Below, one piece after another: positions 1-64,000 of a stretch of DNA of 64,000 nucleotides. The number at the start of each line of letters is the position of its first letter. The stretch's first letter is position 1. Below the pieces are notes generated by a model, which saw only the letters and a program-made list of their open reading frames with translations, was not told where the DNA came from and made no database searches. The stretch is from Candidatus Baltobacteraceae bacterium (GTDB lineage: Bacteria > Vulcanimicrobiota > Vulcanimicrobiia > Vulcanimicrobiales > Vulcanimicrobiaceae). The stretch covers positions 930,001 through 994,000 of the forward strand of contig DASXEW010000001.1 in the NCBI GenBank assembly GCA_036489885.1, read 5' to 3'. The translations under genes and the position numbers were made by a program.

Positions 1-411
1 CGGAAGGTCGATCGTCGTGACGACGCGCGCACCTTGCACTTCGGAGTGGGGATCAAAGATATTGCGCAACTGAATGAGCGGATTGCTCTGGGGTGCCGGC
101 GCCGCCAAGAACGAATCGAACGATGCTTCGAGTCCGGATTCACCGTAGCGTTGCGAAGCGTACCCGACCGCTTGCGCCAAGAGCGGTCCTTCCGGGTACA
201 TCCGCTTGCCGGCGACCGATTTCGCGAGCACCGATCCGTCGCTCGCAACGATCGTTCCGCGGTGCTCGGCCGGATTCGAACGCAGCGGATTGAACCGATT
301 CGCCCAAAGTTGCGGCCCGTCGATCACCTGTACGTAGATTTGCGCAGCTGTCAGGACGAGAAACAACAGGACGAACAGGGCTCCGAGCCGAGCGATCGCG
401 CGCGAGCTCAT
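1..411 (-). CDS. Class B penicillin-binding protein (PbpA/FtsI-like), N-terminal part, cut by window edge
   Basis: The gene starts with ATG at 411 and runs off the left edge, so about 137 residues are visible. One hydrophobic segment near residues 8-24 (LGALFVLLFLVLTAAQIYV) looks like the membrane anchor of a bitopic peptidoglycan transpeptidase. After it come NPLRSNPAEHRGTI, GYASQRYGESGLE and the end VVTTIDLP, which match the dimerisation region and the stretch before the transpeptidase domain of PbpA/FtsI-type proteins. The SxxK, SxN and KTG catalytic motifs lie outside the window. The start overlaps the stop of the upstream gene by 4 bp (ATGA), so the two are probably co-transcribed. Expected role: D,D-transpeptidase in cell-wall synthesis. 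Confidence 0.85.
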   Translation of the reverse strand, partial: MSSRAIARLGALFVLLFLVLTAAQIYVQVIDGPQLWANRFNPLRSNPAEHRGTIVASDGSVLAKSVAGKRMYPEGPLLAQAVGYASQRYGESGLEASFDSFLAAPAPQSNPLIQLRNIFDPHSEVQGARVVTTIDLP

Positions 412-1148
412 GCTGGGCTCGGTGGCCGTTCCCGCAGCAGCATCAATCCGGCTTCGACGCGTGCAGCGATATATGGCCGGCCGCCTTCCGCGCGCATGAG
501 CTCGTCGATGACGCGGCGTCCAACCGATTCGTCGACTCCCGCAAGCGAGAGAACGAGATCGACGTTCTGGTCGTCGAGCAGATGAGGAACGACGTATCGC
601 GGATTTGGAATCGTCTCCCACAAGCGTTCTTCATAGGGCTCTTCGCGCCACGGCCCACGCCGCCCGAAAACGAGCGCGTGATAGTCCCACGCACACAGTT
701 GCCGTTCGTTCCACGCGAAATGATCGCGAACGCACGTGCGGCGGCAGACCTGGCAGCTCACGAGAATCTCCGCCGGGACGGTCAGCGCATCCAAGACATC
801 CTCGGGCATCTCTTCCGGGTTGAGGAGCAACGTTTCATCGAGTTTCTCCGGAGCTTCGGCCGACCAGCCGATTCGCGTCAGCAGCTCGACGTCGCGAAGC
901 GAGGTCACGAATGCATGTTCATCATCCGGCGCAAACGTCTCGTCCGTCCAGCCGCCGATATTATCCGAGGCGATCCCAACTTTCTGCCATGCTTCACCTT
1001 GGACGACACCGATCGGCGTCCACGCAAGCGGAACGAGCCAAATCGTCAGCTGGTGTTTTTCGGGGACAAAGCTCGACGTGAACGCCAGCGTGCTCGCGTT
1101 ACCGCCGAGCACGAATGCGCGTGGCGCCTGCGTGCTTGCGGGCTGCAT
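408..1148 (-). CDS. Hypothetical protein with a CxxC-type cysteine cluster
   Basis: A 246-residue protein that I do not recognise. It starts with ATG directly after the carB stop and overlaps the penicillin-binding protein gene by 4 bp. It has no signal peptide or clear membrane span. The middle holds three close cysteines (CQVCRRTC) and a fourth further on (QLCAWD), which could bind metal or be redox active. The C-terminus (LAGVDESVGRRVIDELMRAEGG) looks helical and acidic. Its position between carB and a cell-wall gene says little about function. Codon use is like its neighbours, and the tight coupling on both sides supports it being a real gene. Confidence 0.75.
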   Translation of the reverse strand: MQPASTQAPRAFVLGGNASTLAFTSSFVPEKHQLTIWLVPLAWTPIGVVQGEAWQKVGIASDNIGGWTDETFAPDDEHAFVTSLRDVELLTRIGWSAEAPEKLDETLLLNPEEMPEDVLDALTVPAEILVSCQVCRRTCVRDHFAWNERQLCAWDYHALVFGRRGPWREEPYEERLWETIPNPRYVVPHLLDDQNVDLVLSLAGVDESVGRRVIDELMRAEGGRPYIAARVEAGLMLLRERPPSPA

Positions 1149-4100
1149 CTATGATGCCTTCTGCGATCCTGCGACGAGCTCGTGATACTCTTGTAGTGAA
1201 CGTGGGGGACCGGCGGGGTGTTCGAGCGCGTGCGCGAGCGCAGCCGCGGTATCGATGCTGGTGAGACAAGCGATGTTCGTTTCCGCCGCGATACGTCGTA
1301 AGCGATAGCCTTCGGTCGCCTCTCGCGTCCCAGTGACCGTGTTGATGACGAGATCGACACCGCGCCGCCCAACCAGGTCGAGGACGTCATCCGCGCGTTC
1401 GGTGATGATGCCTTCTGCTGCGAGGCGTTCGGCCGTCGTCGGCGGTGCAATTAGAGTGTAGCCGAGATCGACGTACCTGCGCAGCGCTTGCGCTTCGCGC
1501 GGATCGTTCGAGTGTTCCGCCAGCGCAACGAGTACACGGCCACCTTTGCGCGGCATCCGGATCCCAGCGCCTTCGAACGCTTTGCGAAGTGCGCCCGGAA
1601 ACGTTTCATCGATGCCGAGGACTTCGCCGGTTGATTTCATTTCCGGTCCGAGGATCGTTTCGACCCCGCGCATCTTCGCGAACGAAAATACCGGAACTTT
1701 GACGACGACAAACGGTACGTGCGGCCGCAAGCCGAGACCGTAGGGCATTTTGGTAAGGCTCTCGCCCAGCGCGATTCTCGTTGCCGCCGCAACGAGATTG
1801 ATGCCGGTCGCTTTCGAGATTACCGGTACCGTGCGGCTCGCGCGCGGATTCGCTTCGAGAATCAGCAGCTCGTTTTCGTGATACACAAACTGGATGTTAA
1901 GCAAGCCGCGGATCCCAAGCTCTTTTGCGATCGAGAACGTCACGTCCGCAATCTGCTGCTCGATCTTCGAGTCGATCGTCTGCGGCGGATAGACGCTGAT
2001 CGAGTCGCCGGAGTGAATCCCGGCGCGCTCGATGTGCTCGAAGATCCCGGGAATCAAAATGTTATCGCCGTCGAATGCAGCATCGACTTCGAGCTCGAGA
2101 CCGGGCAAATATTTGTCGACCAGCAATGGTGAGTCGGGCGTCGGCGGTTGGGCGCTCTCGACGTACGATGCCAGCTGGCCTTCGTTGTAGACGATCTCCA
2201 TGCCGCGACCCCCGAGTACATATGACGGACGAACCAGGACGGGGAATCCCAGCTCGCGTGCGATGACGCGTGCTTCACGGAACGTTTTCGCCGCACGGCC
2301 TTTGGGGCGCGCGACCCCAAGGCGCGTCAGCGCTTGATCGAATTTCTCGCGATCTTCGGCCATGTCGAGCGAACGCCGGTCGCTTCCGACGATCGGGACA
2401 CCGCGTGCATGCAACTCTTGCGCAAGATTGATCGCAGTTTGCCCGCCGAAGGCGAGCATGACGCCGCGCGCGCCGCTGGCTTTACACGCGGCCTCGACTT
2501 CGTCGGCGCCCGGCGGCTCGAAGACGAGCACGTCCGAGATATCGAAGTCCGTCGAAACTGTTTCCGGGTTGTTGTTGACCACGACCGGCGAGCAGCCGGC
2601 ATCGCGCAGCGCCCAGGCTGCGTGAACGGACGAATAGTCAAACTCGATTCCCTGGCCGATCCGAATCGGACCGCTCCCGACGACGACGACGGCTTCTTTC
2701 GGCGGTTTACGCATCTCGTCGCGCTCGCCGATTGAAAGATAGTAATACGGCGACTTTGCGGGAAACTCGGCAGCTGCGGTGTCGACCATACGAAACGCGC
2801 GTCCGTCACGCTTCGCGTGAGCGTCGTTACCGACGAGCTGCGTGATGCCGAGTGTCGAATAACCCGCGACGCGGGCACGTTCGATTGCGTCGTCGCTGGG
2901 CGTGCGGCGCAGCTCTTCTTCCAGCGAGACGAGCTCGCGCATCTCCCAGAGCCAGAACGGATCGACGGTCGAAATCTTGGCGATGTGTTCGACCGCGACG
3001 TCGCGGCGCATCAGCTCTGAGATTGCCCCGAGGCGCTCGTGTGTCGGCTGGACCAGGACTTCTTCCAGTTCGTCTTGCGTCCAATCCGCGAAGTGCGCGC
3101 CGGTCAGGGTCTCGACCTTGAGGTCGAGTCCACGTAATGCTTTGAGCAATGCCGCTGCGAAGGTGCGTCCGATTCCCATCGCCTCGCCGGTTGATTTCAT
3201 CTGGGTCCCGAGCCGCGTGTCTGCTAGCGGAAACTTATCGAAGGGCCAACGCGGAATCTTCACGACGCAGTAATCGAGGGTCGGCTCGTACGCGGCTTTC
3301 GTCAGACCCGTTACGGGATTCGGGATCTCGTCGAGCGTTTGGCCGAGCGCAATGCGCGTCGAGATTTTCGCAATCGGATAGCCCGTGGCTTTTGACGCCA
3401 GCGCCGACGAGCGCGAGACACGCGGGTTTACCTCGATGATCTGGTACTCGGAGCGCAGCGGATGCAAGGCAAATTGTATATTGCAGCCGCCTTGAACGCG
3501 TAGCGCGCGAATGACGTTGATGCTCGCCGAGCGCAGCATCTGGTATTCATGATCGGAAAGCGTCTGCGAAGGCGCGACAACTATCGAATCGCCGGTATGA
3601 ACACCGACCGGATCGATGTTTTCCATGTTGCACACGACGATGCAATTGTCGGCCTTATCGCGCAGGATCTCGTATTCGATCTCTTTCCATCCGAGCAACG
3701 ATGTCTCGACCAGTGCCTGATGAATCAAACTCGCCGCGAGACCGGATTCGAGCGTGGCTCGCAGCTCGGCCTCATCGCGAACCAGACCACCGCCGGTTCC
3801 GCCCAGCGTGTACGCAGGGCGCACGACGAGTGGGTAGCCGTACTCGGCGGCAAATGCGATTCCAGTCTCGACATCGGTGACGATGACGCTCGAGGGAACC
3901 GGCTCACCGATTGAAAGCATCGTGCTCTTGAACCGCTGACGGTCTTCGGCTAGGCGAATCGTCTCGATCGGAGTTCCGAGCACTTCGACGTTATTTTGCT
4001 CGAGGACTCCGGCTTCGCTGAGCTCGACGGCGAGGTTGAGTCCGGTCTGTCCACCGAGCGTCGGCAGAAGCGCATCCGGCTTTTCCCGCTCGATGATGGC

Positions 4101-4313
4101 CGCAATCGACGCGACGCTGAGGGGCTCGAGATAAACCGCGTCCGCGATTTCCGGATCGGTCATGATCGTCGCCGGATTCGAGTTGACGAGGACGACCCGA
4201 TGGCCTTCCTCGTGCAACGCTCGGCACGCTTGGACACCGGCGTAGTCGAATTCAGCTGCCTGACCGATGATAATTGGACCGGAGCCGATTACGAGGACGT
4301 TCCGCCGGGGCAT
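1149..4313 (-). CDS. carB: Carbamoyl-phosphate synthase large subunit
   Basis: About 1,054 residues, normal for CarB. It makes carbamoyl phosphate from bicarbonate, ammonia (from the CarA glutaminase) and two ATP, for pyrimidine and arginine synthesis. The two homologous ATP-grasp halves are both visible: the first opens with VLVIGSGPIIIGQAAEFDYA and the second with VVVGSGPIRIGQGIEFDYSS; each has an EVNPR/EANPR metal-site motif. An MGS-like C-terminal domain follows (GGRVLVALAEHSND). ATG at 4313 (MPRRNVLVIGSGP) is chosen because homology begins there; an in-frame TTG at 4334 is possible, and nothing longer is credible because the nucleotidyltransferase gene diverges at 4398. carA lies about 6 kb away in a different transcription unit. 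Confidence 0.97.
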   Translation of the reverse strand: MPRRNVLVIGSGPIIIGQAAEFDYAGVQACRALHEEGHRVVLVNSNPATIMTDPEIADAVYLEPLSVASIAAIIEREKPDALLPTLGGQTGLNLAVELSEAGVLEQNNVEVLGTPIETIRLAEDRQRFKSTMLSIGEPVPSSVIVTDVETGIAFAAEYGYPLVVRPAYTLGGTGGGLVRDEAELRATLESGLAASLIHQALVETSLLGWKEIEYEILRDKADNCIVVCNMENIDPVGVHTGDSIVVAPSQTLSDHEYQMLRSASINVIRALRVQGGCNIQFALHPLRSEYQIIEVNPRVSRSSALASKATGYPIAKISTRIALGQTLDEIPNPVTGLTKAAYEPTLDYCVVKIPRWPFDKFPLADTRLGTQMKSTGEAMGIGRTFAAALLKALRGLDLKVETLTGAHFADWTQDELEEVLVQPTHERLGAISELMRRDVAVEHIAKISTVDPFWLWEMRELVSLEEELRRTPSDDAIERARVAGYSTLGITQLVGNDAHAKRDGRAFRMVDTAAAEFPAKSPYYYLSIGERDEMRKPPKEAVVVVGSGPIRIGQGIEFDYSSVHAAWALRDAGCSPVVVNNNPETVSTDFDISDVLVFEPPGADEVEAACKASGARGVMLAFGGQTAINLAQELHARGVPIVGSDRRSLDMAEDREKFDQALTRLGVARPKGRAAKTFREARVIARELGFPVLVRPSYVLGGRGMEIVYNEGQLASYVESAQPPTPDSPLLVDKYLPGLELEVDAAFDGDNILIPGIFEHIERAGIHSGDSISVYPPQTIDSKIEQQIADVTFSIAKELGIRGLLNIQFVYHENELLILEANPRASRTVPVISKATGINLVAAATRIALGESLTKMPYGLGLRPHVPFVVVKVPVFSFAKMRGVETILGPEMKSTGEVLGIDETFPGALRKAFEGAGIRMPRKGGRVLVALAEHSNDPREAQALRRYVDLGYTLIAPPTTAERLAAEGIITERADDVLDLVGRRGVDLVINTVTGTREATEGYRLRRIAAETNIACLTSIDTAAALAHALEHPAGPPRSLQEYHELVAGSQKAS

Positions 4314-4397
4314 TCGCTGGGAGGTTTCGCGCAAGGCCCACGCTTCCTCGAAGGGGTCCCTGTTGGAGGAACCAAGCGTCGCGGCGAAAGGACGCTC

Positions 4398-5141
4398 GTG
4401 AATGCCGTGATCACTGCCGGCGGTCTGGTCGAAGGCGACTTTGCTCGCACGCTTGGAACCGACGTGAAAGCGCTGGCCCGGCTGGGCGGGACAACGATGC
4501 TCGATCGTGCGATCGACGCAGCGCGCGGTGCCGGCGTTGCAAAACTCGCCGTGATCGGTGGCGATGAGGTTCGCGTGCGTTGCCGCAACCGCGTCGAGGC
4601 GGTGATCGATGCTGCAACGGACGGCGGCGAAAACGTCTTGCGAGCACTCGCTGCGTGGGAGGGCGCGCCGCTCCTGTACCTGACCAGTGACATTCCCTTC
4701 GTCACCGCCGCAGCCGTTCAGCGTTTCGCACAGCGTAGCGCGAGTTACTCGATCACGATGCCGCTGGCAGAGCACGACGCGTACGTCCGTCGTTTTCCGG
4801 ATGCGCCCGAACACGTCGTCGAGCTTGGTGGCGAACGCGTCGCAAACGGCAACGTCTTCTTCATCGCTGCCGACGCAATCGCTCCCGTGCGTTCCTGGGC
4901 GACGCGTTTTTTCGGCGCGCGGAAGAGCAAACTCGGGATGGCGCGGCTCTTAGGGCCCGCACTCCTCTTGCGATTCGTCCTCGGGAAACTCACGATCGGT
5001 GCGATCGAAGCCAAGGCACAGCGAACCCTCGGCTTTCCGGTCGCGGCCATCCGCGATAGCGATCCTGAAATCTGTTACGACGTCGACACGCTCGAAGAGT
5101 ATCTCTACGCGCGCGACCAGCTAGAAAGGACGCCGGCGTGA
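4398..5141 (+). CDS. MobA-like nucleotidyltransferase (NTP_transf_3 family)
   Basis: 247 residues with GTG start at 4398, preceded by AAAGGA at good spacing. The N-terminus VNAVITAGG is the nucleotide-binding signature of MobA/GlmU-type nucleotidyltransferases, although the usual GxSxRxG continuation is degenerate (LVEGDFART). LTSDIPFV supplies the metal-binding Asp, and VANGNVFF resembles later family motifs. The end (DSDPEICYDVDTLEEY) fits the family C-terminus. Substrate unknown: molybdopterin guanylylation, sugar-nucleotide synthesis or a phospholactate-type guanylyltransferase are all possible. It overlaps the following MFS gene by 4 bp (GTGA) and diverges from carB across 84 bp. Confidence 0.8.
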   Translation: MNAVITAGGLVEGDFARTLGTDVKALARLGGTTMLDRAIDAARGAGVAKLAVIGGDEVRVRCRNRVEAVIDAATDGGENVLRALAAWEGAPLLYLTSDIPFVTAAAVQRFAQRSASYSITMPLAEHDAYVRRFPDAPEHVVELGGERVANGNVFFIAADAIAPVRSWATRFFGARKSKLGMARLLGPALLLRFVLGKLTIGAIEAKAQRTLGFPVAAIRDSDPEICYDVDTLEEYLYARDQLERTPA

Positions 5142-6325
5142 ACGGCAAGCCCGCAGCAATCGGTGCGTTGTGGCTCGGTATTCAAGTCGTGTGGGGCGCG
5201 ATCTTGGGGATCTCGTTGCAGGCACGCACGACCGAGTTGGGATTACCGAATCCGGTAACCGCATATGCGATCGTCGCCGCATGCGGCGCGACGCTCGCGG
5301 CGATCACGCAGGTCGTCATCGGGTTTCTTGCGGATCGCCGGCGTTCCGACGTGGGCCACCGCCGTGAATTTTACCTCGCCGGCATTGCGATCGCACTGCC
5401 CGCGTTGATCGCCTTCTATTTGGTCCCGGCGTATGCCGGATTCATCGTGGCGTTCGTAGCGTTGCAAATCGGCATGAACGTTTTCGGCGGCCCGTATCAA
5501 GCCGCGGTCCCGGATCACGTTCCACGCTCGCGCAGCGGTTTGGCATCCGCGTGGATGAGTGGCTATCAGTTTGTCGGGCAGTGCATCGGCCTGGTCGTCG
5601 CCACGTTTGCGGGCGATCTTTTCGCGGCCCTTGCGATCGCAAGCATTCTCGGGCTCACGTTCGCGGTGACGTTCGTCCATCTGCGTGGCTTGCATCCGGT
5701 GCAGACGGCGCGCACCCGCCTCCACGTCGATCGTAATTTCCGTACGCTGTTGGCGTCGCGCGCGCTGATCAATCTGGGGTTTTACACGTTCGTCGGTTTC
5801 ATGTTCTTCTTCGTACGGGATGTCTTCGGTGATGCGAGCGCACGCCAAACCACAGGCATGCTGTTCCTGTCCTTTACTCTCGCGGGCGTCCTGGGTGCAG
5901 CGCTGGCCGGCCGGGCATCCGATCAGACCGACAAACGCGTCGTCGTCAGCGCCGCCGGAGTTGCGATCGCCGTGGCCTTGATCTTCTTGGCACTCTCACA
6001 CTCGCTCGTCATGGTGCTGATCTGCGGAACGCTGGCCGGGATTGCATGGGGCGCCTTCTTTACCGCCGATTGGGCGATCGCGTTCGTCGTGCTTCCGAAT
6101 CAGATGATGGCATCGGCGATGGGTGTATGGAATCTTGCGGCCGCGCTTCCGCAAATCGCAGCTCCGGTGATCGGCGCGGCAATCGTCGCATCAGTCGGGC
6201 CTCGCGCCGTGCATCTCGCGATCGTGATCGAATTCGTCCTGGGAACGCTCTGGCTTTGGCGGCTCCCACCGCTACGGGGCGAGACGCTCGATCTTCCAGA
6301 GCTCGCCGTCACGACGATACACTAA
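5138..6325 (+). CDS. MFS transporter (sugar/cation symporter-like)
   Basis: 395 residues, GTG start coupled by 4 bp to the nucleotidyltransferase gene. About twelve hydrophobic segments are evident. The loop after the second or third helix, [19 protein letters not shown], is the MFS signature and resembles the GPH/sucrose symporter type, as does the [12 protein letters not shown]...[16 protein letters not shown] region. Substrate not determinable. The 3' end overlaps the convergent pdxH gene by 54 bp, so the last 18 codons of each are encoded on opposite strands of the same DNA. Confidence 0.85.
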
Positions 6326-6847
6326 GCGCTCGTGTAAGCGATTCGGGCGCCCTTCCCAAAACTCGAATCGTTCCGGGCGCACGCGATATCCGCCCCAGTA
6401 CGGCGGACGGGGAACGTCGCCCGGGAAACGCGCTTCGATCTCGGCCATCTTTGCTTCGAGCTCATCGCGGCTGCCGACGGGGCGGCTTTGCGCCGACGCC
6501 CACGCACCGAGGCGATGACCCCGTGGCCGGCTCTGATAGTAGGCGTCCGATTCTTCAGACGTCAGTTTCTCGATCATACCCTCGATGCGGATTTGTCGCG
6601 AAAGCTTGCCCCAGAAAAATAGTAAAGCGACTTGGGGGTTCGCCGCGACGTCGTCGCCTTTGCGACTCTCGTAGTTCGTGTAGAATGTGAAGCCTAGCCG
6701 ATCCCAGCCGCGTAAGAGAACCGTGCGTACCGAAGGACGGCCGTTCGCATCCGCGGTTGCAAGCGACATCGCGTTCGGTTCGTCGAAGCCTGCGTTTTGG
6801 GCGTGCTCGAACCAGGTGCCGAATTCCACAAAGGGATCGGTGTTCAC
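6272..6847 (-). CDS. pdxH: Pyridoxamine 5'-phosphate oxidase
   Basis: 191 residues. It oxidises pyridoxine/pyridoxamine 5'-phosphate to PLP using FMN and oxygen. Visible family motifs are [23 protein letters not shown] split over the FMN-binding strand (only partly quoted), [42 protein letters not shown] and the C-terminal [17 protein letters not shown]...LHERLVYRR...W.IERLAP, which is diagnostic. GTG at 6847 is chosen because it overlaps the vWA gene stop by 4 bp (GTGA) and gives the usual family length; the longer frame upstream is shadow. It is the last gene of the long minus-strand run. Confidence 0.96.
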
Positions 6848-7767
6848 GGGAAACGTCCTGCCGCGAGTGCGCCGACGAAACCGAGGACGAGCGCGCCGGC
6901 TCCGGCAATCGCGAGTCCAAACGAAACGTCGATGCGTCGACGCTCCCAAATGGTCGTGCGCGCAAGATCCCGGAACGTCGCGGCAATCGCTGCGGCATCG
7001 ACGGTACGCGTGTAGGTGCCTTTGCCGGCCGTTGCAATCTCACGCAGCGCATCTTCATCGATCGACGCTTCTTCCGTAGTCCCTGGGATTGCAAGACCAC
7101 TCCCGTTGGTACCGATGCCGACCGTGTAGATCGAAATACCGCGAGCGCCCAGCTGTTGCGCCGTCGAGAGCGGATCCACGCCGTTGTTGTTGACTCCATC
7201 GGTCACGAGCACGATCGCGCGGTGTCCTTGAACTGGTAACATTTGCCCGGCAAGCGCCAACGCATCACCGATTGCGGTCGCACCGTTCGCGGGGGGGACA
7301 TTATCGAGCGCAGACAGCACGCTTGTTTTGTCGTCGTTCAAATCCGCGACGCGCTGCGCATACGTTGCGAACGAGACGATTCCGATTCGTGTTCCGCCCG
7401 GCGTATCTTGTACGAACGCGCGGGCCGCCGCGCGTACGGCGGCTTCACGCGACGGTTCGACGTCCGTTGCGCGCATCGAGCCGGAGGTGTCCAAACATAA
7501 GACTATGCTGCTGTCTTTGGCCGGAACCGGTAAGACAAGACCGACGCCGGCAAAGGCTACGCCGCCGAGCAAAACGCCGAGCGCGATCACGCCGGCGAGC
7601 ACGCGCATCGGCCATGCCGAGATCTGCGCGGCATCCAGCAAGAATGGAAGATTCGAATACGTGAATGCTTCGCGCCGCCGGCGCCGTCCGAGCGCGGCGA
7701 TCAGCCACGCAATCGCGAAAGCGACGAGAATGCTGAGGACGAGTGCCAGTGGGCGCTGAACGCTCAT
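6844..7767 (-). CDS. vWA-domain membrane protein (BatA/BatB-like)
   Basis: 307 residues. Two hydrophobic segments (about 7-26 and 53-80) precede a von Willebrand A domain with a complete MIDAS: DTSGSM at 93-98, a following Thr region (TRIGIVSFA) and [10 protein letters not shown] last hydrophobic stretch ([21 protein letters not shown]) ends the protein. This topology matches BatA/BatB of aerotolerance (Bat) operons. ATG at 7767 overlaps the DUF58 gene stop by 4 bp. Together with the MoxR, DUF58 and BatD-like genes it forms the classic MoxR-vWA module, thought to act in chaperone-like or metal-insertion work at the membrane; the client here is unknown. Confidence 0.9.
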
Positions 7768-8570
7768 ATTCCGAACGCGGCGTCCAGGGACGCTGCGCCG
7801 TCGTCTGCATTCAGTAACCCGGCGCGCCAACCGCAGGACGCAAACTGTTCTGCGAGCTCGCGCTCGCGGCGAGCGACGGCATCGCGGAACCTGCGGCGAG
7901 ATTTGCCGCCCAGAAAGATCGACCGCGTTGCGCCGCTCTCGGCGTCGCGTAGATTGACGAAACCGTGTAGCGGCATCCCATCGGCCCACGGATCGTGTGC
8001 GATGAGTGCGGTCGAATCGACGAACGCTCCGATCTCGCGGAGCAATTCGACGTCGAGACGTGCGTAGAAGTCGCTGACGACGAGTAAGGCCGAATCGCGC
8101 GGCAAAGCAGCTCGTGCAAGTCGTAATGCCGAATCCAGATCGAATGCCGCGATCTCGCGCCGTTCACGCAACCGGCTCGCTGCGCGCGCTCCCAGTAGGC
8201 GCGGTGCGTCGACGGCGTCGGACAGAATACGCGCGCCGCGATCCTCACGCGCGAGCGCATCTGCCCAAGCATCGAGAGCTTCGTAAGCTGCGGTCCGGAG
8301 CGTGCGCGTGCGGCCGACGTCGAGCGAAGCCGAATCATCAACGATTGCCGCGAAGCACAGCGCATGCTCTTCAAGCAGGACGCGGACTTGGAGGCCGCCT
8401 GCGCGGGCCGTTGCAGCCCAGTCGATGCGGCGCGGATCGTCGCCGTCGACATAACCGCGCAGCTCGGCAATCTCGAACCCGTCGCCGCGTCGTGGATATG
8501 GACGCGTACCTCCGCGCACGACCGGACGCCGGCGTCCGGCGAGCAGGGCGTTGCGGATCGCGGAATTCAC
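7764..8570 (-). CDS. DUF58 domain protein
   Basis: 268 residues, GTG start overlapping the moxR stop by 4 bp. The DUF58 hallmark is present: GDGFEIAELRGYVDGDDPRR followed by IDWAATAR, that is, the conserved Y.pGDd.R.IdW.a.AR. A vWA-like fold is suggested by IVDDSASLDV and the later LLVVSDFYA, but the MIDAS is incomplete. There is no signal peptide and none of the long N-terminal membrane segments seen in some relatives. DUF58 proteins are regular partners of MoxR ATPases; their biochemical role is unsettled. Confidence 0.9.
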   Translation of the reverse strand: MNSAIRNALLAGRRRPVVRGGTRPYPRRGDGFEIAELRGYVDGDDPRRIDWAATARAGGLQVRVLLEEHALCFAAIVDDSASLDVGRTRTLRTAAYEALDAWADALAREDRGARILSDAVDAPRLLGARAASRLRERREIAAFDLDSALRLARAALPRDSALLVVSDFYARLDVELLREIGAFVDSTALIAHDPWADGMPLHGFVNLRDAESGATRSIFLGGKSRRRFRDAVARRERELAEQFASCGWRAGLLNADDGAASLDAAFGI

Positions 8571-9502
8571 GGCGTCGGTACTTGAGTGATGAACGACTCG
8601 AGCAATTCGACGATGTCGATCTTCTCGCTCGCGACGCGATACGTAAATCCGACGCGGTGCCGCAGCGTGGGTACGGCCAGCGAACGAATGTCGTCCGGCA
8701 CGACGTAGGTGCGACCCTCGAACACGGCGCGCGCTTTTGCGAGCTGGGCCAGAATGAGAGCCGCCCGCGGACTCGCACCGCGCTCGACGTAGCGGCCGCG
8801 CGTGCCGTCCGGGTCGCGCGTCGCGCGAATCATGTCGACGATGTAGGAACGCAGACGCGGTTCCAAGTGGACTCGTTCGGCTTCGCGCTTCCATTCGCGA
8901 ATGTCATCAAGCGTCACCGCGTCGCGAACCGGGTGGACTTCGCTTCCGCCGAAGCGTTCGAGAATCGCAACCTCTTCTTCGCGCGACGGATAGTCGACGT
9001 AGAGATTGAGGGCGAAGCGGTCGCGTTGGGCTAAGGGAAGCGCATAGGTGCCGTCGTCGTCGAGCGGATTCATCGTGGCGAGCACGACGAAGGGTTCCGG
9101 GAACGGCAGCGTCTCGGGGCCGATAGTGGCTTGCCGTTCTTGCATCCCTTCGAGTAACGCGGATTGAACTTTCGCGGGCGAACGATTGATCTCGTCCGCG
9201 AGAACGATGTTCGCGAAGATCGGTCCGGGGACCGTCGCGAAGTTTCCCGTGCGCTGATCGAACACGCGCGTACCGACGATATCGCTCGGCAACAGATCCG
9301 GCGTGAATTGAATCCGCCGGAACGTTCCGCCGATGGCTTGAGCCAAACTGCGCGCAGCCAGGGTTTTCGCAACGCCGGGCGGCCCTTCGAGGAGAACGTG
9401 ACCGTTGGCGATCAGCGCGACGAGCATGCCATCGACGACGACGTGTTGCCCGACGATCGTTTGCTCGACGGCGGCGCGAAGGGCGCCTGGGCGCGCGCTC
9501 AT
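8567..9502 (-). CDS. MoxR-family AAA+ ATPase
   Basis: 311 residues. Walker A GPPGVAKT at 40-47, Walker B with IVLADEINR, sensor 1 region VVLATMNP and the MoxR signature LPLAQRDRFALNLYVDYPS. C-terminal part has GASPRAALIL and RHRVGFTYRV, typical of the family lid domain. MoxR ATPases act as chaperones with vWA-protein partners, and here all partners are adjacent: a BatD-like gene upstream (4-bp overlap) and DUF58 and vWA genes downstream (4-bp overlaps). Confidence 0.96.
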   Translation of the reverse strand: MSARPGALRAAVEQTIVGQHVVVDGMLVALIANGHVLLEGPPGVAKTLAARSLAQAIGGTFRRIQFTPDLLPSDIVGTRVFDQRTGNFATVPGPIFANIVLADEINRSPAKVQSALLEGMQERQATIGPETLPFPEPFVVLATMNPLDDDGTYALPLAQRDRFALNLYVDYPSREEEVAILERFGGSEVHPVRDAVTLDDIREWKREAERVHLEPRLRSYIVDMIRATRDPDGTRGRYVERGASPRAALILAQLAKARAVFEGRTYVVPDDIRSLAVPTLRHRVGFTYRVASEKIDIVELLESFITQVPTP

Positions 9503-10380
9503 TCGGAAATCACTGCGCGAACCGCATCCAACAACTCGTCGATGGCCCCCTGCAAATGCGACTCGTCGACGAACGTCGCCCGCTCCGCGGCCCGAAGTGC
9601 TGCGCCCAGCGCGCGTCTGTCGCCGGCTATTCGGGCGAGCAGCGCGGAAAGCGTTTCGTCGCGTCGCGCGCCCGCGAGCGCGAAGAGAGCAGTACGCAGA
9701 CCGGCTGCGTCGCTGCGTGCACGCGCGCTCGCCAGCGCAAGCGTTGCGCTGCGCACCGCCGCCATGCGATCGACTGGCGGCGAAGTGGGTTCAGTGACGG
9801 GCCGTGCACGCGGCAACGTGACATACGCTTTGCGCTTGGTGGCTAGCGCGCGAACACGAACGACCATGAACGCGAGCAGAGCTAGTGCGATGAGCCCGAT
9901 GATGGCGCCCAGCGCGATACGACCGGCGCGGAGCATGGTGTTTACAAACGGGTGCAAATCGGTCGTGCGGGCCGCGATGATACGCAGGCGCAGCCTGTTT
10001 GATGAGAACCGGAACGGTTTGTCGCCCCGCGACGGATCACGCGCGTCGATGTACGCGGGTGAAACGCTGGCCTCGCCCGGACTGACACCTGCAACCGTCA
10101 ACGTCTCGACGTAATCCGTTCCGCCGCTTGCCGGAGTCGTACGCTTTTCGTCGCCCAGGATCGTGAGATTCACGACGTCCGGCAAGACGAGCGATGCAAG
10201 CTCCGCACCTTTTTGCTTCGTATGAACGTGAATGAGCAAATGAAATGCTTGACCTTCTTGCGCCGAAGTTCGATCACTTCGAACGGAAAGCGCTGTAATC
10301 GTTAGGTCAGGCAGCGTCTGCGCGCTCGCGGGCGCGACCGCGAGAACGATTACGCCCGCGAAGAGCGCGATTCGGAACAC
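9499..10380 (-). CDS. BatD-like exported membrane protein of the MoxR module
   Basis: About 293 residues. It begins with a signal sequence (FRIALFAGVIVLAVAPASA) followed by an extracytoplasmic beta-rich part (LPDLTITALSVRSDRTSAQEG, EGQAFHLLIHV) that resembles the BatD/oxygen-tolerance N-terminal domain. A membrane span lies near the middle (IALGAIIGLIALALLAFMVV), then an Ala-rich helical cytoplasmic tail. GTG at 10380 gives a compact signal peptide; a TTG at 10398 in the same frame would add six residues, and neither has a good Shine-Dalgarno. The start lies within the carA 3' end. The assignment rests on topology and position; sequence similarity is weak. Confidence 0.72.
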   Translation of the reverse strand: MFRIALFAGVIVLAVAPASAQTLPDLTITALSVRSDRTSAQEGQAFHLLIHVHTKQKGAELASLVLPDVVNLTILGDEKRTTPASGGTDYVETLTVAGVSPGEASVSPAYIDARDPSRGDKPFRFSSNRLRLRIIAARTTDLHPFVNTMLRAGRIALGAIIGLIALALLAFMVVRVRALATKRKAYVTLPRARPVTEPTSPPVDRMAAVRSATLALASARARSDAAGLRTALFALAGARRDETLSALLARIAGDRRALGAALRAAERATFVDESHLQGAIDELLDAVRAVISE

Positions 10381-11447
10381 GCCAGCGAGCCAAACCAATC
10401 GGAGAACAGATGCCGCGCGTCGAGCGGACCCGGAGCGGCTTCCGGATGGAATTGTACTCCGACGACCGGTAGATGGCGGTGACGAAAGCCTTCGTTGGTG
10501 CCGTCATTGAGATTGACCATCGTAGCTTCGAGCTCGCCGGGCAGTGTGCCGCCGTCAACGGCATAACCGTGATTGTGTGCGGTGATCAACACGCCGCCGT
10601 TTTGGAGATCCTTAACCGGCTGATTGCCGCCGCGGTGTCCATACGGCAACTTGAAGGTCGTTGCACCGCACGCCAGCGCCAACAGCTGATGACCGAGGCA
10701 CACACCGAGCATCGGAATCTTTCCGATCAGTGCGCGAAGCGTATCGATCGTTGCGTTCAAATCGGTCGGATCTCCCGGCCCGGGAGAAATTACAATCGCT
10801 TCAGGCCTACGTTCTTCGATCTCGGCAAGTGACGCCGAGTACGGCAGCACTTCAACGCGTGCTCCGAGAGCTGCGAGCTGTTGTAATATCGCACGCTTGA
10901 CGCCGCAATCAAGGACGATGATGCGTGGACCGTTGCCGTTTTGCGGAGCGTAGTCGTCTTCGGCGGCGACGGACGCAACGAGCCCAACCGTCGAATGACG
11001 GCGCGCGTATTCGGTCAAGAGCTTCTCGGCATGCGAGAGGGCCGTCTCGCCGACCGCGAGCGCTGCTGCAATGGTCCCGTGTTCGCGAAGTGCGATTACG
11101 AGCGAACGTGTGTCGATATCGAGCAGCGTCGGAATGCGCTGTTGATCGAGCCACGAGCCCAAGTCGATTCGGCTCGTGTAATGCGACGGCTTACGCGAAA
11201 GCCGCTTGATGACTGCGCCGGCGACGCACACCCGGTTGTGCTGCATCGACTCGCCGCACACGCCGTAGTTTCCGATCATCGGGTAGGTGAACGTGAGGAT
11301 TTGGCCGGCGTACGACGGATCCGTTAGGGCTTCTTCGTAACCCGTCATTCCGGTGTAGAACACCGCCTCGCCGAGGGCGATGCCTTCGACCGACAAGCCT
11401 TCGCCGTCGTAGCGGGAGCCGTCGGCGAGCAGTAATGAAGCCTTCAC
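10350..11447 (-). CDS. carA: Carbamoyl-phosphate synthase small (glutaminase) subunit
   Basis: 365 residues. The class I glutamine amidotransferase domain is complete: the oxyanion region (VISPGPGDP), the nucleophile motif GVCLGHQLLALACG, the H-containing YGHRGGNQPV and the catalytic GVQFHPEAAPGP. The N-terminal CarA domain is present (GEAVFYTGMTGYEEALTDPS; FTYPMIGNYG). It hydrolyses glutamine and passes ammonia to CarB. It overlaps pyrC by 4 bp and is the last pyrimidine gene of this operon; carB is not next to it but about 6 kb downstream in its own unit. Confidence 0.97.
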   Translation of the reverse strand: MKASLLLADGSRYDGEGLSVEGIALGEAVFYTGMTGYEEALTDPSYAGQILTFTYPMIGNYGVCGESMQHNRVCVAGAVIKRLSRKPSHYTSRIDLGSWLDQQRIPTLLDIDTRSLVIALREHGTIAAALAVGETALSHAEKLLTEYARRHSTVGLVASVAAEDDYAPQNGNGPRIIVLDCGVKRAILQQLAALGARVEVLPYSASLAEIEERRPEAIVISPGPGDPTDLNATIDTLRALIGKIPMLGVCLGHQLLALACGATTFKLPYGHRGGNQPVKDLQNGGVLITAHNHGYAVDGGTLPGELEATMVNLNDGTNEGFRHRHLPVVGVQFHPEAAPGPLDARHLFSDWFGSLACSESRSSRA

Positions 11448-12739
11448 GCGTACGCCAAGGGCTCGATGATGCCGCGCTCCGCATGATATGCGAGGCGGCC
11501 GCCGACGACCGTCGCAACGATGCGGCGCTCGAACGTAAACCCGTCGAACGGCGTATTCTTACCTTTGGAATAGAATGTGCGCGCATCGACCGTCCACGGA
11601 CGTTCTCCGAAGATCGTCACGTCCGCGCGCGCGCCGACGGCGAGCGTTCCGCCTTCGACGCCGAGAATTTGCGCAGGCCGCGTAGAGAGCAGCGTGATGA
11701 AGCGATCGAGCGGTAGATCCGGGATCGCGTGCGCGTATGCTCCAACCGCGACCTCGAGGCCGGAGAATCCGACCGGCGCGATAGAGAGCAATTGCGCCTT
11801 CTCTTCCATCGTATGTGGCGCGTGATCGGTCGCGAAAACGTCGATCGTTCCGTCACGGACGGCAGCCCGAAGAGCAGCCGAATCATCCGCACCGCGCAGC
11901 GGCGGCGCGACCTTGGCTCGGGCGTGGTAATCGACAAACAGATCGTCGTGCAGCAAGAGATGGTGCGGCGTGACCTCGCACGTTATCGCCGTCGAACGCG
12001 AGCGCGCCCAGCGAATGATGTCGAGCGACGTCGCAGTCGAGATGTGCGCGATGTGCCAGGGCTTGTGCGTATCGGCTGCGACGAGAATGTCGCGCGCGAC
12101 GATGACGTCTTCCGCCAGACGGGGGCTCGCGGGCAGCCCCAGCATGGCTGAGTGCTTTCCCTCGTTCATCACCGCATCGCCGTGCAGCTCGTCATCGATG
12201 CAATGCGAGATGAACGGACCTTTCACGTCACGCGCGTAAAGCGCAGCGTTGCGAAGGACGCGCACGTTCTCCACGGTCGAACCGTCGTCGCTGAAGGCGA
12301 CGGCGCCGGCCATCGCAAGTTCATGATATGGCGCGAGTTGTTCGCCTTTGCGTCCTTGCGTGATAGCGCCGATCGGATAGACGCGTGCCAACCCGGCTTG
12401 CGCGACCCGTTGTGCGATCTCGGCGATGACCGCCGGCGTGTCGATCGCGGGCGTCGTGTTGGGCATGCAGGCGACGGCGGTAAAGCCGCCGGCGACGGCA
12501 GCCGCGGTCCCGGTCGCGATCGTCTCTTTGTGCGTTTGCCCCGGCTCGCGCAGGTGCACGTGCATGTCGATGAAGCCGGGCGCGACCACGCAGTTCGTTG
12601 CGTCGATGATTTCGTGGCCACGTTCTTCGATTTGCTCCGAGATGGCACGGATGATGCCGCCGTCGATCGCAACGTCACGTACGGCGTCGAGGCCGCGCGA
12701 CGGATCGATGACGCGGCCGCCGCGAATCAGGACTCTCAT
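11444..12739 (-). CDS. pyrC: Dihydroorotase
   Basis: 431 residues of the multifunctional amidohydrolase (class I) dihydroorotase type. FIDMHVHLREPGQTHKE carries the HxH zinc ligands and substrate Arg. GFTAVACMPNTTP, the later AHISTATS and the ATDHAPHTMEEK motif (catalytic Asp) complete the active site. It closes carbamoyl aspartate to dihydroorotate. The start overlaps the pyrB stop by 4 bp, and its stop overlaps the carA start by 4 bp, so the three are surely co-translated. Some relatives in pyrB-pyrC pairs are inactive, but here every expected ligand is present. Confidence 0.97.
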   Translation of the reverse strand: MRVLIRGGRVIDPSRGLDAVRDVAIDGGIIRAISEQIEERGHEIIDATNCVVAPGFIDMHVHLREPGQTHKETIATGTAAAVAGGFTAVACMPNTTPAIDTPAVIAEIAQRVAQAGLARVYPIGAITQGRKGEQLAPYHELAMAGAVAFSDDGSTVENVRVLRNAALYARDVKGPFISHCIDDELHGDAVMNEGKHSAMLGLPASPRLAEDVIVARDILVAADTHKPWHIAHISTATSLDIIRWARSRSTAITCEVTPHHLLLHDDLFVDYHARAKVAPPLRGADDSAALRAAVRDGTIDVFATDHAPHTMEEKAQLLSIAPVGFSGLEVAVGAYAHAIPDLPLDRFITLLSTRPAQILGVEGGTLAVGARADVTIFGERPWTVDARTFYSKGKNTPFDGFTFERRIVATVVGGRLAYHAERGIIEPLAYA

Positions 12740-13662
12740 GCGCGCACCGCAGATCCGTTGACGAGCATATCGAGCGCCGCCATGCGGACGAATACGCCAT
12801 TCGTCACTTGCGTCTCATAGCGCGAGCGCGGATCGGCCAGCGCTTCATCGGTGAGCTCGACACCCCGGTTATACGGGCCCGGGTGCAAGATGATGGCTCC
12901 CTTAGGCAGCACGCGCAGCCGTTGGGTGCCGAGCTGGTAGCCGATCGTATAATCCGCAAGGGCAGGGAGAAGCGAGGCTGCGATGCGCTCGCGCTGAATC
13001 CGCAGCATCATGACGGCGTCGACGTGCGGCAAGACGGCGTCGAAATCGCGCTCGATTCGCACGCCCTCTTGCGCGAAGGCGTCGGGCAAGAGCGTCGGCG
13101 GCCCGACGAGCGTAATGTCGATCCCGAGCATCTTCATGCCGACGATATTTGAACGTGCGACGCGCGAGTGCAGGATGTCGCCGACGATCGCGACGCGCAA
13201 CCCTTCGAAGCGTCCGAACTCGGCGTGCAGCGTGGCGAGATCGAGCAGAGCCTGCGTCGGATGCGCGCGCGTCCCATCGCCTGCGTTGACGACGTGGCCG
13301 TCGAACGCTTCGGCCAGCCGCCGCGGAAATCCGGATTCATGATGGCGCACGACGATGACGCGCACGCCGATGGCCCGTAGCGTGATCGCGGTGTCTGCGA
13401 TCGTTTCACCCTTGCCGAGACTCGAGGTTCCCGGAGCAAACGTGATAACGTCGGCGCCGACACGTTGCTCGGCAAGCGTGAACGAGGTCGCGGTTCGCGT
13501 GCTGGCCTCGAAGAACAGATTGAGAATCGGAACGCCGGCGAGCAGCGAGCGGTCGGGTAGCTGGGTTCGAAACTCTCCGGAACGGCGGATGACCAACGCG
13601 ATTTCATCACGCGAAAGGTCGTCGATGTCGAGTAGGCTGCGCGGTGCTGACCTAGTTTGCAT
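12736..13662 (-). CDS. pyrB: Aspartate carbamoyltransferase catalytic subunit
   Basis: 308 residues. The carbamoyl-phosphate signature FFEASTRTATSF is intact, as are SSLGKGETIADT, RHHESG, NAGDGTRAHPTQALLD and HPGPYNRGVEL. It joins carbamoyl phosphate and aspartate. The start (MQTRSAPRSLLDI) is at 13662, overlapping the pyrR stop by 11 bp; the much longer open frame upstream overlaps pyrR and is not real coding. No regulatory-chain gene (pyrI) is nearby, so it is likely a class B or C enzyme, possibly working with PyrC. Confidence 0.97.
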   Translation of the reverse strand: MQTRSAPRSLLDIDDLSRDEIALVIRRSGEFRTQLPDRSLLAGVPILNLFFEASTRTATSFTLAEQRVGADVITFAPGTSSLGKGETIADTAITLRAIGVRVIVVRHHESGFPRRLAEAFDGHVVNAGDGTRAHPTQALLDLATLHAEFGRFEGLRVAIVGDILHSRVARSNIVGMKMLGIDITLVGPPTLLPDAFAQEGVRIERDFDAVLPHVDAVMMLRIQRERIAASLLPALADYTIGYQLGTQRLRVLPKGAIILHPGPYNRGVELTDEALADPRSRYETQVTNGVFVRMAALDMLVNGSAVRA

Positions 13663-14170
13663 GCTCCCAGTCGGCGACTGACACATCATCGCTCGGTGTA
13701 GGTTGCGCGGCGAGACGAACGTCGATTCGTTCACGGCGGCTGGTGGGGATGACACGCCCGGAATAATCGGGCTGAATCGGGAGCTCGCGCTGACCGCGGT
13801 CGACCAGGACGGCGAGGCGAATGGCCTTTGGTCGGCCCAAGTCCGTGACCGCATCCAGGGCCGAACGTACGGTCCGTCCCGTGTATAGGACGTCATCGAC
13901 GATGATGACGGTACGGCCGCGCACGTCCTGCCGGATGTCTGATTCAGGAAGCTCGTGCGTGACGTCGTCGTCGCGATACAAATTGATGTTGAGAAAGCCC
14001 AGGCCGGGGTCGGTCCCGGAGATCTCCCCAATCTTGGCCGCTAGACGTCGCGCCAAGCTTTCGCCGCCACGCCGGATCCCGATCAGGATGAGGCCGCCCT
14101 GCGCTTCCTCGGGTTCGACCATTTGATGGGCCATGCGTGCGATCGCGCGCTCGATCTCTTCCGCGTTCAT
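13652..14170 (-). CDS. pyrR: PyrR bifunctional regulator / uracil phosphoribosyltransferase
   Basis: 172 residues from ATG at 14170, which has AGGA five bases upstream and matches the usual PyrR start (MNAEEIERAIARMAHQMVE). An in-frame ATG at 14209 fused to the valS stop (TAATG) would add 13 basic residues. The PRPP loop VIIVDDVLYTGRTVRSALD is perfect; LILIGIRRGGESLARRLA and LVDRGQRELPI are also typical. PyrR binds UMP and pyr mRNA in many Gram-positives and can make UMP from uracil. I see no PyrR-type terminator/antiterminator between valS and pyrR, so any regulation would have to act elsewhere or at translation. Confidence 0.95.
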   Translation of the reverse strand: MNAEEIERAIARMAHQMVEPEEAQGGLILIGIRRGGESLARRLAAKIGEISGTDPGLGFLNINLYRDDDVTHELPESDIRQDVRGRTVIIVDDVLYTGRTVRSALDAVTDLGRPKAIRLAVLVDRGQRELPIQPDYSGRVIPTSRRERIDVRLAAQPTPSDDVSVADWEHAN

Positions 14171-14208
14171 CAGCGTCCTGCGCCGGGTCGCGGGGGCCCG
14201 TACCGACA

Positions 14209-16797
14209 TTACTGGCTCACTTCGACCAAGAGCCGCTCGGTCCGCTCAAGGTCACGCCGGTAGCCCTCGAGCTTCTCACGCTCCTTGGCGACGACGTCCG
14301 CGGGTGCGCGCGCTACAAAACTTTCCGATGCAAGCTTCTTCTCGCCGCGCTCGACCTCGGCGCGCAGACGCGTGATATCTTTCGTGTAGCGCTCGCGCAG
14401 CTGCGCGCTCGGCGCTTTCACGCGAATCGCGCTCATCATGTCATCGAAGCTCTGCCCTTCCGCAGCCCCGTCGGCAAGAATTTCGGCTCCGGCATGAAGT
14501 GCGAGCAGATCCAGCACGTCCGGCTGCCGGCTTAGCGGCGCGGGGACGAAGATGCTGAGCTTCTGGCGGTCGGCGAGACCGAAATCATGACGCGCGTTGC
14601 GCAAGCGGTCGACAGTCGTGCGTAGCGTTTCGTATCGAGTCGCGGCGTCCGGGTCGGAGAGAATCTCCGCGGGGTCGGGCCAGGACGCGGTAACGATCGT
14701 GTAACCATCATGTGGGAGCGATTGCCAAATCTCTTCGGTCACGAACGGCGCGATCGGATGCATGATCCGAGCGAGCGTGTTGAGCGTGAACGACAGTACG
14801 CTTGCACGCGTCGGACCGCCGAGCTTGGTCGATTCGAGATACCAATCGCAGAACTCGTACCAGCCGAATTGAATGATGCGATCGGCGGCGACGCCGAAGT
14901 GATAGCTATCGATCGCATCTTGCACGCCGGCAACCGTTTGGTGCAAGCGCGTCAGGATCCAGCGGTCCGCGAGCGTGAGTTCGCTCCCCGGCGGCAGCGT
15001 CCCCGATTTCGGCAACCCCTCCGGAAGCGAATGAATGTAGCGGAGCGCGTTCCAGAGCTTGTTCGCGAACCGCCGCGCTTCGTCGCAATAGCGCTCGTCC
15101 AGACGAAGCTCTTGAGACTCGAGCCGCATCTGGCGCAGAATCCCGAAGCGCGTGCCGTCGGCGCCGTAATTGGCGATAAGATCGATCGGATCGATCACGT
15201 TTCCGAGGCTCTTGCTCATCTTGCGACCATGAATGTCGAAGACGAGCGGCGTTACGAATACCGTGTGGAACGGAATGTTGCCCGCAAAGTGTATTCCGAG
15301 CATCACCATGCGCGCGACCCACAAGAAAATGATCTCGCGACTCGTGATCATCACCTGATTGGGATACCAGTTCTTCATTTCGGGTGTCGCCTGCGGCCAA
15401 CCAAGGATGGAAAAGGGCCACAATCCGCTCGAGAACCACGTGTCGAGCGTGTCGGGATCGCGCCGCAGCTCGTCGCTGCCGTACGTCTCACGGGCGATTC
15501 GTTTGGCTTCCTCTTCGTTTTCCGCGACGACGACGTGATCCGTAGGCGTGTACCAAACGGGGAGTTGATGTCCCCACCAAATTTGGCGCGAGACATTCCA
15601 GTCCCGAATATTCTCCAGCCACTGCTCGTACGTGCGTCCGAACCGCTCCGGGACAAAACGAATTCGACCGTCGCGATAGGCTTCGAGCGCGGGCTTTGCC
15701 AGCGATTCCATCTTACAGAACCACTGTAATGAAAGCAGCGGCTCGACGACTTCGCCCGAGCGCGAGCTGATCGGCACCTTGTGCACGTAGTCCTCGACAC
15801 GCACCAGCGCCCCGTCTTGCTCGAGCCGCTTCACGACAGCTTCGCGCGCGGCGATGCGGTCGAGTCCTTTGAAGGGGCCGGCTTCTTCCGTCATCGTTCC
15901 ATCGAAACCGATCACCATCGGCATCTCGAGCTTGTGGCGCGCGCCGATCTCGTTGTCGAGCTGATCGTGCGCGGGCGTTACCTTGACGGCGCCGGTACCG
16001 AACTCGCGCTCGACCGCTGCATCTGCAACGATCGGAATCTTGCGGCCTTGGATCGGGAGCACGACTGTTTTCCCGACGAGCTTGGTGTAGCGCTCATCAT
16101 CGGGATGCACGGCGACGGCGGTGTCGCCGAGCATCGTTTCGGGACGCGTGGTCGCGACGACGACTTCGAAGGAGCCGTCCTCGCTGCGATAGCGCAGATG
16201 ATAGAGCTTGCCGGTACGTTCTTCGTTCTCGACTTCTGCGTCGGAGAGCGTCGACTTCGAACCGATGTCCCAATTCACGAGGCGCACGCCGCGATACATC
16301 AGCCCTTCGCGATACAGCTGAACGAAAACGCGGTTGACCGCAGCCGAGAGACCGGGATCCATCGTGAAACGGTCGCGACTCCAGTCGGGACCGAATCCCA
16401 GCCGCCGGAACGTATCGTAAATCTCGCCGCCATACTTCTCGCGCCATTGCCAGGCGCGCTCGAGATACTTTTCGCGCCCGAGCCCATCGCGCGTCAGGCC
16501 TTCTTTGGCGAGCTCACGCACCAGAACGGCTTCGGTAGCTATCGCCGCGTGATCTTGTCCGGGAATCCAGTCCGCGTTTTCGCCGAGCATGCGATGATAG
16601 CGCGTCAGCACGTCCATCGGCGTATAGGTCGATGCATGCCCGAGATGCGCGCGTCCGGTGACGTTGGGCGGCGGCATGGAGATGATGAACGGCGGCCGCG
16701 CAGGATCCGGATCTTCATGAAAGACGCCGCTCTTATCCCACTCGGCGTAGAGTCGCGGCTCGACTTGCGCCGGATCGTATGACTTGGAGAGCTCCAT
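14209..16797 (-). CDS. valS: Valyl-tRNA synthetase
   Basis: 862 residues, class I synthetase. The HIGH-type motif is HLGHAST within PPPNVTGRAHLGHAST, and the KMSKS loop is GRKMSKSLGNVIDP. The editing domain lies between (RPETMLGDTAVAVHPDDERY), and the C-terminal coiled-coil arm of ValRS is seen at the end (RLRAEVERGEKKLASESF). ATG at 16797 is followed by the typical LSKSYDPAQVEPRLYAEW. It stands directly upstream of the pyr genes with a TAATG junction, so they may share a transcript; no T-box leader is visible before it. Confidence 0.98.
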   Translation of the reverse strand: MELSKSYDPAQVEPRLYAEWDKSGVFHEDPDPARPPFIISMPPPNVTGRAHLGHASTYTPMDVLTRYHRMLGENADWIPGQDHAAIATEAVLVRELAKEGLTRDGLGREKYLERAWQWREKYGGEIYDTFRRLGFGPDWSRDRFTMDPGLSAAVNRVFVQLYREGLMYRGVRLVNWDIGSKSTLSDAEVENEERTGKLYHLRYRSEDGSFEVVVATTRPETMLGDTAVAVHPDDERYTKLVGKTVVLPIQGRKIPIVADAAVEREFGTGAVKVTPAHDQLDNEIGARHKLEMPMVIGFDGTMTEEAGPFKGLDRIAAREAVVKRLEQDGALVRVEDYVHKVPISSRSGEVVEPLLSLQWFCKMESLAKPALEAYRDGRIRFVPERFGRTYEQWLENIRDWNVSRQIWWGHQLPVWYTPTDHVVVAENEEEAKRIARETYGSDELRRDPDTLDTWFSSGLWPFSILGWPQATPEMKNWYPNQVMITSREIIFLWVARMVMLGIHFAGNIPFHTVFVTPLVFDIHGRKMSKSLGNVIDPIDLIANYGADGTRFGILRQMRLESQELRLDERYCDEARRFANKLWNALRYIHSLPEGLPKSGTLPPGSELTLADRWILTRLHQTVAGVQDAIDSYHFGVAADRIIQFGWYEFCDWYLESTKLGGPTRASVLSFTLNTLARIMHPIAPFVTEEIWQSLPHDGYTIVTASWPDPAEILSDPDAATRYETLRTTVDRLRNARHDFGLADRQKLSIFVPAPLSRQPDVLDLLALHAGAEILADGAAEGQSFDDMMSAIRVKAPSAQLRERYTKDITRLRAEVERGEKKLASESFVARAPADVVAKEREKLEGYRRDLERTERLLVEVSQ

Positions 16798-16798
16798 T

Positions 16799-16915
16799 TT
16801 AAAGGCGCTCCGCCCCAGGCTCCGCGCCCCCCATGCTCCGCATGGGGCCCCCGAGCGTCGGGCCCATCATCATTTCGAATAGGACAACATACCCCGTGGG
16901 GGCCCGCAACGACAT
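16799..16915 (-). CDS. Possible 38-codon leader peptide between the cysteine-synthase-like gene and valS
   Basis: The 117-bp gap contains an ATG fused to the upstream stop (TAATG at 16917-16913) and an open frame ending in TAA two bases before valS. The peptide is rich in Met and Gly (FEMMMGPTLGGPMRSMGG). The DNA also folds into strong hairpins, so the frame may be an accident of structured leader RNA. I do not recognise it. Confidence 0.3.
   Translation of the reverse strand: MSLRAPTGYVVLFEMMMGPTLGGPMRSMGGAEPGAERL
16804..16847 (-). promoter_or_regulatory. Structured leader or attenuator-like hairpins upstream of valS
   Basis: Reading the minus strand, CCCCATGC-GGA-GCATGGGG (16847-16829) is a perfect 8-bp stem with a 3-base loop. 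It is followed by GGCGC...GCGCC (16828-16804) and then TTTAAAA just before the valS start. This resembles a weak terminator or processing site between the cysteine-synthase-like gene and the valS-pyr genes. No known riboswitch motif was recognised. Confidence 0.4.
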
Positions 16916-17922
16916 TAGATCAGATCCAACGCATCTATTTCCGGCATGTAGCCTTGTTGAGCGAGCCACGCGCCGTCGTAGAGCTTGGAACGATAACGCT
17001 CCCCACCGTCGCAGAGAATCGTGCAGACGAGGCTGTCTTTGGGCAGCGTCTTTGCATAGCGCGCCGCGGCGACGATGTTGAGCGCGGCGGACCCGCCGAC
17101 GTAGAGACCTTCGTTGTGCAGGATCCATTGCGACATCGCGATCCAAGCGCGATCTTCGACTCGCACGGCATCGTCGAGCGGCGTGTCTTTGAAATTGTCG
17201 GTGATGCGTTTGATCCCGATGCCCTCGACTTCCGAGTCACCTTCGGACGCAAGCTCGCCGGTTTTGACGAACGAATAGATCGCCGAGCCCATCGGGTCAG
17301 CCGCTACAGTCTTCACGTTCGGATTGCGCGACTTTAACGCGCGAGAAACGCCACCGAGGGTCCCGCCCGTTCCGCTCGCGGTTATGAACGCCGTCAACGA
17401 GGTTCCGAATGCGTCCCAAATCTCAACGCCGGTCGTCGCTTCGTGAATCTTGCGATTCGCAGTGTTGTTGAACTGATCGGCCCAGATCGAGTTCGGTGTC
17501 TGCTCCGCGATCCGGCGCGCAACGTGGTAGTAGTTCTGGTCGTTCGTGAACGGCACGCTCTTCACGACGCGAACGTCAGCGCCGAAAATACGAAGCATCG
17601 CGATCTTCTCCGCCGATTGATCGTCGGGGATTGCGATGATTGCGCGATATCCGCGCGAAGCCGCAAGCAGTGCGATGGCGATCCCGGTGTTGCCCGCCGT
17701 TCCTTCGACGATTGTACCGCCCGGCGCAAGACGCCCGGAACGCTCGGCGTCGTCAATGATGCCCAGCGCGGCGCGGTCCTTGACCGAGCCGCCGGGATTG
17801 AGAAACTCGGCTTTTCCTATGATTGTGCGGCCGATGCGCGCGGAGAGCTTCTCGAGGACGATGTGCGGCGTATTGCCGATCGTTCCCGAAAAACCACGAC
17901 GGGCATCGAGATCTGCATGCAT
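16915..17922 (-). CDS. Cysteine synthase-like PLP enzyme (OASS family)
   Basis: 335 residues. GNTPH at the N-terminus, the PLP lysine motif NPGGSVKDRAALGII, EGTAGNTGIAIA (substrate/phosphate loop) and the PLP-phosphate loop SGTGGTLGG are all present, as in O-acetylserine sulfhydrylase and cystathionine beta-synthase cores. It probably makes cysteine from an activated serine, but the sulfur donor or acceptor (O-acetylserine, O-phosphoserine or homocysteine) cannot be read from sequence. ATG at 17922 is used; the longer frame upstream overlaps add. Its stop is fused to the ATG of a small frame (TAATG). Confidence 0.88.
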   Translation of the reverse strand: MHADLDARRGFSGTIGNTPHIVLEKLSARIGRTIIGKAEFLNPGGSVKDRAALGIIDDAERSGRLAPGGTIVEGTAGNTGIAIALLAASRGYRAIIAIPDDQSAEKIAMLRIFGADVRVVKSVPFTNDQNYYHVARRIAEQTPNSIWADQFNNTANRKIHEATTGVEIWDAFGTSLTAFITASGTGGTLGGVSRALKSRNPNVKTVAADPMGSAIYSFVKTGELASEGDSEVEGIGIKRITDNFKDTPLDDAVRVEDRAWIAMSQWILHNEGLYVGGSAALNIVAAARYAKTLPKDSLVCTILCDGGERYRSKLYDGAWLAQQGYMPEIDALDLI

Positions 17923-17924
17923 GT

Positions 17925-19025
17925 CTAGTGTTGCTCCACGGCGGTCAGCGAGGCTTCGAGCAGAGCCAAGTACGCGGCCTTTTGCTGCGGCGAAAGAAAT
18001 GCTGCCTCGAAGCTGTTGCGTGCGAGCGTCGCGGCCGCTTGGGGCGGCAGGGCGAGCGCGCTGCAGACATCGCGCAGATTGTCGGCAACATACCCGCCAA
18101 AGTATGCCGGGTCGTCCGAATTGCAGGTGACGACCAGGTCCTCGGCCAGCATCGCGCCGAGCGGATGCGCGCGTAAGTCGTCGACGACGCGCAGCTTGAC
18201 GTTCGAGAACGGACAAACGGTGAGTGGAATGCGGTCGCCGCGCAATCGCGCCACGAGTGCGGGATCCTCCATGCAGCGCACGCCGTGATCGATCCGCTCG
18301 ACCTGCAATTGGTCGAGCGCCTGACTAATGTATTCCGGCGGTCCTTCCTCGCCGGCGTGCGCAACGCAACGCCAACCCGCGATGCGCGCGCGTTCAAAAA
18401 CATCGGCGTAGATCGCCGGCGGATTTCCGGCTTCGCTGGAGTCGAGTCCAACGCCGATGATCTTTTCCGCGTGCGGCAATGCTGCGGTAAGCGTGTGTTG
18501 TGCCGACTGCGCGCCGAGATCGCGCAGGAAACACATGATCAAACCGCTTGTAATCCCGTAGCGTTCTTGGCTGTGAGACACAACCGACCACAGTCCATCG
18601 AAGAACGTCTCAAAGGTCAGGCCTCGCGACATGTGGGCCTGCGGATCGAAAAAGATCTCGGCGTGTACGACGCCCTGCGCTCTTGCCTTCTTGAAATAGG
18701 CGTCGGCGAGGTCCGCGAAGTCAGCCTCCGTGCGCAACACGTTCGTACCGCGGTAGTAGAGATCCAGAAACGACTGGAGATCGCTGAACCGATAGGCGGC
18801 GCGCGCCGCTTCAACCGTCGAGTACGGTGGCTCGAGGCCGTTGCGCTCGGCAAAGAAAAACATCTGCTCCGGTTCGAGCGTCCCTTCGATGTGCAGATGC
18901 AACTCGGCTTTCGGCAGCCGAGCGAAAAAGTCGGCCAGTGCTACGCGGTTTGGTCTTTGGGGCGTTCCGCGTATACGAGCGTCGGCTGCTCGTGCTTTTC
19001 GATCGTGTCTTTCGTGATCACGCAC
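17925..19025 (-). CDS. add: Adenosine deaminase
   Basis: Amidohydrolase that deaminates (deoxy)adenosine to (deoxy)inosine. [14 protein letters not shown] carries the HxH zinc pair and [18 protein letters not shown] carries the third zinc His and catalytic Glu; [11 protein letters not shown] and [13 protein letters not shown] supply the catalytic His and zinc Asp. Homology begins around residue 28 ([14 protein letters not shown]). The only standard in-frame start is the GTG at 19025, 85 bp inside clpX, because the codons nearer the homology start are GTA, GCA and CTG. Either the protein has a short basic extension or it starts at the CTG near 18933. Confidence 0.9.
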
Positions 19026-20203
19026 TTCTTGACGTTCTGAAGTGACGGCAAGTCGTACATCACGTCCAACATGACTTCTTCGAGGATCGAACGCAGACCA
19101 CGCGCGCCGGTCTTCCGGCCTTGCGCTCTGATGGCGATTGCAACGAGCGCATCTTTCGTGAACGTCAGCTCGACCCCGTCCATGCTCAGGATCTTTTGGA
19201 ATTGACGCACGAGGGCATTGCGCGGCTCGACCAGGATGCGGCGCAGCGCGAGCTCATCGAGCGCATCGAGCGTCACGACGATCGGCAAGCGTCCGATGAA
19301 TTCCGGAATCAGCCCGAACTTGAGCAGATCTTCGGGCATCAGCTGCTGCAAGAGACGACCGGTGCGTGAGTCGCTCCGTTTCGACTCCGGGTTGGAACGG
19401 AAGCCTAGGGCGTTGCTCGCAACGCGCGACTCGATGATCTTTTCGAGACCGTCGAACGCGCCGCCGCAGATGAACAACACGTTGGTCGTATCGATTTGGA
19501 TGAACTCTTGATGCGGATGCTTACGCCCGCCCTGGGGTGGAACGTTGGCCGTCGTACCTTCTAAAATCTTGAGCAGAGCTTGCTGCACGCCTTCGCCGGA
19601 GACGTCGCGTGTAATCGACGGGTTCTCGCTCTTGCGGGCGATCTTGTCGATCTCATCGATGTAGACGATGCCCTTCTCGGCGCGCTTGACGTCATAGTCT
19701 GCGGCCTGAATGAGCTTGAGCAGAATGTTCTCGACGTCTTCGCCGACGTAGCCGGCCTCGGTCAATGACGTCGCGTCGGCCATTGCCAGCGGCACGTCGA
19801 GAATTTTTGCAAGCGTCTGCGCGAGGTAGGTCTTGCCCGACCCGGTCGGTCCGACCAGGAGAATGTTCGACTTCTGCAGCTCGACGTCGTCGCTCGAGCC
19901 ACCGGCGTTGACGCGCTTGTAGTGATTGTAAACCGCGACCGCCAGCGACTTCTTCGCCCGCTCTTGACCAATCACGTACTGGTTGAGGATGTGATTGATC
20001 TCTTTCGGTTTCGGGATATTACGAAGCCGCAGGTTCTCATCGACGTTCTTGTAGAGCTCTTCCTCGATGATCTCGTTGCAGAGCTCGATACACTCGTCGC
20101 AAATGTAAACGCCCGGCCCCGCGATCAATTTCCGAACTTGCTCCTGCGATTTGCCGCAGAAGCTGCACTTCAATTGACCTTTTTCGTCGCCGAAACGGAA
20201 CAT
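18941..20203 (-). CDS. clpX: ClpX ATPase subunit of ClpXP
   Basis: 420 residues. The N-terminal C4 zinc finger (CSFC at 13-16 and later CDEC), Walker A GPTGSGKT, Walker B VYIDEIDK and the [11 protein letters not shown] pore-region motifs are in place, as is [10 protein letters not shown]. It unfolds tagged proteins and feeds them to ClpP. It lies 7 bp downstream of clpP, which follows tig, the common tig-clpP-clpX order. Confidence 0.98.
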
Positions 20204-20210
20204 GGACTTC

Positions 20211-20834
20211 CTATTGGAGCGGTGTGCTGCTCGGAGTTACTGAACGCGTTTCCTTACTGAGGATGCTATCGACGAGACCATAATCGACCGCTTCCTGCGC
20301 CGTCATGTAGTAATCGCGTTCGATGTCGCGCAGAATGTCGTCGATTGGTTTCTTCGTGTGCTTCTCGTAGATGCTCGCAAGCGTACGACGAGTCGCGATG
20401 AGGTCCCGTGCGTGGATTTCTATGTCCGTAGCCTGGCCACCCACTTGCGAGACCCAGGGCTGGTGGATCAGGATCTTCGCGTATTGCAGGGCAATGCGCT
20501 TACCGGGCGCGCCGCCGGCCAGGAGAATCGACGCCATCGACGCGGCCATCCCTTGGCAGATCGTGGCGACGTCCGGACGAATTACCTGCATCGTGTCATA
20601 GATCGCCAATCCGGCCGTGACGCTGCCGCCCGGCGAGTTGATGTACATGTCGATGTCTTTATCGGGGTCTTCCTTTTCAAGGAAGAGCAGCTGCGCGATC
20701 ACGAGGCTCGCGAGGCCGTCATCGATCGCACCGCCGACGAAAACGATCCGCTCCTTGAGTAGCCGCGAATAAATGTCGAACGCACGCTCACCGCGCGCAG
20801 TCTGTTCGACCACCATTGGGACTAAGTGACCCAT
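20211..20834 (-). CDS. clpP: ClpP ATP-dependent protease proteolytic subunit
   Basis: 207 residues. The start region LVPMVVEQT and [12 protein letters not shown] are typical of ClpP. The catalytic Ser lies in [14 protein letters not shown], the His in ILIHQPWV and the Asp in [20 protein letters not shown]. It forms the barrel-shaped protease with ClpX, encoded 7 bp downstream. A second ATG in frame (MVVEQT) is six codons in. Trigger factor is encoded 30 bp upstream. Confidence 0.98.
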
Positions 20835-20864
20835 CGAATCTCCTGTTCCGGACGTCCCTAGAGA

Positions 20865-22220
20865 CTACGCCGGCGCATCTGGGGTTGCCGGTACGACCTT
20901 TGCTGCGTCAAGAAGCAGATCGATCGTCTTTGTTCGCACGATACCAGCGGCAAGCGATGGAAGATTGGGGCGAAGCAGCTCGAGCATCCGCTCCTTGGGC
21001 TGATGATATTGCGCACCGAGCGCTTCGAGTTCGTGCTCGATATCCTCGCGCGTCGCTTCAACGCCCTCGGCGCGCGCGACGGCCGCGAGGAGCAGCGACG
21101 TCTTTACGCGTCGCTCGCCTTCGGCTCGGAAGCCTTGGCGCAGCTCGGCGTCCGTTTTACCAATGTCTTTCAAGTACGAAGTCCAACGCCGCTCGATCTC
21201 GGCCTGCGCGTCCTCGCCTTCGATCGGCTCACCGCCGTACGTTCGTGCAGCCCAGCTGCGCGTGTCTTCGAGAAGCGCGTCGATCTCGCGCTCGACGAGA
21301 ACCTCCGGCAGCGGGAAATCGTGCGACTCGAGGAGCTTCTCTACGACCTTCGCGGACATCGTCCGGCGCGCCCGACCGGCTGCCATTGCGTCAAGGCGGC
21401 GGCGGATGTCGACCTTCAGCTCGAGCAGCGTCATCGGCCGGCCCGCAACGCGTTCCGCGAATGCGTCAGCGAGCGGCGGAAGTTCGCGCTCTTTGACTTC
21501 GTGCACGGTCACCGTGAACTGCGCGTCCGCGCCGGCAAGCTCGGCTTTGGGGAAATCATCCGGGAACTTCACGTCAAAGGTTTTGGTCTCGCCGGCCTTC
21601 ATGCCAACGATGGACTCGACGAAGCCGGGAATGAAGCGGTCATTTTCGATTTCGGTCGGCGATTGCTCGGCCTTACCGCCCTCGAACGGCTCGCCTTTGA
21701 TCTTTCCTTCATAATCGAGCGTCGCGACGTCGCCGATCTGAATGCCCCGATCGACCGGGACAAGAATCGCAGCGTCGCGTCGCAGCGTCTCGAGGCTGGC
21801 GTCAACTTCCTCATCGCTCGCCGTTTCGGACTCTTGCGTGACTTCAACGCCCTTGTAATCGCCCAGCGTTATCTCGGGGCGAACCGTCACGGTCGCTTTG
21901 ACGCGGACGTTGCCGCCTTCAGCTTCGGGCGGGAGCAACTCGAGGTCCGGATTGGCGACCGGGTAGAGGTCGAGCTCTTCAATTGCCTTTGAGTAGGCGC
22001 GCGGGACCAATTCGTCGAGCGCGTGTTCCTCGATGACGCCACGGCCGTAGTGCTGCTCGAAGATGCCGCGCGGGACTTTGCCAGGCCGGAAGCCTGGGAC
22101 TTTGGCGCGCTTGACGAGATGCCGGTAAGCCTCGTCACGAGCAGCTTCCAGGTCTTCGGTCGAGATCGGAATCTCGAGCTCGACTCGGGTTGGGTCGAGC
22201 TGTTTGAGCGTGGCAGTCAC
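20865..22220 (-). CDS. tig: Trigger factor (ribosome-bound chaperone / PPIase)
   Basis: About 451 residues. N-terminal ribosome-binding domain with VPGFRPGKVPRGIFEQHYG (the GFRxGxxP signature), a middle FKBP-type PPIase domain (ATLDYEGKIKGEPFEGGKA), and the helical C-terminal chaperone domain (SHDFPLPEVLVEREIDALLE). GTG at 22220 is preferred because the family begins near VTATLKQLDPTRVELE; a TTG at 22259 would add 13 residues and come within 8 bp of the tRNA-Gly gene. It leads the clpP-clpX gene group. Confidence 0.96.
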   Translation of the reverse strand: MTATLKQLDPTRVELEIPISTEDLEAARDEAYRHLVKRAKVPGFRPGKVPRGIFEQHYGRGVIEEHALDELVPRAYSKAIEELDLYPVANPDLELLPPEAEGGNVRVKATVTVRPEITLGDYKGVEVTQESETASDEEVDASLETLRRDAAILVPVDRGIQIGDVATLDYEGKIKGEPFEGGKAEQSPTEIENDRFIPGFVESIVGMKAGETKTFDVKFPDDFPKAELAGADAQFTVTVHEVKERELPPLADAFAERVAGRPMTLLELKVDIRRRLDAMAAGRARRTMSAKVVEKLLESHDFPLPEVLVEREIDALLEDTRSWAARTYGGEPIEGEDAQAEIERRWTSYLKDIGKTDAELRQGFRAEGERRVKTSLLLAAVARAEGVEATREDIEHELEALGAQYHQPKERMLELLRPNLPSLAAGIVRTKTIDLLLDAAKVVPATPDAPA

Positions 22221-22266
22221 GGCTGGCTTTGGGGCGACCTCCGGAGCGGATCGGAACAAAAGTGGA

Positions 22267-22341
22267 TGGAGCGGAAGACGAGACTTGAACTCGCGACCCT
22301 CGCCTTGGCAAGGCGATGCTCTACCACTGAGCTACTTCCGC
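22267..22341 (-). tRNA. tRNA-Gly (anticodon GCC)
   Basis: The minus strand gives a full cloverleaf: acceptor GCGGAAG/CTTCCGC, D-arm GTAGCTCAGTGGTAGAGC, anticodon stem CGCCT/AGGCG around TTGCCAA (anticodon GCC), and T-arm with GTTCAAGTC. The 3' CCA is encoded. Confidence 0.97.
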
Positions 22342-22366
22342 AATGAACTGGTTATCGGTTCGAAAC

Positions 22367-22448
<82 letters not shown>

Positions 22449-22571
22449 GCACGGACCCGCGACGGACGTTCGCGAGTATACGGAACCTATCCGGCGAGCG
22501 TCAAGGCCGAGGCGCCAAAGGCCCGGCAAAGAGAGCGGCCGCTCTCCTGCGGAAAGCGGCCATCCCGGACT

Positions 22572-22646
<75 letters not shown>

Positions 22647-22701
22647 GCGCTCGCCACTTTCACCGCGCGGAACTGCACTCCCCGCGTCGAACCGCGCGCG
22701 A

Positions 22702-23430
22702 ATGCACATGGTTGCCAAACCGTCGATCGTCATTTTACACGGCGCCAACGGCACCGCGACGATCATGCGCCCACTCGCGAACGAGCTACGCACGTGTGCC
22801 GATCCGATTTCGTTGAACATGCTCGGCCACGGCGGGCGCGAGGTTCCCGAGAGTGTGAGCTTCGCTTCGTTCGCTGCCGACGTGATCGCGCAAATGGATG
22901 CGCGGGGCGTGGAGCGTGCGTACATCTTTGGCTTCAGCTCGGGCGGAACCACCGCGCTCTATCTCACGCGGCACTACCCCGAGCGTTTCATCGGTGTCGC
23001 GACGCTCGCGGCGAAATATCTATTTGACGCGCGTACGATCGAGCATTGGACATATTTGTGCGACCCGGAGCGGCTCGCGCGTCCCGGAAACACGCGCGCC
23101 GAGGAATTGGAGAGCGATCATCGGCCGCAGGATTGGAAAAAGGTGACGCTCTTGAACCGGCGGTTCTTCGTTGACTTGGCCGGCAACGCGCCGCTCGGCG
23201 ACGATGACCTGCGCGCTATCACCATGCCGGCGTTGATCTTCTCCTCAAATCAAGATCAGATTGTCCCGCTCGAGGAAACAGTCGCGCTTGCCAAGCTGAT
23301 GCCGAACGCAAAACCGGTCGTCTTCCACGGGCAATGTCATCCGTTTCACGTCGTTCCGATCCCGGCGATTGTAAAAGCAATCTGCAATTGGATCGGAGAG
23401 ACGGAAAAAGCGAACGCGGCGTCTGGTTAA
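22702..23430 (+). CDS. Alpha/beta-hydrolase
   Basis: 242 residues on the opposite strand from the tRNA genes around it. The alpha/beta-hydrolase fold shows the oxyanion strand VILHGANG, the nucleophile elbow GFSSGG, a late acid region (SSNQDQIVP, Asp) and a C-terminal His (GQCHPFHV). No signal peptide. Substrate unknown; esterase or lactonase activity is likely. A second in-frame ATG lies two codons after the first. A strong terminator hairpin spans its stop codon. Confidence 0.85.
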   Translation: MHMVAKPSIVILHGANGTATIMRPLANELRTCADPISLNMLGHGGREVPESVSFASFAADVIAQMDARGVERAYIFGFSSGGTTALYLTRHYPERFIGVATLAAKYLFDARTIEHWTYLCDPERLARPGNTRAEELESDHRPQDWKKVTLLNRRFFVDLAGNAPLGDDDLRAITMPALIFSSNQDQIVPLEETVALAKLMPNAKPVVFHGQCHPFHVVPIPAIVKAICNWIGETEKANAASG

Positions 23431-23447
23431 GACGCCGCGGACTTTTA
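23415..23447 (+). terminator. Rho-independent terminator of the hydrolase gene
   Basis: CGCGGCGTC-TGGTTAA-GACGCCGCG forms a perfect 9-bp stem with a 7-base loop containing the stop codon TAA, followed by GACTTTTA. It would stop plus-strand transcription just before the convergent tRNA-Lys gene. Confidence 0.8.
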
Positions 23448-23519
23448 TGCGCCCTGCAAGATTCGAACTTGCGGCCAATTGGTTAAAAGCCAACTGCTCT
23501 ACCACTGAGCTAAGGGCGC
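23448..23519 (-). tRNA. tRNA-Lys (anticodon TTT)
   Basis: Acceptor GCGCCCT/AGGGCGC, anticodon stem TTGGC around TTTTAAC with anticodon TTT, T-loop GTTCGAATC. No encoded CCA. The stop codon of the upstream HNH gene lies inside its 5' part. Confidence 0.96.
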
Positions 23520-24038
23520 GAGCACCAAGCAACTATACTCGGGCCCGAGGTCGAGTGCAACGGCATTCGGCCCTCGCCTTCCCGTCTTAGCCACGCGGAC
23601 GGCTCTTCGCTGCTTACTAAGCCAATTTAGCTGCTTTGCTGTCCTCCTCCGGTGACAATTCGCGCAGCGAACCTCGCACTTTGCAATCTCGGCCATGAGA
23701 GTCTCAACGGAGGCTCCGGCATTCGCCATGACTCCAACCGCCGCACGTTTGTCGCCCCGCACATGATCGAATTCTAAGACGAGGATGTCGTCCTCCTTGC
23801 AGTCGACGCACGGGTGTTCTAATAGATAATCTACAATTAGCATCCTATTGCGGTCTTGATATTCCGTCTTGAAAGGTTGCCATTTTTGCCCTAGGACTTT
23901 CGTTCTAAAATGATATCGCTTCTTATAGTGCGCGTGCTGACAAGGTTTGCAATAAGATCCATACCCTATCGATTTTGCGCGATTGCGATAGAATTGGTCA
24001 AAAGGCTTTAACACGTGGCACTTTCCGCATTGCTTCAT
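23499..24038 (-). CDS. HNH endonuclease with N-terminal zinc ribbon
   Basis: About 179 residues from ATG at 24038 (MKQCGKCHVLKPFDQFYRN). A two-CxxC zinc ribbon (CGKC...CKPC) is followed by an HNH-type nuclease core: HPCVDCKEDD, LEFDHVRGDK and CEVRCANCHRRRT, the order CxxC-xDH-CxxCH found in many free-standing HNH endonucleases. Base composition is visibly more AT-rich than the neighbours, suggesting transfer. The frame runs into tRNA-Lys(TTT): its last seven codons (APLAQW, stop) are the first bases of the tRNA. A damaged relative lies at 25514-25947, also next to a tRNA gene. A GTG at 24059 could be an earlier start. Confidence 0.82.
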   Translation of the reverse strand: MKQCGKCHVLKPFDQFYRNRAKSIGYGSYCKPCQHAHYKKRYHFRTKVLGQKWQPFKTEYQDRNRMLIVDYLLEHPCVDCKEDDILVLEFDHVRGDKRAAVGVMANAGASVETLMAEIAKCEVRCANCHRRRTAKQLNWLSKQRRAVRVAKTGRRGPNAVALDLGPEYSCLVLAPLAQW

Positions 24039-24118
24039 GTGTGAAGCATAAACAAACACGGTGCCAACAGCATGGCATCATGTTTGCAATCTCTGCATAG
24101 TTGACGAAGTTGTCGAGA

Positions 24119-25100
24119 CTATGACTCTTTCGTAAAGTCGGGTGGAACTCCGAAGATCGATTTATCCGTGTCGCTCACCGGATGAACGTTGCCGCGCTCG
24201 ATGATCGTTGCGAAGGCGCGACCTTGGCTGTTCCGGCCTTGGAATTGGTAGACGGAGAACATATCGAGCCGACCGCTCGGCAATGGTGGGCCGCTCGACG
24301 TCATTGTGAACCGCTGATCACCGCTGGGCGTACGCATCGCTTCGTTGATCATGTGCGTCATGTTGGCGTTCGATGCCATTGCGGCCATCGGTCCGCCCAT
24401 CCCGGGCATTCCCGACATCGCCATCCGGCCGGCCGGACACGACTGCGACGGTTGTCCGTAAGACGAGACGTACTGAGTGAGGTTCGTCTGCATCGTTTGC
24501 GACGAGCCGTCTGATTTCGTTATTGTGATCGTCATTGCGGCTTTGTAGCCGTCGGTGTTGACGCCGTCGATCGGTTTCTGTCCGAGCGCTTGCGACGTGT
24601 ACGCGATCTTAAAGCGCGTTCCGTCGTCTTGCATGGGTGAACCGGAGCCTTCCGGTCTGCCGCCTGAATGCGTCGCCGTCTGCGGCTGGTCCATCGAGAC
24701 GACGCGATACGTCTTCTTCGCGAGATCCAGATACATGATCGTCCGCGCGCTACAGTCGACGATCGTTGCAGTTTGTGCCGCGAGATTGTCGGTACGCGAG
24801 AGATTGCCGGCGACAAAGTGTCGTTCCGCCATGCCGGTTTTCATCGACTGCGCCATCGTCATCGCGGAATTGATCTGTGCCGACATCCCACCGAACATTC
24901 CGCCGTGCTGCTGCTGCGGTGCAGGTTGCGATGCAGTTTGCCAGTCTTGCGCAAAACTCGGCTCCGGCACGGTTCCGTCCATCGAAAACTTCGTGACTTG
25001 ATCCCACGCAAGACCGCTTGCGGCGGCGCTCGGTTCGGTTGTTACCGTGAATCCGAAACAAAGTGCGAACAACGCGACAAGAGCAACTGAACGACGCATA
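24119..25100 (-). CDS. Secreted protein of unknown function, Met/Gly-rich
   Basis: 326 residues from ATG at 25100, which has AGGAG at good spacing. A clear signal peptide (RRSVALVALFALCFGFTVTT, then cleavage near SAAA) leads into a soluble exported protein. The middle has a beta-rich stretch (TIMYLDLAKKTYRVVSMDQ) resembling DUF4412-like periplasmic proteins, then a Met/Gly-rich part (MAMSGMPGMGGPMAAMAS) and a second beta region. Two Cys residues are present. Not firmly recognised. It stands alone between the HNH gene and tRNA-His. Confidence 0.8.
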
Positions 25101-25180
25101 CGCCTCTCCTTACGAGGCGCGGCCCTTACGGCCGCGCTCGCCGCCTTCCTGGCGACCGGGCGCACAGCATCGGAAGAAAT

Positions 25181-25258
25181 TGGGGTGGCTGACCGGATTT
25201 GAACCGGCGGCCTCCTAAGTCACAGTCAGGCGCTCTAACCAGCTGAGCTACAACCACC
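25181..25258 (-). tRNA. tRNA-His (anticodon GTG)
   Basis: Acceptor GTGGTTG/CAGCCAC, anticodon loop CTGTGAC (GTG), T-loop GTTCAAATC. The extra 5' G at position -1 needed for His identity is encoded at 25258 opposite a C discriminator, and CCA is encoded. Confidence 0.96.
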
Positions 25259-25319
25259 ACAAGTGTGCGCGACCCGGACGGCCCTTTTTCGAGTTGCGCG
25301 AATATGACCCTTGAGAGAT

Positions 25320-25395
25320 TGGCGCGCCCGGAGGGAATCGAACCCCCATCTCTCAGCTTAGAAGGCTGATGCCTTATCCGTTAGACCACGGGCGC
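25320..25395 (-). tRNA. tRNA-Arg (anticodon TCT)
   Basis: Acceptor GCGCCCG/CGGGCGC, D-arm TGGTCTAACGGATAAGGC, anticodon stem CAGCC with loop TTCTAAG (TCT), T-loop GTTCGATTC, encoded CCA. Confidence 0.96.
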
Positions 25396-25404
25396 ACGGA
25401 TAAA

Positions 25405-25481
25405 TGGTCGGGACGACAGGAATTAAACCTGCGACCTCTCGGACCCAAACCGAGCGCTCTATCAAGCTGAGCTACGTCCCG
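25405..25481 (-). tRNA. tRNA-Pro (anticodon TGG)
   Basis: Acceptor CGGGACG/CGTCCCG, anticodon stem CTCGG with loop TTTGGGT (TGG), T-arm with GTTTAATTC, encoded CCA. It lies 9 bp downstream of the point where tRNA-Arg ends its 5' side, in the same direction. Confidence 0.95.
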
Positions 25482-25513
25482 ATGCCTCCGCAGTTTCTTT
25501 TGTATCCTTGTTT

Positions 25514-25947
25514 CTACTTCACGTCAATGGAAGGTCCGGTTTTTTGCGCGTCCGCGCAACTGGCCTCTACCCGAAGCGCTCTCCGGTTCTTAAACCACGC
25601 CAATTCACGCGATGTCTTCCTGCGATGACAATTCGAGCAACGGACGACGCACTTGTCCATCTCCGCCTGAAGGCGCGATATCGGGAAACCTGCGGAAATT
25701 AGCCGGCTAACCGCACAGTATTTCGAGCCGCGAACGTGATCGAAAATCGAGAACTACCGGATCCGACTCTCCGCAATCGACGTACGGATGCGTCAAGAGA
25801 TAGGCGACGATGTAATCCCGATTCCGCTCTTTTACAATATTCACGTTGACACGCTCGGCAACATCGCGCTAGTATTCCGCGCGACTTGTTCTTCCAAGCA
25901 AACTCCTGTAGTGGCTTAAAGTCTTTGCAATTTGAACATCGTTGCAC
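25514..25947 (-). pseudogene. Frameshifted HNH endonuclease, relative of 23499-24038
   Basis: Three reading frames together rebuild an HNH protein like the intact copy. Frame A from 25947 gives QRCSNCKDFKPLQEFAWKN and [10 protein letters not shown] (zinc ribbon). Frame B gives [19 protein letters not shown]. Frame C gives FDHVRGSK and CVVRCSNCHRRKTSREL and ends with TAG at 25514. At least two indels are needed, one near YCK/ERNRD and one at VVLDF/FDHVRG where a run of four T appears. The nuclease is therefore dead. Like the intact copy it lies just 5' of a tRNA gene (Pro) on the same strand. Confidence 0.85.
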
Positions 25948-26017
25948 CTTACGTCGATACTAACGCGCGAAAGTGCCATCAGTCTGACACCGCATAGATT
26001 AGAATATTGTTGCCAAA

Positions 26018-26608
26018 TTATTTTCGAAGCATTTCCATCAATCGCTCTACGGCTTTTGCACGGTGACTGATCTTGTTCTTCTCCGCATCAGAGATCTCGC
26101 CGTACGTTGCGTGTTCTGATGGATCGTAGAAGATCGGATCGTAACCGAAACCAAGTTGGCCCCGCTCATCGTGTGAGAGCTCACCGTCCGTCACGCCTTC
26201 CGCAATCGATTCGCGTCCTTCCGCATCGATGAAGCACAGAGCGCACACAAACCGTGCGCGGCGATCGCCGGAGCCGCTTTCCGCAACTTCGCGTAAGATC
26301 GACGCGCGCCGCTGCGCCCATGTTGCGTTGGGTCCGCCATAGCGCGCGGAATACACGCCTGGCCGGTCACCAAGCGCAGCGATCTCGAGTCCAGAATCAT
26401 CGGCGATCACGTCACCGCGGACGCCGGTCGCAGCAAGCTGGTCGTGCAACGCGCGCGCCTTGATCGCAGCGTTGCCGGCGTACGTATCAGCCGTCTCTTC
26501 GGGCTCCGCATATTCAGAAAACGTCAAGATGTCGACACCGTGCGCGGAAAAAAGCTCCCTCAGCTCCGTTAGTTTGCCTGAATTTTTTGTCGCCGCGAAA
26601 AGTCGCAT
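26018..26608 (-). CDS. rdgB: XTP/dITP diphosphatase (RdgB/HAM1 family)
   Basis: 196 residues, the normal length. It hydrolyses non-canonical purine nucleoside triphosphates to keep them out of DNA. The start RLFAATKNSGKLTELRELF carries the SxNxxK-type motif, DVIADDSGLEIAAL the catalytic acid, RPGVYSARYGG the substrate loop, and GFGYDPIFY and SHRAKAVERL the C-terminal motifs. It is divergent from the FAD monooxygenase gene across about 55 bp. Confidence 0.96.
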   Translation of the reverse strand: MRLFAATKNSGKLTELRELFSAHGVDILTFSEYAEPEETADTYAGNAAIKARALHDQLAATGVRGDVIADDSGLEIAALGDRPGVYSARYGGPNATWAQRRASILREVAESGSGDRRARFVCALCFIDAEGRESIAEGVTDGELSHDERGQLGFGYDPIFYDPSEHATYGEISDAEKNKISHRAKAVERLMEMLRK

Positions 26609-26663
26609 CGCGACGCAAGCGTTGTGCGCACAGGTTCGCCGCTCCCGCGGAGAAGATGCGCGC

Positions 26664-27902
26664 GTGCGCTTCTTCGACGTCGTCGTCGTCGGTGCTGGCC
26701 CGGCGGGACTCCTTGCCGGTCTTCTTCTGACGCGCAGCCGCGCGCACGTCGCGATCTTCGAATCCGGTCCGTCGTTTGAACGCGCCTATCGCGGCGAAAC
26801 GCTCACGCCGGGCACGCAACAGATTTTCGAAGATATCGGGCTGCGCGAGCGCGTTTGGGATCTCGGTGGCGGCGATCCGGCCGGCATTTCGCTCATCCTG
26901 CGCGGACGCGTGTACGACATCGATCTCATCGGTGAAGGCGGTAAACGCATACGGCAAGTTCCGCAAGCCGCACTTCTCGGTCTTCTCGCCGAGGAAGCGC
27001 GCAACGCCGGTGCGCTCGTCGAGCTCAGCTCGCGCGTGCGCGGCGTCGTCATGGACAGGAACCGCGTTGCGGGCATCACGATCCTCCACGAAGGGCGCGA
27101 AGAACAAATTGGTGCGCGGATCGTCATCGCGGCCGACGGCCGGTTCTCGATCGCACGAAAAGATGCGGGTATCGCGCTGCGCAGTACAAGCGTCCCATTT
27201 GATTTGCTCTGGGCCTCGGGGCGCGGCGAAGGCCGTCGCGTACAAGTCGTCGTCGAAGGTGGCGAAGTCTTCGTCGCTTTTCCTACGACCGCGCACGGCG
27301 CGCAAATCGGGTGGCTCATACCGAAGGGATCCTATGCGGAGATGCGTGCCCGTGGAATCGACAGGCTGCGCGAGCGTTTCACGCGCGCCCTTGCCCTAGC
27401 CCCACAACAAATAGAGCCGAAGATCGAGGGCTTCAACGATCTCGCTCTGTTGCCGATCGTCTCGCAAATCGCGCGGCGCTGGACCGTGCCGGGTCTGCTT
27501 CTGATCGGAGACGCCGCTCATCCGATGTCGCCGGTTGGCGGTCAGGGCATCAACATCGCGATTGCCGATGCGGTCGTCGCGGCGCGCACGATTGCAACCA
27601 TCGTTCGTGAAGGCGATGGCGACAAGCGTCTCGACGACGCGCTGCGTAGTGTCGAGCGCGAGCGGATGCCGGCCGTCGAGCGCGTCGCACGGCAACAAAA
27701 TCTGCTCCCGCAGCTCCTGCGTTTGTTCGGGGCCGAACGCAGTCTCGGGATCCTCGCGCCATACGCGCAGCGGATTTCGAAGAACAGAACGATCCCCGCG
27801 CCGATCCGAGCCATGGTCGAACGCTTCATGCTGGGAGATCCTCCGGTTCGCGCCAATCATGGTCCTTGGATGACGACACCCGTCCCAACCAAGTTTCTAT
27901 GA
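26664..27902 (+). CDS. FAD-dependent monooxygenase (PHBH-type)
   Basis: About 412 residues. GTG at 26664 (VRFFDVVVVGAGPAGLLAG) is chosen because the Rossmann GxGxxG begins right after it; the longer frame overlaps rdgB antisense. The second FAD motif is GDAAHPMSPVGGQGINIAI, and a DG motif appears as VIAADGRFS. This set is typical of group A flavoprotein hydroxylases and also of geranylgeranyl reductase-like enzymes. Substrate unknown. The stop overlaps the start of the DUF1345 gene by 4 bp. Confidence 0.9.
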   Translation: MRFFDVVVVGAGPAGLLAGLLLTRSRAHVAIFESGPSFERAYRGETLTPGTQQIFEDIGLRERVWDLGGGDPAGISLILRGRVYDIDLIGEGGKRIRQVPQAALLGLLAEEARNAGALVELSSRVRGVVMDRNRVAGITILHEGREEQIGARIVIAADGRFSIARKDAGIALRSTSVPFDLLWASGRGEGRRVQVVVEGGEVFVAFPTTAHGAQIGWLIPKGSYAEMRARGIDRLRERFTRALALAPQQIEPKIEGFNDLALLPIVSQIARRWTVPGLLLIGDAAHPMSPVGGQGINIAIADAVVAARTIATIVREGDGDKRLDDALRSVERERMPAVERVARQQNLLPQLLRLFGAERSLGILAPYAQRISKNRTIPAPIRAMVERFMLGDPPVRANHGPWMTTPVPTKFL

Positions 27903-28567
27903 ACGAGACCATCCGCATTTGGACGCCCTGGCACGCTCGCGGCGTCGTTCTTGCGATGGCGCTCATCGCCGGCGTCTGCACGAGCACTTTTGCGCCTGGC
28001 TGGATTCATGGAGCCGTGCGCGCGGTCCTCACGTACGACATTGCTGCGCTTGCGATCCTGATCGGCTATTTCATCTTTGCCTTTCGCGACGATCAGAACC
28101 GCACTCGACTTCGCGCTGCGCAGAACGATCCGGGGCGCAACATCGTCTTATCCATTACCGTCCTAAGCGCCGCGGCCGGTCTTGCCGGCGCGATCTCGAT
28201 CCTCGGTAAGGGACCTAGCGTTCGGACGGCGGCTGAACTCGGATTCGCAATCGGCGTCGCGATCGGCGGTGCTGTTATCGGGTGGAGCCTGACGCACGCG
28301 ACGTACGCGCTACGCTACGCGCATCTGTTTTATCGCGACGACGGGACGCCGTGCGACGGACTCACCTTTCCGGAAACGCCGGAACCCGACGACTATGACT
28401 TCCTCTACTTTTCGTTCGTCATTGGGATGACGTTCCAGGTCTCGGACGTTCAAGTCAACGATCCAGGAATTCGCCGGATGGTCCTCGCGCACGGCATCGT
28501 TTCATTCGCCTACAATACGGCGATTTTGGCGCTCGGGATCAACCTGATCTCAAACCTACTGCACTAA
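27899..28567 (+). CDS. DUF1345 family membrane protein
   Basis: 222 residues with five or six hydrophobic segments (for example [20 protein letters not shown] and [20 protein letters not shown]). The core [20 protein letters not shown] and the end [14 protein letters not shown] are hallmarks of DUF1345 proteins, whose role is unknown. ATG at 27899 overlaps the monooxygenase stop (ATGA). The 3' end overlaps the convergent NIPSNAP gene by 12 bp. Confidence 0.88.
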
Positions 28568-28876
28568 GTCTTTCTCCACGCGTCGCAAGAACGTTCGTTC
28601 CTCGGCCAAAATAAGCTGTTCGCTCTCGGCAAAGCGGAAATTCTTCATGCCTTCATCGTCACCGCGTAAGCGCGCACGATACGCTTCATAATCCGCTAAG
28701 TTGTCGAACGAGATCAAACCGAACGCGATATTGTTGGTGCCTTCGTGCGGCATCCAGTAACCGTCAACACGACCGCCGCATTTTGGGATGATCGTCAACC
28801 AGTTGCGCGCGTACTCTTCGAATTTGTCGCGCTTGAACGGGTCGACTTGATACCGAATGAAAACCGTGATTGCCAC
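28556..28876 (-). CDS. NIPSNAP family protein
   Basis: 106 residues, a single dimeric alpha/beta-barrel (ferredoxin-like) domain: start [39 protein letters not shown] in the middle, and a helix [22 protein letters not shown] proteins are small and poorly understood; some degrade reactive small molecules. It lies directly downstream of the ArsR regulator (1 bp gap), so the two probably form an operon. Confidence 0.88.
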
Positions 28877-28877
28877 G

Positions 28878-29579
28878 CTAGTCCTCCGAGCTGGGAGAAA
28901 GATCGATATCGAACAGCTCTTTGAGCGCGCTCGCGCCGCGAGGCGTCACGGTCAGCGCACGGCTGTTGCGCTTGCGCTCGACCCATCCTCGCTCGAGCGC
29001 TGCGTCACCAAGTGCAGAACCGGCTAAGCCCGCTACGTGCGGGCGCCGCTCGCTCCAATCCAAGCAAGGACGGCAGACAACGCGCCGCCCACGCCCTTCG
29101 GCCAGCTTGATTTCCAGCCGGCGGAACAATGTCGCACCGTCGTCCGTCAACGTGCCCGCAGCGTCAGAGAACACAATCGCACCGCGTGCCACAAGCACGT
29201 CCGTCAGTTGAACGCCGAGGCGGCCCGCGAGATGATCGTAGCAAAAGCGCGCTGCGGCCAAGTCGCGCGCTACACGGCGCTCCGATGGATGGCGCGGCGC
29301 GCGCGCGGGCGCAAGTGCCATCAATGACTCGAGCGCGTTCGCGATGTATGGCGACGCGATGCGATAATAGCGGCTGCGCCCTTGCGCAAGCACGGTGAGG
29401 AGATGCCCGCTCACGAGTCTCTGCAAATGTGAACTCGCCGTTGAGGCGCTGACGTGCGCGAAATACGCGAGCTCGCGTCCCGTCCAAGCGCGGCCGTCCA
29501 TTAAGGCCTCGAGCAAAGTGGCGCGTGACGGATCGCCGACCAAGCGTCCGATCTCGTCCAACCGCGGTATGTTTTCCAC
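28878..29579 (-). CDS. ArsR-family transcriptional regulator with C-terminal extension
   Basis: 233 residues. The first 100 form a winged helix: [19 protein letters not shown], then the recognition-helix region [19 protein letters not shown] and the wing [11 protein letters not shown]. The C-terminal half includes [16 protein letters not shown], a stretch found in a known ArsR subgroup, and a late [14 protein letters not shown]. No complete CXC metal site is seen, so the inducer is unknown. It probably controls itself and the NIPSNAP gene. Confidence 0.9.
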
Positions 29580-29647
29580 ATCCGACGGCTTCGCAAGACC
29601 ACCATCACTTCCCGGGACGCTTCGATCCCGGTCGAACGGTCACGGCC

Positions 29648-30511
29648 CTAGGTGCGCGCTGCTATGCGGTCTTCCGCCAAGACCGGCTCGATCGCGCCTG
29701 CGATCTCTCCGATGGCGTCAACGACCGTTACCCCGGCGTCGCGAAGCATCCTACGCTTCTTGGAAGCTGAGACCGGTGCGGTCGCGTCTCCGCAAATGAG
29801 CGCGACGACCGGCTTGCGCAGCAATCCCGTTCCGGCGCGGCGCGCGATCTCTTCTTCATCTCCGGTTCCGCCCTGTCCGAATATTACGATCGCTTGCGTA
29901 TCCGGATCGATCTCAAAGGCTTCAAGCATCGGGACGAACATTGTCCCAATGGGCGCTTCGTCGCTGAGCGCGATCACAGTGCTTTGACCGATCTCGCACA
30001 TCGTGAGCGTCCGCGCGATCTCGCACGCGATTCCGCCACTGCGTGAAACGATACCAACCGGTCCCGCGCGGAAAATCAGCTCGGGCTGTTGTCCGCCGAT
30101 CGGACCGATCTTGGCTTTGCCGGGCGAGATAATTCCGGACGTTCCCGGTCCGAAGACGCGAATTCCGCGTGCGCGCGCGCGTTCGAGCACAAAAGCTGTA
30201 TCGTGATACGGCATGTCCGACGCGAGAATTGCGATCTGGCGGATGTCATGGCCGATGGCTTCAAGGGCGGCATCGCGCGCGAGGTTTCCGGGTGAAAAGA
30301 TCACTCCGAACGTCGCGGGCTGCTCGCGAAGAGCTCCGCGCACGCTTTCGTAGACATTGATGCCGTCGAACTGCTCTCCGCCGTGCCCGCTTGCGACAGC
30401 GGCGACGACGTTAGCGCCGTAAGCGCGCATATAGGCGACGTAGGTTCGCGCTTCGCGCGACGTCGCACCCTGTACCAGTACACGCGTTTGCGCGTCGAGA
30501 ATGATGCTCAT
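29648..30511 (-). CDS. Succinyl-CoA ligase alpha-like protein lacking the phosphohistidine
   Basis: 287 residues with the SucD layout: CoA-binding Rossmann domain (RVLVQGATSREARTYV, FGPGTSGIISPGKAKIG) and ligase domain (GPVGIVSRSGGIACEIA). The segment that carries the catalytic His in SucD (TAPxGKRMGHAGAI) is missing: the sequence goes from CGDATAPVS directly to ASKKRRMLRDAGVTVVD, about 17 residues short. The Glu of EIGG that contacts the phosphohistidine is also changed (FGQGGTGDEE). It is therefore unlikely to work as a normal succinyl-CoA synthetase. It overlaps the beta-like gene by 4 bp. Confidence 0.85.
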   Translation of the reverse strand: MSIILDAQTRVLVQGATSREARTYVAYMRAYGANVVAAVASGHGGEQFDGINVYESVRGALREQPATFGVIFSPGNLARDAALEAIGHDIRQIAILASDMPYHDTAFVLERARARGIRVFGPGTSGIISPGKAKIGPIGGQQPELIFRAGPVGIVSRSGGIACEIARTLTMCEIGQSTVIALSDEAPIGTMFVPMLEAFEIDPDTQAIVIFGQGGTGDEEEIARRAGTGLLRKPVVALICGDATAPVSASKKRRMLRDAGVTVVDAIGEIAGAIEPVLAEDRIAART

Positions 30512-31710
30512 GCTGCCTCCGAACGCGCGACGAGTCGCTCGATAGCGACCTCAAACGGCGTTTGCGCGTCGTAGAATTCGATCTCGGGTAAGCTACCCGC
30601 AATCGCCCGCGCTTCTGCAATCCGTGCGCCGTCGAAGCGCAGCATCACGGGTGTTCTGCGCGGATCGATTCCGGCGTCGACGAGCCCCTGGAGAAACGCG
30701 CCGACCTGAACGTCAACGGGCGCGAAGTCGTCGATCTCACCGCACGCCGCGATCCCGCGCAGACCGGGACGCGCAGCGACCGCAGCCGTAGCCTCGCGCA
30801 CTTTGTTCAACAATTGATCGCGGCCAACGTCCAGAACCGCGGCCGGCCTCTTGTTCTTTCGGTGCAGCACGTCGAGCGCATAGTTACGGGCACCGGCGCC
30901 GCTCACGATGAGGGCGACGTCACCATCGTGTTCGACGAACCAAAGCGGCGGCCCACCGTGCCGGCGGTCGATCGCAATCATCTCACGCTCGAGCGGGGTG
31001 CGTACGCGTCCGGCGTTCGTGGCTTCGGGGTCGATCAAATCGTGAAGCTTCGGATGGCGGTTGAGCGCGACCTCATCGACGACCAGCACCGCAGTCGGCA
31101 CGATGATCGAGCGCTCCGCCGTGACCATCAAGGGATTGATCTCGAGCAGCGTCGCGTCGTAGCTGACAAAGACGTCGTACATCGCGCGCAGGACGGGGAC
31201 GAACGCGTTCGATTCCGTCGCGCCGAATCCAAGATCTTCGGCAATCTCACGCGCTAGGTATTCGGGCATCCCGACTGCGCGTTCGAGCTTGCGCCGAATG
31301 AGCGCGCCGGGATCGCGTTCGCGCACTTCGGACAAATCGATTCCGCCCAGCGGCGATGCGACCAGCGACGGCATCCCGTCGGACTCGTCGGCTTCAAATG
31401 CAACGAAAACTTCCCACTCGGCTTCGATCAAGCGCACGACCATCAAGCGGTCCACGCGGAACCGCAGGACGTCTTTGCCCAGAAGGTCCGCTGCGATCGT
31501 CTGCGCCTCGCTTACCGAGCGGGCAACGCGGACCGCGCCGGCCCGGCCGCGGCCGCCGGTTGGGATCAGCGCTTTGATGACGGCCGTTCCCCCGAAACGG
31601 GTCGTGGCCGCAGCCGCCTCTTCCGGACTGAGGACCACGGCGAAGTCTGGGACCGTCACGCCGTGTTCGGAAAGTATGCGCAGGGCGTCGTGCTCGAGGA
31701 GTCTGGCCAT
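30508..31710 (-). CDS. Succinyl-CoA ligase beta-like protein (divergent ATP-grasp)
   Basis: 400 residues. An ATP-grasp N-terminal part is clear (VIKALIPTGGRGRAGAVRVA; metal-site region LLEINPLMVT) and the ligase C-terminal part follows. However, conserved SucC motifs are altered: DGNIGC is DGDVAL, LDVGGGA is LDVGRDQ, and NIFGGI is replaced by AACGEID. These changes match the loss of the phosphohistidine in the partner alpha-like subunit. It starts 4 bp past lepA's stop side and is likely transcribed with the alpha-like gene. Substrate unknown. Confidence 0.85.
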   Translation of the reverse strand: MARLLEHDALRILSEHGVTVPDFAVVLSPEEAAAATTRFGGTAVIKALIPTGGRGRAGAVRVARSVSEAQTIAADLLGKDVLRFRVDRLMVVRLIEAEWEVFVAFEADESDGMPSLVASPLGGIDLSEVRERDPGALIRRKLERAVGMPEYLAREIAEDLGFGATESNAFVPVLRAMYDVFVSYDATLLEINPLMVTAERSIIVPTAVLVVDEVALNRHPKLHDLIDPEATNAGRVRTPLEREMIAIDRRHGGPPLWFVEHDGDVALIVSGAGARNYALDVLHRKNKRPAAVLDVGRDQLLNKVREATAAVAARPGLRGIAACGEIDDFAPVDVQVGAFLQGLVDAGIDPRRTPVMLRFDGARIAEARAIAGSLPEIEFYDAQTPFEVAIERLVARSEAA

Positions 31711-31714
31711 AACC

Positions 31715-33541
31715 CTAGGTTTCGTCCAGACGCAGTACCGCCATGAATGCTTCTTGCGGTAAATCGACCCGGCCGATGCGTTTCATCCGTTCCTTACCAG
31801 CTTTTTGCTTTTCTAGGAGCTTGCGCTTGCGAGTTATGTCGCCCCCATAGCACTTCGCGAGGACGTTCTTGCGCATGGCACTGACCGTCTCGCGGGCGAC
31901 GATCTTTCCGCCGATCGCGGCCTGAATCGGAACGTCGAACATTTGACGGGGGATGAGCTCCTTGAGACGCTCGGTAAGCGCCCGGCCGCGCGCGGCGGCT
32001 TTTTCGCGCGCCACGATCATTGAAAGCGCGTCGACAGGTTCGGCGTTGAGCAAGATCTCGAGCTTGACGAGCTCGCCTTCCTTGTAGCCGGTCACCTCAT
32101 AATCGAGTGACGCATATCCCTTCGAGCGGCTCTTGAGCTGATCGAAATAATCGACGATCACTTCGGAGAGCGGCATCTCGTAGGTGATGATCACGCGTCC
32201 GTCATGCAGATACTCCATGTTGCCCATCGCACCGCGGCGATTTTGCGAGAGCTCCATAATCGTGCCCACATACTCGGGAGGCGTGATGATGGTGGCTTTG
32301 ACGTACGGCTCCTCGACTTTATCAATGAAGTTCGGAGCCGGCAAGCGCGACGGATTATCGATGATCTCGACATTGCCGTCCGTCAGCGTCACACGATACA
32401 CAACCGATGGTGACGTCGCGATTAGGTCGAGATTGTAGTTGCGTTCGAGCCGCTCTTGCACGATCTCCATGTGCAAGAGTCCGAGAAAGCCACAACGGAA
32501 GCCGAAGCCGAGCGCAACGGAGCTTTCCGGCTCGAAAACGAGCGCGGCGTCGTTGAGCTTCAGCTTTTCGAGCGCGTCACGCAGATCGGAGACCTCGACG
32601 CCTTCATTTGGATAGAGCCCGCAGTACACCATCGGAACCGCCGGCTTGTACGCCCGCACAGGTTCCGGAGCCGGGTTGTCGGCCTCGGTGATCGTGTCGC
32701 CGACGTCGATGTCACCGAGCGTCTTGATGTTGGCGATCACGTAGCCGACGCTGCCGATCCCGAGCTCGTCGATCTTGCGCATCTCGGGTGCGAACACGCC
32801 GACCTCAACGCATTCGAAGACGTATTTATGCGCCATCGACATGAAGCGGGTGCCCGCGCGCAACGAGCCGTCGAAGACGCGTCCGTACGCGACTACCCCG
32901 CGGTACGAATCGAAGCGCGCATCGAACACGAGCGCGCGCAGATAGTCGCTGGTACCGGTGGGCGGCGGAATGCGCTTTACGATCGCTTCCAATATCTCTG
33001 AGATGCCGATGCCTTCTTTGGCGCTGCACAGAATTGCATCGGAGCGATCGATCACGAGCAAATCCTCGATCTCGCCCATGATGCGGTCCGGATCGGCGGA
33101 GGGCAAGTCGATCTTGTTGATTACCGGGATGATCGTGAGGTTCTGCTCGAGCGCCAAGTGATAGTTGGCGAGCGTTTGTGCCTCGATCCCCTGGGCCGCA
33201 TCGATGACGAGCAGCGCGCCTTCGCAGGCGCCGAGCGAGCGCGAAACTTCGGATGAGAAATCGACATGGCCCGGCGTGTCGATGAAGTTTAGTGCGTACG
33301 CATTCCCGTCGGAGGCATCGTAATTGAGGGTGACCGGGTGCGCCTTGATCGTGATCCCGCGTTCACGCTCAAGATCCATCGCATCGAGCAGCTGCTCGGA
33401 CATGTCGCGTTTCTCGACGGCGTGCGTGAATTCGAGAAGACGATCCGAAAGGGTCGTCTTCCCGTGGTCGATATGCGCGATGATGCAAAAGTTGCGGACC
33501 CGCTCCGCAACAGGCCCGCTATTTAGCCGCCGAACATGCAC
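31715..33541 (-). CDS. lepA: Elongation factor 4 (LepA)
   Basis: 608 residues, the normal length. The GTPase motifs are [14 protein letters not shown] (G1), RERGITIKA (G2), [10 protein letters not shown] (G3) and INKIDLPSA (G4). The LepA-specific C-terminal domain ends with [20 protein letters not shown]. It back-translocates or rescues stalled ribosomes under stress. The start lies 19 bp inside the yggT 3' end. Confidence 0.98.
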
Positions 33542-33798
33542 GCGCTAAACAAGTTTTGACGGACGATCGTCCCGTTGACGACCTGAATGACGAGCAGCAC
33601 GATAAGGAACGCGAGATCGAAGCCGCCCGCCGGAGGAATCAAACGCCGCACGGGAACCAGCACCGGTTCCACGAGCATGGCCAGATAATCGGACCAGCGC
33701 CCGCGGATCGACGGAATCCAGGAGACCACAGCATAGGCGATCAGGATCAGCGAGTATACCTGGAGTATGTCGCTGACGATTCTCCAAACTTCACACAT
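33523..33798 (-). CDS. YggT family membrane protein
   Basis: 91 residues with two membrane spans ([20 protein letters not shown] and [19 protein letters not shown]) joined by the family linker [18 protein letters not shown]. YggT proteins take part in cell-division or envelope functions in several phyla. The 3' end overlaps lepA by 19 bp, and the DUF4446 gene ends 11 bp upstream. Confidence 0.93.
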
Positions 33799-33809
33799 AT
33801 CGTCTCTCG

Positions 33810-34235
33810 TTACACCGTTCGTCTTCCAAAAGTGTCGTTTGTCGCGGCACGCGCCGCATCGATAGCGGCCCGTTCTTCACGGGAGGCGTCCACGACCGAA
33901 GCGTACCCCTTCACGGCCTTGCCATACGTGCGCGTCTCTTCGCGCGAATAAATACTCGTCAGAACGACGCCATCGCCTTCGCCGTTGAGCAGCGCAAGCG
34001 CAAACGACAAATCGGAACCGACGTCGTCGAACGCATTGTAGCGGACGAATCCAACGCGTGCGACCTCGCTGCGCGCGATTCGTTCCAGCTCCGTCAGACG
34101 CTCTTCACCGCGGCGTTCGGCCGCGGTGACGTCTTCGACGGCCTTCTCCAAGCGGGAAATACGGTCGGTCGCACGGCTCGCGCCGCCGCCGATGAGCTCG
34201 TCATGGGCGTCGACGACATGGCGCAATGCACGCAT
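33810..34235 (-). CDS. DUF4446 family protein
   Basis: 141 residues from the first ATG. The family core is clear: ARVGFVRYNAFDDVGSDLSF, ALALLNGEGDGVVLTSIYSR and YGKAVKGYAS. A coiled-coil region precedes it (ISRLEKAVEDVTAAERRGEE). Family members normally begin with a membrane helix, and the frame indeed continues upstream for 30 codons with one (LYVGAWSAFAGALVAIAVYH), but it has no ATG, GTG or TTG. An ACG at 34325 sits nine bases after AGGAG and could be the true start. The gene lies directly behind the SRP RNA. Confidence 0.85.
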   Translation of the reverse strand: MRALRHVVDAHDELIGGGASRATDRISRLEKAVEDVTAAERRGEERLTELERIARSEVARVGFVRYNAFDDVGSDLSFALALLNGEGDGVVLTSIYSREETRTYGKAVKGYASVVDASREERAAIDAARAATNDTFGRRTV

Positions 34236-34354
34236 GCCGCGGCCTACGACGGCAAAATGATAGACGGCAATCGCGACCAGCGCACCCGCGAATGCGCTCC
34301 ACGCGCCAACGTATAAAGGTTGCGTAGAACCGAGCTCCTAATTCCTTCGTTGCC

Positions 34355-34467
34355 AGGACGAGGGCCAGGTAATCCGCGGCACACGACTTGTCCCGCTTAC
34401 CGTTGCTGCCTTCCGGCCCTGGCGGGGTTCACAGGTTTCCGTTGCGCGAAGCCCGACCCTCGTCGAG
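34355..34467 (-). ncRNA. ffs: Signal recognition particle RNA (small bacterial type)
   Basis: The minus strand contains the SRP core GGGCCGGAAGGCAGCAACGG, the conserved domain IV tetraloop/asymmetric loop. GACGAGGG near the 5' end pairs with CCCTCGTC near the 3' end to close the long hairpin. The ends are set from this pairing and are accurate to a few bases. A TATGAT hexamer just upstream (about 34480) may be the -10 box. It binds Ffh for membrane targeting. Confidence 0.92.
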
Positions 34468-34503
34468 GCTCCGAACATCCTATCATAGCCCAGGGAGGTC
34501 CGC

Positions 34504-36558
34504 TTGCTAGCTCGTTCAGTAGCATCATTACTACTCGCCATTGCCATCGGTGCTGTTGCTTCCGCGGCGCCTGCGGACAACGTGCGACTGCACGTGAAGT
34601 GGAATCTAAGCGCGGACGAAGTCAAAGGGAACTGTCTGCGTCAAATCGACGCCGCGAACAAGCGCGTCAACAAATTGATGGCGTCGCACGTTAAACCGAC
34701 CGCGGACAACATTTTGGTTCCGCTCGAGAACATCACGGCAGACCTGGGCGATCGCACGGTTGCGGAGACCTTCCTTTTCAGCGTCTCGCCGGATTCCGCC
34801 GTCCGGGACGCCTCGCAAGCCTGCTCGGACTCGATCAATGCGTGGATTACGGAATTCAACTCGCGTCCTGAAGTCTATCGTGCCCTTGCCGCGATCAACG
34901 CCGGTCACACGGCGACGAGCCCGTATCAGACGAAGCTTCTCGAATACTATCTCGTCACATTCCGCCGTTCGGGCGCCGGGCTTGGACCAGCCGCACGGCA
35001 GAAGTTCGTCGCGCTATCGCAACAGCTTGGAAAACTCCAGAATAAGTTCGCTGCGAATCTGGCCAACGACAAGACGACAGTAACGATCACGCAAGATCAA
35101 GCCGCAGGCCTCGATACCGACTTCATGGCGCAGTTTACGAAGAACGCCGACGGTACGTATTCGGTTCCGGTCAACGAGTCGACCGTGACGCCGTTCTTGC
35201 GCACCGCGACCGATCCGGCCGCGCGCAAGATGTTCTATATCGCATACGAGCAGCGCGGCGGCAAAGCCAACGTTGAGCTTCTCCAGCAGGCGATCGCAAT
35301 TCGCTATCAGCTGGCGCATCTGCTCGGCTACAAAGATTGGGCGACGTACCAGCTCTCGAACAAAATGGCCCAGAGCCCAGAGCGCGTCATCCATTTTCTG
35401 ACGGACCTCGACAAGCGTTTGCTCGCGGGCGCCAATGCCGAGCTCGCAACGCTTGCCAAGCTGAAGTCCAAGGACACGGGCGCTGCGAACGCCTCGATCG
35501 ACCCCTGGGATTTCACGTTCTACGACTCCCAACTGCGAAAAACGAAATATTCCGTCGATGCCGACGAGATCAAAGCGTACTTCCCGGTCCAGCACACGAT
35601 TGATACCGTTCTTGCAATCTATTCGAAGCTGCTCGGCGTCACGTACACGAAAGGCGCCGACGATGCGTGGCTCCGCACGCCCTCAGTCTTGCATTATCGC
35701 GTAAGCGATACGAAGACCGGGCGATTCATCGGTGACTCGTATTTCGATCTCTATCCCCGGCCCGGCAAATACGATCACTTCGCGAATTTTCCACTGCTCC
35801 CGAACCGCGTGCTGCCGGATGGACGGACGCAGGCGCCGCTCTCGGTGATCGTCGGGAACTGGCCCGTCGCGGCTCCCGGAAAGCCCGCGCTCCTTTCGCA
35901 CGACGACGTTGAGACGTTCTTCCACGAGTTCGGCCACAACATGGCCGCAATGCTCGCGACGGCGCCCTACGAAACGCTCTCCGGCGGATTCCGCCAAGAC
36001 TTCGTCGAGGCACCCTCCCAAATGCTCGAAAATTGGGTCTGGCAGCCCTCGATCCTCAAGCAGCTTTCGAGCCGCTACGACACCGGCGCACCGATGCCGG
36101 ATGCCTTGATCAAGAAGCTGATTGCATCACGCTACGTCGATCAAAATTATGCCTACACGCGGCAAGCGTTTTACGCTCTCGTCGACATGAAGTACCACAC
36201 GCTCGGCGAGCACGTTGACACGACGAAAGTTTGGGCGGACTTGCTTCCAAAGACGACGCCCTCCGCGTTTGTCCCCGGAACGTATCCGGAAGCCGGCTTC
36301 GGTCACCTCATGGGCGGCTACGACGCCGGATACTACGGGTATCTCTGGTCGAAGGTGTACGCGCAGGATATGTTCACGCGCTTCCAGCGTCAAGGACTCG
36401 AGAGCCCGATTGCCGGCGCGGCGTATCGTGCCGACATCTTGGCGCCCGCGCAAACCTACGAACCGGACCAAGAGGTAACAAAATTCCTCGGCCGCCCAAT
36501 GAGTCCGGATGCTTTTTACGCCTCTCTCGGTCTCAAACCGGCAGCCACACAGCACTAG
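34504..36558 (+). CDS. M3 family zinc metallopeptidase, secreted
   Basis: 684 residues. A TTG start at 34504 is well supported by GGAGG five bases upstream and by the signal peptide that follows (ARSVASLLLAIAIGAVASAA). The catalytic motif FFHEFGHNMAAML provides the HExxH-type site (HEFGH) and the third ligand Glu lies in EAPSQMLENW; GGYDAGYYGYLWSKVYAQDMF near the C-terminus is typical of thimet/oligopeptidase A-like enzymes. It probably cleaves short peptides in the periplasm or outside. It is divergent from the SRP RNA. Confidence 0.94.
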   Translation: MLARSVASLLLAIAIGAVASAAPADNVRLHVKWNLSADEVKGNCLRQIDAANKRVNKLMASHVKPTADNILVPLENITADLGDRTVAETFLFSVSPDSAVRDASQACSDSINAWITEFNSRPEVYRALAAINAGHTATSPYQTKLLEYYLVTFRRSGAGLGPAARQKFVALSQQLGKLQNKFAANLANDKTTVTITQDQAAGLDTDFMAQFTKNADGTYSVPVNESTVTPFLRTATDPAARKMFYIAYEQRGGKANVELLQQAIAIRYQLAHLLGYKDWATYQLSNKMAQSPERVIHFLTDLDKRLLAGANAELATLAKLKSKDTGAANASIDPWDFTFYDSQLRKTKYSVDADEIKAYFPVQHTIDTVLAIYSKLLGVTYTKGADDAWLRTPSVLHYRVSDTKTGRFIGDSYFDLYPRPGKYDHFANFPLLPNRVLPDGRTQAPLSVIVGNWPVAAPGKPALLSHDDVETFFHEFGHNMAAMLATAPYETLSGGFRQDFVEAPSQMLENWVWQPSILKQLSSRYDTGAPMPDALIKKLIASRYVDQNYAYTRQAFYALVDMKYHTLGEHVDTTKVWADLLPKTTPSAFVPGTYPEAGFGHLMGGYDAGYYGYLWSKVYAQDMFTRFQRQGLESPIAGAAYRADILAPAQTYEPDQEVTKFLGRPMSPDAFYASLGLKPAATQH

Positions 36559-36627
36559 CCCGGGCCCAAGCTGCATACAACCTGCGCCGCGAGCGGTGCG
36601 TTGTAGGCATTGGGGAAAGAGGGCTTC

Positions 36628-37743
36628 ATGAGCACGGCAGCTGCGCCGGCGTCGCGCGCCTTGCGCGAGATGGCGTTCGATCACGTTGAGCACTACGTCG
36701 GCAACGCGTTGCAGGCGGCCTACTATTATTGTGCGGCGTTCGGCTTCGAGGTCGTGGCGTACGCAGGCCCGGAAACCGGACTTGCGGACCGCTCATCGTA
36801 CGTGCTGCGGCAACGCGACTTATGCTTTGTCGTGACGTCATCGCTGCGTAACGACGGTGATGTCGCGGCGCACGTCGCGCGGCACGGTGACGGCATTCGC
36901 GATGTTGCGTTGACCGTTTCGGATGCGCGTGCCGCGTTTTCGACGGCCGTCGCAGGGGGTGCCAAAGTGATTCGCGAGCCCAAGGAAGTCAAAGACGCGA
37001 GCGGCACCGCCGTCCTCGCGTCGATCGCCACGTACGGCGACGTCATTCATACGTTCGTCGAGCGGCGCGAGTACCAGGGCGCGTTCTTGCCGGGCTATGT
37101 CGGGCACTCGCTCGCGGTCCGTCCATCCGCGGAAGTCGGGTTCTCGCACATCGATCACTGCGTCGGCAACGTCGGCTGGGGTGAGATGGAAACGTGGGTG
37201 CAGTATTACGAGCGCGTCTTCGGATTCTCGCAGCTGATCGGATTCGACGAACAAGATATTTCGACTGAGTTTACGGCGCTGCGTTCCAAAGTGATGACCG
37301 ACGAGCGCCGGATCGTGAAATTTCCGATCAACGAGCCGGCCGAAGGCCGTAAGAAATCGCAGATCGAGGAGTTCCTCGAATATTACGACGGCCCGGGCGT
37401 GCAGCATATCGCAATTGCGACCGACGACATCGTTCGTACGGTGCGGGCCTTACGCGCAAACGGCGTCGAGCTGCTCGATACGCCGAGCACATACTATGAT
37501 GAGCTCGAGGCGCGTGTCGGTCACATCCAGGAAGCGACCTCGGTGCTTCGCGAGCTGAACATCCTGGTCGACCGCGACGACGTTGGCTACATGCTCCAGA
37601 TATTTACCAAGCCGGTCGAGACCCGGCCAACGCTATTTTTCGAAATCATCCAGCGCAAGGGAAGTCTCTCATTTGGGAAGGGGAACTTCAAAGCGCTCTT
37701 CGTAGCGATCGAACGCGAGCAGGAGCGGCGCGGGACCCTCTAA
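36628..37743 (+). CDS. hppD: 4-Hydroxyphenylpyruvate dioxygenase
   Basis: 371 residues from ATG at 36628 with GAGGG upstream. It converts 4-hydroxyphenylpyruvate to homogentisate in tyrosine breakdown or tocopherol/plastoquinone-type synthesis. The three iron ligands are visible: His in FSHIDHCVGN, His in GPGVQHIAIAT and Glu in LFFEIIQRKG. The C-terminal gate helix is present (GNFKALFVAIEREQERRG). No homogentisate dioxygenase gene is in the window. Confidence 0.97.
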   Translation: MSTAAAPASRALREMAFDHVEHYVGNALQAAYYYCAAFGFEVVAYAGPETGLADRSSYVLRQRDLCFVVTSSLRNDGDVAAHVARHGDGIRDVALTVSDARAAFSTAVAGGAKVIREPKEVKDASGTAVLASIATYGDVIHTFVERREYQGAFLPGYVGHSLAVRPSAEVGFSHIDHCVGNVGWGEMETWVQYYERVFGFSQLIGFDEQDISTEFTALRSKVMTDERRIVKFPINEPAEGRKKSQIEEFLEYYDGPGVQHIAIATDDIVRTVRALRANGVELLDTPSTYYDELEARVGHIQEATSVLRELNILVDRDDVGYMLQIFTKPVETRPTLFFEIIQRKGSLSFGKGNFKALFVAIEREQERRGTL

Positions 37744-37757
37744 CAAGGGCGTCAGCG

Positions 37758-38666
37758 ATGCTGACCGTCTCAGTGCTCCCGTCCGAGAGTCCGAGTATTG
37801 ACGCCGTCATGCTCGAATCGCGTGCCGCGCAGTTTGCAAAGCGTTCGATCAAGGCTGCGACAAAGCAGGCCGGTATCGAGCTCGCGATCGCGTGCATGGA
37901 TCTTACAACGCTCGAGGGCCGTGACTCGCCGGGTCGCGTACGCTCGATGTGCGCCAAGGCGCTCTCGCCGGCACCCGGCGTCCGCAGCGTCGCGGCCGTA
38001 TGCGTGTATCCGAATTTGGTAGCGACCGCGAAATCCGTCCTTGCCGGAACCAGCGTCAAGATCGCATCGGTCGCCACTGCATTTCCGAGCGGCCTTTCGT
38101 CGCTGGACGTCAAGCTCGAGGACACGCAAGCCGCCATCGACTCGGGCGCCGATGAAATCGACATGGTGATCGATCGCGGCGCGTTTCTGTCCGGGGACGA
38201 GCGTCGCGTGTTTGACGAGATCGTCGAGGTCAAGCGCGTTTGCGCTGCCGCCGCACGACCCGTGCACCTTAAAGCGATTCTCGAAACCGGCGAGCTCGGC
38301 TCGTACGACGCGATTCGGCGCGCCAGTGATCTGGCACTTAGCGCCGGGGCCGATTTCATCAAGACCTCGACCGGCAAGATCGGCACCTCGGCGACGTTGC
38401 CTGTCGCGCTGTGCATGGCCGAAGCGTTACGCGACTTCGAGAGCCGAACCGGCGAGCTGCGGGGTTTGAAGGTGGCCGGAGGAATTCGAACCTCAAAATC
38501 AGCGCTCGCCTATTTCGTGTTGCTCAAAGAGACGCTCGACGACCGCTGGCTTTCGCCCGATCTGTTCCGCATCGGAGCGTCTGCCTTGCTCGACGACCTG
38601 TTGATGCAACGCGAGAAAGAGCTCACAGGTCACTACGCTGGCATCGACTACTACACGCGAGACTGA
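37758..38666 (+). CDS. deoC: Deoxyribose-phosphate aldolase
   Basis: 302 residues. The Schiff-base lysine lies in GADFIKTSTGK, with the second lysine in KVAGGIRT and the substrate loop ASVATAFPSG. It splits 2-deoxyribose 5-phosphate into glyceraldehyde 3-phosphate and acetaldehyde. It is slightly longer than the usual 220-260 residues, matching the DeoC type found with aldehyde dehydrogenases. The ALDH gene follows after 1 bp, an obvious partner that would oxidise acetaldehyde. Confidence 0.95.
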   Translation: MLTVSVLPSESPSIDAVMLESRAAQFAKRSIKAATKQAGIELAIACMDLTTLEGRDSPGRVRSMCAKALSPAPGVRSVAAVCVYPNLVATAKSVLAGTSVKIASVATAFPSGLSSLDVKLEDTQAAIDSGADEIDMVIDRGAFLSGDERRVFDEIVEVKRVCAAAARPVHLKAILETGELGSYDAIRRASDLALSAGADFIKTSTGKIGTSATLPVALCMAEALRDFESRTGELRGLKVAGGIRTSKSALAYFVLLKETLDDRWLSPDLFRIGASALLDDLLMQREKELTGHYAGIDYYTRD

Positions 38667-38667
38667 A

Positions 38668-40113
38668 GTGGCGACGATTAATTTCGAGTACGCTCCCGCA
38701 CCCGAATCGACGGCCCCCGTCAAGCTGCGCCGGCGTTACGAACACTTTATCGGCGGCGAATGGCGTAAGCCGGCCGACGGCAAGTATTTCGACAGCATCA
38801 GTCCGTCAACCGAAGAGAAACTGGCTGAGATCGCCTACGGTTCTCCCGAAGACATCGCGGAAGCCGTCGCGGCCGCGCGCCGAGGCTACGAAAAATACTG
38901 GCGCAAACTCCCCGCGAAAGAACGAGCCAAATATTTATACCGGATCGCGCGGGCGATAACCGAACGGTCACGCGAGCTGGCAGTCCTCGAGACGATCGAC
39001 GGCGGGAAACCGATCAAAGAATCACGCGATTTCGACATCCCGCAGGCCGCCTCGCACTTCTTCTATCACGCCGGTTGGGCCGACAAGCTTCGCTACGCGC
39101 TGCCGGGTTCGCCGAACGCCGAAGCCCTAGGTGTCGTCGGCGCAATAGTGCCGTGGAATTTCCCGCTGCTCATGGCCGCGTGGAAAATTGCTCCGGCCCT
39201 CGCGTGTGGGAATACGATCGTGCTGAAACCCGCGGAGACGACGCCGCTCACCGCTCTTCTTCTCGCAGATATTTGCATCGAAGCCGACCTTCCGCCCGGT
39301 GTGGTCAATATCGTGACCGGCGACGGCGCGACCGGCGCCGCCTTGGTCGCGAGCGACGTCGATAAGCTTGCGTTCACAGGCTCGACCGAAGTCGGACGGC
39401 AGATTCGGCGCGCGGCGGCGGGCTCGAAGAAGCGGCTGACGCTGGAATTGGGTGGTAAGGCCGCGCAGATCGTGTTTGCCGATGCGTCGCTCGACCAGGC
39501 CGTCGAGGGGATCGTTGCGGGAATTTACTTCAATCAGGGACATGTTTGCTGCGCGGGGTCGCGGTTGCTGGTTCAGGAGAACGTTCACGACGAGATCACG
39601 CGCCGCTTGCGAAGGCGCATCGCGACTTTGCGACTCGGGGATCCGCTCGACAAGAACACCGATATCGGTGCGATCAATTCGCGGGCGCAGCTCGAAAAGA
39701 TTCGTGAGCTGGTGCAGAGCGGCGTCGACGAAGGTGGTGAGCTCGTGCAAGCTCCGTGTGCGTTGCCGGAGCGAGGGTTTTGGTTCGCGCCCAGCTTCTT
39801 CACCGGCGTGGCGCCGAGTTTTCGCATCGCGCGTGAAGAGATTTTCGGGCCTGTACTTTCCGTGCTGACATTCCGCACCGCCGACGAGGCAATTGAAAAA
39901 GCGAACAACACCCCGTACGGGCTTTCGGCCGGCGTTTGGACTGACAAGGGATCGAAGAACATGTACGTCGCGCAGCGCTTGCGCGCAGGCGTAGTGTGGT
40001 GCAACACGTTTAACCAATTCGATCCGAGTTCACCGTTCGGTGGATACCGCGAATCCGGCTTTGGTCGCGAGGGTGGCTGGCTCGGCCTACGCGAATACTT
40101 GAGCCATCGCTAG
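38668..40113 (+). CDS. Aldehyde dehydrogenase (ALDH16-like catalytic domain)
   Basis: 481 residues, GTG start right behind deoC. All ALDH features are present: GAIVPWNFPLLMAAWK, the NAD loop FTGSTEVGR, the catalytic Glu in LELGGKAAQIVF, the catalytic Cys in NQGHVCCAGSRL, EEIFGPVL and the C-terminal SPFGGYRESGFGREGG. With DeoC next door the likely substrate is acetaldehyde. A second, non-catalytic ALDH-like gene at 49649 looks like the usual second part of such pairs. Confidence 0.95.
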   Translation: MATINFEYAPAPESTAPVKLRRRYEHFIGGEWRKPADGKYFDSISPSTEEKLAEIAYGSPEDIAEAVAAARRGYEKYWRKLPAKERAKYLYRIARAITERSRELAVLETIDGGKPIKESRDFDIPQAASHFFYHAGWADKLRYALPGSPNAEALGVVGAIVPWNFPLLMAAWKIAPALACGNTIVLKPAETTPLTALLLADICIEADLPPGVVNIVTGDGATGAALVASDVDKLAFTGSTEVGRQIRRAAAGSKKRLTLELGGKAAQIVFADASLDQAVEGIVAGIYFNQGHVCCAGSRLLVQENVHDEITRRLRRRIATLRLGDPLDKNTDIGAINSRAQLEKIRELVQSGVDEGGELVQAPCALPERGFWFAPSFFTGVAPSFRIAREEIFGPVLSVLTFRTADEAIEKANNTPYGLSAGVWTDKGSKNMYVAQRLRAGVVWCNTFNQFDPSSPFGGYRESGFGREGGWLGLREYLSHR

Positions 40114-40255
40114 CAAGAAACGTCGTGTCGTCAAGAAACGCTCGGCTACGAAAGCTCGAGCGAATTTTGTCGCGTCCGATACATTACGCATTCGTGAGCT
40201 TCTTCTAGCGGCGGCGGTTACGACCGAGTCTGCCGACGAGCACATCGCGCACACG

Positions 40256-41947
40256 GTGACGCTGGGTTGCCGTTTGCTCGGATGCGATGCCGGCGCGGTG
40301 TTCGAGCTCGACCGCGCAACGTCGGACGATGCGATCTCGGAACGCTTGTGCCGTCTCGCGCTCGCGAGTGACGGCGCGCTCGCACTCGACGATCTTCGTG
40401 GTCTCGACTACCTCAGCGAAGACGGCGAGAAAACTCAGTACCGGTCTTACATCGGCGCGCCGATCAACGTGCGCGGCAGCGTCGTTGGAACCCTTAACTT
40501 CGTTTCGAAAGCGGCACGCAAGCCGGGCTTTAGTGAGACGGACCGGGATCTTGCGCAGTTGATCAGCGCCCTTGTCGGAAACACGATCGACCGGCGGCGC
40601 GCCCACGAGCGGCTGCATCGCCTTGCCTACTTCGACACGCTCACGGGATTGCCGAATCGCGTTCAGTACGTCGAGCGCTTGGCCGAGGCCGTCGCGCAGA
40701 TCGCCACCAGCGGTAACAGTCGAAAGCTGGCGGTCATCTTTCTCGATCTCGACGACTTCAAAGAAATCAACGATACCTTCGGGCACATGCGTGGGGACGC
40801 CGTGCTCTCGGTCGTCGGAGAACGCCTTCGACTGCGCGTCGGTGCTCGAGGGACCGTCGCGCGCATGGGCGGTGACGAATTCGCAATTGTGCTGACGGAC
40901 GAACGCGAGCTGGCCAACATGGAGGTCTTCACCGAGTCGATTCGCACCGCGATCGACACGCCGATCATCATCGGCGGCTACGAGCAGTATGCTACGGCAA
41001 GTCTCGGCGTCTCGATCTATCCCGATGACGGCGGCGACGGCGAGACGTTGCTCAAGCACGCCGACGTCGCGATGTATCGCGCCAAAGAAAAAGGCCGCAA
41101 CTTCGTTCAGTTTTACACGCCGGTTCTCAATGCGGCGATGACGACGCGCCTGCAGCAAGAGAAAGCCTTGCGTAAGGCGCTTTCGCGCGGCGAGTTCCTT
41201 GTCTACTACCAGCCGCAGTACGAGCTTGCCACCGGCCGTCTCTTTGGCCTCGAAGCGCTGGTCCGCTGGCGTCATCCCAAGCTCGGCTTGATTCGTCCCG
41301 ACCTCTTCATTCCGAATGCAGAGTCCAGCTCGGTCATCGTCTTAATCGGCGAGCTCGTGATGGAAACGGCGTGCCGGCAAGTGGTCGCGTGGCAGGCGCG
41401 TGGCCTTCCGAAACTGCGCATATCCGTCAACCTTTCCGCGCGCCAGTTCCACGAGACGGACTTGCTCAAACGCGCAAAGACCGTGCTGGACGCGACCCGC
41501 CTGGATCCGGAGACGCTTGAATTCGAAATCACGGAATCCGTAGCGATGGGCGACGCCGAACGTTCGACCGAGATCATGAAGCGGCTACGCGACGTCGGGA
41601 TCCGCTTCTCCGTCGATGATTTCGGTACGGGCTATTCATCGCTCGGATATCTCAAGCGCTTTCCGATCGACACGCTCAAGATCGACAAGTCGTTCGTGGC
41701 TGACGTCATTACGAAAAATGACGATGCAACGCTCGTCAAGACCGTCATTGCAATGGCGCACAACCTCAATCTCGACGTCTGCGCCGAGGGGACGGAGACC
41801 AAGGATCAGCTGGATTTTCTCGGTCGAAACTCGTGCGACCGGGTCCAGGGTTACTACTACTCCCGACCAGTCCCTCCAGAAGAGATCGAGCCGTTCATTG
41901 TTGCAGCACTCGCAGAAACCCAAGTGGTCCCCGCGAAAAACGGGTAA
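40256..41947 (+). CDS. GAF-GGDEF-EAL cyclic di-GMP signalling protein
   Basis: 563 residues from GTG at 40256. A GAF domain (about 1-105), a diguanylate cyclase domain with intact MGGDEFAIVL, and a phosphodiesterase domain with EALVRW, DDFGTGYSSLGYL and KIDKSFV. Both enzyme sites look usable, so net activity cannot be told. The conserved first helix of the GAF domain continues in frame upstream (IRELLLAAAVTTESADEHIA) back to about 40106, but that stretch has no ATG/GTG/TTG; possible starts are ATT at 40190 or ATC at 40106. No membrane span. Confidence 0.92.
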   Translation: MTLGCRLLGCDAGAVFELDRATSDDAISERLCRLALASDGALALDDLRGLDYLSEDGEKTQYRSYIGAPINVRGSVVGTLNFVSKAARKPGFSETDRDLAQLISALVGNTIDRRRAHERLHRLAYFDTLTGLPNRVQYVERLAEAVAQIATSGNSRKLAVIFLDLDDFKEINDTFGHMRGDAVLSVVGERLRLRVGARGTVARMGGDEFAIVLTDERELANMEVFTESIRTAIDTPIIIGGYEQYATASLGVSIYPDDGGDGETLLKHADVAMYRAKEKGRNFVQFYTPVLNAAMTTRLQQEKALRKALSRGEFLVYYQPQYELATGRLFGLEALVRWRHPKLGLIRPDLFIPNAESSSVIVLIGELVMETACRQVVAWQARGLPKLRISVNLSARQFHETDLLKRAKTVLDATRLDPETLEFEITESVAMGDAERSTEIMKRLRDVGIRFSVDDFGTGYSSLGYLKRFPIDTLKIDKSFVADVITKNDDATLVKTVIAMAHNLNLDVCAEGTETKDQLDFLGRNSCDRVQGYYYSRPVPPEEIEPFIVAALAETQVVPAKNG

Positions 41948-41956
41948 GCAGCCATC

Positions 41957-43234
41957 GTGACTACGACGCTTGCGCAGCCGCGCCTCGATCAGGGCGGATT
42001 TATCGACTGGTACCGCCGCAACCGCTTATGGTCGCGTTACCTGTTCGATCGAGTCCAGCCGCACGCGTATCTATCACGTCCCATCCCGTTGCGTCACCCG
42101 CCCCTCTTTTACGAAGGGCATCTGCCGGGGTTTTCGTTCAATAAACTCGCCTACGAGACGTTCGGACGGCCGCCGATCGATCTTGCACTGCAAACACTGT
42201 TCGAGCGCGGAATCGATCCGAGCGACGCCGCGGCCGCTGCAGCAGCATCGCGCGCAGCCTGGCCGTCGCGTGTGCAGGTGTGGGAGTTCGGCGCGAAGTG
42301 CGATGCTGCCGTCGAAGATATCCTGTGCAACGAACCGATGGACGTCAAGGGCGATCTGCGCAAGGAACGCGCACATACGGTGTGGACGATTCTCGAACAC
42401 GAGCCGATGCATCACGAAACGTTTTCATACATCTTGCATCGCATGCCGCTCGAGGATAAGGTCCGTCCCGACAATTATGCGCAACCGCGTGACGCCGAGC
42501 ATCCTCCTGCGCGCCGTGTTGAAATCCCAGCCGGCGTTGCGACGCTTGGCGCCCGGCGGAGTGAGGTCGCATTCGGGTGGGACAACGAGTTCGAAGAACA
42601 TCGTGTCGAGGTACCTCGGTTTGAGTGCGACGTCTATCCCGTTACGAATCGTGGGTGGATGGCGTTCGTGCGGGATGGTGGGCCGGTGCCCTCGTTCTGG
42701 GTCGAGGCCGGCGGCGGCTTCAAACTTCTCACCGCGTGGGCCGTTCTACCGATGCTCGAGGCGGCGCCGGTCTGGGTGAGCAGCGAACAGGCTCGCCAAT
42801 ACGCGTCCTGGGCAGGCCGCCGTGTCATGAGCGAGCCGGAATTTCATCGCGCTGCTTTCGGAACGCCACAGGCCGAGGAGCAATCGTATCCGTGGGGCGA
42901 GGCAGCTCCGACGCGCGCGCACGGCAATTTCGATTTTCAAAGTTGGGACGTCGCGCCGGCTGGTTCATATCCCGCGGGGACGAGCGCGTTCGGTGTCGCC
43001 GAGTTGATCGGCAATGGGTGGGAACACACCTCGACGCCGTTCACGCCGTTTGAAGGCTTCGAGCCGCACCCGTCCTACCCGCAGTACTCGGCCGACTTCT
43101 TCGACGGCAAACACTACGTCGTCAAGGGCGCTTCGCCGGTGACGACGATCGCACACATTCGCCGCAGCTTCCGGAATTGGTACTACGGCGATTATCCGTA
43201 TCTGTACGCAAAATTCCGGACGGTAAACGACTAG
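41957..43234 (+). CDS. egtB: EgtB-like non-heme iron sulfoxide synthase
   Basis: 425 residues, GTG start. N-terminal DinB-like part carries the iron His ligands: one in FYEGHLPGF and two in LEHEPMHHETF. The C-terminal formylglycine-generating-enzyme-like domain is clear (DVYPVTNRGWMAFV; AGRRVMSEPEFHRAAFG; GNGWEHTSTPF) and ends with the EgtB signature RRSFRNWYYGDYPY. EgtB joins trimethylhistidine and a thiol (glutathionyl- or cysteine) to form the ergothioneine sulfoxide. The methyltransferase EgtD is not in the window, so a paralogue role is possible. Confidence 0.88.
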   Translation: MTTTLAQPRLDQGGFIDWYRRNRLWSRYLFDRVQPHAYLSRPIPLRHPPLFYEGHLPGFSFNKLAYETFGRPPIDLALQTLFERGIDPSDAAAAAAASRAAWPSRVQVWEFGAKCDAAVEDILCNEPMDVKGDLRKERAHTVWTILEHEPMHHETFSYILHRMPLEDKVRPDNYAQPRDAEHPPARRVEIPAGVATLGARRSEVAFGWDNEFEEHRVEVPRFECDVYPVTNRGWMAFVRDGGPVPSFWVEAGGGFKLLTAWAVLPMLEAAPVWVSSEQARQYASWAGRRVMSEPEFHRAAFGTPQAEEQSYPWGEAAPTRAHGNFDFQSWDVAPAGSYPAGTSAFGVAELIGNGWEHTSTPFTPFEGFEPHPSYPQYSADFFDGKHYVVKGASPVTTIAHIRRSFRNWYYGDYPYLYAKFRTVND

Positions 43235-43240
43235 CACTCC

Positions 43241-44134
43241 GTGCGCATCGTTAGCCTGCTCCCGAGCGCGACGGAGATCTGCTTCGGCCTGGGTCTCGGC
43301 GAACAGGTCGTCGGCGTAACGCACGAGTGCGATTTCCCACCGGAGGCGCTCGCAAAGCCGAAGCTGACGCGAACGACGCTGCCCGAATCACTCCAGACGG
43401 GCCCTGGGCGTTCGGGCTCAATCGATCGGCACGTGCGCGCCAACGTTCATGCAGGCTCGAGTCTGTACGCGCTCGACAGCGAGCTGCTCGAACGGCTCGA
43501 GCCCGACTTGATCATCACGCAAGAGTTGTGCGCGGTTTGCGCCGTCTCATATGACATCGTGGCGGGCGCTGCAAAACGCTTGCGCAGCGATCCGCGCGTG
43601 ATCTCTCTCGAGCCCGCGAGTCTCGAAGATGTCTTCGGAACGATCGAGACGGTCGCAGACATCTGTGGCGTCGCGGAACGTGCGCCCGCAGTGCTTGCGA
43701 ATTTACGATCGCGCGTCGCAGCGCTGCGCACGACGACGAGCGTGCTGTACCATCCGCGCACGTTGCTGCTGGAGTGGCCCGATCCGCCGATGAATGCCGG
43801 ACATTGGATTCCCGACATCATCGAGCTTGCGGGCGGAAAACCCGTACTGGCAAATGCGGGAGGCAACTCGCAAAAGCTCGAGTGGGACGCGATTGCGGAA
43901 ACCGACCCGGACGTTGTCTTCGTCGCGCCGTGCGGTTACGATCTTCCGGCCGCGAGAGATGCGATCCGTGAGCTCGACGTGTATCCCGCGTGGCGTGCAT
44001 TGCGCGCCGTTCGCGAAAGACGCGTCTTCGCAGTCGACGGGAATGCGTACGTCAGTCGCCCCGGACCACGTCTCGTCGAAAGTGCGGAGATATTAGCGCG
44101 CGCGCTGCACGGCGACGCGCTCGCGCGCGTTTAG
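43241..44134 (+). CDS. Cobalamin-binding (BtuF-like) protein without signal peptide
   Basis: 297 residues. Start RIVSLLPSATEICFGLGLGE is the SLxPSxTE signature of helical-backbone metal receptors such as BtuF. LEPDLIITQELCAVCAVSYD and the late PRLVESAEILARAL match a family often annotated as cobalamin-binding. No signal peptide is present, so it probably stays in the cytoplasm. It begins 6 bp after egtB and may be co-transcribed. A link with the B12-dependent ribonucleotide reductase in this window is plausible but only inferred. Confidence 0.85.
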   Translation: MRIVSLLPSATEICFGLGLGEQVVGVTHECDFPPEALAKPKLTRTTLPESLQTGPGRSGSIDRHVRANVHAGSSLYALDSELLERLEPDLIITQELCAVCAVSYDIVAGAAKRLRSDPRVISLEPASLEDVFGTIETVADICGVAERAPAVLANLRSRVAALRTTTSVLYHPRTLLLEWPDPPMNAGHWIPDIIELAGGKPVLANAGGNSQKLEWDAIAETDPDVVFVAPCGYDLPAARDAIRELDVYPAWRALRAVRERRVFAVDGNAYVSRPGPRLVESAEILARALHGDALARV

Positions 44135-44415
44135 CCGGCGCGGCGAAGTGTCAGATGCTGACGGCTCTTCAGTTCGTGAAAATACGCCGAGTAAGCTCGG
44201 AACCAGCGGTCGAGGAGGTCGGTATCGTCGGCATCGAGCTCGATCTCGGCGCTCCGGGCCGTGACATGCAGCAACTCGAGGATCCGGCGGTTCGATAGGC
44301 GGCCGAATTTATACATCCCGGCGCGAAACGCGCATTCGAACGCGTCCTCATGAATGACGCGCTCGACTTCGTCTCGGTACACGCCCTGCAGTTCAGGGCC
44401 CCGGCGAGTAGCCAT
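44131..44415 (-). CDS. Small hypothetical protein
   Basis: 94 residues that I do not recognise. Mixed charged helical sequence (YRDEVERVIHEDAFECAF; LSNRRILELLHV), no signal or membrane segment. It overlaps the convergent BtuF-like gene by 4 bp and precedes icd on the same strand. There is no clear Shine-Dalgarno, so the start is uncertain. Confidence 0.55.
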   Translation of the reverse strand: MATRRGPELQGVYRDEVERVIHEDAFECAFRAGMYKFGRLSNRRILELLHVTARSAEIELDADDTDLLDRWFRAYSAYFHELKSRQHLTLRRAG

Positions 44416-44443
44416 CAGGCAGACATTTTACCACAGTTCGGGC

Positions 44444-45673
44444 TCAAGCGGACCCAACGAGCGCCATCCTCCGCTGTAATTCCGTGTCAATTTCGTTAAG
44501 AAACTGCTGCGTATTGAGGAAAGGCTGGTCCGGACCAATGAGAATCGCGAGGTCCTTGGTCATCTTTCCGGTCTCAACCAAGTCGACGCACACACGTTCG
44601 AGAGTCTCGGCAAATCGGATCACGTCGGGCGTCTCGTCCATCTTGCCGCGGTACGTCAAGCCTTGCGTCCAGGCATAGATCGACGCGATGGGATTGGTCG
44701 ACGTTTCCTTGCCCGCTTGATGTAAGCGATAATGCCGCGTGACCGTGCCGTGCGCGGCCTCGGCCTCAACGGTTTTGCCGTCGGGCGTCATCAGAACCGA
44801 AGTCATCAGCCCGAGCGAACCGTAACCTTGCGCGACCGTATCGGACTGCACGTCGCCGTCGTAGTTCTTGCATGCCCAGACAATCTTGCCGTGCCACTTC
44901 AACACCGAGGCGACCATGTCATCAATGAGCCGGTGCTCGTACGTCAGACCCGCGGCGTCGAACTTGCCTTTGAATTCGGTGTTGAAAATCTCTTCGAAGA
45001 GATTTTTGAAGCGGCCGTCATACGTTTTGAGAATCGTATTCTTGGTGGAGAGATAGACCGGATATTTGCGGGCTAAGCCGTAGTTGAGACAGGCGCGTGC
45101 AAATCCGCGAATCGACTCATCCAGGTTGTACATCGAGAGCGCGACGCCGGGTTCGTTGAAAACAAACACTTCGCGTTCGATTGTTTGACTGCCGTCTTTC
45201 GGCTCGAAGCGCATCGTCAATTTTCCGGCACCCGGGATCAACATCTCCGTCGCACGGTACTGATCGCCGTAGCCGTGACGGCCGATGATGATCGGCTCCG
45301 TCCAGTTCGGGACGAGCTTCGGAATGTTGCGGCAAATGATCGGCTCGCGGAAGATCGTGCCGCCGAGTTCGTTACGGATCGTTCCGTTCGGTGAACGCCA
45401 CATTTGTTTGAGGCCGAATTCCTTGACGCGTGCCTCGTCGGGGGTGATCGTCGCGCATTTTACGCCGACACCGTACTTCTTTATGGCGCGCGCCGCATCG
45501 AGCGTGACCTTGTCGTCGGTCTTATCGCGGTACTCGACCCCGAGGTCGTAGTACTCGAGGTTGACGTCGAGATACGGCTTGATCAAGCGCTCGCGGATCA
45601 TCTCCCAGATGATGCGCGTCATCTCGTCCCCGTCGAGCTCGACGAGAGTAGTTTTGACCTTGATCTTTGCCAC
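44444..45673 (-). CDS. icd: NADP-dependent isocitrate dehydrogenase (dimeric, type II)
   Basis: 409 residues. Motifs of the eukaryote-like dimeric enzyme are visible: [49 protein letters not shown], the metal-binding [19 protein letters not shown] and the NADP-binding [12 protein letters not shown] with [15 protein letters not shown]. It makes 2-oxoglutarate and NADPH in the TCA cycle. GTG at 45673 has GGAGG eleven bases upstream. Confidence 0.97.
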
Positions 45674-45731
45674 GCGAAAAGTAACCTCCGATAAGCGAAC
45701 TCGCGCCTCTTCGCCCCGAGGTTGACTCTCC

Positions 45732-48700
45732 CTAGGCGAGGATCAGTGCTTCGGTGCTCTCCGCGGAGGCGTTCTTGCCTTCCGTAAGCGCGCGATGCGC
45801 GGCGCCTTCGAGCGCCATCGCACGACCCTCACGCGAGGCTCGCTCACGCGCCGTGCGGTCCATGCGCCGTTCGAGAATTTCTGAGAGGCGTGCAATCTCG
45901 CGGCGCTCACGTAGACTCCCGGCAATGCCGTGCGTGCGCCGCAGACTTTGTGCGAACGCCAAGAGTCGCGCCGCGGTCTCGTCCTGCTGAGCGTCGACCG
46001 CCATGCGGACGAAGAGCTCGAAGCAAGCAGCGAGGCGACCCGGGTGCGCGAACTCGCGCAGGGCCTCGAGTGCATCGCGCGCGTGCATCCGTCCGACGAT
46101 CGAATCCGAGCGAAGCTCGATGCGTGCAAGCAGCAACGTCGTGAACGCAATGGATGCGTCGTCGTTGAACTCGTGGCACTGTGCGGCAGTGTCGTGAACG
46201 ACTTCGATCGCATGGGTCTCGTCGTTGCGCTGGAGATTGACCTCGACGAGCTCGCTAACAACCTCGAGCATGATTGAGGCCGAACCACTCGCGCGGGATG
46301 CATCGAGCGCTTCAGTCAGGAGCGCGATCGCACGCGAGACATCGCTGTCTTGCTCCGCAACGATTCCCGACCAGCCGAGGAGCGCACGTGAGAGCGAACG
46401 CGCTTCGCCCGCGATCCGGAAGGCGTTGCTTGCGTGGTGATAGAGCGACCCAGCTTCGTCGAAACGCGCTCGGGCCTGACGCGCAAGTGCAAGCGCGAGC
46501 ATGACGCGCGCGGTCTCCGCACCGTCATTGCTCGTTCCAGTTTCGGCGCGGAAGCGCTCGGCGAGATGCTCGAGCCGCTCGGCATCGGATCCCGCAGCCT
46601 GAATTTCGATCGCGGCTTCGAGGACGTCGAGTAAACGCCGTCGCGAGAGCCGGTCGCCTTGGCTGATCGCCAAATCCAAAAAGCGCGAGGCCGTACTGTT
46701 GCGTCCAGCCTCGATCCAGAAGAGCGCCATGCCGGCCGCGAGCGCGGCGCCACTCTCGACGTCTTCACCGTTGAGCGCGCCCTCAAGGATGGCGTCAACG
46801 TTCTCGCAGACCGCGGCATAGCGGTTGAATATCTCCGGCGACGCGCCGGCTTGCAGCTCGCTACGCAAGGCACTGACGACGCCGGCATAGTGCCGCGTCG
46901 CCGCCGCGCGCAGCGCAGTTGGCTCATCGAATTCCGCCAGCCGGACGCTGACATAGTCGGCGATGGTCGCGAGCAACCGGTATCGTCCGCTCTCGAGGTC
47001 GACTTGTACCAGCGATTTCTCAACCAGCTGAGTGAGAATCTCGAAGCTCGTTGGGCCATCGAAAGCCTCGCCGCCGGCAATCGCGCGAGCAGCTTCCTCA
47101 TCAAAGGGGCCGCGAAGAATCGAGAGACGCGCGAGGAAGCGGCGCTCCGGCTCGCTCAGCATGTCGAAGCTCCACGCGATTCTATCGTGCAGATCGGTCG
47201 GCTGCGCAAGCGGCGAGCCGTGCTCCGCGAGCTGGTGCAGGCTCATGTTACGCAGGCGCATCGCCGCGAGCTCGATGCCCAGCGGCAGACAATCCACGCG
47301 CCCAACGACCTCGCGAACAATTGCGTCTTCTTCTGGACCTGGTGCGAATTGCGGACGCACATCGCGCGCTCGAGCTATGAAAAGCTTCGCGGCGTCGGCG
47401 AGCGGGAACGGTTCGAGCCGAATGCCGACTTCACCCGAGATCTCGAGTGGTTGACGCGAGGTCGTAACGATACGCGCATCATGACAGCGGCGCGTCACAT
47501 TGGCGACGAGCGACTTGGCCGCGCCCAGCAGATGCTCGCAGGAATCGAGAATAATGAGCGCCGGCGATGCCGTGAGCGAGGCGAGTAACTCCTCGAGCGG
47601 ATCCGCACCGGGAAGCCCCATCGCATGCGCAACTATTGCGGGCAAACGGTCGCCGTTGTTCTCCGCGCCGGCTTCGATCAACCACGCGCCACCCGGGAAC
47701 GTGGGTAATGCTGCCTGAGCAGCCGCGATCGCGAGCCGTGTCTTCCCGACGCCTCCGGGACCGAGAATCGAGATGACTCCCGACGTCGGAAGCGCACGCG
47801 AAATCATCGCGAGCTCGCCTTCGCGTCCGACGAAGGACGTCGGCTGTCCCGGCAAGTTGCTGCGGCCTTCAAAGCGTCGACGTGCGGGGCGCGTCTCTCC
47901 GATGTATGTGCTCGACGCGGCGCGATTGCGTCCGTTCTCCTTGGCTCGATAGAGAGCGGCGTCAGACGTCGTGACCAGCGTTTGTGGAATGTCGTCAGTG
48001 TTCGCGAACAGCGTCGCGACGCCGGCGCTGATGCTGACGTGATCCAGCTCGGAACCGCGATGTACGATTCGCAGCTCTTCGACCTTCTTACACATCCGCT
48101 CGGCGACTTCGATCCCGCCCTGCTCGGGCGTGTTGGGAAGCAGTGCGACGAACTCCTCACCACCGTAGCGCGCCACCATGTCACCGCTGCGCGACACGCA
48201 GCTTATCAGCGCCTGTACGACCTGTTGGAGGCAGTGGTCGCCCGCCACGTGCCCGTACGAGTCGTTGTAAACTTTGAAATAGTCGACATCGACCATCACA
48301 AGCGAAAGCGGCTCGTGAGAACGAACCGCCCGTCGCCATTCATCGACCAATCGTTCATCGAACGCGCGACGATTGTAGGCGCCCGTGAGGGCATCGCGTG
48401 TCGCAAGGGCTTCGAGCCGCTCTTTCTCTTGCGAAAGCGTGACGTTGTAGATCGCGACCGCCATATAGCGCGCGCAGGTCTCGAGCAGCGTTACGTGCTC
48501 GGGCGTAAAGCGTTTCGCACCGCCGGCCAGCGTCAGGAACCCGAAGCAGTCGGGTCCGTAGCGCAGCGGAATGAAGAGGACAACGCGTTCATCCGCAATC
48601 GACCGGATCGTCGCGGCCTGCGAATCGAGATCGTCAACGTCGATCTCTTCGATGGCTTTACTTGGATCTTCGTCGCCCGCAACAAACGACCAGCGCACGT

Positions 48701-48884
48701 GCAGCTTGTTGCGTTCGCTCGCGACAATAGCAACAAAGTGCGCGCTAAACTGCGACGCGAGTAGATCACAAACACGCGAAAAGAGCACGTCCGGCGGCAA
48801 CGCGGAGACGAGCATCTCGGCCGTGCGCCGGATGATCATTCTCTCGCGTAATAAACCGCCGGAGCGAACGGCGGTATCGGGCAT
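45732..48884 (-). CDS. GAF-GGDEF diguanylate cyclase fused to a STAND ATPase with TPR-like repeats
   Basis: 1,050 residues. A GAF-like sensor (about 15-155), a GGDEF domain with active site GGEEF at 241-245 and a perfect inhibitory I-site RSGD at 232-235, then a STAND/NB-ARC ATPase ([11 protein letters not shown] at 351; P-loop GPGGVGKT at 375-382; [13 protein letters not shown]; a winged-helix region with LVEKSLVQV), then about 400 residues of helical TPR-like repeats. The STAND-TPR part resembles AfsR/LuxR-type ATPases but there is no DNA-binding HTH at the C-terminus. c-di-GMP output thus seems coupled to an ATP-driven switch. Confidence 0.92.
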
Positions 48885-48997
48885 GAGGGCGGCGTCCTTC
48901 TAGGGGCAGCCTCGCTTCCCTACCATCCCAGGCTGGCCTGTGCTCACCATCTCACCCCGACCTTAATATTCGAAGCTGAGAAGGTGTCTGACGACCC

Positions 48998-49591
48998 CTA
49001 GCGCCGCAGCATCGGGCGCCCTTCACGGGCCACGAGAAGGTCATGCATATCGCTTGCGTGTTCTTCTTCCTGAGCCAGTATCGCCTCGAGCATGATGCGC
49101 GTCGTCGGGTCCTTGTCGCCGAAGAAACGGACCATCTCCGTGTACGACTCGACAGCCACCCGTTCGGCGATCAAATTCTCCTTGATCATGTCAACCAGCT
49201 CCGGCCCGTCACTGTATTGGCTGTGCGAACGGGTCAACAGACCCTCAGGATTGAGGTTAGGCGTTCCGCCGAGCTCGTTGATGCGTTCCGCAATCTTTCG
49301 CAAATGCACGAGCTCGTCGTTGGCGTGCTCTTCGAACTCTGCCTTGACTTCTGAGGAGTTGATGCCCATCGCGGCCGCGGCGTTGGCGGTGTAGCGCAAG
49401 ACGCAGACGACCTCCGTCGCAAGCGCGGTTTGCAAGACCTTGACAGCCTCGCTTGGGTCGAGTCCGTAGCTTGACGTGACGGCACCCTTCTCCATCGCCG
49501 CTTGCGCACGGCGCCGCAACTCCCTGACGTCGGAGAGGAACGGCTGGCTTTTCTTATGACCATTCTTATGAGATGAACGCTTAAGCATCAT
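48998..49591 (-). CDS. Ferritin-like (bacterioferritin-type) protein
   Basis: 197 residues. A four-helix ferritin-like fold with the diiron ligands in order: Glu in ALATEVVCVLRY, Glu and His in EEHANDELVHL, Glu in NLIAERVAVESY, and EExH in AQEEEHASDMHDLL. A basic N-terminal tail (KRSSHKNGHKK) could bind DNA as in Dps proteins. It probably stores or oxidises iron. Divergent from the ALDH-like gene; ATG at 49591 or the next codon. Confidence 0.88.
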   Translation of the reverse strand: MMLKRSSHKNGHKKSQPFLSDVRELRRRAQAAMEKGAVTSSYGLDPSEAVKVLQTALATEVVCVLRYTANAAAAMGINSSEVKAEFEEHANDELVHLRKIAERINELGGTPNLNPEGLLTRSHSQYSDGPELVDMIKENLIAERVAVESYTEMVRFFGDKDPTTRIMLEAILAQEEEHASDMHDLLVAREGRPMLRR

Positions 49592-49648
49592 AGGGCCGTG
49601 TTACCCGCAAAAGCGGGTGCCAACGCAAGCCGGCGCAAAAGTCGCCGT

Positions 49649-50515
49649 ATGGCGAAAAAGGACGCCGATAATCGCTTAGCGGTCCGCAAGATGTACAAGC
49701 TGTACGTCGGCGGGCAGTTCACGCGCAGCGAATCCGGGCGCAGCGATGCATTCGGCGACGCTAACGTTGCGCGCGCATCACGCAAAGATCTTCGGGACGC
49801 GATTGTGGCTGCGCGCAGCGGACAAGCAGCATGGTACGGGACGACGCCCGCGCTTCGCGGCCAGATCCTCTATCGCTTGACGGAAATGATGGAAGGCCGG
49901 CGGGCCGAGCTCGCGGATCGTTTGGCCGATGAGGGCCTGGGTCGCGCAGACGCGCGCAACGAAGTCGGTTTCGCGATCGACCGCGTCTTGTGGTATGCGG
50001 GCTGGTGCGACAAATACGCGGCCGTTCTCTCTGCGCGCAATCCCGTGTCCGGTCCACACTTCAATTTCTCCACGCCCGAGCCGATGGGGATCGTCGGCGT
50101 CGTTGCTCCCGATCGTCCGAGTTTACTCGGCCTCGTCAGCACTGTTATACCTCCGCTCGTCAGCGGCAACAGCGTCGTTGCGATTGCATCCGAAACCGAT
50201 CCGCGCACGGCGATTGTTTTTGCGGAGTGCGTCGCGACCAGCGACATGCACGCCGGAGCGCTCAATATCCTCACCGGAAAACGTGCCGATCTGATTCCGC
50301 ATCTTGCGCGCCACATGGACGTCAACGCGGTCGCGGTGTATTGCGCCGACGCGGAAATGAGCGCCGACGTCACCCGCATGTCAGCCGAGAATCTCAAGCG
50401 TGTCTACCTCGAGAGCGCCGTCGAGGACGCCTGGACTGACGCGCGCTTCGAGGATCTCGATCGCGTCGCAGCCTTCGTCGAAACAAAAACGATCTGGCAT
50501 CCGGCCGCTATTTGA
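49649..50515 (+). CDS. ALDH-like protein without catalytic domain (ALDH16 second-domain type)
   Basis: About 288 residues starting at ATG 49649 (or GTG 49598). The sequence RLAVRKMYKLYVGGQFTRSE and the NAD-domain stretch PMGIVGVVAPDRPSLLGLV place it in the ALDH superfamily, but it ends where the catalytic Cys and Glu domain should be, and it lacks GxTxxG. It looks like the non-catalytic partner domain known from two-domain ALDH16 enzymes and DeoC-linked ALDH pairs. The likely partner is the ALDH at 38668, some 9.5 kb away. Its stop is fused with the next start (TTGA). Confidence 0.83.
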   Translation: MAKKDADNRLAVRKMYKLYVGGQFTRSESGRSDAFGDANVARASRKDLRDAIVAARSGQAAWYGTTPALRGQILYRLTEMMEGRRAELADRLADEGLGRADARNEVGFAIDRVLWYAGWCDKYAAVLSARNPVSGPHFNFSTPEPMGIVGVVAPDRPSLLGLVSTVIPPLVSGNSVVAIASETDPRTAIVFAECVATSDMHAGALNILTGKRADLIPHLARHMDVNAVAVYCADAEMSADVTRMSAENLKRVYLESAVEDAWTDARFEDLDRVAAFVETKTIWHPAAI

Positions 50516-51084
50516 AAGCGCGCGACGCGCGCGAAGAGATCGTGGGCTGCGCCCACGCGCTCTGGGAGCGCGGACTCGTTACGGGTTCGAGCGGCAACAT
50601 CAGTGCACGGCTCGACGACGGCGACATTCTGATCACGCCGACGCGCAAAGCGCTCGGGTTTCTGCGCAAATCCGATGTCGTACGCATCGACATGGATGGG
50701 AAGCCGCGTAAGGACGGCATTCCGTCCAGCGAGTGGCGTTTACACGTCGCAGCGTATGCCGCACGCAATGAAATTGAAGTCGTCGTGCACACGCATCCGA
50801 CGTTTTGCGTCGTCTGGTCGAGCGAAGATAAGCTCTTTCCGCGCGAGACGGTTGCGTCAACGGAGTCATTGCGGCCCATGAAGATCGTTGCGTTTCACCC
50901 GAATGGAACGCAAGCACTCGCGGACGCGACGCGCGAGGCGCTTGTCGACGGAACCCCGCTCGCGCTGCTCGCGCGTCACGGACTGGTAGCGGTTTCCGGC
51001 GAGATGGAAGACGCGTATGTGCAAACCGATCTCGCCGAAGAGTGCGCGAAGGTCGCGTACTTCAGCGCCCTCTTTCGTCGCTAG
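50512..51084 (+). CDS. Class II aldolase/adducin family protein (fuculose-phosphate aldolase-like)
   Basis: 190 residues, TTG start overlapping the previous stop by 4 bp. GLVTGSSGNISAR is the phosphate-binding loop, VVVHTHPTFCVV supplies two zinc His ligands, LLARHGLVAVSG the third, and SSEWRLHVAAYAAR the catalytic Glu. It probably performs a zinc-dependent aldol cleavage of a phosphorylated sugar to dihydroxyacetone phosphate or a related epimerisation; substrate unknown. Confidence 0.9.
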   Translation: MKARDAREEIVGCAHALWERGLVTGSSGNISARLDDGDILITPTRKALGFLRKSDVVRIDMDGKPRKDGIPSSEWRLHVAAYAARNEIEVVVHTHPTFCVVWSSEDKLFPRETVASTESLRPMKIVAFHPNGTQALADATREALVDGTPLALLARHGLVAVSGEMEDAYVQTDLAEECAKVAYFSALFRR

Positions 51085-51096
51085 GAACTGTACGAC

Positions 51097-51186
51097 TGGC
51101 GGAGAGGGGGAGATTCGAACTCCCGAGACCCTTTCGGGTCTGCTCGCTTTCCAAGCGAGTGCATTCGACCACTCTGCCACCTCTCC
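51097..51186 (-). tRNA. tRNA-Ser (anticodon GGA)
   Basis: Acceptor GGAGAGG/CCTCTCC, anticodon stem CTCGC with loop TTGGAAA (GGA), long variable arm GACCCGAAAGGGTC, T-loop GTTCGAATC, encoded CCA. Confidence 0.97.
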
Positions 51187-51204
51187 ATGAATTACGTCAG
51201 GCGT

Positions 51205-51891
51205 TCAATCGCCAAAAATCGCGACGACCTCCTGCAGTGACGTCACGATATGCGCCGGCGCGGGAGGCATCGTTTCTGTTGGGAGTCCGCCGCGATTGCA
51301 CCACGCGACCTGAAACCCAAACGCTGCAGCCCCTGTCGCGTCCCAACCGTTGGAAGAAACGAAGCCGATCTGCGACGGTTGTTTTCCGAACCGCATGCTG
51401 GCCAGCGCATACACTTGCGGCGCCGGCTTGAATTTGCGAACTTCGTCGACGCTCCAGACGTCGTTCAGCAGCGAGTCAAGGCCGGTGGTTGCGAGCGCGC
51501 GCTTTGCCGTTGCGAGCGTTCCATTGGTCAACACCGCCGTGCGCATGCCTTGCGAACGAAATGCCTCGAGGGCAAGCGTCGCATCCGGATAGGGACGCAG
51601 CTCCAGCCATCCGTCGCACAGCCTCGTGCGCATCTCGGCATCGGCGTCGATCTCGAGTGCGGCCAGAACATAATCCAGCGAACGCGCGGTCAACGCATCG
51701 AAGTCATCGTACCGGTCCATCAGCGTGGCCGCGAACGAGTACGCGATTTGCTTGTCGCGCCAGCGCTGGACGAACGCATCTGCGTTCTTCTTCCCTAAGG
51801 CGGTGCCGACCAGCGTACGCAACGACGCGATGTCGAGTAGCGTCCCGAACAGATCGAAAACGACCGCATCAACCTTGTTTGTGGCGGCCAC
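51205..51891 (-). CDS. HAD-superfamily hydrolase, haloacid dehalogenase type II
   Basis: 228 residues from GTG at 51891, which shares its G with the upstream stop (TAGTG). HAD motif I VVFDLFGTLLDI (nucleophile Asp), motif II VLTNGTLATAKRAL, Lys motif RKFKPAPQVY and motif IV GFVSSNGWDATGAAAFGFQV match the L-2-haloacid dehalogenase group. The actual substrate may be a haloacid or another phosphate/halide ester. Translationally coupled to the YqeG-type gene. Confidence 0.9.
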   Translation of the reverse strand: MAATNKVDAVVFDLFGTLLDIASLRTLVGTALGKKNADAFVQRWRDKQIAYSFAATLMDRYDDFDALTARSLDYVLAALEIDADAEMRTRLCDGWLELRPYPDATLALEAFRSQGMRTAVLTNGTLATAKRALATTGLDSLLNDVWSVDEVRKFKPAPQVYALASMRFGKQPSQIGFVSSNGWDATGAAAFGFQVAWCNRGGLPTETMPPAPAHIVTSLQEVVAIFGD

Positions 51892-52370
51892 TATCGGCGC
51901 GCCCAGCGTAATAGCGTGCGTTCGACGACGCGCATCGCACGCGTCGTGATAAATCCATGCTCCGAGATCGGGTCCGTGAGAATCGCGCGCATTCCGAGTA
52001 TTTTCGCTCCTAAAATGTCGGTAAAAAGCTGATCGCCGACTACTACGGTCGCAGCCCGCGGCGTTCCCAGCGCGCGGAGCGCGCGCAAGAACGCCAGCGG
52101 TAAGGGCTTCATTGCGCTGGGTACTGACGGTACGCCGATTTGCGATCCAAAGGTTGCGACCCGTTCGCTCCAATTGTTGGAGACGAGCACGACGCGAAAT
52201 CCGCGGGCTAGGGCGGAGCGCACCCAGTTCGCGATCGCCGGCTCGACGGATGCGGCGCGGTACGCGACAAGCGTGTTATCGAGGTCCACGATGATACCGC
52301 GCACGCCCATTTCGGCCAGCCCGTCGAGTGAAATTTCTGCGAGCCCGCGGGCATAAGCGTCAGGGAGCAT
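51891..52370 (-). CDS. YqeG family HAD IIIA-type phosphatase
   Basis: 159 residues. VRGIIVDLDNTLVAY is HAD motif I, VVLVSNNWSERV motif II, KPLPLAFLRAL the conserved Lys and VVVGDQLFTDILGAKILGM motif IV. This is the YqeG arrangement (phosphatidylglycerophosphate phosphatase-like). It overlaps the next gene by one base. Confidence 0.92.
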   Translation of the reverse strand: MLPDAYARGLAEISLDGLAEMGVRGIIVDLDNTLVAYRAASVEPAIANWVRSALARGFRVVLVSNNWSERVATFGSQIGVPSVPSAMKPLPLAFLRALRALGTPRAATVVVGDQLFTDILGAKILGMRAILTDPISEHGFITTRAMRVVERTLLRWARR

Positions 52371-52495
52371 CCATCCCCGCTATCCCCGCCTCTCTCCACA
52401 GGGCGCTCGCCTTGTTCGCCGGGCATCCACCGCCGCAGGCCCAGTCATCCACGAATATTTCGGGTTACGCACAGCCTCTGCCCAAGGTACTCGGA

Positions 52496-52542
52496 ACCTA
52501 GATGTAGTGGAGAATGAAGCATCTTGACCCCTATATCTTGTG
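52496..52542 (+). promoter_or_regulatory. Two probable NrdR boxes upstream of nrdJ
   Basis: ACCTAGATGTAGTG (52496-52509) and CCCTATATCTTGTG (52529-52542) resemble the NrdR consensus CACWATATATWGTG, with about 10 and 12 of 14 matches by eye. Their starts are 33 bp apart, three helical turns, as is usual for NrdR pairs. NrdR represses ribonucleotide reductase genes. The region 52371-52670 holds nothing else certain. Confidence 0.65.
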
Positions 52543-52681
52543 TTTGAAGTTTGGAAGCGGTATGCTGTTCGTCACCGAGCGTCGACGCTTGCTTCGTATC
52601 CCGTGCTGGGACATCGAACAGGTGTTCGATCGCTACCGCTCAATAAAGTTCTTGTTGGAGGCGCCGAGGCATGAAGTTTGA
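52514..52681 (+). CDS. Possible 55-codon leader ORF in front of nrdJ
   Basis: ATG at 52514 opens a frame that ends in TGA at 52681, 11 bp inside nrdJ in another frame. Its codons look protein-like ([20 protein letters not shown]). It has no proper Shine-Dalgarno (GGAG is only one base away) and covers one NrdR box, so it may be chance. Not recognised. Confidence 0.25.
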
Positions 52682-55600
52682 GCGCGCGTATTCACGTCCT
52701 GGTGAGCCCTATGCGGGCCTCACGTTCGTGGCGCGGACGTCCAGGATCACCAATCCCGACGGTTCGCTTATTTTCGAAGCTAAGAACTGTATGGTCCCGG
52801 CCGACTGGAGTCAGGTCGCGGTCGACGTGCTCGCGCAGAAGTACTTCCGCAAGGCGGGTGTTCCGGCGCGCCTCCGCACGCTCCCGGAGGACGGCATTCC
52901 CGAGTGGCTGTGGCGCTCCGTACCGGACGAGGTCGCGCTAGCCGACGTACCTCGTGAAGAACACTTTACGCACGAAAACGATGCGCGCCAAGTTTTCAAC
53001 CGGCTGGCCGGCACCTGGACGTATTGGGCCTATAAATACGGCTACTTCGATTCCGAGGGCGATGCACGCGCCTATTACGACGAGATGTGCGCGATGCTCG
53101 CGCGTCAAGTCGGCGCGCCGAACTCGCCGCAGTGGTTCAACACGGGCTTGCACTGGGCGTACGGAATCGAAGGCCCTTCACAAGGTCACTATTTCGTCGA
53201 TCCCAAGTCAGCGCAGCTGACGCGGTCGATCAACGCATACGAACATCCCGCACCGCACGCGTGCCTGCCATACTATGCTGCAGTCAGCACGCCCGACGGC
53301 CCGATCGCAATCGGTGATATTGTCACCAAGAATCTTATCGGGCTACCAGTTTATGATGCAAAAGGTACAACCCGCGTCCTAGCAGTCCAATATAATGGCG
53401 TTAAATCTGTCTATCGAATTCGCCTTGCAAACGGAAACGCGATCGATGCAACTTCGGACCACATCGTTCTCGCTGCGGAAGGTGATAAAGGACAGAAGCG
53501 CTGGCGTCTTGTTTCCGAGCTGAAGACAGGCATGCGCTTGATTCAGCGCACGGACACGGCGATTGACGCTTCCGAAAATAGCAAACTGGAGAGCGAAGCA
53601 GCGCTTGCGGGTTGGCTTCAGGCAGACGGGTTCGTCGGCCAGTATGCAGCTGGAACTAACCGCAGCCTCACAATTGAGGCGATAACGGTCAATGAGGACG
53701 AACGCGGATACGTTCATGCACTCTTCCAAGAAGTATTTGCAGGCGTACATTCACACGAGCGCTCGGTAAAGAGTATAGATCAAAGCCTATCGGTACGCCG
53801 TAAACGGTACTATGGCGAGCAATTAAGGCCATTCGTCGAGCGTTACCAGTTGCTAGATCGTGGCCTCGAGATGCAAGTGCCGCCGGTTGTTTTGAGCGGC
53901 GGGCGGACTGTCATATCAGCGTATCTTCGTGCCCTCTTTCAAGCTGACGGCTGTGTAAGGATTAGAGAGGATCGTGCCTCTAGTGATATTGTCTTTGGAA
54001 CGATATCGCCAAAACTAGCTGACGGCGTCTCGCGGATTCTTTCTCATTTGGGAATTTATAACCGAATTTCCGTTGGGAACGACTCCAGAGAAGATCGCCA
54101 GCCTTACCATCATGTCGTCATTGCTTGGAAAGACGCCAAGGAAAAGTTTTCATCGCTAATTGGTTTTGTATCTACCGACAAGAGGACGAAGCTGAGCAAT
54201 GCCTTGACGCTGCCCGGCCGGCGTGTTGCCGGCCTGCGCGACGAAGTCATCCAGTCAATCGAGTACGTCAGCGATCAAGACGTCTATGATATCGAGACCG
54301 AAAGTCACAATTTCCTGACGAACAACGTCATCGTCCACAACTGCTTCATCCAAAGCGTCAACGACGATCTCGTAAATGAAGGCGGGATCATGGACCTTTG
54401 GGTTCGTGAAGCGCGCATTTTCAAGTTCGGCTCGGGGACCGGATCGAATTTCAGCAATTTACGCGGCGAGGGAGAGCGTCTTTCCGGCGGCGGCACGTCG
54501 TCCGGATTGATGTCGTTCTTGCGCGTCGGCGATCGCGCTGCGGGCGCAATCAAAAGCGGTGGCACCACGCGCCGCGCAGCCAAGATGGTGATCCTCGACA
54601 TCGATCATCCTGATATAGAAAACTTCATCAACTGGAAAGTCAAAGAAGAACAAAAGGTCTCCGACCTCGTTGCAGGCTCGATCGTTTGCGAGCGCAGTCT
54701 CAATGCGATCATGCGCGCGGCACAAGACGAGACACTTCCCGAGAGTGCACGTTTGGATCCGACGCTCAACCCGCAGCTCCGCTCTGCGATGCGAACCGCG
54801 CTCTCGAACGGGATCCCTCAAGCCAATGTCCAGTACGCGCTTGATTTTGCTCGCCAAGGTTACAAGGCGCTCGAGATCGAGACGTACGATACCAATTGGG
54901 ACTCGGCTGCATACGCGACCGTCTCGGGACAAAATTCGAACAATACCGTTCGCATGTCGAACGATTTCTTCGCGGCACTCGACGCCGGCAGACAGTGGGA
55001 TCTGCGCTGGAGAACCGACGGCAGAGTCTCGAAATCAATCCCTGCTTCGGAGCTGTGGGAAGACATCGCGGTTGCTGCTTGGCAATGCGCCGATCCGGGC
55101 TTGCAATTCGATACGACGATCAACGAGTGGCATACGTGCCCCGAAGACGGCCGCATCAACGCCAGCAATCCGTGCGTAACCGGCGACACGCTCGTTGCCA
55201 CCGCCGATGGTTTGGCGCGCATCGACTCGATGGTCGGACGCTCGGCCTTCGTCATTGGTTCGGACGGCAAACCGCATTTCGTCTCAAGGATATTTCCGAC
55301 CGGCGCGAAGCGCGTCTACCGTTTGCGCACGCGCGCCGGTTACGAGCTGCGACTGACTGCCGATCATAAGATTCTCACCGAAGAGCGCGGCGACGTCGCG
55401 CTTGCGGACGTCATCATCGGCGAACGCGTCGTCTTGCGCGGGTCCGGTTTCGGAACGCGCCCGCTCGACGAATCGACGCTGCTTGCGCTCGCAGCCCGTG
55501 TCGGTTCACAGTCGCTCGTCGCGGTCGGCAACGGCCTCGCCGGCGCCGAAGCGGTCGATGAGTTCATCCAGCAAGACGGACACTTGCAATTCGCACCATC

Positions 55601-58172
55601 GATCTACGAACTCGATCGTACCTCGATAGCGATGCTGCTACGGGCGCTTTTCGATGAGTGCGGCGAGTTTTCGTCGGGCTCGATGGAGCTGCTGTGGCAG
55701 GTCCAGCTTCTTCTTCTTAACTTCGGCGTCAAAGGCAAGATCTATCGCGATCGTGGCGTCATTCGCATTGCCGCACACTCACGTTCGCGTTTTGCGCGCA
55801 CGATCGAGGGCGGCGAGCCGTTCGAGCGTTCGCGTGAAGTCCTCACCGACGAAGTTTCGCAGATCAAAGCGCTCGGCGTTGAGCTGGTCTTCGATCTCAC
55901 CGAATTTGATACGGCTCACTTCGTGGCCAACGGCATCGTCGTGCACAACTGCTCGGAATACATGTTCCTCGACGACACGGCGTGCAATCTCGCGAGCCTC
56001 AACCTCGTCAAGTTCACGGACGATACCGGGCGCTTCGACCCGAAACGCTTCGGCGATGCGTGCCGGATGTGGACGTTCACGCTCGAGGTCAGCGTCCTGA
56101 TGGCGCAATTCCCCTCGCGCGAGATCGCACAGAAATCATACGACTTCCGGACGCTGGGCCTGGGCTATGCGAATCTTGGGACGCTGCTCATGCGCATGGG
56201 GCTGCCGTACGATTCAGAGGAAGGCTTCGGCTGGTGCAGTGCGATCACGGCCTTGATGACCGGCGCCGCCTACAAAGCCTCGGCCGAGATGGCGCGCGAG
56301 TACGGTCCGTTCGCGCGCTACCCTAAGAATGCCGATTCGATGGGACGCGTCATGCGCAACCATCGTCGCGCTGCGTATCAGGCGCCGCGCAGCGAGTATG
56401 AAGGGCTGACCATTCCACCGATCACGCACGCGCCGACCCTGTTCACACAAGAGACGTGGGCAGCCGCACGCCATGCGTGGGATCACGCCCTTGCAATCGG
56501 CGAGATCGCGGGTTATCGCAACGCTCAAGTCACGGTTATCGCGCCGACCGGCACGATTGGACTCTTGATGGATTGCGACACGACCGGCATCGAGCCTGAT
56601 TTCGCGCTCGTTAAGTTCAAGAAGCTTGCCGGCGGCGGCTACTTCAAGATCGTCAACCAATCTGTCGACTCGGCATTGAAGCATCTCGGCTACACGCCCG
56701 AACAGATCGCAGGCATCGAGACGTTCGCCAAAGGCACGAACACACTCGAAGGAGCGCCGCACATCAACCGTGCGACATTGCGAGCCAAAGGCTTCGATGA
56801 CGAAGCATTGGATCGGATCGAAAAGGCGCTGCTCGGATCATTCGAGCTCGCCTTCCCGTTCAATCGCTGGACGCTCGGCGACGAGTTCTGCAAATCGAAG
56901 CTCGGTATGACCGACGAACAGCTCGCGGACATCAACACTTCGATTCTTGTCGACGTGCTGGGCTTCACGCCCGCGCAAATCGATGAAGCTTCCGACCATA
57001 TCTGCGGCCGAATGACGCTTGAGGGTGCGCCGTTCCTCAAAGACGAGCATCTGCCGGTCTTCGATTGTGCGACGCCGTGCGGTAAACACGGTGCGCGCTT
57101 CATCCGCCCGATCGCGCACGTCGACATGCTTGCAGCATCCCAGCCCTTCATCAGCGGCGCTATCTCGAAGACCATCAACCTTCCGCAGAATGCGACGATC
57201 GGCGACATCAAAGAGACCTATCGTTATTCATGGGAGCGGATGTGCAAGGCGGTCGCGTTGTACCGCGATGGCTCGAAGCTTTCCCAACCGCTTGCGAGCA
57301 GCGTCGATCTCGGCGGCGATATCGACGAGACTCAGCCGAGTTCTGCCTACGAAACGCCGGTCCAAATCGCGGAGCGTGTCGTCTACCGCTATATCGCGAA
57401 GCGCCGGCGTATGCCCGACCGGCGTGGCGGCTATACACAGAAAGCCGTCATCGGCGGCCATAAAGTGTACCTGCGCACCGGAGAGTACACCGATCAAACG
57501 CTCGGCGAGATATTCATCGACATGCATAAGGAAGGCGCAGCCTTCCGCAGCTTGATGAACAACTTCGCGATCGCCGTAAGTCTTGGCTTACAGCACGGCG
57601 TCCCACTCGAAGAATACGTCGAAGCGTTCACCTTCACGCGATTCGAACCGAACGGCCCGGTCGTTGGGCACGAGAATATCAAGATGGCAACCTCGATTCT
57701 CGACTACATCTTCCGCGAGCTCGCGGTCAGCTATCTCGGACGCTACGACTTGGCACAAGTTCAGCCGTCGATGGAAGTCGATGCGATGGGTGATGCCGCC
57801 GAGTATGTCGCTGAGGAAGAGGTCGAAGTTCGCTACATGGACCCGAAGCCGCGCGCAATCGAGGACAAGCTTCACCCGCGCAGCTCGCACCTCCACATGG
57901 GCGGGCAGGAGCCGCGTCAAGAAGTTTTGCGTCCGCAAACACCACCACCGGTACGCCCGCAAGCCCTCGCAGGTGGCGGTGAGAGCAACGGAAATGGCAA
58001 CGGGCACTCGCGTGTCGGTACGGCAACGGTGTCACGAACCGAAGCTGCGCGGATTGCAGTCGCCAAAGGTTACAGTGGCGACGCCTGCAACGAGTGCGGT
58101 CAGTTCACGATGGTCCGCAACGGCACGTGCCTCAAATGCGACACGTGCGGATCAACGAGCGGATGTAGTTAA
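52671..58172 (+). CDS. nrdJ: Adenosylcobalamin-dependent (class II) ribonucleotide reductase containing two inteins
   Basis: 1,833 codons as read; removing two inteins (360 and 259 residues) leaves about 1,214 residues, normal for NrdJ of the long type. Extein motifs: [16 protein letters not shown] across the first junction, [15 protein letters not shown], the active-site stretch [14 protein letters not shown] restored across the second junction, [26 protein letters not shown], and a C-terminal redox/zinc ribbon with CNECGQF and [13 protein letters not shown]. It reduces ribonucleotides with B12 and needs no oxygen. ATG at 52671 has GGAGG nine bases upstream. Two probable NrdR boxes precede it. 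Confidence 0.97.
53262..54341 (+). mobile_element. Intein 1 in nrdJ (full-length, with homing-endonuclease motifs)
   Basis: 360 residues, NrdJ positions 198-557. It begins with Cys ([14 protein letters not shown]) and ends NNVIVHN before the +1 Cys of CFIQSV. Block A-like region [12 protein letters not shown] and block B-like ATSDHIVLA are visible, as is block F-like [14 protein letters not shown]. Two LAGLIDADG-type motifs, LAGWLQADG (about 53602-53631) and LRALFQADG (about 53926), indicate a homing endonuclease, though the Asp positions vary. This stretch is clearly more AT-rich than the flanking nrdJ code, a sign of later arrival. Confidence 0.95.
55173..55949 (+). mobile_element. Intein 2 in nrdJ (short, endonuclease degraded)
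   Basis: 259 residues, NrdJ positions 835-1093, inserted in the active-site motif NP|C. It starts [18 protein letters not shown] (block A), has [14 protein letters not shown] (block B), and ends [22 protein letters not shown] (blocks F and G) before the +1 Cys of CSEYMF. The middle keeps only a weak LAGLIDADG remnant ([13 protein letters not shown]), so it is probably splicing-only. Its base composition matches the host gene. Confidence 0.95.
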
Positions 58173-58243
58173 ATATGTACGCCTTACCTATGGACTAGAT
58201 CGCACACCCGCATTCTCAGAGTCGGTCCAGATACTCGCGATAC

Positions 58244-58278
58244 AAACGAGCCAATGGGATTCATCCGTTGGCTCGTTT
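58244..58278 (+). terminator. Strong hairpin after nrdJ, overlapping the next start codon
   Basis: AAACGAGCCAA (58244-58254) and TTGGCTCGTTT (58268-58278) form an 11-bp perfect stem, extended by GGAT/ATCC in the loop, followed by TC. It looks like the nrdJ terminator, with a short T tract. The ATG of the following secreted protein gene (58254) falls inside it. Confidence 0.65.
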
Positions 58279-59171
58279 TCATCCTGTTACTATGCATCAG
58301 CCCTCAAGCTGCTACGGCCTCGTTAGCTAACGATGAGCAGGTTCAGGCTCCGACCGTTCATGTCGGAACGTGCAGATTGCAGATTACATATCATGGTAAA
58401 ACGAGTGTGCCGAACAAGGCGGTTCTTTACATCGGCTTCGTCAATGATGGACCAGTGCCACTGTCGGGAGTCACATGGCGCGTGAATTTCGGCGCCGCTG
58501 ATCTCGATTTCACGGCTCGAGGAAACTTCGAACCGGGTAAACTCGTTGCGCAACGGCTCTTTATTGATCCGCCATATCATAGGACTTTCGAACAATACTA
58601 TGCCGGCCTTGATGAGCCACGAGCGTGCCGTCTTGTCGCGGCCCAACGGGAGAACGGCTCCATCTGGCGCGATCCTGCTGCGACGATTCCATCTACCGCC
58701 TTTCCGACCGTCGCGCCGTACAAATCCGAAACGGTGCCCGCTATATTTCCCAATTCGAGGAACGATCCGGTCGGGGTGCTATCTTGCAAACTCGTGATCG
58801 CACTCAACGATCACGGTCAGCTGTGGGTCCGTTTTCGAAATCTTGCACAGGCCACACTGCGTTCCATCGTCTTTCGAGCCCACGTCGGAACGGGAGGCCA
58901 CGATTTTGTCGACGCGGGTAATTTCTCCACGGGAGCTCTCGTCCAGCATTGGATTAACAGCAGAATTCCCGAGTTTCCCGCATCGGAGTTTTTTGAATCG
59001 ATTGATCAACCATCGAGTTGTGACGTAGTCACAGCTACATACGCGAATGGCTCGTCGTGGACCAATCCGAGTGCCGGTCCTGCTCCACCACCACTCCCAA
59101 CTCCCAATACGTTAGTCGAGCGCGGGGTGAAACCAGAACCTGACGAAACCCCTCATCGATGGATGAACTGA
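58254..59171 (+). CDS. Secreted protein made of two copies of one domain
   Basis: 305 residues with a signal peptide (RWLVFILLLCISPQAATAS). Two tandem halves align: CRLQITYHGKTSVPNKAVLY...WRVNFGAADLDFTARGNFEPG...RTFEQYYAGLDEPRACRLV and CKLVIALNDHGQLWVRFRN...FRAHVGTGGHDFVDAGNFSTG...SEFFESIDQPSSCDVV, each ended by a NGS.W..P motif. Each half has two Cys that could form a disulfide. Function unknown. The start codon sits in the hairpin after nrdJ. The 3' end overlaps galM by 13 bp, and the base composition is lower in GC than nearby genes. Confidence 0.82.
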   Translation: MGFIRWLVFILLLCISPQAATASLANDEQVQAPTVHVGTCRLQITYHGKTSVPNKAVLYIGFVNDGPVPLSGVTWRVNFGAADLDFTARGNFEPGKLVAQRLFIDPPYHRTFEQYYAGLDEPRACRLVAAQRENGSIWRDPAATIPSTAFPTVAPYKSETVPAIFPNSRNDPVGVLSCKLVIALNDHGQLWVRFRNLAQATLRSIVFRAHVGTGGHDFVDAGNFSTGALVQHWINSRIPEFPASEFFESIDQPSSCDVVTATYANGSSWTNPSAGPAPPPLPTPNTLVERGVKPEPDETPHRWMN

Positions 59172-60043
59172 CACTAAAGAACACCCATGGACACACCGTA
59201 TCGCTCACACCGGTGGGCGGTGCTATGACCAGCGTGATCGTTCCCGATCGGGCCGGATCACGCGCGAATATTGTCGTCGACGCAGGCGGCAGCGCCGGGA
59301 AGATCATCGGGCGTTACGCGAACCGAATAGCGAGCGGATCGTTCGAGCTCGATGGCACGACCTACAAGCTCGAAACGAACGAAGGCGGCAACACGCTCCA
59401 CGGCGGGCCGGACGGATTCTCCAAACGTACCTGGGACGTGGCAGAGCAATTAGGCGCGCGTGTCACGTTCGTGATTCATAGCCCCGATGGTGATCAGGGA
59501 TTCCCGGGCGCACTTGAATGCCGCGTGACATATTCGTGGTCGGATGCGAACGCGCTGCGCATTGACTACATGGCGACGACCAATAAACCGACCGTCGTGA
59601 ACTTCACCAATCACGTCTACTTCAATCTGAGCGGCGTTGCGGGAACGCCAATCGAGAACTATCGGCTCCGAATTCCGGCATCGGCGTACACACCGACCAA
59701 TGCTGAGAATATCCCGATCGGAACGATTGCCCCGGTCGATGTCGCACGCGACTTTCGCACCGAGCGTCCCGTGGGAACGGAAAAGTACGACTGTAATTTC
59801 GTACTCGACGCATGGGACGGCTCGTTGCGCCGCGCCGCGACCTTATCAGATCCAAATTCCGGCCGCTCGATCGAAGTCGAAACGACGCAGCCCGGAATGC
59901 AGCTGTTCACAGGAAAGCCCGGAGCGATCGCGCTCGAAACGCAACATTTCGCCGACTCGCCGCACCATGCGAATTTTCCGAGCACCGTCTTGCGGCCGGG
60001 CGAGACCTTCACCGCTACGACCGTCTACAGCTTCAGCAGCTAG
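59159..60043 (+). CDS. galM: Aldose 1-epimerase (mutarotase)
   Basis: 294 residues. GRYANRIASGSFELDGTTY, the catalytic His region NTLHGGPDGFSKRTW, the second His in NFTNHVYFNLSG and the C-terminal catalytic Glu in ALETQHFADSPHHANFPS are all typical of galactose mutarotase. It equilibrates alpha and beta aldoses. The start lies in the end of the duplicated secreted-protein gene; ATG at 59159 is the first fitting start. Confidence 0.93.
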   Translation: MDELTLKNTHGHTVSLTPVGGAMTSVIVPDRAGSRANIVVDAGGSAGKIIGRYANRIASGSFELDGTTYKLETNEGGNTLHGGPDGFSKRTWDVAEQLGARVTFVIHSPDGDQGFPGALECRVTYSWSDANALRIDYMATTNKPTVVNFTNHVYFNLSGVAGTPIENYRLRIPASAYTPTNAENIPIGTIAPVDVARDFRTERPVGTEKYDCNFVLDAWDGSLRRAATLSDPNSGRSIEVETTQPGMQLFTGKPGAIALETQHFADSPHHANFPSTVLRPGETFTATTVYSFSS

Positions 60044-60052
60044 CCGCCGCAC

Positions 60053-61575
60053 GTGACGAAGCGTGTTGTGAGCGGAGCCTCAGTGCTCGATGGGTCGGGG
60101 AACTCCGCTCGTCTCGACGACATCTTTATCGTCGACGGTACGGTCTCACGGTCGCTCCCGGCTTCATCGACGCGCACTCGCACGCCGACAACGTACCGTT
60201 CCTTCCGGAGTCTGATACCTCAAAGCTATTTCAAGGCGTGACAACAGAAGTCGTCGGCAACTGCGGTTTTAGTCTCGCTCCGGTTAATCCGCGGTATCGA
60301 TCCGAGCATCTTGGGCGCCTATCGATGTGGCGGCACGAATTCGCCGGCTCGACGTTTGCTGAGTTCCTCGAAGAAACCGACAAGCGTGGATACGTTACCA
60401 ACTACGTGCCGCTAGTCGGCCACGGGACGTTACGCGTCGCTGCGATGGGAATGGACGATCGGACGCCGACGGCTCAGGAGCAAACGCATATGGAAGACTT
60501 GCTCGAGGAAGCGCTCACAGCCGGCGCCTTCGGCATGTCGTCCGGGTTGATCTATCCTCCCGGTACGTATTCAGAGACTGACGAACTGGTCAAGCTCGCA
60601 AACCGGATGCCGGAAGCGGCCATTTATGCCTCGCATATCCGCGGCGAAGGATCAACACTTCTCGATGCAGTGTCGGAAGCGCTGAGAATCGGCGAAGAAT
60701 CTTCGAGGCGCGTGATGATCTCGCATCATAAAGCAACGGGGAAGAGTAACTGGGGCAAGACCGCAACTTCGCTCGAACTCATCCATGCGGCGCGCAAGCG
60801 TGGCGTCGACGTCTATCAAGACGTCTACCCGTATATCGCGGCAAGCACGTATCTCTCGACGCTAATCCCTCCTGAATACCATGCCGGCGGACGCGACGCA
60901 ACGCTCGCGCGTCTTACCGATCCGGCGAGTCTCGCTCGATTACAGACACAGCTTTCGGACGTCGGCGACGCGTTTGATAACCGATTGCTGGACGCCGGAT
61001 ACGATAACGTCCTGATCGCGTCCACGGCCAGCGGCGCATTCGAGGGCATGACGCTCGCGGAAATTGCTGCCTCGCTGGGCAAGACAGCATTCGATGCGCT
61101 CATTCACGTACTCGTTAGCGAACGCCTGACACCGACGATGATCATCTTTCTTATGGACGAGGAGGACGTCGAGCGAGTCATGCGAGACGATCGCACTGCC
61201 ATTGGCTCCGATGGGCTCGCTCCAGGTGCGGGGGGCAAGCCGCATCCGCGCCTATTCGGCACATTTCCGCGCGTTCTATCGCGCTACGTACGCGAGCGCA
61301 ATGTGCTCACGCTACGACAAGCCGTTTATAAAATGACGGCACTTCCCGCGGAAATCTTCCGCATTGGTGACGTTGGTTTGGTCGCCACAGAGAAGACGGC
61401 CGATCTCGTTGCGTTCGATGGGGCAACTATCGCGGACGATCTGGATTATCGCGATCCTGTTCGAGTGCCGAAGGGAATCGCGTGGGTGATGCAAGCCGGC
61501 GAAATGGTCGTCCGGAACGGGAAACTCTGCGGCGACCGGCGCGGCAAGCGCCTACGTCTTCTCGCGACCCCTTGA
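60053..61575 (+). pseudogene. N-acyl-D-amino-acid deacylase-like amidohydrolase, frameshifted near the N-terminus
   Basis: The first 31 codons from GTG 60053 (TKRVVSGASVLDGSGNSARL, then DDIFIVDGTV) are in one frame. The remainder, from GLTVAPGFIDAHSHADNVPF to the stop at 61575, is in another. The family normally has about 20-30 residues between these parts, so a deletion plus frame change near 60145 has removed them. The catalytic part is intact (HSHAD zinc pair, SSGLIYPPGTYSE, YASHIRGEG, ISHHKATGKSNWGK, IGSDGLAPG). Either a recent pseudogene or a sequencing error. Confidence 0.8.
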
Positions 61576-61818
61576 GCCGGTACCGAACAATCGCCGCTTC
61601 TTTATCCCGGGGTTCTTCACTTCGTCGGCTTCGCCGGCGGCGGCGCGCTCTGCAGTAGCTTCGACGTTTCTTTTCGCCTGCTCGAGCAGCGGGCTGTCTG
61701 AGTTTCCGTCGATTAAATTTGGAGCGAGGAATAGCCCGCGGTTCATTTGTTCGGCTACGCTGTCTTCGTCTTTCATCAAGCTGCCTATACCCAGCAGGCA
61801 GGCGAGTAAAGCGTCCAT
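61552..61818 (-). CDS. Small hypothetical protein
   Basis: 88 residues, ATG at 61818 placed two bases after the stop of the TauD-like pseudogene. Polar and charged, with a Lys/Arg-rich tail (NPGIKKRRLFGTGSRGREK). Not recognised. Its 3' end overlaps the convergent amidohydrolase by 24 bp. With both neighbours broken, this gene may also be decaying or may not be real. Confidence 0.4.
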   Translation of the reverse strand: MDALLACLLGIGSLMKDEDSVAEQMNRGLFLAPNLIDGNSDSPLLEQAKRNVEATAERAAAGEADEVKNPGIKKRRLFGTGSRGREKT

Positions 61819-61819
61819 G

Positions 61820-62590
61820 CTACCCGCGGTAGGATCGCGCTCCGGTGTCGCGCAGCCATAAGCGCTCGAGGTGACGTTTTTGATCCGGCCGCGCTCCATC
61901 GATGAACTCGGTGCGAGCGTGCCCGGTCCTGCGATTGTTCACGAACTGGATCTGACCCGGCTCGAATTCGAGCTCAACGCGCAGCTCCGGCGTATTGAAC
62001 ACGTCTTGCACGGTCTCGAGCGCACTCGCCGTTTGGGTGTCCATCGCTTCTCCGCGCAGTTGGTATCCGCCGTAAATTTCATTCAGCGCTAGGCGCGCGT
62101 GCAATTGCTCGCCGTCGTATTCGAAGACCGGTGCCGAAAAATACGGAATCTCGTCGTCTTCGTGTTCGCGGTGGCGGTCATACCAAAACAGGCGATATAA
62201 ACGCTCGAGGTGTTGAGGCTGCCGCTGCAGCAACGCGTTATGGACGCTCTCGACGCTGATGACTCGGCTCTTACCACCGGAGACCGATTTGGAAATGCAC
62301 GTCAACGCGACTGTCGAGTACAGGATAAAACATCGAACCGTCGAGCTTTTGCGCGACCGGGCGCGCGACAAGGTTTGCAAGCAGCCAATAGAGTTGCGCA
62401 AGCTCTTCCCCCGTCGCCGCTTCGGCCGGGAGACGATCGACCACCGCGAACATCGGCGGCCCGTCGAGCCGACGGCGAACGTCGTACATCGTCTGCGCGG
62501 TAACCGGACCAGATAATCTTCGGCGCGTACCGTATCGCGCGTCCACGCCCGTGGACCGGAAACGGTCTGGCCTAGGATTGCGTTCGTAAC
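61820..62590 (-). pseudogene. TauD/TfdA-family dioxygenase-like gene, multiply frameshifted
   Basis: Three frames rebuild one protein. Near 62570-62510 the piece GPRAWTRDTVRAEDYLVRLP; then, after an apparent single-base loss, AQTMYDVRRRLDG, PPMFAVVDRLPAEAATG and YWLLANLVARPVAQKLDG to the stop at 62271; then from about 62290 GGKSRVISVESVHNALLQR, RLFWYDRHREH and IQFVNNRRTGHARTEF to TAG at 61820. The segment that should hold the HxD iron ligands is deleted at the second break. The gene starts just behind the HiPIP stop and has no clear start codon. Non-functional. Confidence 0.78.
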
Positions 62591-62591
62591 G

Positions 62592-62852
62592 CTACCTCTT
62601 GGCCCAGGCGATGCACCAGCCGTCCGGACTGATCGTGCCCGTTACGATGCTGCATCCCTTCGGCTTTCTAAAAAAGCGGCAGCCGGCGCACTTCTTGCCG
62701 CCGGGACCCGGCGTGTCCTGATAGTGGAACTGCTTCTTGTTGTCGGCGGCTTCCGCGGGCTCCGCGATGAGGCTTATCATAGCCGCAGCCATGGGGACGC
62801 CCGCAACCTTGCGGAGAAATTCGGGGCGGTCGAGCTTGTCCGTCTTCTTCAT
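62592..62852 (-). CDS. High-potential iron-sulfur protein (HiPIP)
   Basis: 86 residues. ATG at 62852 has a perfect GGAGG seven bases upstream. The C-terminal cluster motif KKCAGCRFF...GCSIVTGTISPDGWCIAWAKR holds the four Cys that bind one [4Fe-4S] cluster. The N-terminus (RPEFLRKVAGVPMAAAMISL) looks like a Tat-type leader with only one Arg of the usual pair. HiPIPs carry electrons in the periplasm. Confidence 0.92.
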   Translation of the reverse strand: MKKTDKLDRPEFLRKVAGVPMAAAMISLIAEPAEAADNKKQFHYQDTPGPGGKKCAGCRFFRKPKGCSIVTGTISPDGWCIAWAKR

Positions 62853-62919
62853 TGAACTACCTCCGATGGTGAAACATGCGCGCCCGTACGTACGAGCATG
62901 ATACCATTCCCCCGCGCCA

Positions 62920-63522
62920 ATGACCAAAACCGAGCTTGCGGCAAGCCTACCTGCATCTCCAAACGCCGATTCCGTCGAAATCGGTCCGCGGATCTATGCG
63001 CTGCGCGTGTTCACGCCGGCCGAGGCGGCGATGATCGTTTCTCAGGCGATGCTCTCACCTAAATGGTTCCCGGCGGTCATCAACGCCTCGCTCGAGATCG
63101 ATCGGGACATTCGAAACGCCGAGATACTTTTTGAGGAAGTCCATGCGCTAAGCGCGACTTACCGTGAGCGGCTAGAGCAGATCACGCGCCCGCTTGCCGA
63201 CACGCTCGCACCCGGATCGACCTTGCAAGAAGTACAACTCGTGCGCTACGCCCCGGGCGGAAAGTATGTCGACCATCGCGATGGCCCGACGCCCGGCGCA
63301 CTACGCCGCGTGCTTTCCGTTGTCTGCTATCTCAACGATCGTTTCGCGGGCGGCGAGACGACCTTCAGCGAGCTGAACGTCAGCGTTTCTCCGCTCACCG
63401 GCACCGTGATCGTCTTCCCGCCGGAATATCTCCATCGCGCCGATCCGGTCCAAACCGGCAAAAAATACGTCATAACTGCCTGGTACCACGCATCTGAAAA
63501 TGCGACGTCGGTCGCCAGGTAA
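62920..63522 (+). CDS. 2-Oxoglutarate/Fe(II)-dependent dioxygenase (prolyl 4-hydroxylase-like)
   Basis: 200 residues. The double-stranded beta-helix core is clear: LVRYAPGGKYVDHRDGPTP with HxD iron ligands, RVLSVVCYLNDRFAGGETTF, TVIVFPPEYLHRADPV with the distal His, and GKKYVITAWY with the 2OG-binding Lys. Target unknown; members hydroxylate prolines or other substrates. It is divergent from the HiPIP gene. Confidence 0.93.
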   Translation: MTKTELAASLPASPNADSVEIGPRIYALRVFTPAEAAMIVSQAMLSPKWFPAVINASLEIDRDIRNAEILFEEVHALSATYRERLEQITRPLADTLAPGSTLQEVQLVRYAPGGKYVDHRDGPTPGALRRVLSVVCYLNDRFAGGETTFSELNVSVSPLTGTVIVFPPEYLHRADPVQTGKKYVITAWYHASENATSVAR

Positions 63523-63551
63523 TGTGATGCAGACTGCGTACAACCCGGCCA

Positions 63552-64000
63552 ATGCGAATTAAAGTCTTCGGCACGGGCCCGATCTACGATGCGACACTCG
63601 AGATCTGCGCGAAGCGCGGGCATCAGGTCGTTGACGAGCGCCCCTACGACCTGATCGTCCTCTCGAACGTTACGCGCATCCTCAAAGCGCCCGAGATTGC
63701 AGAGGCCGGACTCGGCGTTCTCTGTTTCCACCCGAGCTTGCTGCCGCGTCACCGTGGCGGCGACGCCGTGTACTGGACTCTCAAGATGGGCGACAAAGAG
63801 ACGGGCTCTACCTGGTTTTGGGTTGACGAAGGCATCGACACGGGCCCGCTCGCGATTCAGGGCTCGGTCCCGATTCCCGCCGAAACCAAGCCATCGACGC
63901 TTTATTACGAAACGCTCGTCCCGCTCGGTGCGAAGCTTTTTGACGAGCTGCTTGCGAAATTGGAAAAAGGCGAACGCCCAAGCAACGTCCAGGACGAATC
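63552..64000 (+). CDS. Formyltransferase-family protein, N-terminal part, cut by window edge
   Basis: 149 codons are visible from ATG at 63552. HPSLLPRHRGGDAVYWTL and STWFWVDEGIDTGPLAIQG are the hallmarks of the formyl_trans_N fold of Fmt, GART and ArnA. The start is unusually short: only about 35 residues of Rossmann fold precede. The residue that should be the catalytic Asn (NxHPSLLP) is Cys (LCFHPSLLP), while the His and the DEGIDTGP Asp are kept. It may modify a sugar or amino compound or be inactive; the end lies outside the window. Confidence 0.85.
   Translation, partial: MRIKVFGTGPIYDATLEICAKRGHQVVDERPYDLIVLSNVTRILKAPEIAEAGLGVLCFHPSLLPRHRGGDAVYWTLKMGDKETGSTWFWVDEGIDTGPLAIQGSVPIPAETKPSTLYYETLVPLGAKLFDELLAKLEKGERPSNVQDE

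Follow-up and report, generated by a model that had tools for sequence, protein, structure and literature searches.

The window, i.e., the whole 64,000-nt stretch of DNA analyzed here, carries two adjoining genes on its (−) strand whose products resemble the subunits of ADP-forming succinate-CoA ligase (SucCD). The first (30508 to 31710) encodes a beta-like (SucC-like) subunit of 400 aa with an ATP-grasp domain and a C-terminal ligase domain (Pfam ATP-grasp_2, 1.5e-42), and the second (29648 to 30511) encodes an alpha-like (SucD-like) subunit of 287 aa with a CoA-binding and a ligase domain (Pfam CoA_binding, Succ_CoA_lig, and Ligase_CoA). The two reading frames overlap by 4 bp (ATGA), and neither contains an internal stop. 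NCBIfam names both chains as succinate-CoA ligase subunits, at scores of about half the cut-offs. Specifically, the alpha-like chain scored 193.6 and 194 bits with TIGR01019 and PRK05678 (cut-offs, 353.2 and 336), and the beta-like chain scored 190.2 and 197.5 bits with TIGR01016 and PRK00696 (cut-offs, 375.55 and 370). In comparison, the genome's canonical pair passed these models, with 402.8 and 408.2 bits for alpha and 443.3 and 445.9 bits for beta. The beta-like chain also fell below the cut-off of the malate-CoA ligase beta model PRK14046 (172 bits; cut-off, 604).

Directly upstream of the beta gene lies lepA (31715 to 33541, [−] strand), with the beta start located 4 nt past the lepA stop codon, and lepA and the pair are probably carried on one transcript; a promoter scan revealed no sigma-70-like site. 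Downstream of the alpha gene, on the same strand, are genes for an ArsR-type helix-turn-helix (HTH) regulator (28878 to 29579; NCBIfam HTH_metalloreg, below cut-off) and a NIPSNAP protein (28556 to 28876; Pfam, 7e-24). Alignment to the genome of the same genus (G001) extends up to position 27898 and resumes from 31722, so that a 3.8-kb block (27899 to 31721; DUF1345, NIPSNAP, the ArsR-type regulator, alpha, and beta) is absent from that genome, in which lepA and a FAD monooxygenase gene lie ~6 bp apart. In most relatives examined, rdgB comes immediately after lepA; since these other relatives also lack the block, a gain in the lineage of the window explains its distribution more simply. The HTH regulator has 58% relatives in G014 and G019, where no SucCD-like neighbor was found, and the HTH-NIPSNAP gene pair, which recurs in the phylum (window 28556 to 29579; L090; L068), also occurs without detected SucCD-like genes in G014 and G047; the block therefore looks composite. 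We recognized no mobile-element gene, and the codon usage and GC3 of the pair are similar to those of neighboring genes. Elsewhere in the window, seven tRNA genes cluster at 22270 to 25481 on the (−) strand, and a bacterial small SRP RNA is found at 34360 to 34458.

For a residue survey, the window alpha was aligned with 113 relatives and the window beta with 98 (His246 and Glu208 of the E. coli literature are His247 and Glu209 in our alignment). The original prediction, made from the DNA letters and their translations, was that the alpha-like subunit lacks about 17 residues including the phosphohistidine and that the Glu of its EIGG motif is replaced, and the alignments bore out both points. 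The loss comprises 15–18 residues around the phosphohistidine, the figure varying by alignment, and leaves the phosphohistidine site empty; His246, Glu208, and the GGD motif (G179-G180-D181), each conserved in ~100% of the 113 alpha relatives, are all missing from the window chain. What remains of the swinging loop, according to the model and the alignments, is alpha 241–248 (GDATAPVS; 29768 to 29791, [−] strand), i.e., 8 residues between a strand (235–240) and a helix (249–258) of the AlphaFold model. The catalytic Glu208, which is E in all aligned relatives, is replaced by Q213 (29873 to 29875, [−] strand), and the invariant GGD is replaced by S183-D184-E185 (29957 to 29965, [−] strand). Reading the alpha region by eye, we saw no displaced GHAGA in another frame. 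Further alpha changes, which the original prediction overlooked, are G18S, P41S, N123G, and K43H; the last (H43; 30383 to 30385, [−] strand) replaces the CoA-site Lys/Arg, a CoA contact in structures of succinyl-CoA synthetase (SCS). Overall, the window alpha keeps 42 of 63 columns conserved at ≥90% (67%), compared with a leave-one-out minimum of 85% among its relatives. In SCS, the phosphoryl relay consists of His246, alpha Glu208, and beta Glu197 (PMC10342173), and the related 4HB-CoA synthetase carries its His on a swinging loop of 21 residues, which crosses ~30 Å (PMC11494057). At ~8 residues, the window loop is therefore too short for carrying phosphate over ~30 Å.

The beta-like chain carries matching lesions, consistent with the coordinated loss in both partners that had been predicted. 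Both of the beta changes initially noted, LDVGGGA to LDVGRDQ and DGNIGC to DGDVAL, are present in the alignment; the former places G296-R297-D298 (30817 to 30825, [−] strand) in the GGG loop of the ligase site, a loop that is also altered (K-I-G) in the nearest relative, L191 (see below). To these we add four changes that had been missed: T206 (31093 to 31095, [−] strand) in place of Asp213 (D213T), S127 (31330 to 31332, [−] strand) in place of the invariant Glu134 (E134S), Q48L, and K215V. Asp213 is the Mg ligand in ATP-grasp enzymes; it is D in 57 of the 57 other relatives and A, S, T, or G in 12 of 13 members of the subfamily described below. The ATP-grasp residues K46, R54, E107, E197 (as E190), and N199 are retained. 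In the window beta, 28 of the 43 columns with ≥90% conservation are kept (65%; leave-one-out minimum among relatives, 76%), and because retention falls below the leave-one-out minimum in both chains, the losses exceed chance.

Despite these lesions, both chains are predicted to retain the ordinary SCS fold. The AlphaFold model of alpha (mean pLDDT, 93.6) matched SCS alpha with a Z of 39 and an rmsd of 1.2–1.3 over ~270 residues, and that of beta (mean pLDDT, 92.0) had SCS beta as its best PDB matches (Z, 38–42); these are predicted models of single chains, matched over their full length by Foldseek and VIA-align, and since their input alignments consisted of His-bearing canonical relatives, which may favor the canonical fold, they are not independent proof. 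Thus, the CoA and ATP-grasp folds seem to be intact, as originally proposed, but this does not extend to the CoA and Mg-ATP sites, judging by the replacement of the CoA-site Lys and the Mg-ligand Asp213.

We searched ~1,650 genomes in all, including 149 of the phylum, which are samples and not full sets. The same genome does contain, as had been suggested as a check, an intact canonical sucCD with the His (L002). A further pair (L003/L092; G000:C3, ~1,878 kb) is His-bearing and SucCD-like and adjoins a sulfoacetaldehyde acetyltransferase (xsc) gene, which suggests sulfonate use by the bacterium. At an E-value of 1e-40, no beta ortholog was found in the 149 genomes of the phylum. Instead, in both subunit trees the nearest relative is a Chloroflexota pair (L191 of genome G596; SH-aLRT, 96 and 99), to which the window pair shows 46% (alpha) and 35% (beta) identity; this shared nearest pair indicates that the two chains were inherited together. 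The wider grouping appears to be with a distinct SCS-like subfamily of Bacillota and Chloroflexota (support, 80 for alpha and 69 for beta). Derivation from the genome's own sucCD or from its sulfonate-linked pair was also considered, and the trees place the window pair elsewhere. Specifically, placing beta with the phylum's own SucC was rejected (AU P = 0.0001), whereas for alpha the corresponding placement was borderline (AU P = 0.054) and one with the sulfonate-linked pairs was not rejected (P = 0.215); the pair probably did not arise by duplication of the canonical sucCD in this genome. An Eremiobacterota pair (L006/L095; hyuAB cluster), which had seemed the nearest kin, was superseded by L191. 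The clustered neighbors of this SucCD-like type of pair in Eremiobacterota (L088, L095, and L097) are ABC-transporter genes and hydantoinase/oxoprolinase-like genes (hyuAB), and in its beta CDTSGNP replaces the GGG loop.

The subfamily occurs in 11 of 348 sampled Bacillota genomes (the phylum of G160), a count set by a score gap between 449 and 227 bits, and further pairs come from the Chloroflexota sample; the 13 members examined are L176, L181–L189, and L191–L193 (from G160, G212, G503, and other genomes). His, Glu208, and GGD are kept in all 13 alphas, so that no separate clade with the same deletion, as the original prediction had envisaged, appears in the trees, and no relative with the deletion was found in the ~1,650 genomes. 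By these sequence searches, the His deletion is so far known from the window genome only. Searches for closer kin in the order and class of G596 found none, and tblastn of plasmids likewise found none, the four pairs inspected all keeping the His; a first contig scan with alpha peptides gave no match, and a search of Acidobacteriota was empty at the threshold used, which says little. In L176, L181–L189, and L191–L192, the phosphohistidine is kept while beta Asp213 (12 of the 13 members) is lost, as are Q48 and K215; L193 (genome G823) appears to keep Asp213 and may be an intermediate. Several members adjoin a gene for a CitE-type lyase (HpcH_HpaI) and some adjoin MmgE/PrpD or fumarate-reductase-like genes, and the surroundings of L191 include genes for a tartrate-dehydrogenase-like protein and a tripartite tricarboxylate transporter; a fair guess is that the subfamily ancestor was a dicarboxylate- or hydroxyacid-CoA ligase. 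We found nothing useful in the literature on a CitE-linked SucCD-like ligase. The window pair shares with L191 the changes at alpha N123 and T97 and at the beta GG loop, E99, and Y109 (Y109F), and with the subfamily those at beta Asp213, Q48 (Q48L), and K215, and the erosion of both chains is therefore probably in part older than the deletion.

We next considered decay versus maintenance. If the L191 genes changed neutrally to 61% identity, the probability of remaining stop-free would be 0.112 for alpha and 0.017 for beta, i.e., ~0.2% for both. Moreover, the mean BLOSUM62 score at changed sites is −0.07 for alpha and −0.32 for beta, compared with a neutral expectation of −0.6 to −0.8. Because stop-free survival would be rare and the substitutions are conservative, most of the divergence probably arose under constraint, and the sequence pattern together with the open frames is poorly explained by neutral decay alone. 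As no ortholog with the deletion was found, these figures bear on selection for the pair as it now stands only indirectly.

Taken together, we favor, at a probability of about one half, the reading that the pair is a fold-keeping SCS-type pseudoenzyme, i.e., that the chains fold, probably pair with each other, do not act as a CoA ligase, and act by binding. The pair would descend from the little-described SCS-like ligase subfamily, was probably gained within the block behind lepA, and would be expressed from there. Its machinery for ADP-forming CoA ligation (phosphohistidine, swinging loop, Glu208, and the Asp213 Mg ligand) would have been lost, with the phosphate site altered in both chains and the CoA site altered as well, and from both sequence and models it is very unlikely that the SCS mechanism operates in the pair. 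The folded protein may instead bind a nucleotide, a carboxylate, or a CoA-type compound. The five ATP-grasp residues that remain argue against a pseudoenzyme and would suit a different reading, in which the pair performs another acyl or phosphoryl transfer without phosphohistidine. This would have a precedent by analogy in FdrA, one of the three oxamic transcarbamylase proteins (PMC11326118), whose E. coli K-12 sequence lacks the phosphohistidine loop in the corresponding stretch (KPTVALFLGYTPAVARDENVWFASSLDEAAR; read by eye). We regard such new chemistry as distinctly unlikely, given that changes affect the Mg ligand, the CoA lysine, and the phosphate-binding motifs of both chains, that no conserved clade shares the deletion, that no YlbE- or YlbF-like neighbor was seen, and that the match to the FdrA model is only 21.6 bits (cut-off, 433). 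A broader proposal, that a His-less SCS-fold heterodimer, whose two chains lost catalytic residues step by step in the L191/window lineage, now serves as a metabolite-binding regulator or in new acyl-transfer chemistry, seems to us unlikely. The original prediction had similarly preferred a new reaction or a regulatory complex to simple decay; the coordinated loss, the open frames, and the conservative substitutions agree with that preference, but the deletion is one-off, a distribution that the prediction itself took to count against it, and a conserved new reaction is thus not shown.

The pair might also be a horizontally gained ligase that lost its use and is in early decay, its frames being open because the loss was recent, and we consider this possible but doubtful. 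It is found in one genome, neither the same-genus genome nor the rest of the phylum sample has it, its terminal branch is about twice that of L191 in both trees (1.45 versus 0.71 and 1.93 versus 0.95), and the changes preferentially strike catalytic residues; with no pair-bearing close strain for comparison, function may have been lost recently, and few changes may have followed. The two intact overlapping frames and the host-like codon usage speak against decay, as do the conservative substitutions, the small chance that neutral excess divergence would have left the frames without a stop, and the part of the erosion that is older and common to L191. That the pair still works as an ADP-forming CoA ligase, the phosphate being carried by Asp242 of the shortened loop instead of His, is highly improbable: one alignment (G-D-A-T-A against G-H-A-G-A) does set an Asp at the His position, but gap placement varies among alignments, the loop is far too short for swinging, and Glu208, GGD, and beta Asp213 are lost too. 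An assembly or frameshift artefact, which the original prediction had raised, is scarcely credible, since we found no point in its support, the lesions are spread over both genes while the frames stay open, the pair lies between native genes on a 1.07-Mb contig, and L191 has part of the same changes. The pair is a real, unusual variant and, so far, a singleton. If selection maintains it, a central metabolic enzyme fold would have lost its catalytic center in both partners together, with the fold itself kept, and intermediates are at hand for stepwise comparison, namely L191 and the subfamily that has the His without Asp213. Such pairs can also receive a succinate-CoA ligase annotation, although they are probably not that enzyme.

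Among known systems, the pair shares with SucCD the two-gene beta-alpha order, the domain make-up, and the predicted fold, but differs in its missing phosphohistidine, swinging loop, Glu208, GGD, and Asp213 and in its low NCBIfam scores. With the Bacillota/Chloroflexota subfamily it shares Q48L, the loss of Asp213 (12 of 13 members), GT for GG after Glu208, and an SRSGG motif, whereas those members keep His, Glu208, and GGD, and several have a CitE-type neighbor; no such or similar gene was recognized beside the window pair. Malate-CoA ligase MtkAB, citryl-CoA synthetase, and ATP-citrate lyase have the same fold and are more distant sequence matches with low scores; all three use a phosphohistidine. 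FdrA/AllF, a component of the three-protein oxamic transcarbamylase (PMC11326118), is likewise an SCS-like protein without a phosphohistidine loop, but it is a single 555-aa chain with no ATP-grasp match and has YlbE and YlbF as partners. Membership of the window alpha in this family was rejected (NF004760, with the score given above), and no DUF1116 or DUF2877 gene was recognized around the pair, where the window ORFs were inspected by eye and the nearest genes by Pfam. The E. coli K-12 fdrA gene (L215, 3681 to 5348) itself is named acyl-CoA synthetase by NCBIfam, yet its product has no phosphohistidine loop.
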